Shown: positions 1 through 39,972 of the stretch, piece by piece | Layout of the letters: each line of letters starts with the position of its first letter | Numbering within the stretch: position 1 is the first letter of the stretch | Source: a virus | IMG/VR virus record: IMGVR_UViG_3300045125_000014 | Span: 1 to 39,972 of that record | Length of the DNA stretch: 39,972 nucleotides | Reading direction: 5' to 3' (one strand) | Notes under the pieces: model-generated | The model's input: only the letters and a program-made list of their open reading frames with translations | Database searches by the model: none | What the model was told of the DNA's origin: nothing | Position numbers and translations under genes: made by a program

Positions 1-76
1 CTATCGCCGTAGCGAATCTTTGAAGCATCTTTTAGCGTGACTGTTGCGCCTGATGGAAGTGTTACTTTTTAGACAT
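1..76 (-). CDS. Tail assembly chaperone, N-terminal part (gene continues at the right window end)
   Basis: The start is the ATG at 76..74, placed by a GGAGG ribosome site 5 to 6 bases upstream. After adding one A to the AAAAA run at about 66..70, the frame reads MSKKVTLPSGATVTLKDASK and runs off the left edge. Joining base 1 to base 39972 keeps the frame open through the segment at 39972..39738, giving one protein of about 103 aa. The opening T-L-P-S-G-A pattern is typical of siphoviral tail assembly chaperones, the small proteins that coat the tape measure during tail assembly. The gene lies between the tail tube gene and the tape measure, the standard position. The missing A is most simply a homopolymer sequencing error. 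Confidence 0.75.
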
Positions 77-155
77 ATTGCCTCCGTTGTTTGTGCCTTC
101 CTGCCTATCTTACTAGAGGAACCGGAGCGCGGATAGCGGGGAAGGCGTACCGTTA
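77..155. other. Short non-coding gap between tail tube and chaperone
   Basis: About 79 bases hold the chaperone ribosome site (GGAGG at about 81..85) and no convincing gene. An alternative frame of the tail tube could stop at 112..114 instead of 156, which would shrink this gap; indels prevent a decision. Confidence 0.4.
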
Positions 156-1190
156 TCAACCAAATCGACCCCTGTTCTGAGCCTTTGTTACGCGTAGGTT
201 CGCTGAAGCCTTTGCGTTCTTCAATACCCACTTGATTGGTGAGAATCCAGCGGTTGAACCTGCATCAGTTGTGTTGGATTGACCATTCAAATCAATAGTG
301 ACCTGAACAAAATCTTCTCCACGCTCAATCACGTGCGGCTGTGTAAGCACCCTTGGTGATTGTTGCTTGTAGTTGTAGTTCTGATGCGCCTGTTCCGTAG
401 TTCCAGTTAAGAGACAATGGCAGGCTGTGTATTTGTTCAGGAAGCGTGTTAATTCTGTATCTGCTTCCATTAGGAAATGTAATCTTTCCAGTTACTTCCA
501 AAGGTCCAAGGAACACATTGGTAAGGATTCTGAGTTGTTGCTGATTCCGTACACTAGGTGTTACAGGGCGCGGTCATGTCAATGTTGCCTGTCATTGCGG
601 TTGGCAACAGTTGAACCACCAATGCTTACAGCGCCACGCCAAACTGGTGTTGGTAGAACTGTGCTGAATGATGGTGTTGGGTCAGATGTTGTTACAGATT
701 CCCAACCTGTTGATTTTGCGTCATACTCCAACATTCCATCTGCGTTGAAACGCAATGAAAATCGGAGAACTGACAACCAGGATACTGACGGACATTTACA
801 GCGCATAGAAGTCTGTAAGTGTGTAAGAGATTGGCTGTGCGTCTGCACCACTATGTTGTGCTGTTAAGCAATGATAATTGTGTGGGTGTAAGGTGCGCTT
901 GCGCCTGTTGTAGCAACAGAACCCAAAAGACCTGCGATTGCGTATCCAACTGTGTCAGCGAATACTGCGCCGCCAAAATCAAATGTTGAGCGCTGTGCGA
1001 CCTTGAATCTGGTTGTAATTCAAAAACATTGGAACCGCGTAGCCCTTTGGTCATAGAGCGGGTCAATAATGTCTTGTGGTTTTAGTGCGTCTTTAGCGAC
1101 TGGGATAAAATCCGTTGCCGCTACTGGTGTACCTTTGGTAACTTCTTTAGCAATACCAAGGTAAGAGCGTACCGATGCTTGTAATGCCAT
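156..1190 (-). CDS. Major tail tube protein
   Basis: This gene encodes the protein that polymerises into the tail tube. Frame repairs give about 345 aa starting MALQASVRSYLGIAKEVTKG, then a P-L-Y-D-Q-G-L-R-G-S motif, an FDFGGAVFADTVGYAIAGLLG segment, Y-P-G-C-Q-F-S-D-F and a C-terminal SPIKWVLKNAKAS motif, all matching actinophage tube proteins. At least five single-base breaks occur, at about 1040, 860, 580, 500 and 390, so no single uninterrupted frame shows the whole protein. Start ATG at 1190..1188 follows a GGAGAG ribosome site inside the stop of the preceding gene. It sits between the tail terminator genes and the chaperone. The exact C-terminus, near 156, is uncertain because of the indels. 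Confidence 0.8.
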
Positions 1191-1194
1191 TTAT

Positions 1195-1386
1195 TCACTC
1201 TCCTGATTTCTTGTCTGACGCGGCAGACGGGGTTGTTGTTGGTGTTGGTGCTACTGGTTTTGCCGCGCCACCTGCAACAAAATCAGGGTGGCTAAAACCT
1301 TCAGGCGCATCAACAATATCGCCTGGTTTGACGACTCCAAGCGCGGGAAACACGCGTTCCTCATGTCCTTTGTATGTGAGTTTCAT
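1195..1386 (-). CDS. Small conserved phage protein upstream of tail tube
   Basis: This is an intact 63-aa frame beginning MKLTYKGHEERVFPALGVV. It carries K-P-G-D-I-V-D-A-P-E-G-F and H-P-D-F motifs, then a low-complexity tail rich in Pro, Thr and Ala with a charged end (DKKSGE). Short proteins with this pattern (a KPGD.v.AP core) are common in siphovirus head-tail joining regions, but no biochemical role is established to my knowledge. Its stop codon region provides the ribosome site of the tail tube gene, and it follows the tail terminator after 9 bases, so the three are translated as one unit. A head-tail interface role is inferred from position only. Confidence 0.7.
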   Translation of the reverse strand: MKLTYKGHEERVFPALGVVKPGDIVDAPEGFSHPDFVAGGAAKPVAPTPTTTPSAASDKKSGE

Positions 1387-1395
1387 TCATGCTCC

Positions 1396-1884
1396 TTATG
1401 CTTGAATCATCTCTGTCACCTCAAATTCTAACTCAGCAAAGATGTCTGTAGCGCCTTCTTTGTTAGTGCCGGGTTCCCCATAGCGACCAATAATGACGGG
1501 TTCAGCACCTTGCCAAACTAGAACTCCCGTAGCATCACCAAAATTATGGTCACTGCGTAACCGTTCTTTGATGTTGTCTATGAGAATATCAAAATCATTC
1601 ATTGCATCTTGTGATTCAGGGTGCAGTGAATGTACATATAGTTGAAGAATTACGGTGTAATCAACACGCTTCCAACCATTGTGTGCGCCTCCGATTGCTA
1701 GGCGGTTTTCTCTTTCTTGCGCAATATGTACCACGCAAGCAGAACGGGTCATTTGTCCAGGTAATGCGTTTATCTGAAAATTGATGCGCTTTGGAAATGC
1801 CGTAAAGACTTGATTGAGATTTTCTATCGGGGGATTGCTGATGAACTTTGACAGCGTTTCCCGTACCCCTACGCGGCCTCCCAT
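1396..1884 (-). CDS. Tail terminator / tail completion protein
   Basis: The frame encodes 162 aa, MGGRVGVRETL to VTEMIQA, uninterrupted. The C-terminal half has a D-x-F-G-D-x-x-G-V-L-V-W-Q-G-A-E-P segment followed by R-Y-G-E and an E-L-E-F-E-V-T-E ending, the pattern of proteins that cap the tail tube and join it to the head. Length is normal for the family. The start ATG overlaps the repaired stop of the head-tail adaptor (TAATG), which indicates translational coupling. The assignment rests on gene order (adaptor, this gene, small gene, tail tube) plus these motifs. An alternative is another neck component of similar fold. Confidence 0.65.
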   Translation of the reverse strand: MGGRVGVRETLSKFISNPPIENLNQVFTAFPKRINFQINALPGQMTRSACVVHIAQERENRLAIGGAHNGWKRVDYTVILQLYVHSLHPESQDAMNDFDILIDNIKERLRSDHNFGDATGVLVWQGAEPVIIGRYGEPGTNKEGATDIFAELEFEVTEMIQA

Positions 1885-2766
1885 TAGCGAATCCTGCGAT
1901 AGAGATTGACCATATCAAGCGCCAAATTAACCTCACCCCGCATAGCGTTGATTGTTGCCAATGTTTACGGTTGGTTGTGTAGTTAGATTCATGGTCATAG
2001 AAGCATCGCCGCGCTGTTTGATAAATGCGCTAGTCATAAGAATCGTTGCTTCTTTGATTGCAAAAGGCATGTTGCTAAATCCTGCACCTGTGTGGCCAAA
2101 GGCGAGAGGTGCAGTTAGCGGAACTGTTGTTGAGCCATAAACATAATTATTAGCAACGGTTACAGACTCAGCACTAGCCCCATCAATGATTCTGTAGGTT
2201 TCCCCTGCCAATATGCCTGAAGGGTTCACTACGGTCAATGTAGAGGCTCCCAAGGCCCCTGTGCAGACCGTGTTTACATATCCAGCAATGTAGGTGTACT
2301 TGGTGAATAAGGGCGTGCGAGGACCGTAGGAGCCAAATGCAAGCGGGCCTTGTGATGTGTAGGTTGTGTTGATTTGGCTCAACGGAATAACTATTTGTTG
2401 TGATTCAAACCAGCACTGAGAAGGGTCGTTCAGTGTCTGTAAGTTATTAGGGCTTGTTCCCCATTGAAAATTTGATAAGGAAATGATTGGATTTTTATTT
2501 GGGTGTAAAAATATGTAACCCTCACCGCTCATGCGTACTCGCTGAGTTTCAGTGATTGGGTTAGCGTGCAAATCCTGATTGAGATACTCATTTAGATATG
2601 AGGTGGCGCGTAAGATTACGCGGGCTAATTCTGCGTCTTGTGCGTTTGCGTTTCCGCCTACAACTAAGTTGTTGTAATCAAGCGATGTCGGGGCGTTTTT
2701 GTACTCTGCTACCGTGATATATGGTTGCTCGTTAAAACCTGTTTGAGAGGTTACGCCCACTGTCAT
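1884..2766 (-). CDS. Head-tail adaptor (connector) protein
   Basis: The protein starts MTVGVTSQTGFNEQPYITVAEYKN and is about 293 aa after repair. Its N-terminal helical region (A-E-L-A-R-V-I-L-R-A-T-S-Y-L-N) and middle W-G-T-S-P-N-N region match gp6-type adaptors that bind under the portal. As written, it stops at about 1933 after N-N-Q-R-Y-A-G. Removing one G from the GGGG run there extends it to the ending A-L-D-M-V-N-L-Y-R-R-I-R, a typical adaptor C-terminus, with a TAATG overlap to the tail terminator. About residues 150 to 230 contain a beta-rich stretch with many Thr and Val, perhaps an inserted domain. Position directly after the head genes supports the call. Confidence 0.65.
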
Positions 2767-2768
2767 TG

Positions 2769-2927
2769 CTATTCTCCATCTCGCTGTGTGTCGGTGGCTT
2801 CATGTCCACAACGCCCACATTTGCGGAACCAACCATCAAACCCACATTGTACGCAAGTAAATCCTCTTTGCCTGTCGCCATGAGAATAAGGATTTAACGA
2901 TGCTTCAAAAAAACCTTCACGCTTCAT
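2769..2927 (-). CDS. 52-aa zinc-ribbon protein in the head operon
   Basis: This small gene encodes MKREGFFEASLNPYSHG onward to ATDTQRDGE. Two cysteine pairs, C-V-Q-C and C-G-R-C-G-H, form a probable zinc-binding knuckle near residues 25 to 42. The start ATG at 2927 overlaps the end of the preceding 42-aa gene by 11 bases, and the stop lies 2 bases before the adaptor start. Many actinophages carry a tiny zinc-ribbon protein beside the capsid genes; its role is unknown. It could help head maturation or bind host factors, but nothing here decides this. Confidence 0.65.
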   Translation of the reverse strand: MKREGFFEASLNPYSHGDRQRGFTCVQCGFDGWFRKCGRCGHEATDTQRDGE

Positions 2928-3045
2928 TGCTTACTGCGTGAGCCTTACTTTCTACATTGTATAAACCTGATTTATCGGGTCTGTATTCTTTACCGCCAAT
3001 AACGGTTTCTCTTACGCCCCTATCAGGTGCTACAAATCTTCCCAT
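2917..3045 (-). CDS. 42-aa head-region protein
   Basis: The frame begins MGRFVAPDRGVRETVIGGKE and ends A-V-S-N-E-A. The start at 3045 follows a perfect AGGAGG ribosome site 5 to 6 bases upstream. It is the first gene after the major capsid protein and a strong hairpin, and it overlaps the zinc-ribbon gene. It has no recognisable domain. Similar short proteins with an R-G-x-x-x-x-x-I-x-G-x-x-Y pattern are frequent next to capsid genes of actinophages. Possible roles are capsid decoration or connector assembly, both inferred from position. Confidence 0.65.
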   Translation of the reverse strand: MGRFVAPDRGVRETVIGGKEYRPDKSGLYNVESKAHAVSNEA

Positions 3046-3061
3046 TTTTGCCTCCTATATT

Positions 3062-3099
3062 AAGAGAGCGCGACTTTTCAAATATGCCGCGCCCTCTCC
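3062..3099 (-). terminator. Hairpin after the major capsid gene (partial terminator or mRNA stabiliser)
   Basis: Read on the minus strand, GAGGGCGCG and CGCGCTCTC arms pair with one G-U wobble around a 14 to 15 base loop, and TTAATAT follows. The U-tract is weak, so partial termination or 3-prime protection of the abundant capsid mRNA is more likely than a full stop. It lies between the capsid stop (3114) and the next ribosome site. Confidence 0.55.
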
Positions 3100-3113
3100 T
3101 AACTATTTAGTTG

Positions 3114-4783
3114 TTATGCAGGAATGATTCCATTTACTACACCATTCCATGCAGGAGCGGTGCAGAAGAAGGTTCCACGGAAGTATGTGGAGAAGTCGTA
3201 TGAGAACTGTACGACTGGCCACTGAATACCCATGTAATCCTGAACCATGAAGTTTGCCCATACATCTGATACCTCAGTATCAGGAATTGGCAGAGGTGAA
3301 GGATAGGACTGGGGCTACACCCTGGTTCAACCATGGGTGAACCATTAGAGTCCACTGCCTTACCTGTTACTTCATTCTGTAGGCCTGTGACGATGGAACC
3401 GTAGGTTACTCCGTCTTTTCCTGGCTCTTGGATTGTCAAACGGTAGTTAGCAGTTGAGCCGCTCTTGATTGCATCAGAGAGTTGCTTACGGTCATTACCA
3501 TTTAGAAGAACTAGGTCAGGGTCAGCCTTTACATTTTGGTACATAGTTGCAAAGACATTTTGGAATTCAACGCCTGGGTTAGCAGTGCTGAATGTGCTGT
3601 TGATGTTGTTGATTGCGCCTGAAATTGAAGGATTCAACACGGTTGGAAGAATTCCGTCATAACCAGTTGCGTATGCAGAAGTATCTGCAGTAGCGCGTGA
3701 TGCAGCGGCTCCTGTTGTGCTAAATACAACCTGATTTGCAAGTGTTGTGGTTCCTGCTCCACCAATGGTGAATGTGCCAGGAGCCTTTAAGGTTCCCTGG
3801 TACTTCAAGTTAGCAAGACCAGTTGCAGTTCCAACATAGATGTTGTAACCGAGTGCGCCTGTTACTGGGGTTGAAACAGTAACTGTTAGAACATCGCCTG
3901 CGCCTACAACTTCAGATACTTCAGCGGCGGCGATTGACTCACCAAAGCCGTTACCTGAAACACCTGCGTCTGCAGTTACAGTGATGTAATAAGTTGTTGC
4001 TGTCAAAGCAACCTGACCTGAACCTGCGACTGGTGAAGCCTTGGTGAAGGTTGGTGCTGATAGTGCGCCTGAGTAACCTGATGCGGTTCCTCTTGCGAAT
4101 AGCATCATTCTTTCTTCCATCAACATTGTTGCATAAAGTGTTGATGTTGATGACAACTGGCGTAGGTCCTGGTATCCAAGGCCTGAGAAGTTAGCATCAA
4201 ATGTAACGCTGTCAGATAGTGAGTATGAGTTGTATGGCAATACTAAGTCATCTGCGGCATAAGAAATCTGTGGTCCACGCTCTAGTGAGAGTGCGCCAAA
4301 TGAATTTGTTGTGCTTTGTGTGACTCCTGGCCAAATGTTTCCAACTCCGCCTGTACCTGTACCTGTGTAACCAAGAATTCTCTTGACACGGTGTGAAGTA
4401 CCGACACCCTTCTTACGAGGGATACGGTTACGGAGAGGTGTTGGGCGTGGGGTAAGCATCTTTGCAGGTGCTTCCAAATCAAACGCCGCGAATGATGTTG
4501 ATAGTGGAGAGGTTGTTGTGATTTCCTTCTGAATGTCTTGCATCGCCATTCTTTGTGCGGCAAGAGCGTTCTGAAGGCCACTCATGGCATCAGGAGCGAG
4601 CGACTTGTTTGTTGCAAGTGCTTCCAATGCAGACACTGGGTCAGCCTTAGGTGCTACACCAGGAACGGTGCTTGCATTGCTAAGTGACTTATCAAGTGTT
4701 GCAAGGTAGTCCTCATGACGCTGAGCGGCTTCTACTGGTGATACATCACCAAATAGGTCCGTTGCGCGTGGCATTTCAGCCAT
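3114..4783 (-). CDS. Major capsid protein, HK97 fold, with Ig-like insert
   Basis: The start MAEMPRATDLFGDVSPVEAAQ follows an AAAGGAAA ribosome site. The protein is about 556 aa after repair. The N-terminal third (about 1 to 115) is helical and is probably a scaffold-like delta region. The core has R-V-K-R-I-L-G-Y, L-S-L-E-R-G-P-Q-I-S-Y and M-E-E-R-M-M-L-F-A-R-G-T, as in HK97-fold capsids. Residues about 240 to 355 form a beta-rich segment with T-T-Y-Y-I-T-V-T-A and G-Y-N-I-Y-V-G-T, resembling an Ig or FN3-like domain that would protrude from the shell. Near 3320 a missing C in a C-run shifts the frame; the repaired end reads P-D-T-E-V-S-D-V-W-A-N-F-M-V-Q-D and stops at 3116..3114. It follows the scaffold and protease genes. 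Confidence 0.85.
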
Positions 4784-4812
4784 TGTCGGATTTCCTTTCG
4801 TTGTTTGGTTTA

Positions 4813-5815
4813 TTACTTGCTTTCGGCAGTCGCTTTAGCAAGGAATTCCTTTGCTAATGTCGCATAGCCTTTTGCAAGTGTAGGGTCAGTTGTTGCTTGT
4901 GCTTTCGCGTTGTATGCGGCGGCTTTGTAAGCATGTCATTGCTTGTTTCGCTCACTGGTTTTGCAGTGCGCTTTGGGCCACCAGCCACTGCGGAGATTTA
5001 GCCTCAGCCAACTCAGTTTCCAAACGACTTGCCTTTGACTCAGCGGCCTCTTTTGCCGACATGAGGTTCTGCAATGTCTGATTTGATTTTCTGTGTCGCG
5101 CTCTTGATTGCTTCCTCTACTATGGCTTCAACATCTACTGCTTTTCATCAGTAGAATCTTCTTTTACATCTTCTTCTGCAGGTACTTCTGTATCTGCAGG
5201 AGCGGCTTCATCAGCCTTATCTTCAACCGCATCTGCTTCTGCAGACTTTGGTGTTTGGTCAGGTGTGTACATCTCAGCGGTTGTTACATGTGATGGCTTT
5301 GCAACATTGGCAAAATCATTTGTAGTTGTTAAACCGTGGTCAGTGCCTGGTTGATTGCAACCGCACTCAAGGCACTTTGAAATATCTGCAGACTTCTCTG
5401 CTTCTACAGGCTTGTCAGTATCAGCCGCTGTGTATTTATCCCAACACTTAACAGCATCATCATCAGCCATGCCTGCTTCTTTGCAACGCTTCATAAAGTC
5501 AGCGCGCTTCTCGTCTTTCTTAGGCTTAATATCTTTTGGAGCGGCGGCCTTTGCCTCTACATAAGTTTCTTCTTCCACAACTTCTCCTTCTGCTTCTTCC
5601 CCTTCAAACCATGCAAAGAGGTGATGGACTGCGGCGAGCAGATGAGCAATAGAAACTTCCTCATTGTGGTCCTCATCGGCCATTTCTTTTGCTTCAATGG
5701 CGATAAGTTCTGCCAGCGCTTGACGGGCTTTGTCGTATGTTGCTTTATCAAATTTGTTCAATTCTGCAGGGGTATAACTTTTAGCCATATCAAGAATTTC
5801 ACTGGCAAGTGCCAT
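4813..5815 (-). CDS. Scaffold-like head assembly protein
   Basis: The start MALASEILDMAKSYTPAELN is fixed by an AGGAGG ribosome site; about 334 aa. An N-terminal helical part is followed by a very acidic, Ala- and Glu-rich middle containing a C-L-E-C-G-C cysteine cluster, then a helical coiled-coil-like C-terminus (S-R-L-E-T-E-L-A-E-A-K). The final residues are A-K-G-Y-A-T-L-A-K-E-F-L-A-K-A-T-A-E-S-K. At least three single-base breaks occur between about 4930 and 5140. An acidic, coiled-coil protein between the protease and capsid genes fits a scaffold that is degraded during head maturation. No family match is certain, and the cysteine cluster is unusual for a scaffold. The start overlaps the protease stop by 17 bases. 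Confidence 0.6.
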
Positions 5816-6374
5816 GTTTTTCCTCCTGTAGAAATGTTGGTTCTGATTGTAGATTATTTTCTGAATTATTTTCTGAAACTTCATGTAATTCTTCTACCTG
5901 CACTACAGTGTCATCAGCACCTGCAGACTTAGCCAAAACCAACTTAGCGTTTGGATTGGCAGGGCGGTCCACTAGAGATACTTCAACAATCTGACCATCA
6001 ACGATGCGGCCATTCATTGCGCTCTTGTCGCGGGTTACGCGTGGGTTTTTGATACCGATTGAAAAGCCTTTGAGTACGCCATTCTCAACTTTCTTTACTG
6101 ATACAGGGTCCACAACGAGGGCTGTAATGTAATGCCCATCTTCTTTTGCTTCATATTCTTGCGCTACGCCTGCGGCAATGTTGCTGTGTTGCTCACGGAT
6201 ATTGCCGCCTGTTTGGAACCAATGTGGCATTGCACGCTTGAGCCAATCAGCATCGCAAATCTGTTGGTCAATATCTAAGGAATCATCTGTGGCTTTGCCA
6301 TACACCGTAAGAGTTCCATCTGAATTCTTATCCGATTTTTCAATCCCAAAGAATTGTGTTGTCAGATTAGCCAT
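5799..6374 (-). CDS. Prohead serine protease
   Basis: The ATG at 6374 follows AAGGAG; the product is 191 aa, MANLTTQFFGIEKSDKNSDG onward. It shows V-Y-G-K-A-T-D-D-S-L-D-I-D, a conserved histidine in N-I-R-E-Q-H-S-N, then K-G-F-S-I-G with the likely catalytic serine, and E-V-S-L-V-D-R-P-A-N-P, all standard in HK97-type capsid maturation proteases. The enzyme cleaves scaffold and capsid N-termini after procapsid assembly. The C-terminal 35 residues are acidic and Asn-rich and overlap the scaffold gene. The gene is intact. It follows a small head gene and precedes the scaffold and capsid genes, the usual order. Confidence 0.85.
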   Translation of the reverse strand: MANLTTQFFGIEKSDKNSDGTLTVYGKATDDSLDIDQQICDADWLKRAMPHWFQTGGNIREQHSNIAAGVAQEYEAKEDGHYITALVVDPVSVKKVENGVLKGFSIGIKNPRVTRDKSAMNGRIVDGQIVEVSLVDRPANPNAKLVLAKSAGADDTVVQVEELHEVSENNSENNLQSEPTFLQEEKHGTCQ

Positions 6375-6698
6375 AGTTGATTTCTCCTTGCTTTCTTCTT
6401 GTCTAATAATTTTTTCGCCCAAGCCCAACCTGAATCGCCGCCCCAAAGGAGCCATGCAATCTTTCCGTTAGACGGTTTAGAAGCGTTGTTCCAATCCTTA
6501 CCTTTTTGTCCACTTCGTGACGGGCAAAAAAGAATTCATGCGCTTGATGGTGGAGAGAGATAACGCGCTTCCGTTAGCAATATCTCTAGCCCTGGCAATG
6601 CCTACCGCTGTACCGCCACGCCCATGCTTCTTGCGTAATTCTAGTCCTCTGCGGGCGTTACTGCGTACTGATTGCGGGGCTACAAAACCATCAGGCAT
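6362..6698 (-). CDS. Conserved head-region protein with RHEVDKK...GWAWA motif
   Basis: The frame starts MPDGFVAPQSVRSNARRGLE. After one base is restored at the AAAAAGG run near 6505, it continues R-H-E-V-D-K-K-G-K-D-W and W-L-L-W-G-G-D-S-G-W-A-W-A-K-K, ending N-Q-L-W-L-I; about 112 aa. I recognise this short basic domain (A-R-x-I-A-N-G, S-x-S-T-I-K-R-M, F-x-R-H-E-V-D) as recurrent in tailed phages near portal, protease or polymerase genes; its activity is not known to me. Its stop lies inside the protease gene, and its start abuts the previous stop (TAAATG), so it is co-translated with head genes. Confidence 0.65.
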
Positions 6699-6878
6699 TT
6701 AATCCTCATCTTCTATAACAGAAAACTTTGGTGTAACTGTACCTAATTTTTCCATAGCCCTGCGGCGTTTATCTAATTCAGCAATAGCACCTTCTACGCC
6801 AAATTTAGCCGATTCTGAAACTACTTGTAATGTTTGTTCAGACCAATCAATACCTTCTGTGCAATCTGCGTCTTTCAT
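6699..6878 (-). CDS. 59-aa acidic/helical head-region protein
   Basis: An uninterrupted frame encodes MKDADCTEGIDWSEQTLQVV through a charged helical stretch (A-I-A-E-L-D-K-R-R-R-A-M-E-K-L-G) to V-I-E-D-E-D. Start and previous stop overlap as ATGA; the stop abuts the next start. I recognise no domain. Its place between the minor head protein and protease genes suggests a minor head-assembly role, by position only. Confidence 0.6.
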   Translation of the reverse strand: MKDADCTEGIDWSEQTLQVVSESAKFGVEGAIAELDKRRRAMEKLGTVTPKFSVIEDED

Positions 6879-7043
6879 TCTTTTCCTGCACCGCCTTCCA
6901 ATAACCGTGAGATAAAAGGTTGTCTAGTAATTTTGATGGGTAGGCTTTGCCATCAGCATCAACAATGTGCGCGTAAATCATGTCGCCATCTTCTTTATCA
7001 GCACTATTTTTGCGCCATCTGCTCTGCGATAAATTACAGTCAT
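6875..7043 (-). CDS. Small head-region protein of about 56 aa
   Basis: The start ATG at 7043 gives MTVIYRRADGAK. With two single-base repairs it continues D-G-D-M-I-Y-A-H-I-V-D-A-D-G-K-A-Y-P and ends R-L-L-E-G-G-A-G-K-E, sharing an ATGA overlap with the next gene. The ending fits a coupled small gene better than the unrepaired frames, which stop inside the region. No domain is recognised. It immediately follows the repaired stop (7051..7049) of the long MuF-type gene. The frame is moderately uncertain because of the indels. Confidence 0.5.
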
Positions 7044-7048
7044 AATCA

Positions 7049-9765
7049 CTAGCCTTCCACTGGTATTACTTTTGATGTCTAATCCACTTTGCTCTATCAA
7101 TTCTTTGACCGCTAAATATGGTCCGTCTTTGACTTCTGCGTAAATGGTTTCTATATCTTCTAAACGCACACCGCCCGTAATCTGTGCTTTCAAGATAACT
7201 AGCCGCAGGCATACCGCCCATGTGTGTAGGTGCGCCATAACGATAAAGACCCATCTGCACAAGGTCAGGGTTGTGCCGTTTATGGAATCTGCTAAAACGC
7301 CTGTTCTTAAAGAGTCGTTAATAGTTACGGTGGTACGCGCTCTTACTGAATCTTTTAGGACTACCTTAATTGTTCCGTACTGATTTGTGGAATCATTAAA
7401 TACAGACAGAATACCTTGCCACGCATTGTTTATATCTTTAGACCGTTCTTCAAATGATTTAACTTTGCCTGTATTGGTTGTAATGTATCCGTAAATTGGT
7501 CTGTCTTTGGGCGCAGTTCCTAAATCAACATCAAGCGCCGCTTTTTCGCCAATTTTGCGTGTCGTTGCGCTCTTTAGTCCACCTGATGTTCCTGTTTCAA
7601 ATTGATTCTTAAATCTACCTTCAGTTACAACTGACTTTAGAGATGGCAAAGAAATAGCCACTGTCACCTTACCTTCAGCCATAGCGTTTTGAATTGTGGC
7701 TTGTGCTACTTCTAGTTTTTTCTGTAATTAACTGCATCTTCAGCGTATCCATCTGCAATATATCCTCTTAATTCTTGTGCAACTCTTTCAACTTCTTGTT
7801 TGTTTTCTAAGTAAAAACGAGTGCGCAACATTATGCCCGCTACTTGATTTTCAGCATCGGTTTTGCTCAAACCTTGAGCCTGGTATTTTTTAATCATGGG
7901 CCAATAAATATCTGTGTTATCTATTTCGCCTCTTGAGCCTCTGCCCGCAAGAGCGTCAATGAGCCTGTCATCATCTGCATCTTTCGGCAGGTAGGCTCTT
8001 ATCTCTTTTACTTCATCTTCAATCTCTGCATTACGCTTAATGGAAGATGACTCACTATCCACATTTACAGGCTTGATAGCATCAGATTCCACCACTCCCA
8101 AAGCAGGGCCGCTCGCCGATACATTTGGCTTGTTCCAGTTAAACTCTTTTGCCATGGCTAAAACCAAAGGATTCTTGGTCTGTCCTTTAGTCAAAATATA
8201 TTCTGCATACATTTCCGCATAGAACTCTTTGGTGTTCTTTTTTGCATATCCTGAAACAACCGCTTCAGGCACATCTGCAAATTGTTTTTTCAAAGCCTCT
8301 ATTTTGGCTTTTGTTGTTGCGTTTTGTACGGATTCAAAAACCCAGTTTCGCCGCCTGTATCTAAAGCGTGACCCCATTCATGCGATAGCGTGTATTTGCG
8401 ATGAGGCACATCAGCAATAACAGGCATCTTAAACCCTAGTTCTTTCAGCAATGGTGTGCCTTGTTTGACCAATGAAGGCGTGAGCCAAATTTTTGCATCG
8501 CCTAGTACAGCACTGCCATAATGCTTACTGCTTTCCTTAGCGACAATAACTGTCATTTCGCTTTTGGTGCAACCATCTGTAATTCTTCAATGTCTTGTAA
8601 CAAGCAATTTTTGTTTCTTCTTTAATTTTCTTGCCCGTGGAGTAGAACTGCACTGTGATAGGCCCGTTTTCATAAACAACGCCATCTAACAATGCTAGGT
8701 CGCTTTTACTTATACGCTTCATGTCTATAAATGCTTCAATGTTCTCTCTTGTTCTGCCCGTTGATACCATGTAAGCGTTAATGACTTGTTCACGGATTTC
8801 ATCTGCAGAAACTGTGCGCCATTCACCAGGGGTAAAGACAGCGTTCTTTTTGCGCTCCGCCTCGTCTAGTTGCGCTCTGATTGCTTCTCTTACATTTGTA
8901 GGTTTTTCATTGGTCAATCTGTATGAGGTTATAGGTGCAGGAGGTGTTGTGATTGTTGCCCCTGGTGCAAGTTGTTCCTCATCAAATCCAGGAATTACAG
9001 GAGCCAAAGCGCATCGGCAATGAGGGTGTGCGGGTGGCTGTAGGTCGCCTGATGGAAATGGTGTGCCAATGTTTACTTTTTCATTGGCGTTTTTAGCACA
9101 AATCGCACAAGGCTCAAACACAAGCCATTCCTGTTGTTGTAGTCAGCCTCTTTGTATCGGTTTACTGTGGCCTGCGATATAGCGCGGTTTTGTTCTGTGA
9201 TTGCAATACTTAAAGCGCGTGCGGGATTGGCTACATGATTAGAAATCAGTTTGGCTGATTGCTTTGCATCTAATCAAGGTAGATAGCCTCACCAATAGCA
9301 TTGCCAATATCAGTCAGCGTTGTATCAGAAAAGCCTTTGAATGTGATGCCTTGATTTTGTAGTAATTGTTGAAAGGCGCGAGGTGGCTTGAGTAATAATG
9401 CTGATACTGCATCGCCTGGTTTCCATTTAGACCAATCAACAGCACTTTGTGTATCTGCTTTGCGCGCCGTCTTTGCTTCTTCAATCGCTTCTCTTGCGGC
9501 TAAATCACCAAGAGCATAAGCCTGCGCCCATAATCTATAAATAACTGTCTTTAAGTGCTTCTAAATTAGGCCTGATATTTACCGTTGCCCACGCTCTTGC
9601 TCTTGCGCGCTGTTGCGGCAGGGTCAAAGTTAAATCAGGAGTAGTAGATAGATAGCCTTGATATGCACGCTCCGCATCAAACTGTTGTCGTAGAGCGGCC
9701 CTTACAAGTAATGCGTTCTTAGCCGCTAAACGCGCATCTGCCTCTAATGCGCGCTCCCAAGTCAT
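7049..9765 (-). CDS. Giant MuF-type minor head protein with HEWGH metallopeptidase-like and extra C-terminal domains
   Basis: The start ATG at 9765 overlaps the portal stop (ATGA). The repaired product is about 905 aa. Residues 1 to about 215 are helical (MTWERALEADARLAAKNALL onward). At about 9121..9011 comes the MuF signature: C-A-I-C-A-K-N-A-N, F-P-S-G-D-L-Q-P-P, H-P-H-C-R-C. After a Pro/Thr linker, a domain at about 8560..8170 holds T-L-S-H-E-W-G-H-A-L-D (8382..8368 for HEWGH) and a downstream E-F-Y-A-E-M-Y-A-E-Y, as in HExxH...E zincins. A charged linker leads to a last domain (7680..7050) with R-P-I-Y-G-Y-I, V-R-A-R-T-T-V-T-I-N-D-S-L and Q-I-T-G-G-V-R-L-E-D, which I cannot name but which could be ADP-ribosyltransferase-like. 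At least six indels split it. MuF proteins enter the head beside the portal and may be ejected into the host. Confidence 0.7.
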
Positions 9766-11637
9766 GTTAGATACGCTTTTGCGAGCGCTCTTGCGGTGTC
9801 TAAATCGCCGTCAAATGCACAACGGTTAAGCGCTTCACCAACAATCGGGTCTAGGCTCTTGAATTCAAATAGTCGTGCGCGCTTTCCTTTTGCCGCCCAC
9901 TTCAAAATGATTTTACTTCAGCCCTAGTTTCTGCATCAACTTCTTCTTCAACCTCTGATGCTTCTTCAGGAGTAATTTCCTCAGGCTTTTCTTCAAGGTG
10001 TTTGGTGTTGTTGGTGCATCAGGTGTTGCATCAGGGCCTGACAATGTTGGGGCAGATGTAACTTCTTTGCGTTGATGATTCCTTCAGGTGAGAACAAGAA
10101 GATGTCAGAACCAGTAACAAGCATTGGCATATCTGCTTGAGGTGTATCTAATAGGGGCAAACCAAGTTCAGAGCGGCGTTCATTGATTGTTTTGCCTGCG
10201 CTCTTTACTTCAATATCCGCCTTCCTTGCGCTAGATTCATTATCCATGCGCTTGCTAGTCATGAGGCGGAACTCAAGTTCACGCGGCATGCCTAGATATG
10301 TGTAAGAAAGATTTGAAATCATCTTGCTAATCCAGTTTGCAAGAGGCGCGATTCCGATTGCTTCTGCGTTTTCGGCGCGGGCTTCTTCAAAACCTTTTCC
10401 GCCTAATCCGCCTTTTGCAGAGAATCCGATTTCACTTGGTTGTACACCAAAGTGACCGCAAATAGAAGTAATCAAATAATCATCAAGAGTGTCTTTGAAT
10501 TTCTCGCCATAACCTTCATTTACTATCGGTGAAAGGCCTTTGGCAAGCAGGCGAGCGCGCTTGCGCTGTTCTGTTTGTCCTGCGAGGTCATCATTGAGAA
10601 TGTTCTCGTATGCTCTAAGGAGGTCGGGGTTTGTTCCCCAATCTTCATCAGTTGTGAACATAAGTTCAGGAAGTACGCCATCTGTGTACTCCGCTCTGAA
10701 CCATTGTTGTCGTCTGCAGGTATATGTCTGCCAAAGGTAATGCGCGTCCACAGGGCTAAAGCCGTAAACGCTAATGCTCCTGCGGTTGCGCACCATGTAA
10801 GCAAGTTGGTCACTGTGTGAATTCTCCATCTGCTTTTGGATCCTCGTCTGTTGCAGTAAATTCAGAGCGAGGGAAAGCCATAAAGGATTTGTTGGAACGC
10901 CGCATTTGGTGGCATTGGTCGCATACCGCGGTCATCAATCAATGGCTTAATTGTTGAGCCATCAAGTATCTGTAGGCCATACAAGATCTCCGCCTACTGT
11001 TGGTTGCGGATAAACAGCCCAAGCATCAATTACAAGAATGTCCTCAAGAGCAATGTTGAGCCAATCATTCCAAAGCAATCCGTTTGCCTTGTCAGGCGTT
11101 TCCCAAAATTCTCTCTAGGCGTGCGATTTCTTCTGTGTACTTTTCGCGTGCGCGAGCCATAGCGCGTACATGGTCGCCACCTGCTTCTGCAGTAATCTTT
11201 TCGGAAGCATCGTTGCCCAAAACAATATCCCAATCAAGACCAACCATTTTGTTTTTGGTTACTTCTAAGCATCGGCGCAAGATGTCAATTTGGTCTGCGG
11301 CGGCGCGTAATGTCTTGAAAGGTACAAGGCGTGTTTCAGTTACATTGATGTTTTGCGCTACTTGATATTCATAGCGGCGTGGTTGTGGTCGCCCGTTATC
11401 TTGTAGCGGGTTAATTGCACCTGGTGTGATTGGCAATCCAGGACCAAAAGGAACAGCGGCACTGAATGGAGCGCGTGGCAACGCAACAGAGTTTCCGTAG
11501 GTTTGGCGCATGGTTAATGCGTCAGCCTGATTGCGCATTTCTGCTTCAGACATCGTGACAGAACCTGCAGGCAGGCGAGGTGCTTTCTCTACATCGCCTG
11601 TAGCGATTACTCTTGCGATTCGGTCACGCAGACCCAT
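9762..11637 (-). CDS. Portal protein
   Basis: The protein begins MGLRDRIARVIATGDVEKAP and is about 625 aa after repairs. It shows an N-T-E-like V-T-E-T-R-L-V-P-F-K-T-L-R, N-K-M-V-G-L-D-W-D-I, then the diagnostic portal motif D-G-S-T-I-K-P-L-I-D-D-R-G and P-P-N-A-A-F-Q-Q-I-L-Y-G-F-P-R-S-E-F at about 10,960..10,855, and an R-S-I-S-V-Y-G-F-S-P region. The acidic C-terminus (E-E-K-P-E-E-I-T-P-E-E-A-S-E-V) ends with A-R-L-F-E-F-K-S-L-D-P-I-V and A-K-A-Y-L-T. Breaks occur near 11,090, 10,990, 10,815, 10,065 and 9,905. Portals form the dodecameric DNA gate of the head. The stop overlaps the MuF gene. The usual terminase neighbour is separated from it by three structural genes. Confidence 0.85.
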
Positions 11638-11676
11638 GTGAATCTCCTTTTAGCCCCTTTGTACTGCGGGCGGTTA

Positions 11677-13118
11677 TTAGGCGTGGACTACAACTCTGTA
11701 TTGATTGCTTGTTGGAGCAACAGAGAATAGGAGAGTTATAGCAGTTGTGCTTGTATGTTGCACATCGCAGACAACCTCAGCGTAAGGGCTTGAGTTATCG
11801 TAAACGCTAACAACAACATCGCGGGTTCCAAGATTGTGAGTGATTGTGTAGGAGGTGTTGGAGCCATCACCGACATTTGCCGCATATTTGCGTACGACTA
11901 CTGTTGTATCAATTCCAATGCCACCAGCCGCTACAACGATTCCTGAATCAGCAACAGCGCTAATAACATTTGAGGTGATATTGATGCCGTTACCAGCGGT
12001 GAATACACCAGGGCCTGCTAATTGCACCCATGTCTGACCAGCAAAAGAGGTTAGGTAATGATTGCTTTGTGTCCAAGAGGTTCCAGCCTTTGTGGTTCCT
12101 TCAAGAATGTAGATTGTTGCGCCTTCTAGTTCTGCAAAGGTGCTTGCATCTGCGGCGCGTGTAAGGGTGTAGGTGGTTCCGTTGTCGTTATAGACATAGA
12201 TACCATCTTCAGTGTCATCGCTCTGACCTGTAAGAACAATTCTGTATCCGTTGTCTGCAGAAGTCAGTGCGCCATAAGTATCAATGTTTAATGTACCTGT
12301 GTTGCCTGATAGCGCCTCATTAACTGTTGAGAAAAGATTTGCGGCGGCTTTCCAAGTTAGACCTTCAACAGCGGCATCAACATAACCTTTGTTTGCGGCA
12401 TCTGTTGAGTTGGTTGGTGTTGCAAGGTTTGTAATCTTGTAAGAGTTGAGGTTGATGTCAGCCAAAGGAACAGTAAGCGCAGAAAGATTGATTGCGAGTG
12501 CGCCGCATTATCGTGTGTAGGTGTTCCGTGTTGGTGGTCAGCGCGTGCAATGCTTGTGCTTGTTCCGTTTGCGCTCGCCGCTCCAAATGTTTGTTCTGCA
12601 GTAACGCCACCAAATGAAGGCATACCGTGTGTGTGGTCCTCGCGGGAAGGTGCAGTGCCTGTTCCTGCCGCACCTGAGCCACCTACAGAGAGTGCAGAAG
12701 GTGTTTTGATTGGAAAGTGATGGAGTACCGTGAGTGTGGTCTGCGCGTGCGTAGTTATTTGATGAACCGTTGCCACTTGATGCGCCATAAGTTGTTTGTG
12801 CAGTTACAGTGCCAAAGTTAGAAACCTGTGACCATGTTGCGCCATCATCAAAATAGAGAATCTGTTGGTCTGTTGCAAAATAAAGAAGTCCTGCTTCACC
12901 AGCGGCGGGGCGTGCGGCAAATGTTCCGTACTTGACCTCTGATTGATTTAGTACATCTACCCAAACAGTGCCATCATAAAAGTAAATGCTGTTATCGCCT
13001 GTGTCATAGTAAATCTGACCAGCGCTAGGAGTACCAGGGGCTGTACCTAGATTTTGAATGACTGCATTTGCAATTCATTCTTGTTAAGGTCTATTGATAC
13101 TAGAAACTTTCTTGCCAT
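11677..13118 (-). CDS. Fibre-like structural protein with RADHxHG repeats
   Basis: The start MARKFLVSIDLNKNEL follows an AGGAG site; about 480 aa. After two or three indel repairs, the N-terminal part reads G-T-A-P-G-T-P-S-A-G-Q-I-Y-Y-D-T-G-D, a segment typical of phage fibres. Three R-x-D-H-x-H-G-x-P repeats follow (about 12,740, 12,640 and 12,530), then I-T-N-L-A-T-P-T-N-S-T-D-A-A-N-K-G-Y-V-D, a collar shared with phage tail fibres, and a C-terminal T-H-N-L-G-T-R-D-V-V-V-S-V-Y-D domain. All point to an elongated surface protein. It lies between terminase and portal, away from the tail fibres at 29 to 36 kb, so it could be a head fibre or neck whisker. The C-terminal 262 aa are one open frame. 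Confidence 0.65.
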
Positions 13119-13130
13119 TGTCATCTACTC

Positions 13131-13412
13131 CTAAATGATGTACGCAGTACCAGTGAAGGCTGAACTAAAAGTTATCACCATCTGATTGACACTAGGATAA
13201 CTGAAAGTTCCCTCGCATTGCGTTCCTGCGGAATCAAGAACTACTGCCGTGGGTTGTCCGTTTAGATTATGGTTTATTGTCCAAACCGCCGCAGGTGTCG
13301 CTTGAGTATGAACATAAAAGATTTGGCCTGCCGCGCTGACACCTTGAGGTCCAGGGGCAGTGATTTCAACGATGGGTATAACGGGTTTGATAATGATTGC
13401 ATCTTCACTCAT
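13131..13412 (-). CDS. Small structural protein with fibre C-terminal-like domain
   Basis: An intact 93-aa frame opens MSEDAIIIKPVIPIVEITAP. It continues with a beta-rich domain, W-T-I-N-H-N-L-N-G-Q-P-T-A-V-V-L-D, ending F-T-G-T-A-Y-I-I. The I-N-H-N-L-N/G pattern resembles the C-terminal domain of the neighbouring fibre-like protein (T-H-N-L-G-T), so the two may be related modules. Its start overlaps the end of the upstream gene by 4 bases. A short collagen-like G-P-Q-G is present near residue 21. The role is probably structural; no family is assigned with certainty. Confidence 0.6.
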   Translation of the reverse strand: MSEDAIIIKPVIPIVEITAPGPQGVSAAGQIFYVHTQATPAAVWTINHNLNGQPTAVVLDSAGTQCEGTFSYPSVNQMVITFSSAFTGTAYII

Positions 13413-13957
13413 CGTGTCACCTCAGGAGTTACAACAATTTGACCTTGCGCTAGACGAGTAACAATACCTGGTTGTGATGTAATCTCAATATCGTAGTAAT
13501 AGGTTCCTTCATCAATGGCTCTTGTTTGTGCCGCGGTTGCGTGAACATCAAACTGACCTGAAAGACCAGTAACGCTGATTTCTCCTGCCTGGCTTGTCAA
13601 AGTCAAAACAGGTGTTGGGTCAGATGGCAAAGAGCGCATCTGTAGTTCTGCGGTATATCCAGTGACATTGACTGGGCTTGTGGCGATTCCGCCTGATACA
13701 TAAATGCCCGTTGCAGGATTGGTCACTGTGAATTGTGAGCCTGTCGCTGTTGCTACTTGAACATTTTGTAGATTGTAAGAAGGAGGCAAAATGCCATCAA
13801 TGCTGACTGTCTGTCCTACTGTGAATCCGTTTACCGCAGTAAATGTGACTGTGGTTCCGTTGCCTGAAACATTTGTGATTTCGGCAGGTTGTTTGTAAAT
13901 GAAAGTTATGTACCAGTCTGCGCCCTGGTCCATCGTTGTATTGTAAGTAACAGCCAT
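13409..13957 (-). CDS. Structural protein, baseplate/BppU-like with inserted beta domain
   Basis: The start is ATG 13957, overlapping the terminase stop (TAATG): MAVTYNTTMDQGADWYITFI, 182 aa. The N-terminal G-A-D-W-Y-I-T-F and later G-Y-T-A-E-L-Q-M-R and R-A-I-D-E-G-T-Y-Y-Y-D-I-E-I elements match a widespread phage structural family that also occurs as the N-terminus of BppU-type baseplate proteins. Between them, residues about 22 to 85 form an Ig-like insert (N-V-S-G-N-G-T-T-V-T-F-T). The end V-V-T-P-E-V-T-R is typical. The frame is intact. The role (head or neck fibre adaptor versus baseplate) is unresolved; position beside the terminase favours a head or neck component. Confidence 0.6.
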   Translation of the reverse strand: MAVTYNTTMDQGADWYITFIYKQPAEITNVSGNGTTVTFTAVNGFTVGQTVSIDGILPPSYNLQNVQVATATGSQFTVTNPATGIYVSGGIATSPVNVTGYTAELQMRSLPSDPTPVLTLTSQAGEISVTGLSGQFDVHATAAQTRAIDEGTYYYDIEITSQPGIVTRLAQGQIVVTPEVTR

Positions 13958-15377
13958 TATGCTCCCACCGCCTGAGTTGGTGCAATGATAGCGCTTCCAC
14001 ACTTAGGGCAGAGGCTCAACGATTTAGGAAATGGCAAAGCACATTGATTGCAGAAATTAGCGATGCTATTGAAGTAATGACTAACGCTACTCTTTCCAAG
14101 CAAGTCGCTAAAAGCCTGAACCATTGCATCAAGCCTGTCGGGTGAATCTGCATCTTGAGGTGTCCATATCGTCATTTGGTCCTCTAATTGTGCAAAGGTT
14201 CCGACATGATGCACACGACCCTGCTCATACATTGCCGCTACAGGTTCAGCGCGTAACTTTTTACCAACATGCGCTCTGATTTCTCTGATTGGCAATGTAA
14301 TTCTTACCTGCTTCAAAACAGCGCTCACCATATCGCCGCCCTGATTGACTTCCACAAGTAATGAATCTGCTTTGTATTCATCAAATAGTTGAACTGCTTT
14401 TTGCGCCCATTCCAGCGGTGAGCCTTTGATTGTTCCGTCATAAAGAACATAACCATGGCCACCAGTATCACAACCAGCAACAATGATTCCTGTTTCATCG
14501 CTCGCCTGTGTATTAGTTACAGCGGGGTCAATGCTTACAACGATTCTTGATAATGGTGGGTGTTTGTCCACGCGGTTTCTGTCAATCAATCCGCGGGTCC
14601 ACAATGCGCCTTCTTGGTCCTCAAGGATTTCGCCATAAAGTTCCTGCCTACCCAAACGAGTTCCGTTGTATCGGGCTTGTAGTTCCAACAAGGCGCTAGG
14701 AGCGAGGTTTTTAGCGTTGTCAAAGGTTGAACCCCTTGTGATGGCTACAGACCCGTCAGCGCGGTTTGAGAGCGTTCTAATCAGGGTGTAGGCCTTGGGG
14801 TTGTGGTCACAACAATGCGAGGCTTCTTACCCAATCGCAATCCAAACTGTAATTGATGCCATGCATCTTCATAGCGGTAGGCGGCTAACTCATCGCACCA
14901 GGCTCCATGGTGTTGCGGTCCACGGAATCTGTCAGGTTGGTCTGCAGAGAATAATTTTATTTTGCTTCCGTTGATTAGTTCTATCTCGCCATTACTGCGG
15001 TTGTAATGTGAAAGCGCGTTGTACCGATTAAGAATGTTAATGATTCCTGATTCACCTTCAGCACATGTATCTCTTGCATCAGAAAATGTCGGAGCAACAA
15101 TCGCCCATCTTGTATCAGGATTTTCTATCGCTTCCCATGCCAGCCATTCAGCCGCTGTTCTTGTTTTGCCCGCTCCACGACCAGCGAGATAAAGCCAAAT
15201 GTTCCAATCTCCGTCAGGAGGTAACTGCTCTTTTCTTGCCAGTCTTTGCCACAGAATCCTGCTCGCTCGTATCTTGCTGTTCAGGGAGGGTTGTGATGTC
15301 TGCGGCAACGCCTTCAATGTAGTCAATAATTCGGGCGAGTTGGATAACTTCTGAATCAAGGCTTCCATGTCCTTCAT
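13957..15377 (-). CDS. terL: Terminase large subunit with C-terminal zinc ribbon
   Basis: The ATG at 15377 is backed by a GAGGTGG ribosome site 6 bases upstream: MKDMEALIQKLSNSPELL; about 473 aa after one repair near 14,785. The ATPase has A-G-R-G-A-G-K-T-R-T (Walker A, about residues 65 to 74) and A-W-C-D-E-L-A (Walker B), plus V-V-T-T-T-P-R-P. The nuclease half has S-I-D-P-A-V-T-N, V-E-V-N-Q-G-G-D and S-P-D-R-L-D-A-M with the metal-binding acids. It pumps DNA into the prohead and cuts it. The last 40 residues carry C-N-Q-C and C-P-K-C, a zinc ribbon not usual in TerL. The start lies about 160 bases inside the small-subunit gene, in another frame. Confidence 0.9.
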
Positions 15378-15729
15378 AATTAACCACCTCTGCTTGTACC
15401 TTCTTTGGTGCATCTAAGCCTAAGAAATCTGCACGCTTCTGCATAATCCTCAAAACCATATCTGCGCTTCTTAGATTGCCTTGTAATGCTGATTGCCAAT
15501 AAACCTCAGTCATCTCGTCTAAACGCTCAAGGTCTGCCTTTAAGACTTCTTCAGGCTCTGCAATCTCAACGCGCTTTAATGCTCTGCGATATGCCTGATG
15601 TGCGCCTGCGGTTGTTGCGTAACCTAATTCTCTAGCGATTGAGGCAAAAGTCATTCCGTGTGAATGGCGTAACTCAAGTGCGCGGTTTTCGCGCTTCAAC
15701 TGAGCAAGCCCATCTTTGTCTAATGCCAT
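15214..15729 (-). CDS. terS: Terminase small subunit
   Basis: The chosen start is ATG 15729 behind GGAG: MALDKDGLAQLKRENRALEL, 171 aa, intact. Residues about 20 to 45 (H-G-M-T-F-A-S-I-A-R-E-L-G-Y) form a helix-turn-helix likely to bind the packaging site. The middle is helical (L-K-A-D-L-E-R-L-D-E-M, L-R-I-M-Q-K-R-A-D-F-L-G-L-D-A), as in small terminases that form ring oligomers. The C-terminus (T-S-E-Q-D-S-V-A-K-T-G-K-K-R) overlaps the large-subunit gene by about 160 bases. It is the first gene of the packaging and head operon, after a structured non-coding gap. Confidence 0.75.
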   Translation of the reverse strand: MALDKDGLAQLKRENRALELRHSHGMTFASIARELGYATTAGAHQAYRRALKRVEIAEPEEVLKADLERLDEMTEVYWQSALQGNLRSADMVLRIMQKRADFLGLDAPKKVQAEVVNYEGHGSLDSEVIQLARIIDYIEGVAADITTLPEQQDTSEQDSVAKTGKKRAVTS

Positions 15730-15780
15730 ACTCCATAAATTATGACACAAATTATGGTAAATCAAGTTGAAATTAGTTCT

Positions 15781-15896
15781 GTACAAAATGCGTGATGATT
15801 GTACGGTGCTATTTCGCTCACTACTGATTCGGACTCAGTTATAGGTAAGGCCCTGGTTCCCAAGATGGGGAGTGCAACTAAGGGCTTTATTTATTT
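15781..15896. promoter_or_regulatory. Structured non-coding gap upstream of terminase, candidate packaging or control site
   Basis: This gap of about 165 bases (15,730..15,894) has no gene. It holds three inverted repeats: GTACAA/TTGTAC at 15,781..15,804; ACTGA/TCAGT at 15,823..15,839 with a 7-base loop; and GCCCT/AGGGC at 15,850..15,885 enclosing a TCCC/GGGG hairpin. On the plus strand the last is followed by TTTATTTATTT, so it could terminate a plus-strand transcript. The place next to the small terminase is where cos or pac sites often lie. A minus-strand promoter could lie at about 15,735..15,765 (TTGATT and CATAAT or TAATTT elements), but this is weak. Confidence 0.4.
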
Positions 15897-16098
15897 ACTT
15901 CTGTAGGGATGTAGGGCAGTTACAAGCGCTACCAGGTACAACAAGGGTCATACATAAGCTGTGATGCTCAACAGCCTCTTTTGGTTCTTCCTTTTTTGGC
16001 GCGGCCTTAGACTTATTACTAACGCGGTCCGTTACTAATTCTTCATCAACCTTTTTAATTACATCATCAACTATTTGTTTTGCGCTCTTGCGGGGCAT
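15895..16098 (-). CDS. 67-aa lysine-rich protein with C-terminal Cys/His end
   Basis: The start ATG follows AGGAGA: MPRKSAKQIVDDVIKKVDEE. The first 45 residues are highly charged and probably helical; the end carries H-H-S-L-C and C-N-C-P, which could bind a metal. I recognise no family. It is the last gene before the structured gap upstream of the terminase. The start region overlaps the end of the previous small gene by 32 bases. Confidence 0.6.
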   Translation of the reverse strand: MPRKSAKQIVDDVIKKVDEELVTDRVSNKSKAAPKKEEPKEAVEHHSLCMTLVVPGSACNCPTSLQK

Positions 16099-16219
16099 TT
16101 TCTTCTCCTTTGTAATGATAAGTCATGTAATGAATCTGTGATTCTTTGAAGGAGTCTTTTTTGTCCGATACGGGGAAGGTGGGCTGACCGATACATAGAA
16201 AGCAACGGAAGTACCGCAT
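16067..16219 (-). CDS. 50-aa small protein, overlapping frame
   Basis: The start ATG 16219 overlaps the preceding stop (TGATG): MRYFRCFLCIGQPTFPVSDK, ending Q-E-R-K-T-N-S. It has a C-F-L-C pair near the N-terminus. The frame ends inside the next gene. Tight coupling and normal amino-acid use support it, but no domain is recognisable and it could be spurious. Confidence 0.45.
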   Translation of the reverse strand: MRYFRCFLCIGQPTFPVSDKKDSFKESQIHYMTYHYKGEENAPQERKTNS

Positions 16220-16413
16220 CAGTCAAATACCTTTCTCTCCTTGCGCAAGTGATATGCGCGCATCAAGTAAATCATCAATGCTCTTTTGTAGTAATTCTTT
16301 TTGCGCCAATCCATGCGATTACCGTACTCATCGGTTTTGAGCATCTTGTAGATGTGTTTGAGGGCTTCATCAATGTCCTCAATAGTTACATCATCGGTTA
16401 TCGCTAGTGACAT
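16219..16413 (-). CDS. 64-aa charged helical protein
   Basis: An intact frame encodes MSLAITDDVTIEDIDEALKH onward, with a tyrosine- and lysine-rich second half (N-Y-Y-K-R-A-L-M-I-Y-L-M-R-A-Y-H-L-R-K-E-R-K). It is predicted all-helical and basic at the C-terminus, which could suit nucleic-acid binding. No family is recognised. It lies in a run of tiny genes between the DNA-metabolism block and the terminase. Confidence 0.6.
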   Translation of the reverse strand: MSLAITDDVTIEDIDEALKHIYKMLKTDEYGNRMDWRKKNYYKRALMIYLMRAYHLRKERKVFD

Positions 16414-16422
16414 GAGCCGATA

Positions 16423-16575
16423 TTAGGCTTTTTTCTTTTTGTCTGCCTCTAGTTCTTCAATAAGTAATTCAACAAGATTCTCTAATTTGTAGGCTAATGC
16501 TATTTTGCCGCGCTCGCGTAATTTATCTGCCAGCATATTCAGCGCTAACGCTACTTCCGGGTCATCTTGAATCAT
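16423..16575 (-). CDS. 50-aa helical acidic protein
   Basis: The start ATG 16575 overlaps the previous stop as TAATG: MIQDDPEVALALNMLADKLR, ending in a lysine run. The sequence is a single long amphipathic helix or coiled coil (L-V-E-L-L-I-E-E-L-E-A-D). An upstream GTG at 16638 would add 21 residues, but that segment is better explained by the overlapping membrane-protein gene. Function unknown. Confidence 0.6.
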   Translation of the reverse strand: MIQDDPEVALALNMLADKLRERGKIALAYKLENLVELLIEELEADKKKKA

Positions 16576-16752
16576 TAAAACCGTCTTTCTTTGTAATCCG
16601 TGTAAATCATTGTGATTATGTCGCCTAAAACAAAACACGCTATTAAAAAAAGAATTGTTACTAAAATTATGGCTGATTGTGTAGGATAAAAAAACAAACT
16701 ACCGATCTAAACCGCCTAAAAAAGTTAGGCCAACCATAAAGTTTTTAATCAT
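16575..16752 (-). CDS. Small single-span membrane protein
   Basis: The start ATG 16752 overlaps the stop of the previous gene and has AAGGG upstream: MIKNFMVGLTFLGGLDR. Removing one T near 16,703 joins this to L-F-F-Y-P-T-Q-S-A, a membrane span I-I-L-V-T-I-L-F-L-I-A-C-F-V-L, and a charged tail Y-T-D-Y-K-E-R-R-F; about 58 aa. Without the repair, the span would start from a TTG. It may be an inner-membrane accessory factor such as a superinfection or lysis modulator; this is inference. Confidence 0.5.
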
Positions 16753-16999
16753 TTAATTTCCCTTGTATTACCTCCAAGGCATCGGCAATGCGCTTTAGGC
16801 TAATGCTTTGACATGTTTCATAATCGTGCCATGGCCCATCACACATTTCACACCGGGAGTCATACTGCGTGTTTACAGTGCGGGTCGTACCTGTCACCAT
16901 AACGGTTGGAAAAGGTGAAGCACCTGCACGCAAATGGCGCCTGCGTTCCTTCATTCTTTTGCTTGGTCTTTTGTAATGTACAAACATTTCTTCATTCAT
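16745..16999 (-). CDS. 84-aa basic protein with zinc-knuckle motif
   Basis: The start ATG follows AAGGAG: MNEEMFVHYKRPSKRMKERR. A basic N-terminal segment (K-R-M-K-E-R-R-R-H-L-R) precedes C-E-M-C-D-G-P-W-H-D-Y-E-T-C, a likely CCHC-type zinc knuckle (residues about 49 to 63), and a helical end A-L-E-V-I-Q-G-K-L-N-D. Such a layout suits a nucleic-acid-binding accessory protein. Coupled by ATGA to the gene before it. No named family. Confidence 0.65.
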   Translation of the reverse strand: MNEEMFVHYKRPSKRMKERRRHLRAGASPFPTVMVTGTTRTVNTQYDSRCEMCDGPWHDYETCQSISLKRIADALEVIQGKLND

Positions 17000-17133
17000 T
17001 TCAACTCCTTCTCAATAGCCTGAACCATAGCCCAATATTTCTGAACACCCGCATCATTTGAATCAATCGGGTACTGCATAGTGTGATGGCAAACTTCTCT
17101 ATCTTCTACATAAGTGATTGGAACTTCTTTCAC
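16996..17133 (-). CDS. 45-aa protein started by GTG
   Basis: The GTG start at 17133 overlaps the previous stop (GTGA) and sits behind AAGGAG: it reads V-K-E-V-P-I-T-Y-V-E-D-R and ends V-Q-A-I-E-K-E-L-K. The last eight residues (Q-A-I-E-K-E-L-K) and the underlying 24 bases are identical to the end of the upstream gene. One C and two H residues occur mid-protein. No domain is recognised. Confidence 0.6.
   Translation of the reverse strand: MKEVPITYVEDREVCHHTMQYPIDSNDAGVQKYWAMVQAIEKELK
17001..17024 (-). repeat. 24-base direct repeat, copy 1 (gene end plus ribosome site)
   Basis: The minus-strand sequence encodes Q-A-I-E-K-E-L at a gene end and at the same time supplies GAGAAGGAG, the ribosome site of the next gene. 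An identical copy lies at 17135..17158. Confidence 0.85.
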
Positions 17134-17381
17134 TTCAACTCCTTCTCAATAGCCTGAATAGTTGGGCAGGGATAATTTGAATGACAATCGCAACGACAAT
17201 TTGTCTCGCAACCCCATTCACCACATCCCCAGCAAAGAAGAACACTGTCATCACATTGGCCTAAAGAATTAGGTCTGTGCATTTCCACTACTGCACGAAG
17301 GGCGTTAGTTCTAATAACTAACTCACCCATCTGTGTATGTCGTGCTGTATCTATTCGCCTTAATAATTCTTTATGTGTCAT
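17130..17381 (-). CDS. 83-aa cysteine-rich zinc-binding protein
   Basis: The chosen start ATG 17381 has AGGAGG upstream: MTHKELLRRIDTARHTQMGE. The second half holds C-W-G-C-G-E-W-G-C-E-T-N-C-R-C-D-C-H, followed by Y-P-C-P-T-I-Q-A-I-E-K-E-L-K. Proteins with this Y-P-C-P-T-I-x-A-I ending after a zinc finger are common in actinophages; their function is unknown. The pattern suggests one or two zinc sites. A longer N-terminus is possible but lacks a ribosome site. Confidence 0.7.
   Translation of the reverse strand: MTHKELLRRIDTARHTQMGELVIRTNALRAVVEMHRPNSLGQCDDSVLLCWGCGEWGCETNCRCDCHSNYPCPTIQAIEKELK
17135..17158 (-). repeat. 24-base direct repeat, copy 2
   Basis: Identical to 17001..17024. It ends the 83-aa gene and carries the AAGGAG site for the 45-aa gene that starts with GTG at 17133. 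The arrangement suggests duplication of a gene end together with its ribosome site. Confidence 0.85.
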
Positions 17382-17400
17382 TTTGCCTCCTAGGTTTGTT

Positions 17401-17424
17401 GCACCGTTTTGGCTCACACGGTGC
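17401..17424. promoter_or_regulatory. Perfect intergenic hairpin
   Basis: GCACCGT and ACGGTGC form a perfect 7-bp stem with a 10-base loop, in the 83-base gap between two small genes and just upstream of an AGGAGG ribosome site. No U-run follows on either strand, so an operator or mRNA processing or stability element is more likely than a terminator. Confidence 0.5.
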
Positions 17425-17464
17425 CAGTGATGGAAAACTTCCTAGTTTGGACCCTCGTACCCCA

Positions 17465-17654
17465 CTATTCTGAAGCCGCCGGTGACGGAATGTCTTTCAA
17501 GAAATCTAACAACTGGTCTACACGCACTACATCAAAGCCGTCAATGTGATGGTGATAATCACCGGCAAATGCTTGTATTTCGCCAATGATTTTTTGTCGC
17601 GCCTGTAACTCCTAGCGAGCGCAACATAAGTTGTAAGTCTTCTAAATCAGCCAT
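17465..17654 (-). CDS. 63-aa acidic protein, frame repaired
   Basis: The start ATG 17654 overlaps the stop of the HTH gene: MADLEDLQLMLRSLGVTGA. One indel at the A-run near 17,593 is needed to continue I-I-G-E-I-Q-A-F-A-G-D-Y-H-H-H-I-D-G-F-D-V-V and end I-P-S-P-A-A-S-E. It has a three-His run. No family is recognised. Confidence 0.55.
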
Positions 17655-17833
17655 TGCGTGCGTCACGCTTTGCCTTGTAAGCCTCTACATCTTCTCTCTT
17701 GTAGTAAACATTACGACCGACCTTTTGCACCCATACCAAAGTCTTGCGGTGCTGAATCTGACTGCAGGTTATTCATTTTGATGCCTAGCATCTCTGCGGC
17801 TTCTGCGGCGCTTACGAGGTTATCTTCTACCAT
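17647..17833 (-). CDS. Excisionase/MerR-like helix-turn-helix DNA-binding protein
   Basis: The start ATG 17833 follows GGAGGG: MVEDNLVSAAEAAEMLGIKM. A-A-E-A-A-E-M-L-G-I is the first part of a winged HTH of the excisionase or AlpA type. After one repair near 17,765, the wing reads V-W-V-Q-K-V-G-R-N-V-Y-Y-K-R-E-D-V-E-A-Y-K. About 62 aa, the usual size of such proteins. In a genome without a visible integrase it is more likely a small transcription factor or DNA-architecture protein than a true excisionase. The start overlaps the end of SSB. Confidence 0.65.
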
Positions 17834-18199
17834 GGCTCTAGCCCTCCATCATTTGATTGTGATTTGTTTCTTGCAATCTTAGGAACCACACCGATTTCTG
17901 ATGCAGTAATTTCCATTTGTGCTTTTTGCTACACCGTTTTTGTCCGTGTAATTATTTAGTTTCATTGTGCCGATAACAATTACTTCATCGCCTTTTTTGA
18001 TTGTTTGGGCTATTGCTTCTGCGCCTTGATCCAAATCGCACAACGCGATACCAATTCGTTTCGCCATCTACCCATTCGCCATTTTTCTTGGAGCGCGGTG
18101 TATGTGCTAATGAGAAAACTCACTAACTGCAGAGTTATCTGCGCCTACTGTTTTTAATTCGGGGTCGTTACCCAATCGCCCTCTGACTCTGACTTCCAT
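17827..18199 (-). CDS. ssb: Single-stranded DNA-binding protein (SSB)
   Basis: The ATG at 18199 overlaps the HNH gene stop (TGATG): MEVRVRGRLGNDPELKTVGA. After three repairs (about 18,107, 18,030 and 17,925) the OB-fold continues V-S-E-F-S-L-A, N-G-E-W-V-D-G-E-T-N-W-Y-R-V-V-R-F-G, A-E-A-I-A-Q-T-I-K-K-G-D-E-V-I-V-I-G, and M-E-I-T-A-S-E-I-G-V; about 124 aa. These are the classic SSB strands, including the T-x-W-Y/F-x-V element. The C-terminus is G-G-L-E-P-W, not the usual acidic D-x-P-F tip. It protects single-stranded DNA in replication and recombination with the annealing protein and RusA. Confidence 0.8.
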
Positions 18200-18544
18200 C
18201 AGTCACCTTCCATGAGAACACTGATGTTGAGCCATCGTCTTGTAATAAAACGATATGAACCATCAGGGCGAGACAAATGGAGCATTCGTGTGGCTCCTTG
18301 CCAACTTGAACCACAACCAACCTTTATCTGTGCCGCTCTTTGATGGATTGAGGTGGATACTACCAGTGCGTAAGTTATGACAGCCTGTGATGTATGCGAA
18401 TAATGTTTGATGGCGTGTCTTTGCCGCCCCTGCTTCGCTAACTTGCGATGATGTAGCGCCATTGACGGCAGAGCGGGCTGACCACAAACTTCACAGTAGT
18501 CGCCCGCTCTTTTCTTCAACTATTTTTACAACTTTTTTGTCCAA
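18199..18544 (-). CDS. HNH endonuclease
   Basis: A TTG start at 18544 has GAGGAA upstream: it reads D-K-K-V-V-K-I-V-E-E-K-S-G. With several frame repairs the domain shows Y-C-E-V-C-G-Q-P-A, M-A-L-H-H-R-K, G-C-H-N, S-I-H-L-N-P and G-W-L-V, a standard phage HNH layout with two Cys as zinc ligands and a catalytic His. About 115 aa. HNH proteins next to terminase or replication genes cut DNA during packaging or act as homing enzymes. The indels make its exact middle and end uncertain. Confidence 0.65.
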
Positions 18545-18613
18545 TTATTCCTCGTCATCATCGTCACAACACCATTCTTCAGGGTCAATGTTAGCGGGAT
18601 ATGGGCGTCCCAC
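18545..18613 (-). CDS. Possible 22-aa acidic peptide
   Basis: A GTG at 18613 starts G-R-P-Y-P-A-N-I-D-P-E-E-W-C-C-D-D-D-D-E-E, stopping one base before the HNH start. The composition is extreme. It may be a real micro-protein or the end of a longer gene broken by indels; no domain is recognisable. Confidence 0.35.
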   Translation of the reverse strand: MGRPYPANIDPEEWCCDDDDEE

Positions 18614-18628
18614 ATGAATTAGGAAAGA

Positions 18629-19099
18629 TTATGGTACATTGTAGTACCAACCACCTCTACCGTTTTGTGTCCTGCTTTCTTGTAGCCAAAGGTCCCAGTG
18701 CACCGCATGGCGTTTCGTATCTAGGCTCTGATGTAATTTCAGATCCCAGCTGCGATTTGCACTTTGAGGTCTTTCAGGTCACACAGGATCTTTGATTTGT
18801 CGCGCAGTGTTGATGCTTCATGTGACGCTGAGGAATTCCGTAATCATGAGTAGGAGATTTGGCCTTGTAATTCCAAGCAGATTCTTTACCCCATAGTTGA
18901 GCCAAACAGCCAAACTGTGATTGAGAATTGCTTCTGCACTTATTGTACTCAGGTCAACGAGCAAACTCTTTAGGCTCCATGGTTTTGCATAGCACTCAAG
19001 TTTGCCAGTTTTTGTTTGTCCGTCATATACGGGCGCATGAGCATCTGCATGAGGAATGACAAGACTCAACCCCGATCAAAGGGCTACTAAAAGTGACAT
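18629..19099 (-). CDS. Secreted lytic transglycosylase-like protein
   Basis: The ATG at 19099 opens M-S-L-L-V-A-L, then L-S-L-V-I-P-H-A-D-A-H-A-P, which looks like a signal peptide with an A-H-A cleavage site; an in-frame TGA between them needs repair. The domain follows: Q-F-G-C-L-A-Q-L-W-G-K-E-S-A-W-N-Y-K-A-K-S (catalytic Glu in K-E-S), Y-G-I-P-Q-R-H-M, K-V-Q-I-A-A-G, R-Y-E-T-P-C and G-G-W-Y-Y-N-V-P at the stop. This is the C-type lysozyme/transglycosylase pattern of actinobacterial and phage proteins; about 157 aa. It would cut the glycan of the host wall. It is far from the CHAP endolysin at 28 kb. Several indels lower precision. Confidence 0.6.
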
Positions 19100-19123
19100 G
19101 TGTCTAGGGGCTGTAACTAGCGC

Positions 19124-19256
19124 CTAGGCCTTTCGCTCCAATTTAGCGCAGACTCCGCAAAGCGGCATCAACTACTTTCCAAGCGCCGCAATTACATCTA
19201 GTTACTTTGTTAGTCCATGCTCTTACCCCTTTCAGGTTATTTTTTGGACACGCATT
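19124..19256 (-). CDS. Small zinc-ribbon protein of about 43 aa
   Basis: The start ATG 19256 overlaps the previous stop (TAATG). Two repairs give V-R-A-W-T-N-K-V-T-R-C-N-C-G-A-W-K-V-V-D-A and C-G-V-C-A-K-L-E-R-K-A. C-N-C and C-G-V-C form a four-Cys zinc site of about 15 residues. It is one of several similar tiny proteins in this block. Confidence 0.55.
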
Positions 19257-19519
19257 AGTGTATAGCCAAACCTGCAGGATTTAAGAAGATTTTGGTGTGG
19301 TATTTTCCGCTTGGTTCAACCAGGCTCACAACACGCTCATGCACGCATGTGCCATGGTCAATGAATCGGTTATACGACGTTCACTGCATCAAGCGCGTTA
19401 TCGTAATTGTTTGCCCACTCTTTTGCGCCATCGGTGATGACTACAACTGTATAGATTGCCTTCTTCCATTTTGTGCCTCCATGTTTTTTCTGTTGTTTAC
19501 TGTCAACGTTTATTTCCAT
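19255..19519 (-). CDS. 87-aa hypothetical protein
   Basis: The ATG at 19519 has GAGAGGA upstream: MEINVDSKQQKKHGGTKWKK. One repair near 19,380 gives a continuous A-I-Y-T-V-V-V-I-T-D-G-A-K-E-W-A-N-N-Y and F-I-D-H-G-T-C-V-H-E-R-V-V, ending F-L-N-P-A-G-L-A-I-H. A mixed alpha/beta pattern, with no recognised family. It sits between a membrane protein and a zinc-ribbon gene. Confidence 0.5.
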
Positions 19520-19531
19520 TATTTTTTCCTC

Positions 19532-19700
19532 TCACGGGTACAGGAAATCTACGCAGAACTGTGACATCTCGCCTATTGGCACTTTGCACTCATCGGGAGT
19601 TGTAATGTGTAAATAGCCAGGATACAAACAACAGAATTAAAAGCGCTATAACAAAACGCCCTCTGCGTGTCAGCCTCCATGTTCTAGTTGCCTTTGCCAT
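19532..19700 (-). CDS. Small membrane-anchored protein
   Basis: The ATG at 19700 has GGAAGGCGG upstream: MAKATRTWRLTRRGR, a strongly basic N-terminus, then the span F-V-I-A-L-L-I-L-L-F-V-S-W-L-F. One repair near 19,602 continues T-P-D-E-C-K-V-P-I-G-E-M-S-Q-F-C-V-D-F-L-Y-P. The positive-inside rule places the two Cys outside the cell. About 56 aa. It could act in lysis control or exclusion of other phages, but this is inference. Confidence 0.55.
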
Positions 19701-19726
19701 TTGCCGCCTTCCTTCTGTAGTAGTCG

Positions 19727-19865
19727 TTAGCTCCAACACCAATCGCACTCTGCAATCATCGTGTCCAATCGGTCAGTAGCCATGTGAATCATAAGCCTGT
19801 TTGCTGTTCCGCCAAAGGAGCCCACCATATACAGCGCGGCCGGTCATCAAATATCTCAGCACATT
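19727..19865 (-). CDS. Small protein of about 45 aa
   Basis: The start ATG 19865 overlaps the previous stop (TAATG). With repairs the frame runs E-I-F-D-D-R-P-R-C, then G-S-F-G-G-T-A-N-R-L-M-I-H-M-A-T-D-R-L-D-T-M-I and ends A-E-C-D-W-C-W-S. The part after about 19,830 is open without repair. No family recognised. Confidence 0.45.
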
Positions 19866-20038
19866 AGCGCACCTTGTAGATTGCCAGTGTTACAGGATTG
19901 AACCCCGCAATCTTTAGCGCATCTTCTACAGCAAATTGAGCTTGCTCGCGTTGCATCGCCATTGACCATAGACTTTGCTTTGCCTTCAGGGATTACAAAC
20001 TTGTCGTAATCAATCTCCATCTCAATCTTGAACTTCAT
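19864..20038 (-). CDS. Small protein of about 58 aa
   Basis: The ATG at 20038 has GGAGG upstream and overlaps the previous stop (ATGA): MKFKIEMEIDYDKFVIPEGK. A repair near 19,960 gives Q-R-E-Q-A-Q-F-A-V-E-D-A-L-K-I-A-G-F-N-P-V-T, a beta strand then helix pattern seen in many short actinophage proteins. No function known. Confidence 0.55.
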
Positions 20039-20157
20039 CGCTTTACCTCCACTGGGATTGTGCAATCACAAGGAACTACATCGCACGCATCATCATCCGC
20101 ATAAGAGATGTAGCCTTTTCCGTAACACATCATGCACTTTAGTATTGGTGTTGTCAT
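20035..20157 (-). CDS. 40-aa zinc-ribbon protein
   Basis: An intact frame encodes MTTPILKCMMCYGKGYISY through D-A-C-D-V-V-P-C-D-C-T-I-P-V-E-V-K-R. C-M-M-C-Y-G-K-G is a DnaJ-like zinc-finger half and C-x-C closes it. The ATG overlaps the previous stop region (TAAATG). Probably a small metal-binding accessory protein. Confidence 0.6.
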   Translation of the reverse strand: MTTPILKCMMCYGKGYISYADDDACDVVPCDCTIPVEVKR

Positions 20158-20259
20158 TTATTTTGCCTCCATTGTTGGTTTGTCGTTCCCTGTACAAATC
20201 TCGCCATGTTTGACAAGAGTTATTCCTATTTTGCCGCCGCATACTCCGCACTTTGCCAT
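20158..20259 (-). CDS. 33-aa zinc-knuckle micro-protein
   Basis: Start ATG 20259 overlaps the previous stop (TAATG): MAKCGVCGGKIGITLVKHGE, then I-C-T-G and the end K-P-T-M-E-A-K. C-G-V-C-G plus H and C can bind one zinc. Its last codons contain the GGAGG site for the next gene. Function unknown. Confidence 0.6.
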   Translation of the reverse strand: MAKCGVCGGKIGITLVKHGEICTGNDKPTMEAK

Positions 20260-20618
20260 TAGTTAGACTCCACAATGCGGAATCCTGCAAGAACTTTGTT
20301 GCCTAAGAAATCGCGTTCTTCAAACAATTCATATGAGATGCCATTCTTCAAAGCCCACAACTCCAACTTCAACATAAAGTTTTCCTTGGACAAAGTATTT
20401 AGGCGGCTGTTTGTGTACCAGTTGTCGCTATGTGCGCGCTCATAACCTGCAATACGGATTTCAGTTTTGTCAGAATATCCCGCCTTCAAACCCAATCCAT
20501 CGTTTTCATAGCGTGCTGAATGTGAATAAAACTTAACATCCATTGCGTCAGCCATCTTCTTAACTGCTTGCCAGGTGAAAGTCTTGTAAGTCTTTGTTTC
20601 TACTGTTGCTACTGTCAT
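20259..20618 (-). CDS. 119-aa hypothetical protein
   Basis: The start ATG 20618 follows GGAGG: MTVATVETKTYKTFTWQAVK. An intact frame with K-K-M-A-D-A-M-D-V-K-F-Y, G-Y-E-R-A-H-S-D-N-W-Y and W-A-L-K-N-G-I-S-Y-E-L-F-E-E-R. It has a basic, mixed alpha/beta composition and no recognised domain. It follows another hypothetical protein of similar size, and both lie downstream of the RusA-side palindrome cluster. Confidence 0.65.
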   Translation of the reverse strand: MTVATVETKTYKTFTWQAVKKMADAMDVKFYSHSARYENDGLGLKAGYSDKTEIRIAGYERAHSDNWYTNSRLNTLSKENFMLKLELWALKNGISYELFEERDFLGNKVLAGFRIVESN

Positions 20619-20686
20619 TTGTTGCCTCCATGTTAGGGGGTCTGTTTGACCCGTTAAGAGAAGTATTACGGATTTTTGGGAAAGTT

Positions 20687-21034
20687 TCAAGAACCTTTTA
20701 TAGAATTTTTTTCGGCGTGTCTTAGTTGTTTGCGGCTTGGCACATAAAGAGCGTTGCGGCCTGTTTCAACATATCCACCTTGCTCCAAAACAGAATCAAT
20801 ATAAGCAACGGCGCCTGCAATCTTGGTGAAACGCATCATCGTGTAACCCTTTTGATGATGATTAATCCAAAGAGAAACTTTGAAAGCACCTTTAGTTTTG
20901 GCTGTATATGAAAACTTGAAGCCTTTGTAATCGTAGGTGTATTTATTTGCCTTGGTTGCTCCTGCAACTACTGTCACTGTCTTGCCTTTCTTTTGGGGTT
21001 CTTTTGAACCGATAAGAGAAGAATACACTCTCAT
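20687..21034 (-). CDS. 115-aa basic hypothetical protein
   Basis: An intact frame, MRVYSSLIGSKEPQKKGKTV onward, with D-Y-K-G-F-K-F-S-Y-T-A-K-T-K-G-A-F-K-V-S-L-W-I and G-A-V-A-Y-I-D-S-V-L-E-Q-G-G-Y-V. It is rich in Lys and Tyr, pI clearly basic, which suits DNA binding. There is no ribosome site before the ATG; the start lies about 17 bases after the palindrome cluster, so a leaderless or very short-leader mRNA is possible. No family recognised. Confidence 0.6.
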   Translation of the reverse strand: MRVYSSLIGSKEPQKKGKTVTVVAGATKANKYTYDYKGFKFSYTAKTKGAFKVSLWINHHQKGYTMMRFTKIAGAVAYIDSVLEQGGYVETGRNALYVPSRKQLRHAEKNSIKGS

Positions 21035-21050
21035 ATAATAAATGCAACTA

Positions 21051-21118
21051 TTTGTGCAACTTTTTTACGCACAAATTTAGGATATAACCGGTTATGTCTT
21101 TTAGAACATTTGTTCTAA
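21051..21118. promoter_or_regulatory. Cluster of three palindromes
   Basis: Within 68 bases lie ATTTGTGC/GCACAAAT (21,050..21,076; 11-base loop), the perfect 12-base palindrome ATAACCGGTTAT (21,084..21,095), and TTAGAACA/TGTTCTAA (21,101..21,118; 2-base spacer), which overlaps the end of rusA. TTGCAC and TATATG on the minus strand at about 21,056 and 21,034 could be promoter elements. An operator, promoter or origin element is plausible. Confidence 0.5.
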
Positions 21119-21489
21119 TGCGTACGACCCTACGCGTATGTCAGCCCCTACACGCTCTCCATAGGCCTTCTGAGCCACGATTGATACCACTTGCCCGTCA
21201 TCTACATAGGCAATCGCTGTTAGGCCGTCTAGCACCGCTCTAATCAGTTTATCTAGGTCAGGTGCAACTGATGGCATTGCGCGTTTTACAGTGCGCGGTT
21301 TCGGCATGTAAAACTTTATTTGAATTTCTATTGGGTCGGTTAAAGGGCGTGCGCCATGTTGCCTTGCAATCAAAGCAATCGCGCTACGCCATGCCGCCAA
21401 TTCAGAGCCTTTATGGTGTATCGCCCGACCATTTATTACTTTAAGTGAACCTTGTGGAACTGGTAAACCATCAACAAAAAAGAAATCAT
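21101..21489 (-). CDS. rusA: RusA-type Holliday junction resolvase
   Basis: The ATG at 21489 directly follows the HNH stop (TAAATG); a homopolymer repair in the T-run gives F-F-F-V-D-G-L-P-V-P-Q-G-S-L-K-V. The core reads I-Q-I-K-F-Y-M-P-K-P, then P-D-L-D-K-L-I-R-A-V-L-D-G-L and Y-V-D-D-G-Q-V-V, the acid-rich catalytic motif of RusA, and ends with a helical A-L-E-Q-M-F. About 129 aa, normal length. It cleaves four-way junctions made by recombination or replication, removing branches before packaging. Confidence 0.85.
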
Positions 21490-22041
21490 TTATTTTTTGC
21501 CTTTGCGTAAATTACAAATAGCATGTGTTGGCCTGACATTTTCCAGTATCACTACCGCCATTGGCGATTGTGCAATTACATGGTCAATGTGTAAACCTAA
21601 TTCCCAACCTGAGGTTCCACATTTGCGAGTTGCTGACAAATTGATTGCCTCATTACACAAATGACAATTTGACCCATAAGTTTCTAAACATTTTTTCTGT
21701 ATATTTGCTGATGTTTTGTAATTTAATTTTTGCTCTGCGGCGGCGCGTTTTGTTACGATACAACTCAGCATATTTTTCCAGGATTGTTTTTGACGTGCTT
21801 TCTTGATGCTATTTTGTAACTTTCGCGATTTTCAGCCGCCCAAGCATTTTTTATTTTTTTACCTTTTGAGAATTATTATTCGCCATTTTTTTGTTGATGC
21901 TTTAGCTTTTTCAGCATTTTTTAATCTCCATGCTTTTTGATATTCCGCCCAATGTTTTTTACATTCATTACAGGGCGTTTCTTGATTTTTGCAGTGCGCC
22001 CACATTCCTGCGCTTGTGCCACAAATATCAATTTTTATCAC
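21490..22041 (-). CDS. HNH endonuclease with N-terminal Cys motif
   Basis: Start ATG 22041: MIKIDICGTSAGMWAHCKNQ, with H-C-x6-P-C-N-E-C-K-K-H-W, then a lysine-rich helix. After two or three repairs in the AT-rich middle (about 21,770..21,870) it continues S-Y-K-I-A-S-R-K-H-V-K and the HNH core C-H-L-C-N-E-A-I, L-H-I-D-H-V-I-A-Q-S, N-V-R-P-T-H-A-I-C-N-L-R-K-G. About 184 aa. The H-I-D-H is the catalytic HNH; the Cys pairs bind zinc. Its AT content is higher than its neighbours, so it may be a mobile (homing-type) gene. Confidence 0.7.
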
Positions 22042-22229
22042 ACAATAATTGTAACTAAATCTTGAACAATCACAAACCTATCTCTGCCGTTCTCATCTTT
22101 AACATGCAGGTCATAAGTTCCTGTGTGGTCAGGTCCGTCAATGCTTTGAATCTCCAAAACTTTATTGTTCTGAAGTATTTTGTCGCCGCATTGCATGTTA
22201 CTTGCTTTGGTGATGTGTAGCGTTGCCAT
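22038..22229 (-). CDS. 63-aa hypothetical protein
   Basis: The start ATG 22229 follows AGGAG: MATLHITKASNMQCGDKILQ, intact. Beta-rich with G-D-K-I, V-L-E-I-Q-S-I-D-G-P-D-H-T-G-T-Y-D-L-H-V and V-I-V-Q-D-L-V-T. This SH3-like or small-barrel pattern is common in short actinophage proteins. No function known. Overlaps the next start by 4 bases. Confidence 0.6.
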   Translation of the reverse strand: MATLHITKASNMQCGDKILQNNKVLEIQSIDGPDHTGTYDLHVKDENGRDRFVIVQDLVTIIV

Positions 22230-22243
22230 GTAACTCCTATCAC

Positions 22244-22273
22244 TGTAACCGTTACGCAGAAGTGTAACAGTTA
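22244..22273. repeat. Short direct repeats in intergenic gap
   Basis: TGTAAC[C/A]GTTA occurs at 22,244..22,254 and 22,263..22,273, 19 bases apart. The first copy is also an imperfect palindrome (GTAACCGTTAC). The gap follows the replication initiator gene. Could be operator half-sites or iterons. Confidence 0.4.
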
Positions 22274-22280
22274 TTCGTAA

Positions 22281-23052
22281 TTAAAGAGAGCGTAATAGTT
22301 TCTTCACCTCTGCAGGCATTGGCACTGCTTTTTTGTTTTTCTTCAACTTCTTTTGCCACCGTAATGTTTCCTCAATCTCGCGGCGGCGGCGTTCCTCTGC
22401 AATCTGTAATTCTTTTGCGCGCTTCTCATCACCAGTCAGAATCGCTCAGGCAATGGGTCATCATTCCAACGCCCTGCATTTAACCAGGTTGTTGGGTGAG
22501 CAGTAAAAGCATCTACACGGTTAGGGTCATCTGCATATCTTCTAGCCCCTGCAATAATTACATTTTCTTCCGTTGTCTTTGCCGCTTTTGCATAGGCTTT
22601 TTCTGCCGCTTGCTTTCCGACCTTCTTGGGTATGCCTTCCAAAATTCATCAAACAGGTTTATATCTAAGTTCTTCTTACATAGTACTTCTAAAGGGAGTG
22701 CGGTTTTCCGACTGCGGGTAACCAGAATTCGGTTTTTGGACTTCGGTGACTTCATAATTCGGCGTATCGTAAACAATGCTGACCGTTTCAAATTGCCCGT
22801 TGTCTTTGCGCAGTTTCTCGGTGCGCATGTATCCAACCTCCCGCAGTTCCTTTAGGGCCGTCAGGATTGCGTGACGACCCTCAGTGCTTGTGCGGGCTAA
22901 TGAATCTCGCAGATACGCGCCAATTATCAGGGCGGCTCAAGATGTCTAACAAGACACCGCGAGCGCGATAACTCAAACGCGTATCACGGATTACAGAATT
23001 TGAAATGATGCTGAAATTGCTTTCAGCCCCTGGGTGAGCGGATTATGCTCAT
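22281..23052 (-). CDS. Replication initiator/helicase-loader-like protein
   Basis: Start ATG 23052 follows AGGAGG. After repairs near 23,010, 22,910 and 22,690 the product is about 257 aa. It begins MSIIRSPR, with N-S-V-I-R-D-T-R-L-S-Y-R-A-R-G-V-L-L-D-I-L-S-R-P-D-N-W and G-R-H-A-I-L-T-A-L-K-E-L-R-E-V-G-Y, a winged-helix of DnaD/DnaT-like replication proteins. The C-terminal part, F-W-K-A-Y-P-R-R and H-P-T-T-W-L-N-A-G-R-W-N-D-D-P-L-P, is a domain common in phage replisome organisers. A Lys/Arg-rich tail, A-K-E-L-Q-I-A-E-E-R-R-R-R-E-I, follows. It should bind the origin and load the host helicase. Confidence 0.7.
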
Positions 23053-23060
23053 GATGCCTC

Positions 23061-23511
23061 CTAATGGACCACATACGGTCTGAAGTAACTTAAAAACTCA
23101 TCAACCTTTACCCAAACCACCATGTCAGTTTCATTAGTATCTCTGCGGGTATGCACTGTCGGTTGTAGGCGCATCAGCGCCTTAGCGGGCAGAATCATAA
23201 GACCATCAGTGAAACGGAAACAAATCCGATGGTAACTTTCAGGCGTATCTGTGTAAACAGGCACTGCCATCATCATTTGTAATTTGTTGTAAGGAAAGAT
23301 TGCAGGGCGCTGTGCTTGGCGAGTTCAACCATTTAATTTCTAAATCACCAATGTAATTTTCACGCCCGTTGTCGTGTTTACGGTTGATGTGATAATCCGT
23401 GAAATAGAACTTAGGTGTTGGGAACAAAGACCATGGCATTTTTTGTGAAATAAAGTTTGCCACTCTTTGCTCTTTGTTTGTGTCGCCTTGTACCTGTCTA
23501 ATCGGTTCCAC
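23061..23511 (-). CDS. Possible PD-(D/E)XK nuclease or hypothetical protein
   Basis: A GTG at 23511 is behind TATGGAG: E-P-I-R-Q-V-Q-G-D-T-N-K-E-Q-R-V. After one repair near 23,290 the frame runs to 23061; about 150 aa. F-Y-F-T-D-Y-H-I-N-R-K and G-D-L-E-I-K-W-L-N-S-P resemble a nuclease D...ExK core, and K-L-Q-M-M follows. The latter half (H-R-I-C-F-R-F-T-D-G-L) is beta-rich. The start overlaps the end of WhiB. Without a search, I can only suggest a restriction-like fold. Confidence 0.45.
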
Positions 23512-23838
23512 GGACACACTCCATAATCTCCACATAATCAATACCCGCTTCTTCAAATGCAAACAGCGCTCGCCTTTGTTGATTCGGATACTTCTCAGGT
23601 TCTTGAAAGAAAATCGCTCAACACTTGTCATGCCGCCCCACACGCCATAGTCCTCATGTTCCATGGCGTATGTCAGGCATTGCTTCCAAATTGGGCAGGC
23701 TAAACAGATTGTGCGCAGAGCATTGATGTACTCATAAGCCAAAATGCTTCTTTCTTCTTCCACATTGTAAAAAATGTCTGTGTAAATAGAACCTCTACAA
23801 GCGGCTTCTTCCCAATCTATTTCATCGTACTTGGGCAA
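23498..23838 (-). CDS. whiB: WhiB-family transcription factor
   Basis: The TTG start at 23838 overlaps the end of the nuclease gene: P-K-Y-D-E-I-D-W-E-E-A-A-C-R-G, then C-L-A-C-P-I-W-K-Q-C-L and H-E-D-Y-G-V-W-G-G-M-T. The four Cys (one plus C-x2-C-x5-C) bind a 4Fe-4S cluster, and G-V-W-G-G is the WhiB beta-turn. After one repair near 23,600 it ends A-G-I-D-Y-V-E-I-M-E-C-V-R-G-T-D; about 113 aa. WhiB proteins bind the sigma factor and redirect transcription in Actinobacteria; phage copies (such as WhiBTM4) can inhibit host WhiB. It points firmly to an actinobacterial host. Confidence 0.85.
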
Positions 23839-24486
23839 CCTATTTCTCCTGACGGGTCAAAGTATGGGCAGTAATCTTTTGCAAAATGACACAGCAAGTT
23901 GTGGCTGTGGGGGTATCATCTGTATCCGCCCATTGCTTTAGATTGCGTAGCCATTGCAAGCGCTTCCTCTGCAACATGCGGTTTGTATTCATCTTGCCAA
24001 ATTTTTATATCTGTCATCTTTCCGTCACGGGGAATTCCAACAAGTGCTACGCCTTTTACCTCATAGCCCTGTTGTTCTAGTAACCAGCCATAAACCTGTA
24101 TTTGCCATTGTTCTTGGTCTTTGCCCAAGTAGCGCATACTGCTTTTGGTCTTGGTTTTGAAATCTACAACCAATCCCAAATCTTTTATGAATAGGTCGCA
24201 GTGGCCTCTTAATCTCAGGGTGATTAAGTTCAATCTCAATCAGATAGTTTTCACCAAATGGGTCCAGGCGTTGCATTGCCTTTTCCATTCCTGAGTGAAT
24301 AAAAGTTCCCAAGATTGCTCCTAGGGTTTCAGTCTGATTAAGTTTTGGTGTTTGTTTTAGGTCGTGCCATACGCGGCGCGAGCAACCACCCAATGAAGAT
24401 GGTCCAACTTCTACTTGTGTAGAGCGCGAGCGGCTTGAGTCATATCCGCGCAACGACTTTACAACCATGTCTTGTAAATCAATCAC
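23817..24486 (-). CDS. PD-(D/E)XK exonuclease, RecB/Cas4-like
   Basis: A GTG at 24486 starts I-D-L-Q-D-M-V-V-K-S-L-R-G-Y. The order is G-P-S-S-L-G-G-C-S-R-R-V-W (the first Cys), G-T-F-I-H-S-G-M-E, then after one repair G-H-C-D-L-F, V-V-D-F-K-T-K-T (D and K of the active site), and Q-I-Q-V-Y-G-W-L-L. After further repair near 23,900, Y-C-P-Y-F-D-P-S-G-E-I-G-C-P gives C-terminal Cys that could complete an Fe-S cluster, as in Cas4 and AddB. About 223 aa. It probably resects double-strand ends for the annealing protein. The end overlaps whiB. Confidence 0.75.
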
Positions 24487-24653
24487 AGATTGTCCTCATT
24501 CCATTGTTGTTTCTTACTTTTGAAGAACGCTTCTATTTGTTGCATTTCATTGATGATGCCTTCCATGCGACTCATTGCGTAAGCAATACCCACACGCTTG
24601 CCCCACCGAAAACCAATTAGATAAGCCAAAACAACTGCTAAAAATGTTGTCAT
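24483..24653 (-). CDS. 56-aa membrane-anchored protein
   Basis: The start ATG 24653 overlaps the previous stop (ATGA): MTTFLAVVLAYLIGFRWGKR. One N-terminal span (F-L-A-V-V-L-A-Y-L-I-G-F) is followed by a basic, then helical cytoplasmic part (M-E-G-I-I-N-E-M-Q-Q-I-E-A-F-F-K-S-K-K). The stop overlaps the GTG of the nuclease. Role unknown. Confidence 0.6.
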   Translation of the reverse strand: MTTFLAVVLAYLIGFRWGKRVGIAYAMSRMEGIINEMQQIEAFFKSKKQQWNEDNL

Positions 24654-25018
24654 AAGTCCATGCTCGTTCTAACTGAGGCGCTCATGCTTCTAGTTAAATC
24701 CACCTGCACCCTGATGCGAGCGGAGTTGTTGCGCGCCGCTTTCACTTTCGCCTCAATGATGTTCACATCAAAATGCAGATTTTCATTATCCAAAAGCGCT
24801 AAATCATCACGCTCTTGGATTGTGTAATTCTTGCCAGTGGGTGAAGATTTGCTTGCGTATGACATGCGGCTACGCGCCATTGACACTTCATACTCAGCCT
24901 TCTTCAAGTGATACTCAGATTCGCACTTGTTGAGTTCTTCATGCGCCGCGTCAATCTCTTTAGACAGCGCATAAAGACGAGCCTCAATCTGTTGTGGAGT
25001 TACTATCTGCGCCATCAT
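24650..25018 (-). CDS. 122-aa coiled-coil protein
   Basis: The start M-M-A-Q-I-V-T-P-Q-Q-I overlaps the previous stop. It is almost wholly helical with heptads: L-Y-A-L-S-K-E-I-D-A-A-H-E-E-L, E-Y-H-L-K-K-A-E-Y-E-V, and R-N-N-S-A-R-I-R-V-Q-V-D-L. Intact. Such proteins often precede the phage Cas4-like nuclease in actinophages. Could be an assembly partner of recombination proteins; unproven. Confidence 0.65.
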   Translation of the reverse strand: MMAQIVTPQQIEARLYALSKEIDAAHEELNKCESEYHLKKAEYEVSMARSRMSYASKSSPTGKNYTIQERDDLALLDNENLHFDVNIIEAKVKAARNNSARIRVQVDLTRSMSASVRTSMDL

Positions 25019-25263
25019 CTTCCTTCACTACATGCAATCCTTGGGCTTCTTGCCGTGACTTGTAATTTGATTAGTTTGCCTGCATCGGCTGACAAATCAA
25101 AAGGGTCTGCGGCCATTTGAAATCCTGCGCGCTCCAATGCTTCAGCGAGCGCCTCAGGAAATACATCAAGTTCTTTTGCAACAGCGCGGATACCCAAAGC
25201 GTTCTGATGAACACTGACGATATATCCTGCAGATGGAACAAATTTCTTTTGTTTGTCGCTCAC
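25015..25263 (-). CDS. 82-aa helical protein
   Basis: GTG start 25263 in a GTGA overlap with the previous stop: S-D-K-Q-K-K-F-V-P-S-A-G-Y-I-V. R-A-V-A-K-E-L-D-V-F-P-E-A-L-A-E-A-L-E-R-A-G-F resembles a helix-turn-helix. Intact. Function unknown; possibly DNA binding. Confidence 0.6.
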   Translation of the reverse strand: MSDKQKKFVPSAGYIVSVHQNALGIRAVAKELDVFPEALAEALERAGFQMAADPFDLSADAGKLIKLQVTARSPRIACSEGR

Positions 25264-25492
25264 GCAAACTCTCTCTTTTTCTATTGATTACATCAAGCAA
25301 GGTAGTGCCATTCACTTTGATTTCCTTGAGTGATGCGTACTCTTTGTAGATTGTTTTGAGTTGCTCCAAACTGTTTGCAGTATCAGCAAGAGCAATAGCA
25401 GTTTCAGCCTCTGTGTATTGTTGTTCCGTAACTTTCGCAGGAATTACAACGGGCGCGGCAGGTACTTCCTTAACGCGGTCTGCCTTTTCCAT
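25260..25492 (-). CDS. Protein of about 77 aa with helical middle
   Basis: ATG 25492: MEKADRVKEVPAAPVVIPAK, then E-A-E-T-A-I-A-L-A-D-T-A-N-S-L-E-Q-L-K-T-I-Y and L-L-D-V-I-N-R-K-R-E. A single-base shift at the GAGAGAG run near 25,275 would end it at 25,260 in register with the GTG of the next gene. Overlaps the end of the annealing protein gene by 49 bases. Possibly a partner of it. Confidence 0.5.
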
Positions 25493-25831
25493 ATCTTGTC
25501 TTGTAGGGCGTACAGGCTTTTACTGTTTGGGTCTGTACCCATATAACCCGCAAGACTTAATGCGCGCCCTGCGGCGCTTGTAGAGAGCGTTTTCAAGGGC
25601 GCTAGATTTGTTGATGTGGCTACTGCCTACGATTTCTTCAGCGTAATCAACCGCCTTCAAAACATCACCGTAATATAACGATGCCTTCACAACATATTGC
25701 AAAGGTCGGTTTGTGTTTGGGTCGCGTGCAATGTCCACGATTTCCGTAATTATTCTTAGGTCAGGGTGGTCATTCAGTGCGCGTTGTAATCTTTCCGCAA
25801 CTGTTTCATAGTGCGATAGGTCAAATGCCAT
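25444..25831 (-). CDS. Probable single-strand annealing recombinase
   Basis: ATG 25831: MAFDLSHYETVAERLQRALN, D-H-P-D-L-R-I-I-T-E-I, Y-V-V-K-A-S-L-Y-Y-G. After one repair near 25,590 it shows L-E-N-A-x-S-T-S-A-A-G-R-A-L-S-L-A-G-Y. The E-N-A-E-T-S-A-x-G-R-A-L type motif recurs in phage annealing proteins and their relatives (ERF-like and similar). About 128 aa, shorter than usual. With the RecB/Cas4-like nuclease, SSB and RusA it would form a recombination set. Family assignment is moderate. Confidence 0.5.
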
Positions 25832-25975
25832 TTATGCCTTCTTTCTTTAGGGGGCAGATGCCCCGTGGGTAGGCAGACCATATACCCAATAGGTGACAGA
25901 TTGGAATACCCCACCTCGGTGTGTCGGAAAAATTATTCATAACCAGTGCAATAATCAGGGGTCCAGGAGGTTCCC
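25832..25975. promoter_or_regulatory. Divergent intergenic region with palindrome
   Basis: This is the only divergent gap in the genome: a minus-strand gene starts at 25,831 and a plus-strand gene at 25,976. It contains the perfect palindrome GGGGCAGATGCCCC (25,851..25,864) and the AGGAGG ribosome site (25,963..25,968) of the plus gene. Both promoters should lie here, but no clear consensus can be picked. Confidence 0.5.
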
Positions 25976-26167
25976 ATGGCACAAGCAAGAGTCCACATCA
26001 GCCTTTTCAATCTCATCATTGAGGTAGAGGCTGACTTTCAATATCCTGACATGATGCAGGATTTAACCAATCGGGCGCTAACTACCTACATCGCAACCAT
26101 GGACTATTGCAAAAACAATGGCATGGATATTAGGTCAGAGGATTTTGATTTAGAAGATGAAGAATGA
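25976..26167 (+). CDS. 63-aa acidic protein on the opposite strand
   Basis: The ATG has a perfect AGGAGG eight bases upstream: MAQARVHISLFNLIIEVEAD. Intact. N-terminal strands are followed by a helix (M-M-Q-D-L-T-N-R-A-L-T-T-Y-I-A-T-M-D-Y) and an acidic end D-F-D-L-E-D-E-E. It is opposite to almost every other gene, a place used in other phages for early regulators or accessory genes. No family recognised. Confidence 0.75.
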   Translation: MAQARVHISLFNLIIEVEADFQYPDMMQDLTNRALTTYIATMDYCKNNGMDIRSEDFDLEDEE

Positions 26168-26240
26168 TGGCGATTGCACCAAGGAAAACTACCCGTCATT
26201 AGATGACCAGGTAGATGCTTGGGATAATTTAGGTTTTTAG
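26157..26240 (+). CDS. 27-aa plus-strand micro-protein
   Basis: ATG 26157 overlaps the preceding stop by 11 bases: M-K-N-D-G-D-C-T-K-E-N-Y-P-S-L-D-D-Q, ending W-D-N-L-G-F. Acidic. Its stop overlaps the stop of the convergent phosphoesterase gene by 4 bases. The tight fit to the gap supports a real gene, but it is short. Confidence 0.5.
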   Translation: MKNDGDCTKENYPSLDDQVDAWDNLGF

Positions 26241-27274
26241 TCCAGCCAAACTTTGTAGCCTGCAGTTACGCGGCCTTTTATTGGGTCAATGAAATGCAAT
26301 CTTTGACTTGGTGTCGCAGTCGCGGCGAGCATGACACCAGCGTAGCGGTTGTCTGATTCGGTAGAACCAGTTTGGTAAACACTGCCCAATCCATTTGCAA
26401 GCGCCCATTCTGCATGGGTGTGGTAATGACCAATATAGACATCTCTAAATTCCCATGGGTAAGAACCACTGCGCCATCTATTGATGTGTTGGACAATCGT
26501 TGATGGAGATGCAAAACCATTACGACCAACTTCATCACCATGAATAACGAGTGCGCGATACTCTCCGATTTGTACCCTCTGAATGTCATCAGGACATTCT
26601 TGCCAGGTAAGGCGTTTTTCTCCTGCAAGTAATTGACGCGCCAATTCATAACACATACGGTCAAAGTTGTCAGAACGAGGAACATTATCTCTTTTGCTTC
26701 CAATACGCCCATGATTACCCCATTCAGGAACTACCGTAACTTTTTCGTAATGAGCGAGCGCATAACGCACAACATCTACACAAAGCCTGCTCACATTTAC
26801 ATACTGTTCAAACAATGTAGCATCAATCTCAAATGCTTGACTGGGGAAATTAAACAAGCCTTCAACCATATCTCCGCCAAAAAGTATGTAGCACTCTTTT
26901 ACAGGGTGGTCTGCTCTTTGTATCTCAGTTATTCGCACAGCCTTTTCTGCAAATTCTAAAACGCGTCTGCGCATTACTTCTGAGTTATATGTTGTTGTTT
27001 TCTTTGCGCCCTGCCAATCGGTCATGTGCCATAGAGCAACCTCAGGTTTGCCTTTGACACCTTTTGCCACCTTTGGTTCCGCTACAGGCTTTACAGGACC
27101 CATGGTAATCATTGCATCGTAGGCGGCTTGATGCGTGGCTTCTACTAAATCTTCTGTTTTTGTTTTGGCCTTAATAAGTTGTTTTTGCAATCTAAAAATT
27201 ACATTGCGCAACTCTTTGACATCATCAGACTCAATACCTTCAGGCAGATTCTTTAGGCTATCTTCAAGGCTCAT
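26237..27274 (-). CDS. Calcineurin-like metallophosphoesterase
   Basis: ATG 27274: MSLEDSLKNLPEGIESDDVK, 345 aa, intact. After a coiled-coil N-terminus (residues about 15 to 50) come the metal-binding motifs of this family: W-H-M-T-D-W-Q, F-G-G-D-M-V-E-G, E-W-G-N-H-G-R, V-I-H-G-D-E and G-H-Y-H-T-H-A-E. It is a typical Mre11/SbcD or phage-type DNA phosphoesterase by motif; the substrate (DNA ends, or nucleotides) is not known. Confidence 0.85.
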   Translation of the reverse strand: MSLEDSLKNLPEGIESDDVKELRNVIFRLQKQLIKAKTKTEDLVEATHQAAYDAMITMGPVKPVAEPKVAKGVKGKPEVALWHMTDWQGAKKTTTYNSEVMRRRVLEFAEKAVRITEIQRADHPVKECYILFGGDMVEGLFNFPSQAFEIDATLFEQYVNVSRLCVDVVRYALAHYEKVTVVPEWGNHGRIGSKRDNVPRSDNFDRMCYELARQLLAGEKRLTWQECPDDIQRVQIGEYRALVIHGDEVGRNGFASPSTIVQHINRWRSGSYPWEFRDVYIGHYHTHAEWALANGLGSVYQTGSTESDNRYAGVMLAATATPSQRLHFIDPIKGRVTAGYKVWLD

Positions 27275-27516
27275 CGTGTCACTATGTCATGTCCGTGGTA
27301 GATGTAGCCTTGTTTATCTAACCAACTATCTTCATGTGTAGGGTTTCTGAAAAGACGCACCGTTTTTAGACTATCCATCATTAATGCAACTTCCCATGGC
27401 TTGATTGGGTCAATGCCTAAGAGAGCGCCCCAAATCTTGCCAATGGTTTCAAAGTTTTCTAGTGCATCGCCATATTCATTTTCACGATTAGACAAGACAT
27501 CATCTACTTTGGACAT
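27271..27516 (-). CDS. DUF6378-like protein
   Basis: ATG 27516: MSKVDDVLSNRENEYGDALE, then I-G-K-I-W-G-A-L-L-G, M-M-D-S-L-K-T-V-R-L, D-S-W-L-D-K-Q-G-Y. About 81 aa. The R-x-x-x-Y-G-D and D-S-x-x-D-x-x-G-Y motifs match the phage DUF6378 family, which resembles MazG-type all-alpha NTP pyrophosphohydrolases. It could hydrolyse nucleotides in host takeover; inferred. Its stop overlaps the phosphoesterase start (ATGA). Confidence 0.7.
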   Translation of the reverse strand: MSKVDDVLSNRENEYGDALENFETIGKIWGALLGIDPIKPWEVALMMDSLKTVRLFRNPTHEDSWLDKQGYIYHGHDIVTR

Positions 27517-27743
27517 CTGCACATACCTCTTTGATGACTTCTAATTGATTCGGCTGTTGCTTTGTATCCTTCTTGCCGCAAAGCCTTCACAATTATGTTT
27601 GCTGAGTAACCTTTTGCCCATGCCTCATCTAATGCTTTTCTATCTTTTTCAGGCATTGAATTAAGCATCATTTGATACGCGCAAAATTCACTATACATCT
27701 TTTGTTTATTGGCTAATTCTTGTAATGCTTTTTCTAAACTCAT
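27504..27743 (-). CDS. 79-aa HTH-like protein
   Basis: ATG 27743 follows GGAGGTGGG: MSLEKALQELANKQKMYSEF. The C-terminal half D-E-A-W-A-K-G-Y-S-A-N-I-I-V-K-A-L-R-Q-E-G-Y-K is a helix-turn-helix-like pattern, then S-H-Q-R-G-M-C-R-C. Short phage proteins with this layout may be DNA-binding. It is the first gene downstream of the lysis block. Confidence 0.6.
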   Translation of the reverse strand: MSLEKALQELANKQKMYSEFCAYQMMLNSMPEKDRKALDEAWAKGYSANIIVKALRQEGYKATAESIRSHQRGMCRCPK

Positions 27744-27831
27744 ACCCACCTCCGTTTCAAATCCTAACACAAAGAGTAAAGGAGCAGTTTAGACTCATGC
27801 TCAGGAGTGCTTTCCCATGGAGGCGGGAAAT

Positions 27832-28088
27832 CTATGCTTTCTTCTTAGCCGCTTTCTTTGCAGGCTTTTTGCTAGTTTGTTAATCTCAACTTCAACCCAA
27901 TCGGCAACCTTGCCAAACGCAGGGTCATTCTTATCAACAGCGCGGATTGCAGGACCTACGATGCCAGCAACAACACCAGCAATTAAGGCCTTTACATCAG
28001 CGTCAGGATTCACAGTGTAAACAGCAACCGCGGTGATTGCAAAATGTCTTACAAAGGATTTCAGTTTGTCTAAGTCTTGCTTTTTCAT
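27832..28088 (-). CDS. Holin-like protein with Lys-rich tail
   Basis: ATG 28088 behind AAGGAG in an ATGA overlap: MKKQDLDKLKSFVRHFAITA. Two hydrophobic segments (F-A-I-T-A-V-A-V-Y and L-I-A-G-V-V-A-G-I-V-G-P) are separated by a short turn with D-A-D. A missing A at the AAAAA run near 27,875 restores the end K-P-A-K-K-A-A-K-K-K-A; about 85 aa. A hydrophobic hairpin plus Lys tail next to the endolysin fits a holin. The order (endolysin then holin) is common in actinophages. Confidence 0.65.
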
Positions 28089-28560
28089 GCTTTCTCCTTT
28101 AACGGGCGCGCCACAGCCATTACAACTGAGTACGGGCGCTTCTTACGATACACCCCACCGCCATTGCTTTGACTGCCTTTCTTGTTAGGGCTTGTATTGC
28201 CTTCAATACAAATTAAATGACCTCTAACATTTTTGACAACAATACCCACATGGTCGGGCTGAGCATCGGTATCAAATTGAAAAAATGCTATGTCGCCTGG
28301 TTCTGCTTGTCCAATCGGAACTAATTTATCTTTAGCAGTAAACCATTTCAGGCCTGCATCGCATGACGCAAAACCTTTTGAATTACTAGCGGCAATCTTT
28401 TTGTTTGCGCCTACCTTGTAATAAATCCATGAAACAAACATGGCGCACCAAGGCTGATGATTGAGGCCATACCACTTACCATATTTGGTGTCATTGTTTG
28501 TGCCTTCTTCATACTGCAATTCTTGTCTTGCGTGCCAAACAATTAACTCGCTTAACTCTT
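28085..28560 (-). CDS. CHAP-domain endolysin
   Basis: The coding pattern begins near 28,560 (E-L-S-E-L-I-V-W-H-A-R-Q-E-L-Q-Y-E-E-G); the first clear ATG is 28519, so the start is uncertain. It shows the CHAP order: H-Q-P-W-C-A-M-F-V-S-W (catalytic Cys), P-G-D-I-A-F-F, P-D-H-V-G-I-V-V (His) and C-I-E-G-N-T-S (Asn). CHAP enzymes cut peptidoglycan peptides. About 155 aa. It sits between two membrane proteins in the lysis cassette. Confidence 0.8.
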
Positions 28561-28770
28561 TTCTACCAAGAGGCGGTATATCTCGTCTATTCTCGCTTCT
28601 AATTTGTTCACCTTCTCATCTATGTCGCGGATTTTATCTTTAATACTTGAGCCACCATTAGGCTTAAGTTCCGCCAAATAATACTTAACTAAATGGCGTA
28701 CTCCCATAGCAAATGCGCCTATTAAGGTGGATATTCCCACCCCAATTCCAATCCACTGTTCAATACTCAT
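28552..28770 (-). CDS. Small membrane protein with coiled coil (holin candidate)
   Basis: ATG 28770: MSIEQWIGIGVGISTLIGAF. One span (I-G-I-G-V-G-I-S-T-L-I-G-A-F-A-M-G) is followed by I-R-D-I-D-E-K-V-N-K-L-E-A-R-I-D-E-I-Y, a coiled coil. 72 aa. This pattern is typical of actinophage holins beside endolysin; an antiholin or pinholin role is possible. The end overlaps the start region of the endolysin. Confidence 0.65.
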   Translation of the reverse strand: MSIEQWIGIGVGISTLIGAFAMGVRHLVKYYLAELKPNGGSSIKDKIRDIDEKVNKLEARIDEIYRLLVEKS

Positions 28771-28790
28771 GGTCACAAATGATATAACAA

Positions 28791-29405
28791 TTATGCGATT
28801 AAGTAAGCGCCTGAGATATACCAAAAATCAGATGTGGTTAGAACATGGGGTGAGTTTCTGTTAAACGGTTCATCTTTGCCGCTAGAACCAGGGTAATACA
28901 TTTTGCCTGTTGTTCCACCTGCGGGTCCAATATCTAACATAATTCCGTAATGATTTGAGCCTTCATGTAATCCACCATCACGCATTGCGTTATGTTGTAA
29001 AGGCGCAAACGGTACGGTTAATGTGTACTGACCTGTTCCAAAATTTGTAACACTTGTCAGGTTTGCGTACACGCTCCAAAAACACCATTTACTTATTCTT
29101 ATGTAACGCCCTGTTAAAGCACCTGCGCTGTATGTAGGTGCAGTTCCTAGAGAACCCCAAACAGGTGTGTAATTTACAACTGGCACACCTAAATTGTTAT
29201 CAGCCAATACAACCCATTCTGTGCCATTCCAATACTTCATTTGGTCATCTGTAGTTTCATAAATTATGTCTGCAACGCGTGGGTATGTTGGTTCTGTTGG
29301 TACAGCGGGTGCGGTAAATCGCACAGCCGATTCTAATTTTTGCAAGCGTTGGTCAATATCTTTGAAAAACCTGTGAAGGTCAAAAGGTTGATTGATGTAA
29401 GCCAT
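28791..29405 (-). CDS. Minor tail/receptor-binding protein
   Basis: ATG 29405 after GAGGC: MAYINQPFDLHRFFKDIDQR, 204 aa, intact. It has an N-terminal coiled coil (I-D-Q-R-L-Q-K-L-E-S-A-V), a module Y-P-R-V-A-D-I-I-Y-E-T-T-D-D-Q-M-K-Y-W-N-G-T-E-W-V, and a C-terminal beta domain (L-T-G-R-Y-I-R-I, F-G-T-G-Q-Y-T-L-T-V-P-F) frequent in receptor-binding proteins. It is the last structural gene before lysis. Confidence 0.7.
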   Translation of the reverse strand: MAYINQPFDLHRFFKDIDQRLQKLESAVRFTAPAVPTEPTYPRVADIIYETTDDQMKYWNGTEWVVLADNNLGVPVVNYTPVWGSLGTAPTYSAGALTGRYIRISKWCFWSVYANLTSVTNFGTGQYTLTVPFAPLQHNAMRDGGLHEGSNHYGIMLDIGPAGGTTGKMYYPGSSGKDEPFNRNSPHVLTTSDFWYISGAYLIA

Positions 29406-29412
29406 GATGCCT

Positions 29413-30506
29413 CTATTCGCTCGCTGTCAGAGTAATCGTAACGCGCTCAGGCCCATCTTCACCAGGTTGCACATTCAGCGCAACGATTCTGTAAATAGCA
29501 TCAAGAGTGCCAGGAATCTTTCATCAGTAATAATCAAGCGCGCATCATCGCCAATGTTGTAATCATTTAGCGTAGGCGGAATGTAGGCAGGCACAACAAT
29601 CTTTACCGTGGTCGGTGGATAGGAAACTGCAAGCACCTGGCCTAGAGATAATTCATCAAGAACCGTTGAATCAGTGACATCGGAATAGTTAGCCACATCT
29701 TCAAGCACTGGCCAGCCATCTACAAGTTTGGTCGTGTCCTCAGCGATTGAGATTAACTTACCCTCGTTAGAGCCTGCGCCTAATGCAAAGATAGTGTTAG
29801 CCGCTATTGAGGCATCTTCAGGGTATTCATACTCAACAATGTTGCCCGCAGGAAACATAAAGACCAAAGCATTTGGGTCGTTGATGTCATAAATTACACC
29901 TGAACGCGGATAAGCAAGTACTAATGTTTTGATTGGTTCTTCTGTTATCAGGTCGTAAGAAACATTGATGTTAAAATCAAATCCATCTTCTTGCCGTGAT
30001 AGGTCTTGAACAGCCTGGTAAACATTTTTTAATTCATAATCATAATAAACACGGTCAATCAATACGCCTGATGTTTCGGTTCCGACAATCACGCCGATGT
30101 CACCATTAGGAACTAATTGCGCGTCATCAATTAGGGTGCGGGCAACTGCTAATTGGTCAGTATTTACAAAATCACGGGTTGTAGATACGCGGCGGCGCTC
30201 AAAATAAGATTCAAACTCACGGGCTGTAATGTTTAAAATTTGTTCTGCGCTGTTGTAAGTACGGTTCCAAATTACACCGCCCCAAATCAAATCACCGTTG
30301 CGGTCCACATAAATAGCAGAGCGGCCAGGTATGGTGGCCGCGTTTACATTGAATTGTGCTGATTGCAGGGCTGATAGAAGAACATGCCCATTAAGTGTTC
30401 CTGGTTGATTTAGTTGCTGAGTAAAAGATACGCCCGTTAAAGGCAACTCAGCGAGAATAGAATTTGTTAAGAGGTCGGCAAATAAATATCTATAAGTTGT
30501 TGTCAT
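29413..30506 (-). CDS. Minor tail protein (tail-tip, Tal-like position)
   Basis: ATG 30506: MTTTYRYLFADLLTNSILAE. It is about 364 aa. L-P-L-T-G-V-S-F-T-Q-Q-L-N-Q-P-G-T-L and W-N-R-T-Y-N-S-A-E-Q-I-L are typical of actinophage tail-tip proteins (T-F-S..L-N-x-x-G motif). A repair near 29,520 continues the end P-G-T-L-D-A-I-Y-R-I-V-A-L-N-V-Q-P-G-E-D-G, finishing T-L-T-A-S-E. The start overlaps the glycosyltransferase end. Confidence 0.7.
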
Positions 30507-31250
30507 TCTTATTGATACTTTCCGCCTTCATCTGCTCTATGGCCTCTAGTTTAGCGCGTTCTGCCGCTTCCTTATGGGCGCAACAGTATTCCACCAATGG
30601 TTATAGTAATTTATATCAACCACAAAGCGTTTAATATGTTGCACCAAGGCTCCCGTGTGGGCTTTTATAGGGATATTTAAGGCCTTGCATTTGCGGAAAA
30701 AACTAATATCTTCCGATTTGTGTACATCATCAATAGTAATGTCAAAAGTCGTATTACCATAGGCATCGCGTAATTTTTTAGCAACAGATTTGTGCATTAA
30801 ACAAAAACCTAAACCTGCTACATCTATATCAATTAGTTGATTATAGGGTAGCGGGTGGATAGGTGTATTTTTCACACCATCATCTGTAAAAATACAAGGC
30901 ACTGGCAACATCAAGGGTGTATTTGGTTCCATAGATACAAAATAAACACCGCTAATCAGTGGCGCTTTTTCTGCATCTCTGTTTTGCCATAGCAATTTGA
31001 AAGATTCAAAATCTATAACAATGTCACTATCTACCCAAAGAAGCCAATCAAAATTAGTTCTCTCAAATTCTTTTATTGCATCGCCTCTTTGTCTTGCAAT
31101 TTGATTGCCAATAGTTTGAGAAAAAGCAATTTCTTTGATTCCTAATGAGCCTGATGCTAACAAAAAAGAACCAAAAGAACTTGTAAACAAACTATCAGTT
31201 GAGCCATTATCGCACCAACCGACTGCTAATGATTCGCCTTCTTTAACCAT
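30490..31250 (-). CDS. Glycosyltransferase (GT-A, family-2-like)
   Basis: ATG 31250 after AAGGAAGG: MVKEGESLAVGWCDNGSTDS. The segment N-Q-I-A-R-Q-R-G-D-A, then F-D-W-L-L-W-V-D-S-D-I-V (D-x-D metal-binding motif), and G-L-G-F-C-L-M-H-K, S-E-D-I-S-F-F-R-K match a GT-A glycosyltransferase. A repair near 30,585 extends the C-terminus into a charged helix that ends A-E-S-I-N-K-N-D-N-N-L; about 253 aa. Lying within the fibre block, it may glycosylate tail fibres or modify the host surface. Confidence 0.7.
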
Positions 31251-31268
31251 TTTGCCTTCCTTTGTTTG

Positions 31269-31500
31269 TTATGGAATTAGTGCTTGTGTTTCTTGTTCGC
31301 TTAAACCTAGCGCTAACAATTTTTCTCTAGCAGAAGCGCTGCAATGCTTGCGCTTCTTGTATTGCGGCTTCTTCTGCTTCAGCCATCAATCTATCGCGCT
31401 CTTGTGCTTCTAGTAATGAAGCAATTTCTTCTTCGGTCATTGGAACAGTTTGTTGCTCCCCTGTTGAGCAATCTACAATAGTTTTTATGTACTCTGTCAT
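31269..31500 (-). CDS. Small helical tail-fibre accessory protein
   Basis: ATG 31500: MTEYIKTIVDCSTGEQQTVP, then an acidic helix E-E-I-A-S-L-L-E-A-Q-E-R-D-R-L-M-A-E-A-E-E. A one-base repair near 31,338 gives the end R-E-K-L-L-A-L-G-L-S-E-Q-E-T-Q-A-L-I-P; about 77 aa. This layout, with repeated E-E-I-A-x-L and L-A-L-G-L-S motifs, is common downstream of phage tail fibres, possibly as a chaperone. Confidence 0.6.
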
Positions 31501-31508
31501 TTTTTCTC

Positions 31509-32027
31509 CTATGCTATCCCGTATAACCAAAAAGTCGTGCCAGCGGCGATATTCTCACCGCTATATCTGTTTGCAATCACAATACTTGTGACTGCGGCAG
31601 TGCTTGAATTACCCGCAAATGCTAGTCCAAAATTAGGCAATGCCGCTGTTGTAATAAATCCACCTATCATGTTAGAGCCTGCCGCGTAAGAACCACCTTT
31701 GTAATTTATGTAATTTACTTCAGCGGCGGCAAAAGTACTAGCATTTGTGCCAGTTTGTCCAACATCAGGTATTACCTGAAATGAAGCATAAATAGAATCA
31801 TTAGCGGAAATCGTTTGAAAATTACCTTCTATTGAGGCCATTGCTTGCTGTTGTGTTGTCAAAGCAGGCGGCGACACATATAAACCGCTATAACGCAAAG
31901 CACCAAACCCAGGGCTATTTGTTCTTGCGAACATTTTTAATGTGAGATGTCTGAAAGTTTGCGGGATACTACTAATAGTGACTGTTGTTGAACTAGAAGT
32001 AAGAGTAGTTTTAGAAATGAGTAACAT
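31509..32027 (-). CDS. Fibre module protein, paralogue 3
   Basis: ATG 32027: MLLISKTTLTSSSTTVTISS, 172 aa, intact. The pattern T-V-T-I-S-S-I-P-Q-T-F-R-H-L-T-L ... I-A-A-G-T-T-F-W-L-Y-G-I-A matches the two preceding gene products (S-G-I-P-Q-T-Y-D, F-T-G-I-P-A-T-Y-T; end L-Y-G-I-K, V-Y-G-I-K). Beta-rich, likely a trimeric surface domain. Third of three tandem paralogues. Confidence 0.65.
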   Translation of the reverse strand: MLLISKTTLTSSSTTVTISSIPQTFRHLTLKMFARTNSPGFGALRYSGLYVSPPALTTQQQAMASIEGNFQTISANDSIYASFQVIPDVGQTGTNASTFAAAEVNYINYKGGSYAAGSNMIGGFITTAALPNFGLAFAGNSSTAAVTSIVIANRYSGENIAAGTTFWLYGIA

Positions 32028-32552
32028 TTACGCCTCTTTCTTAATACCGTATAAAGAATATACGCCTTTTAAGCGCGGCGAGCCTGATGCTGTAATAAAA
32101 TCTATAGAAGTGATTGCAGCATATCCATTCCAAACAGCAGTACCCCACATGCCAAATTGTCCAGTTGTGCTATTTGCTTGGTATTCACCAGCAAACCAAT
32201 TCATTTGTTTATATATGCTTGTATCGGAATAATCAAAAATATCGCCTACAATCGTAGTGCCTCGCTCCATTAAATTTTGAGTAATCCATGTCCAAGGTTG
32301 TCCATAAAAATAACGAGATGCGTGTGGATAAGTTGTACCACCATAAGCATAAGGCGCTACAAAACCATAATTGTTTCCAGTATCACCATTAAATCTAATA
32401 CGCGTATCGCCATAAGCACTAGGGTCTAAATCATCAGTAACAGCCATAATGCGAATATCTGTATATGTAGCAGGGATTCCTGTAAAACTGATTGTTATGA
32501 CACCTGTTGTCTGTGTAATGCTTTGAATTAAGTCATAAGTAGGATTTGGCAT
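32028..32552 (-). CDS. Fibre module protein, paralogue 2
   Basis: ATG 32552: MPNPTYDLIQSITQTTGVIT, 174 aa, intact. I-S-F-T-G-I-P-A-T-Y-T-D-I-R-I, R-I-R-F-N-G-D-T-G-N-N-Y-G and G-V-Y-S-L-Y-G-I-K fit the shared pattern of this family. The middle has W-T-W-I-T and F-A-G-E-Y. A tail-tip surface role is inferred. Confidence 0.65.
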   Translation of the reverse strand: MPNPTYDLIQSITQTTGVITISFTGIPATYTDIRIMAVTDDLDPSAYGDTRIRFNGDTGNNYGFVAPYAYGGTTYPHASRYFYGQPWTWITQNLMERGTTIVGDIFDYSDTSIYKQMNWFAGEYQANSTTGQFGMWGTAVWNGYAAITSIDFITASGSPRLKGVYSLYGIKKEA

Positions 32553-32553
32553 A

Positions 32554-33382
32554 TTAACTTCCCTTTATTCCATAAACATCAACACGACTATCGGTACTAA
32601 AATTATTACTGTCGCCTAGGCTGAACATAATGCTTGTTATTGCGGAACTTGATGTATATAAACCAATACCTAATAATACTTTGTTATCACCTGTTGAAGT
32701 ATTTTGTACTAAACCACTTTGTATCATTACTGTTTTATTTTGACTTGTGGTTGTGTAATTTGGTATTTCTATAATTGTTCTGCCAAAAATATCTAATCCA
32801 AAACCTGCGGCTTGTGAAGCCAAAGCAAAAGTATTGGCATTAGTTTGCGTTGAATTTGTAACGCTTGTTTGTCCAGATGTAGAAAGCCAATAATTTCTCA
32901 TGTGGTCGCCTATACCTGAATTATTCAAAGAGAGATTCAAGTTAGCAAAATTGGCGACCGTTCTTCGGCTTCTAATTCTAATTTGTAAAATATCATAAGT
33001 TTGCGGAATTCCCGATAAAAGAAATGTTGTAGTATTTGTAAAATTAACAGAAGTAATGCTAAAGAAACTACTCAAAAGGTGCAGGTGTAACAGAATTGCT
33101 TGCCGCACTTGATAGCGAATTAACACCATAAGGAGTTTCGCCTCGTACTGTAAAAGTATAGGCAGTTCCATTACTTAAACCAGTTACGGTAATAGGTGTT
33201 GTTGTATTTGTTGCACTAAATCCACCAGGATTTGAGATAGCACGATAGACAATACTGCTTTTACCTATATATGTAGATGGCGTAAAGGCAACAGAGGCGG
33301 AACTATCACCGCCTGTTGCAGTACCAATAATAGGTGTAGAAGGTTGCATACCTCCTTGACCTGCACCGATTATTAGGCTCAT
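32554..33382 (-). CDS. FN3-containing fibre protein, paralogue 1
   Basis: ATG 33382 overlaps the previous stop: MSLIIGAGQGGMQPSTPIIG. Residues about 14 to 105 form a fibronectin type III domain (S-I-V-Y-R-A-I-S-N, I-T-V-T-G-L-S-N-G-T-A-Y-T-F-T-V-R). After one repair near 33,072 comes the paralogue domain: F-L-L-S-G-I-P-Q-T-Y-D-I-L-Q-I, Y-W-L-S-T-S-G-Q-T-S, ending R-V-D-V-Y-G-I-K. About 276 aa. FN3 domains help bind carbohydrates. Confidence 0.65.
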
Positions 33383-34005
33383 GCGCTCAAATCTCCAATC
33401 GCTACCCAAGTATCGGTTGCACGCTTGATTAGCGTTGCAGATGACCATTGAGCGCGTAATTTTAAACCAGGCGTTCCATTTACTGTCACGCCGCCTGTTG
33501 CAACAATAGTGGTTTGACTCTGTGCCAGTTTGCAACACAGTAATTGTTGTTCCTACAGGAAATGCTTGTGAACTATCAAGAGGAACTGTTAAATTGTTTC
33601 CGCTTGCAACATTCATTTCAACAATTTTGCTTAGCATCTGATAACACTAGAGAATAAGAAGCAGTTTGCGCGTTTGTTGCCAATGTTGTAACAGGTGCAG
33701 TAAATGTTTTGTTAGTTAAAGTTTGAGTGCCTGTTAGTGTTGCTACAGTGCTATCAATAGATAAAGTTACACTTCCTGATGTTCCACCACCACTAAGACC
33801 AGTTCCAGCAGTAACACCAGTAATATCACCGACTTCGCCAGTAATAGATGTAAGCAAGAGAATTCCAAGCAGTAACACCATTACCAATTTTTGCTTTACC
33901 CGTGTCAGTTTCAAAACCAAATTCTCCTGCCGCAAGAGTTGGATTGGCAGAAGTCCATTGCGCGGCAGTTCCTCGCCTAAGTTGGATTTGCGTAACTACG
34001 CTCAT
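33379..34005 (-). CDS. Tail fibre protein with Mtd-like N-terminus
   Basis: ATG 34005 after GGAGG: MSVVTQIQLRRGTAAQWTSA. L-A-A-G-E-F-G-F-E-T-D-T-G-K-A-K-I-G-N-G is the N-terminal motif found in Mtd-type and many other fibres. Then G-D-I-T-G-V-T-A-G-T-G-L-S-G-G-G, and after repairs (about 33,855, 33,640 and 33,520) K-L-R-A-Q-W-S-S-A-T-L-I-K-R and V-A-I-G-D-L-S-A. About 208 aa. The second half is a paralogue of the gene at 34,248. Confidence 0.7.
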
Positions 34006-34251
34006 GGAGTTCCTCCGTCAAATGACTGTGTTGCTGTGGTAGTTGGGTCGCCACCATTGTACGGTGCAATGCTATCAAACACGCCACCATCAATGTTGGT
34101 CACCGCAGGACTTACGGTAACCCATTGGCTACCGTCATAACTTTCAAACCATCATTAGTGTTGTAGTACAAATCGCCTGTCGTAATGTTGGCGTGTTAAT
34201 ATCCGTAGCGCTTGCAGGTACATTTGTAGGTGTTAAAGCCAATCTACTCAT
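34002..34251 (-). CDS. Small fibre protein, 82 aa
   Basis: ATG 34251 overlaps the previous stop: M-S-R-L-A-L-T-P-T-N-V-P-A-S-A-T. With a repair near 34,180: T-G-D-L-Y-Y-N-T-N-D-G-L-K-V-Y-D-G-S-Q-W-V-T-V, then G-G-V-F-D-S and T-A-T-Q-S-F-D-G-G-T-P. The Y-Y-N-x-x-D-G-L-x-V-Y-D-G module is typical of fibre collars. Its ending carries the ribosome site of the next gene. Confidence 0.6.
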
Positions 34252-35156
34252 GCGCTTAAATCTCCTACAAGGAGCCAGTTATCGGTTGTTAATTGCACTA
34301 AAGTAGCGCTTGAGATACTGTGTTCTCAATTTCAAGCCAGGAGTGCCATTTACTGTTACGCCTGAAGTTCCCGCTACCGTTACTTGTCCAGCACCCAACT
34401 GAGCCAAAGTCATTGTTGTTCCCGCCGCAAAATTTACAGAAGAATTCAAAGGAATTGTAAAGAAATAGGTGAAGCATTATTTAGAGTAATCAATTTACTA
34501 GCCGCGTCAGAAGCGACCAAAGTATAAGAAGTGCTTGTTTGTGCGTTAATTGTAACTTTTGCAACTTCTGTTTTATCAAGACTTAATGTTACAGAGCCTG
34601 AAGAACCGCCACCCGTAAGTCCTGTTCCCGCTGTTACGCCCGTAATGTCGCCAGTAGGAAGATTAGTTGTTGTTTCTACTCTAGTATCAGTAATATCGCC
34701 TAAGTTAATTTGTGTTACAGCCGCGCCTACTGCAATAGTGGCAAGTGAGATTGAGTTAGCGGGAGTAGCGGGTGCAACTGGTGAACCTGCAGGAGTTCCT
34801 GCGATTACTTGGAAAATAACATCGTTAAATGCGCCTGAATAATAAGCGTCTTGAACTGTTGCATACAACGCGGTCAATGCGCGGATTTGTTGGGTCTGCA
34901 GTTGTAACTGTTAAAACTGTATTTGCATCGTTGTAAACAGTATAAGCACCCATGTTTGCTTGTGTTGTTCCGATAATCGCCGCCCAACCAGGAGCAACAA
35001 CAACAGACATACCCGCAGGAGAGTTAGGCCCTACTGATAAAGATGAAGAACCGATGATGCCAGTGGTAGCAAAAATAGCCTGCATTGTGAGGCGGTCATT
35101 TTCGGCAGGGTGCGAGCCGTTCTGTAACCATGAGGGGCGGTGGTGCGTAGTGCCAT
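34248..35156 (-). CDS. Long tail fibre protein
   Basis: ATG 35156: M-A-L-R-T-T-A-P. After repairs, P-A-E-N-D-R-L-T-M-Q-A-I-F-A, a baseplate-like domain (V-G-P-N-S-P-A-G-M-S-V-V-V-A-P-G-W-A-A-I), N-P-R-I-D and V-I-F-Q-V-I-A-G-T-P-A-G-S-P-V-A-P. The latter half has G-D-I-T-G-V-T-A-G-T-G-L-T-G-G-G, and ends W-L-L-V-G-D-L-S-A. About 303 aa. The P-R-I-D...V-x-x-G-x-P motif is common in siphovirus fibres that bind the tail tip. Confidence 0.65.
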
Positions 35157-35164
35157 TTATGCTC

Positions 35165-36084
35165 CTAAATATATGCAGACTGCCATTCTACGACAGCCTG
35201 GGTTGTTCCTGCGAGAGTTCCAACGCCTGTGAAGTAGAAGGAGTTATTGCCTGGTTGTGGCTGAGAACCATTCCGACCCGCCTGAAATTAAAGTATTACG
35301 GGCGGGCTGACCGTTAAGTGTAATGAGTTTGTTGCAAAGGTCAATTACAAATACATCGCTACTGCTTAAGGTCACATTAAATAAAGTTGCGCGCTCTGTG
35401 TTGGCATTACCGACTTCCGGGTTAGTTATTGGCCCGTTTATAGTGATTGTTGGGTATGTATCTGTCCAGCCACTGTTAGTAATGGTTGTAGTCAAAGTAC
35501 CTGAACCGCCACCATATACAAGGTTGTAGGTGCGGTTGTAAATGCGGCCTGAAGGCACTGAGTAAAGCAATGTTGCGGTCTGTACATTGCTGTCGTAATA
35601 GCGAGGGTCAGGGCAGAAAAAGTCCACCTGCGCAATAATCAAACCATAAGTGTAATTAGGGTTTACTGTTAGAGCGCAATGCACGCACACGGGCGTTAAT
35701 TACCTGCTCCATTTCGCCTTGTGCCAGCATGAAATAAAGCGGGCTTGTGCCGCTGGTTTGTGGCAATAGGGCGCGTTGTAAGATATTGAAATTAGCCTGC
35801 GCGCTCGCTGTTGATGTGCCTGTAATGTTTAGGCTCATAGTGTGTAGCGACCTGCCTAAAAGATCACGACCTGTAAACATGCCATCTGCATAACCGCGGT
35901 TGTCATCTTGATTGCGAATACCAGTCGGCAAACCTTCTAAGCCATCTACCAGAAAAATTTGATAAGGCGAACCCGTACCACCAAATACTTGACCATTAAA
36001 TGAAAACGAGTAGCCGAATTGGTGCACCGGGCGTTGTTCAGCCACCATCGCAATTCCTGCACGAGCCGCATTTATGCCAGTCAT
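35165..36084 (-). CDS. Distal tail protein (Dit-like)
   Basis: ATG 36084 has AGGTG upstream: M-T-G-I-N-A-A-R-A-G-I-A-M, then H-Q-F-G-Y-S-F-S-F-N-G-Q-V-F-G-G. Repairs near 35,670 and 35,240 join the parts: L-D-G..G-L-P-T-G-I-R-N-Q-D-D-N-R-G-Y, Q-A-N-F-N-I-L-Q-R-A-L-L-P, V-D-F-F-C-P-D-P-R-Y-Y-D-S-N, and an ending V-V-E-W-Q-S-A-Y-I. About 306 aa. The D-P-R-Y-Y pattern and the position after tape measure fit Dit, which forms the hub at the tail tip. Confidence 0.75.
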
Positions 36085-39000
36085 CTGTACACCTGAAGCT
36101 TTGTTGTAGTAGCCACTCTACCGTCTGACCATATTTAACAACAGATACAAGTGCCTGTGCAGTGCCTTCCGGGTCAGTCAAATTAACACCGTTAATAGTT
36201 ACATTACCCACGCCACCAACAGCCTGTACAGCCGCCTTAGCCGCGGCGTTAATAATTTCTTCTTCTGTTTTGCCGTAATCAGCGGCAGTTTTTCCAATAT
36301 CTTTACTGGTTGTAACTGTTACACCGCCACCATAAACAGAGGGTGAAACAACTTGTACGGGCGCACCCTTTGGCACGCTGTAACTTTGCGGCAAACCGCC
36401 GCCTGCTGACATTGCACCAAGTTGAGCAAGTGCCGCGGCAATTTCAGCAATTTTCTTTTGTAGGTCAGCAAGTTTCTTTGCCATGCGTGCATTTATGTCG
36501 TCAATGGCTTTTTCAAAAGCCTTCATTGCATCTTCAATGGCTTTATTTAGAGTTTTTTGCGCTTCCTCTAACGCCTTATCCATTTGTTTTTTGGCTTCCA
36601 ACCCTAGCCTTATCAAGCGCTTTTTCTGCCTCGGCTATTGCCTCATCCAAATCTTTCTTTGATTCAGCCAGCGCATCTTTAAGCGCTTTATCTGCATCTT
36701 CTAATTGTTCACTGCGCGCCCTTGTGCTTCGGCAATAGCGGCCTCGTAATCAGCTCTGCGCATTTGCCAAATTGATAGTCAAGTCGCTATTCACCGCGGC
36801 CAAAGCCGAAGCAATTTCGGTTTGAGCGTTGTAATACATTTCCGTTAATTCTGCGGTTGCAAAACTTGTGCTAGTTGAAAGTGATTCAGCAATTTTATTC
36901 ATGCCGCTATTGGTTATGTCCTCCAGCGCCATGTACATGGTTTGTAATTCTTTTTGTTGCTCAGGTGCTAACTCTTGTATTTGTTTGAGCATTTCCATGC
37001 CAGCCTCCAGGGCCAGCCGCGGCAATTTGCTCAATAAAGGTTTAGAGAATAGCCCTGCCTGCTAATGCACCTAATTGCGCTTGAAAATCTTTTGTTTTGC
37101 TTAGTTGCGCCCTTAATGTGGCAACAATGTCAAGGCCTTTGCCCTTAGCGGTGTCAAATAAATCGCTCAAGGCTAAATTCGGTACCTTTTTGCCATGCAC
37201 TGCGTAGGCGCTCGCGGCTCTTTTCCAATAATGTCAGCAAGTTTTTCTGCGCCTTGCTTTGCAATCTCTTGACGCTTAGCCTCAGCCGCCATTTCTAGGT
37301 TTTTAACCTTATCGTTGTATAGCGTTTTTAGTTCAATCTCTTTGCGATTAAAAGCGGCGTTAATATCCAAAATGGCTTGTGCGTGTTTTTTACGCGCCGC
37401 TTCATCTGCATCTCTTTGGCGCTTTTCTGCCTCGGCTTTTGTTTCTGCAAAGCGTTCTTCAGCGTCTGCAATTTGTTCGCGGTAGCGTTCCTCAATTTCA
37501 GCCTTACGCTCTGCAAATCTTTCTTTAGCGTCTGCAATTTTTTCGTCACGCGCTAATGCCGCGTCTGCCGCATCTTTTTCTGCATCCGCTTGCGCCTCGC
37601 GCCATGCGTCTAATACATCAGCCTCTTTTTTACGCAATGCAGTAATTTTTTCAAGGCGTTTGGTTTCTTCTTTTGATACTTCGCCCTTGGGGTCTTTAGC
37701 ACCGCCCAAACATCTTTAGCCTTTTTGCCAGCCTTTTTCAGTTTCTTCTGCGGCCTTCTTGCCTTGCTTTGCTAGTTTGTCAAGGTCTGCAGTTAATTCT
37801 TTTGCTTTTTTAGCGGCTTTATCACCAAAATCAGAAATGCCGTCTAAGCCTTTGTTAATTAAATCTAAGCCACCTTTGGCTAACTTACCAACACCCGGTA
37901 ATTTAGAAAGGCCCGTTAAGAACAAACGCAAAGGCCCTGTAATAATTTTCATGATGGCTTCAAATACCTTAGCCACCATTGGAATAATGCTTGCAAAGGC
38001 AGTTAGGGCGGCTTTAGCCATTGCGATAACAGCATTGCGGAAGGTTTCATTGCTCTTAAATAGTTTGACCATACCTGCAGTTAATAAAGCGACTGCGGTA
38101 ATAATAATCCCGATTGGGTTTGCCTTTTTGTGCAAGGTTTAATAACTTTTGAGCAATCTCAGCGCTTTACTGCGGCTGTGTAAACACCCCAGGCAATAGC
38201 ACCTGCCAAATTACAGCGGCAAATACTTTAATTTCCGTAATGTTGTCTTTAACAAATTTAATCATTTTTTCCAACATTGGAAATACGGTATTGCGTAAGA
38301 AATCAGTGAACCTCAAAAATGTGGGCAATAAAGCCGCGCCTATTTCCTGTTGTAAATCCCCAAACTCTTGGCTTGAGTTTAATCACTACGACCTTCAGGA
38401 GTATCGGCAAGAGTCTTATTAAAATCTTTGTAAGTGCTGTTTAGAACCTCAGTGATTGCCGCGTGCGCGTTCTGATTCAGAACCGTTAGCAATCTTTTTC
38501 TTTGTATCCTCATCAAGTACAAAGCCCACACAGGAAGAGCGCCAAAGTTGCCATTCAGCGCCTGAGCAAGACCGTTGGTCATTTGCTTGTAATCGTCAGA
38601 TGATGCAGTAGCGCCTTTTTCTGCGGTCACATAATCCAGGATTGCAGGAGTAAGTTTTTGAATTGTCTTACCTTGCAAATCAAATGTTGCTAATTGTGAT
38701 TGCGTAACAGTGATGTTCTCTTTAGACGCAACACCTACTTTTGATAATGCTCTGCTTGTTCATTAAGTGCGTGGTTATCTGTGCCTTAGTTGCGCCACCT
38801 CGTAAGTTAAAGGATTTCGCGCTAAACGAGTCTGCGCCTGCTCTGCTTCTACTGCGGCGGCTACAGATTGCTTAAAGAAAGATACGACCTGAGTAGCGGC
38901 AAAAGTAACACCGATGGTTGCGGCAAGGCCTTTAGGTTTTTGCACCAAAGCCATCAAAGACGCTGTTGGTTTTTCTACATTGCCATCAAGACTTTTTTAG

Positions 39001-39085
39001 AGATGCTCTCAGCCTGTGCCAGTCCTGATTTTAATTGCGCTACATCGGCCTGTATTTGTACCAGAATTGGAGGAATATCAGCCAT
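36038..39085 (-). CDS. Tail tape measure protein
   Basis: ATG 39085: MADIPPILVQIQADVAQLKS; about 1,015 aa after at least eight repairs. N-terminal coiled coil, G-L-A-A-T-I-G-V-T-F-A-A-T-Q-V-V-S-F-F-K-Q, hydrophobic spans at about 38,130..37,900 (I-G-I-I-I-T-A-V-A-L-L-T-A-G and others), a very long Ala/Glu/Lys coiled coil (37,700..37,200; E-R-F-A-E-x-K-A-E repeats) and K-A-I-E-D-A-M-K-A-F-E-K-A-I. It sets tail length; about 1.5 angstrom per residue predicts roughly 150 nm. The C-terminus overlaps the Dit start. Confidence 0.85.
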
Positions 39086-39086
39086 G

Positions 39087-39493
39087 TTATCCCCTCAACC
39101 TAGAAGCCAAATTGGTAGTAAATACTCTTGCCAAAGTTCCATTGGATTTGCAAGTTGCTCGCCGCAGGTCCTAAGTACGGATATTTTACGCCTGGTTTCC
39201 ATCTTGGGTGTCCAAGTTCAACAGCACGCGCGTAAACCATTGTTGCACTAACTTCAACTGCGTACATGCCAGTAAAACCTTGTTGTACAGATGATGTTGT
39301 AATACTTCTGCGCAATGATTACCTGTTTTGCACATTAGGTCAGGCGGCCTGAAGCATTTGCTTTTGCTTGTCGCTCCACCGCCAAACCTGTCATAGAAAT
39401 GGCGTATTGCACCGCCAATTCAATCTTATCTTCAGTGGCTTGAAATCCAGCAAGGACATCAGAGAGATTAGTAATTGTTATGCGTGCGCTCAT
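39087..39493 (-). CDS. HK97 gp10-like protein
   Basis: ATG 39493 in an ATGA overlap: MSARITITNLSDVLAGFQAT, E-L-A-V-Q-Y-A-I, E-R-Q-A-K-A-N-A-S-G-R. Repairs near 39,345 and 39,130 give V-E-V-S-A-T-M-V-Y-A-R-A-V-E-L-G-H and Y-P-Y-L-G-P-A-A, ending T-N-L-A-S-R-L-R-G. About 135 aa. The Y-A-x-x-V-E-x-G and P-Y-L-x-P-A motifs are those of gp10-type tail completion proteins, normally encoded before the tail tube, so its position between chaperones and tape measure is odd. Confidence 0.65.
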
Positions 39494-39760
39494 AACTCTT
39501 TTTCTAACCTCTCTGCCTTCACTTCTTCTGTCAGGAGCTGTTATTGATAACAACCAATCTGCCGTTGATGCAGGCGAGTTATCTACCTGGTCGGGTGTCC
39601 AACCAAACTTGTCAGCAAAAGCATAGTAGGTCCATTGCTCATCAGGATAGGTAAACGCTTCATGACGCTCGCCACCCTGCAACAACCATTTTAAGCGTTT
39701 GAGTTCTCTGAAGGCGCTTTTGGGTCTGCCTTCGTTTTCAGGCGTATTCTGCCAGGTTAG
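39490..39760 (-). CDS. Tail assembly chaperone, second frame
   Basis: The frame opens near 39,760 inside the first chaperone with no start codon of its own: L-T-W-Q-N-T-P-E-N-E-G-R-P, then F-R-E-L-K-R-L-K-W-L-L-Q-G-G and F-A-D-K-F-G-W-T-P-D-Q-V-D-N-S-P. With a repair near 39,525 it ends E-E-V-K-A-E-R-L-E-K-E-L in an ATGA overlap. Siphoviruses make this part as a frameshift fusion to the first chaperone. The shift here is +1 or -2, not the common -1; an indel could mimic that. Confidence 0.55.
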
Positions 39761-39972
39761 GGAACAAAGCCTTTTGTGCTTCTTTTGTGTGTTCCACTAA
39801 TGCGTCATAATCAGCAATTTCTAATTCATCAATGCTGTCTGCTTTGATTGCAGGAACTGGTGAGGTCAAAGACCATTCTTCAATCAGCATTGTGATTAGT
39901 GCATCATTCATAGCCATTGCGCGAGTCAAATCAGGCAAGCCATCAATATCAATGCTCTTGTATAGATTTTTT
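39738..39972 (-). CDS. Tail assembly chaperone, C-terminal part (continues at base 1)
   Basis: The frame is open from the right edge: K-N-L-Y-K-S-I-D-I-D-G-L-P-D-L-T-R-A-M-A-M, ending A-L-F-P-N-L-A-E-Y-A. With 1..76 it forms a single protein of about 103 aa. It is the first of two frames of the tail assembly chaperone. I-E-E-W-S-L-T-S-P-V-P matches the usual S-W-x-x-x-x-P pattern. A TTG at 39938 is not needed as a start. Confidence 0.75.
   Translation of the reverse strand, partial: KNLYKSIDIDGLPDLTRAMAMNDALITMLIEEWSLTSPVPAIKADSIDELEIADYDALVEHTKEAQKALFPNLAEYA

What the first reader, a model, noticed from the sequence alone, without database searches (positions are those of the whole stretch)
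7049..9765. Very long MuF minor head protein with HEWGH peptidase-like and unassigned C-terminal domains
After indel repair, one gene of about 905 codons joins a MuF core (C-A-I-C...H-P-H-C-R-C) to a zincin-like domain (H-E-W-G-H at 8382..8368 plus E-F-Y-A-E-M-Y-A-E downstream) and a third domain with R-P-I-Y-G-Y-I, R-x-R-T-T-V-T-I-N-D-S-L and Q-I-T-G-G-V-R-L-E. MuF proteins are known carriers of polymorphic C-terminal toxins. Two possible enzymes on one internal head protein, delivered with the DNA, would be an attractive host-takeover system. Alternatives: a head-maturation protease or self-cleaving domain. The third domain could be ADP-ribosyltransferase-like (R, S, E positions), but that is a guess.
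Basis: partly seen in the sequence, partly recalled or inferred. Interest (0 to 1): 0.82.

Follow-up and report, generated by a model that had tools for sequence, protein, structure and literature searches.

The report
Phage head protein carrying two enzymes
A capsid-associated protein of an uncultured bacterial virus joins a head-building part to a zinc-protease-like part and an ADP-ribosylating enzyme-like part; in related viruses the last part and a small neighbouring gene are exchanged or missing together, like an interchangeable weapon with its own safety catch.

Summary
A minus-strand gene (9765→7049, about 905 codons, broken by roughly eight frame changes in an indel-rich IMG/VR record) encodes a MuF minor head protein, a zincin with HEWGH (8382-8368) and downstream EFYAE (8227-8213), a helical linker, and a C-terminal ADP-ribosyltransferase (ART) domain. 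The zincin profile matches lethal-factor-type metallopeptidases (E 1e-5; structure Z 9.7). The third domain belongs to Pfam DUF3626 (55 of 58 relatives), and an AlphaFold model of a close relative (pLDDT 90) is closest to SopF (Z 12.7) and DarT (Z 11.3).

Added: intact MuF-zincin relatives end after the zincin or carry a different, PARP-like ART. Each ART type has its own small adjacent gene: RGYW type for the window's ART (51 of 97 distinct domains), PYxxW type for the PARP-like one (8 of 8, against 0 of 17 without an ART). L068 has both ARTs and both small genes. ART plus small gene behaves as a swappable cassette.

MuF-toxin and polyvalent proteins are known, so this is a new variant of a known kind. 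Injection, enzyme activity and the small gene's role (immunity, chaperone or adaptor) are untested.

The parts
9005..9765 (-). MuF (portal-associated minor head protein) region, N-terminal part of the gene, with the Cys/His cluster
   Evidence: Pfam PF04233 matches the window fragment weakly (15.6 bits); intact homologue L009 scores 39.5 bits against a cut-off of 29.6; 77-82% identity by segment
8130..8900 (-). Zincin-like metallopeptidase domain: HEWGH at 8382-8368, EFYAE at 8227-8213
   Evidence: HEWGH invariant in all 28 aligned rows, downstream E-x-x-A-E in at least 90%; profile against PDB lethal factor E 1.1e-5; structure Z 9.7
7715..8130 (-). Helical linker, in the same open frame as the end of the zincin
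   Evidence: open frame 8377-7715 runs from zincin end through linker; the stretch just before the ART aligns to L098, where it is continuous with the ART
7049..7727 (-). DUF3626-type (SopF/DarT-like) ADP-ribosyltransferase domain; Arg codon 7502-7500, Ser codon 7313-7311, Glu codon 7191-7189
   Evidence: Pfam DUF3626 5.6e-4 and phrog_8314 1.7e-9; 55 of 58 relatives match DUF3626; AlphaFold model of L098 domain pLDDT 89.6, nearest PDB folds SopF and DarT
6850..7043 (-). Small RGYW-type partner gene (MTVIYRRADGAKIV...LLDNLLSHGYWKAV), frame broken; exact 3' end uncertain
   Evidence: homologous to the gene after the ART in L098 (E 1e-8) and to the L002, L014, L074 versions
6702..6878 (-). Conserved next gene (CTEGIDW...KFSVIEDED), which follows MuF-zincin directly in phages without an ART
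   Evidence: matches the L149 next gene E 1e-10; position in relatives
9765..11637 (-). Portal protein gene (frame-broken), directly upstream
   Evidence: 91% identity of its first part to the intact L009 portal; phrog_2662 E 2.7e-28

Best explanation
The gene encodes a virion-associated MuF protein that carries two independent enzyme modules. A constant lethal-factor-like zincin comes first (shown as a domain; protease activity inferred). A C-terminal SopF/DarT-like ADP-ribosyltransferase follows (fold and conserved glutamate shown; activity inferred). The ART and a small adjacent gene form an exchangeable cassette at the 3' end of the MuF-zincin gene (shown by comparison). Most likely the protein sits inside the head near the portal, enters the host with the DNA, and the ART modifies a host macromolecule early in infection, as T4 Alt does (inferred). 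The small partner protein most likely holds the ART inactive, or chaperones it, in the cell that makes the phage (inferred). The zincin most likely has its own role, either self-processing of the MuF protein or cleavage of a host protein, because it is kept in relatives that have no ART.
For: MuF. Zincin. ART. Cassette: among MuF-zincin genes with a readable 3' end, 8 of 8 with a PARP-like ART are followed by a PYxxW gene overlapping the stop by a few bases and 17 of 17 without an ART are not; the window has the DUF3626 ART plus an RGYW gene; L068/L071/L072 have both ARTs and both small genes. Reverse search from an RGYW motif: 21 loci with the DUF3626 ART next door, the others being contig edges or L126 and L134. 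Independence of modules: MuF-ART without zincin (L098), MuF-zincin without ART, zincins plus DUF3626 ART in other large proteins (L066, L102), zincin with an ADPrib_exo_Tox domain (L172). Precedent: the MuF-ART toxin Bxa with adjacent immunity proteins (PMC11699363), MuF toxins with metallopeptidase or ART domains (PMC5576092), polyvalent proteins (PMC5512222).
Against: No intact relative shows exactly this triple fusion. Packaging and injection were not tested. About half of the DUF3626 ARTs have no RGYW gene recognisable by the profile; some have a different small gene, some none seen. The RGYW domain also occurs after a zincin (L126), at the end of another protein (L134), and fused to the next effector (L002, L140), which fits a chaperone or adaptor as well as an immunity protein. 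The loci are related, so the counts are not independent events.
Confidence: 0.68

Rival explanations
1. The zincin is mainly a self-processing protease: it cuts the MuF protein before or after packaging to release the C-terminal ART, as proposed for MPTase domains of polyvalent proteins.
For: The zincin sits between MuF and the ART in the window and in L009-type proteins; processing roles are proposed for such domains, with P1 DdrB as example (PMC5512222).
Against: In 17 loci with a readable 3' end there is no ART behind the zincin to release, and L098 fuses MuF to the ART with no zincin.
Confidence: 0.35
2. The small partner is not an immunity protein but a chaperone or head-targeting adaptor for the ART-bearing protein.
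For: RGYW domains are fused to the start of following effector-like proteins (L002, L014, L140) and once follow a zincin (L126).
Against: Each ART type has its own unrelated small gene, and both occur in L068, which suits cognate inhibitors better; MuF-ART Bxa has proven adjacent immunity proteins (PMC11699363).
Confidence: 0.4
3. The ART region is a separate gene downstream of a MuF-zincin gene, and the first reader's joining of frames is wrong at that point.
For: A stop codon lies at the junction near 7715, and an ATG at 7682 could start a separate ORF of 234 codons; in L002 the ART is a separate gene after MuF.
Against: In L098 and most relatives the helix before the first strand, which a start at 7682 would cut, belongs to the ART domain; L009-type genes fuse MuF, zincin and another ART in one intact frame; the window changes frame about every 340 bases in this gene anyway. 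No promoter or ribosome-binding site was examined.
Confidence: 0.12
4. The ART targets nucleic acid, like DarT, rather than protein.
For: DarT structures are second nearest to the model (Z 11.3 against 12.7 for SopF).
Against: SopF, a protein-modifying enzyme, is nearest by structure and the only ART found by the sequence profile; a shared fold does not fix the substrate.
Confidence: 0.25

Closest known systems
MuF polymorphic toxins (Jamet 2017, PMC5576092), with the characterised MuF-ART toxin Bxa (PMC11699363)
   Same: MuF core, variable C-terminal enzyme including ARTs and metallopeptidases, small adjacent genes
   Different: Here a constant zincin sits between MuF and the exchangeable ART, the ART is DUF3626/SopF-DarT-like, and the small partners (RGYW, PYxxW) match no Pfam family above cut-off where scanned
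Polyvalent proteins of phages (Iyer 2017, PMC5512222)
   Same: Several unrelated enzyme domains in one head-delivered polypeptide; zincin plus ART combinations described
   Different: Compact three-part protein with a cassette boundary at the 3' end that moves with its own small gene
SopF / DUF3626 (PDB 7dn8, 7dn9)
   Same: Best structural and sequence-profile match of the ART domain
   Different: Here fused to a phage head protein, with an adjacent small gene; SopF is a secreted effector acting in eukaryotic cells
DarT (DarTG toxin-antitoxin)
   Same: Second-best fold match; also an ART paired with a neighbouring protein
   Different: The neighbour here is a 60-90 residue protein, not a macrodomain antitoxin
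Mycobacteriophage D29 gp2 / Tierra gp9 / TP901-1 ORF33
   Same: Same ART family; Tierra gp9 is already annotated 'capsid maturation protease and ADP-ribosyltransferase'
   Different: No HEWGH zincin seen in these sequences; D29 gp2 is a short stand-alone protein filed as unknown function in PHROGs

Membership tests
MuF toxin / polyvalent head protein | MuF domain fused upstream of enzyme domains, next to the portal gene | tested here: met
   Pfam MuF above cut-off in L009-type and L007 homologues; portal directly upstream
MuF toxin / polyvalent head protein | C-terminal enzyme domain exchanged between otherwise similar proteins | tested here: met
   window DUF3626 ART, L009-type PARP-like ART, 17 loci with none
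MuF toxin / polyvalent head protein | Cognate adjacent immunity protein | tested here: inconclusive
   cognate small genes co-occur; neutralisation not testable here
MuF toxin / polyvalent head protein | Present in virions and injected | not testable with these tools
   needs virion mass spectrometry
ADP-ribosyltransferase superfamily, DUF3626 (SopF/DarT-like) branch | ART fold | tested here: met
   AlphaFold model of close relative pLDDT 89.6; SopF Z 12.7 over 182 residues, DarT Z 11.3
ADP-ribosyltransferase superfamily, DUF3626 (SopF/DarT-like) branch | Profile membership | tested here: met
   DUF3626 above cut-off for L098 (30.1 against 27) and L004; 55 of 58 relatives at E 0.01 or better; the window's own broken fragment is below cut-off (19.4)
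ADP-ribosyltransferase superfamily, DUF3626 (SopF/DarT-like) branch | Conserved catalytic glutamate | tested here: met
   E176 of YxExQ at least 90% conserved in A5; window Glu codon 7191-7189 beside a frame change. That it is catalytic is inferred
ADP-ribosyltransferase superfamily, DUF3626 (SopF/DarT-like) branch | NAD-dependent transferase activity | not testable with these tools
   biochemical assay needed
Zincin metallopeptidase, lethal-factor-like (ATLF) | HExxH plus downstream Glu on a second helix | tested here: met
   HEWGH invariant, E193 and E197 at least 90%; helices at 134-147 and 191-204 in the model
Zincin metallopeptidase, lethal-factor-like (ATLF) | Pfam ATLF score above curated cut-off | tested here: not met
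   24.5 bits against 27.4 at best; so called a zincin, lethal-factor-like, not filed as an ATLF member
Zincin metallopeptidase, lethal-factor-like (ATLF) | Zincin fold | tested here: inconclusive
   lethal factor Z 9.7 and PPEP Z 9.2, but from a model with mean pLDDT 65 (about 80 in the zincin part) and no Foldseek match at E 0.001
DarT (DarTG) | Paired macrodomain antitoxin | tested here: not met
   neighbouring partner is about 60-90 residues, too small for a macrodomain
Head-maturation protease | The phage lacks another prohead protease | tested here: inconclusive
   a weak Peptidase_S78 match, 16.2 bits against 21, lies downstream at 5802-6455

The most novel reading that the evidence does not exclude
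Phage MuF-zincin genes carry a docking place at their 3' end where two-gene cassettes, a C-terminal ART plus its own new small inhibitor family (RGYW or PYxxW), are exchanged as units, so that phage heads are loaded with swappable host-modifying enzymes, and the DUF3626/SopF effector lineage has a large reservoir in phage heads.
Probability: 0.4. Interest if true: 0.7.

Novelty: new variant of a known kind. Interest (0 to 1): 0.52.

Why it matters
It gives a likely function to a phage family listed as unknown (PHROG 8314, which includes D29 gp2), links a bacterial effector fold to proteins of phage heads, and offers two new small candidate inhibitor families whose pairing with their ARTs can be tested directly in laboratory strains.

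Tried and rejected
Nucleotide search of 5000-12000 against phage records: no match. tblastn with the zincin alone against phage records: no match even at E 1. First genome scan with the ART alignment: none; the second gave 11 loci, mostly actinobacteria, none with a recognisable RGYW gene. Considered and dropped: that the zincin exists only to release the ART (it is kept where there is no ART); that RGYW is strictly ART-specific (L126, L134); that the R of RPIYGY is the universal ART arginine (missing in D29, TP901-1 and SP-15 sequences). The PARP-like ART of L009 was scanned (PARP E 0.17) and folded only as part of a low-confidence model, so 'PARP-like ART' is a weaker assignment. A search with the helical linker found only the window itself among the loci held.

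Full report
The window is a virus record of 39,972 bases from IMG/VR, and its genes are broken by many small frame changes: intact relatives of the portal and MuF genes align to it in pieces in different frames. I compared the region with intact relatives rather than trusting any repaired frame, and folded only unchanged proteins of relatives.

Gene structure. The minus-strand gene starts at 9765 and stops at 7051-7049. Its first half matches one intact 795-residue ORF in L009-L012, at 72-82% identity in the best segments, which contains MuF, the zincin and a different C-terminal domain. Its last part matches L098, an intact 649-residue ORF that joins MuF, a linker and the same ART, 41% identical over 215 residues. 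The frame 8377-7715 runs open from the end of the zincin into the linker. A separate start for the ART is possible but less likely: it would cut the first helix of the domain seen in relatives.

Zincin. In 28 aligned rows HEWGH is invariant and the downstream E-x-x-A-E is kept in at least 90%. The profile finds lethal factor (E 1e-5) and Pro-Pro endopeptidases (E 0.09) among solved structures, and Pfam ATLF just below its cut-off (24.5 against 27.4). The AlphaFold model is modest (mean pLDDT 65, about 80 in this part); its best structural matches are lethal factor, Z 9.7, and PPEP, Z 9.2, while Foldseek alone gave nothing at E 0.001. I take it as a zincin with intact catalytic residues.

ART. 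Pfam DUF3626 matches weakly in the window (E 5.6e-4) and above cut-off in L004, L005 and L098; 55 of 58 relatives match it. A model of the L098 domain is confident (pLDDT 89.6, pTM 0.89) and nearest to SopF (Foldseek E 2e-10; Z 12.7 over 182 residues) and DarT (Z 11.3); the sequence profile also finds SopF (E 7e-8). SopF itself carries DUF3626 (PMC6682159). Nearly invariant residues include the Glu of YxExQ. The family is wide: at least 127 viral stretches, and in named phages D29 gp2, TP901-1 ORF33, Tierra gp9, SP-15 gp271, Nodularia and DSL-LC01; D29 gp2 belongs to PHROG 8314 of unknown function. Tierra gp9 is already annotated as an ADP-ribosyltransferase, so the assignment is not new everywhere.

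Cassette. Beside the window's ART lies a small gene whose relatives end in ...SILARGYWE.... A profile finds such a gene beside 51 of 97 distinct ART domains, mostly directly downstream with a short overlap, sometimes directly upstream. Scanning the collection for the motif itself gave 26 stretches; 21 have the DUF3626 ART next door, and the rest are contig edges or L126 (after a zincin) and L134 (end of another protein). In MuF-zincin genes with a PARP-like ART the same place is held by an unrelated small gene (PYxxW), in 8 of 8 readable cases; of 17 readable zincin genes without an ART of these two types none has it, and in many the next gene is the one that follows the small gene in the window. 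L068, L071 and L072 carry both ARTs in tandem and both small genes. One of the 17, L172, carries a third kind of ART (ADPrib_exo_Tox) ahead of its zincin, and L170 was read only in part. The loci are related, so the hypergeometric value of 9e-7 overstates the independence.

Mechanism. Shown: domain identities, conservation, module exchange, cognate small genes. Inferred: packaging and injection (by analogy with T4 Alt and MuF toxins, PMC5512222, PMC9503650), modification of a host target, inhibition by the partner (by analogy with Bxa, PMC11699363). The zincin probably has a role of its own, since it persists without an ART behind it and the ART occurs without it.

Verdict. MuF toxins and polyvalent proteins are known kinds; the new points are the SopF/DarT-like ART as a widespread phage-head module, the constant zincin with an exchangeable ART, and the two candidate partner families.

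Noticed in passing
window 1-39972: Record is indel-rich throughout (143 mostly short ORFs; portal gene also broken), so any ORF-based annotation of it is unreliable.
   Followed up: partly
L002 7392-8702, L014 4948-6702, L101 5614-6705: Repeated motif like KHGxHDQSSHGSWAHG near the start of effector-like proteins and between modules; could be a processing or targeting signal.
   Followed up: no
L066 ORF 1071-5624: One protein with three HEFGH zincin motifs and a DUF3626 ART.
   Followed up: no
L172 ORF 4450-6534: Zincin at the C-terminus of a protein with an ADPrib_exo_Tox domain above Pfam cut-off.
   Followed up: partly
L140 4972-5925: RGYW domain fused to a PARP-like ART, directly after a DUF3626 ART gene.
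   Followed up: no
L030 (D29) 1261-2291 and L032 (Malec) 1539-2506: Stand-alone DUF3626 ART (gp2/gp3) followed by a small gene (gp3/gp4) not similar to RGYW, near the left genome end.
   Followed up: partly
BFVD search: DUF3626-like ART structures also in giant viruses of protists (Bodo saltans virus, Yasminevirus).
   Followed up: no
L173-L183: DUF3626-like ARTs in bacterial genomes, mostly actinobacteria, without a recognisable RGYW gene.
   Followed up: no
window 5802-6455: Weak prohead serine protease (S78) match downstream, suggesting a separate head-maturation protease.
   Followed up: no
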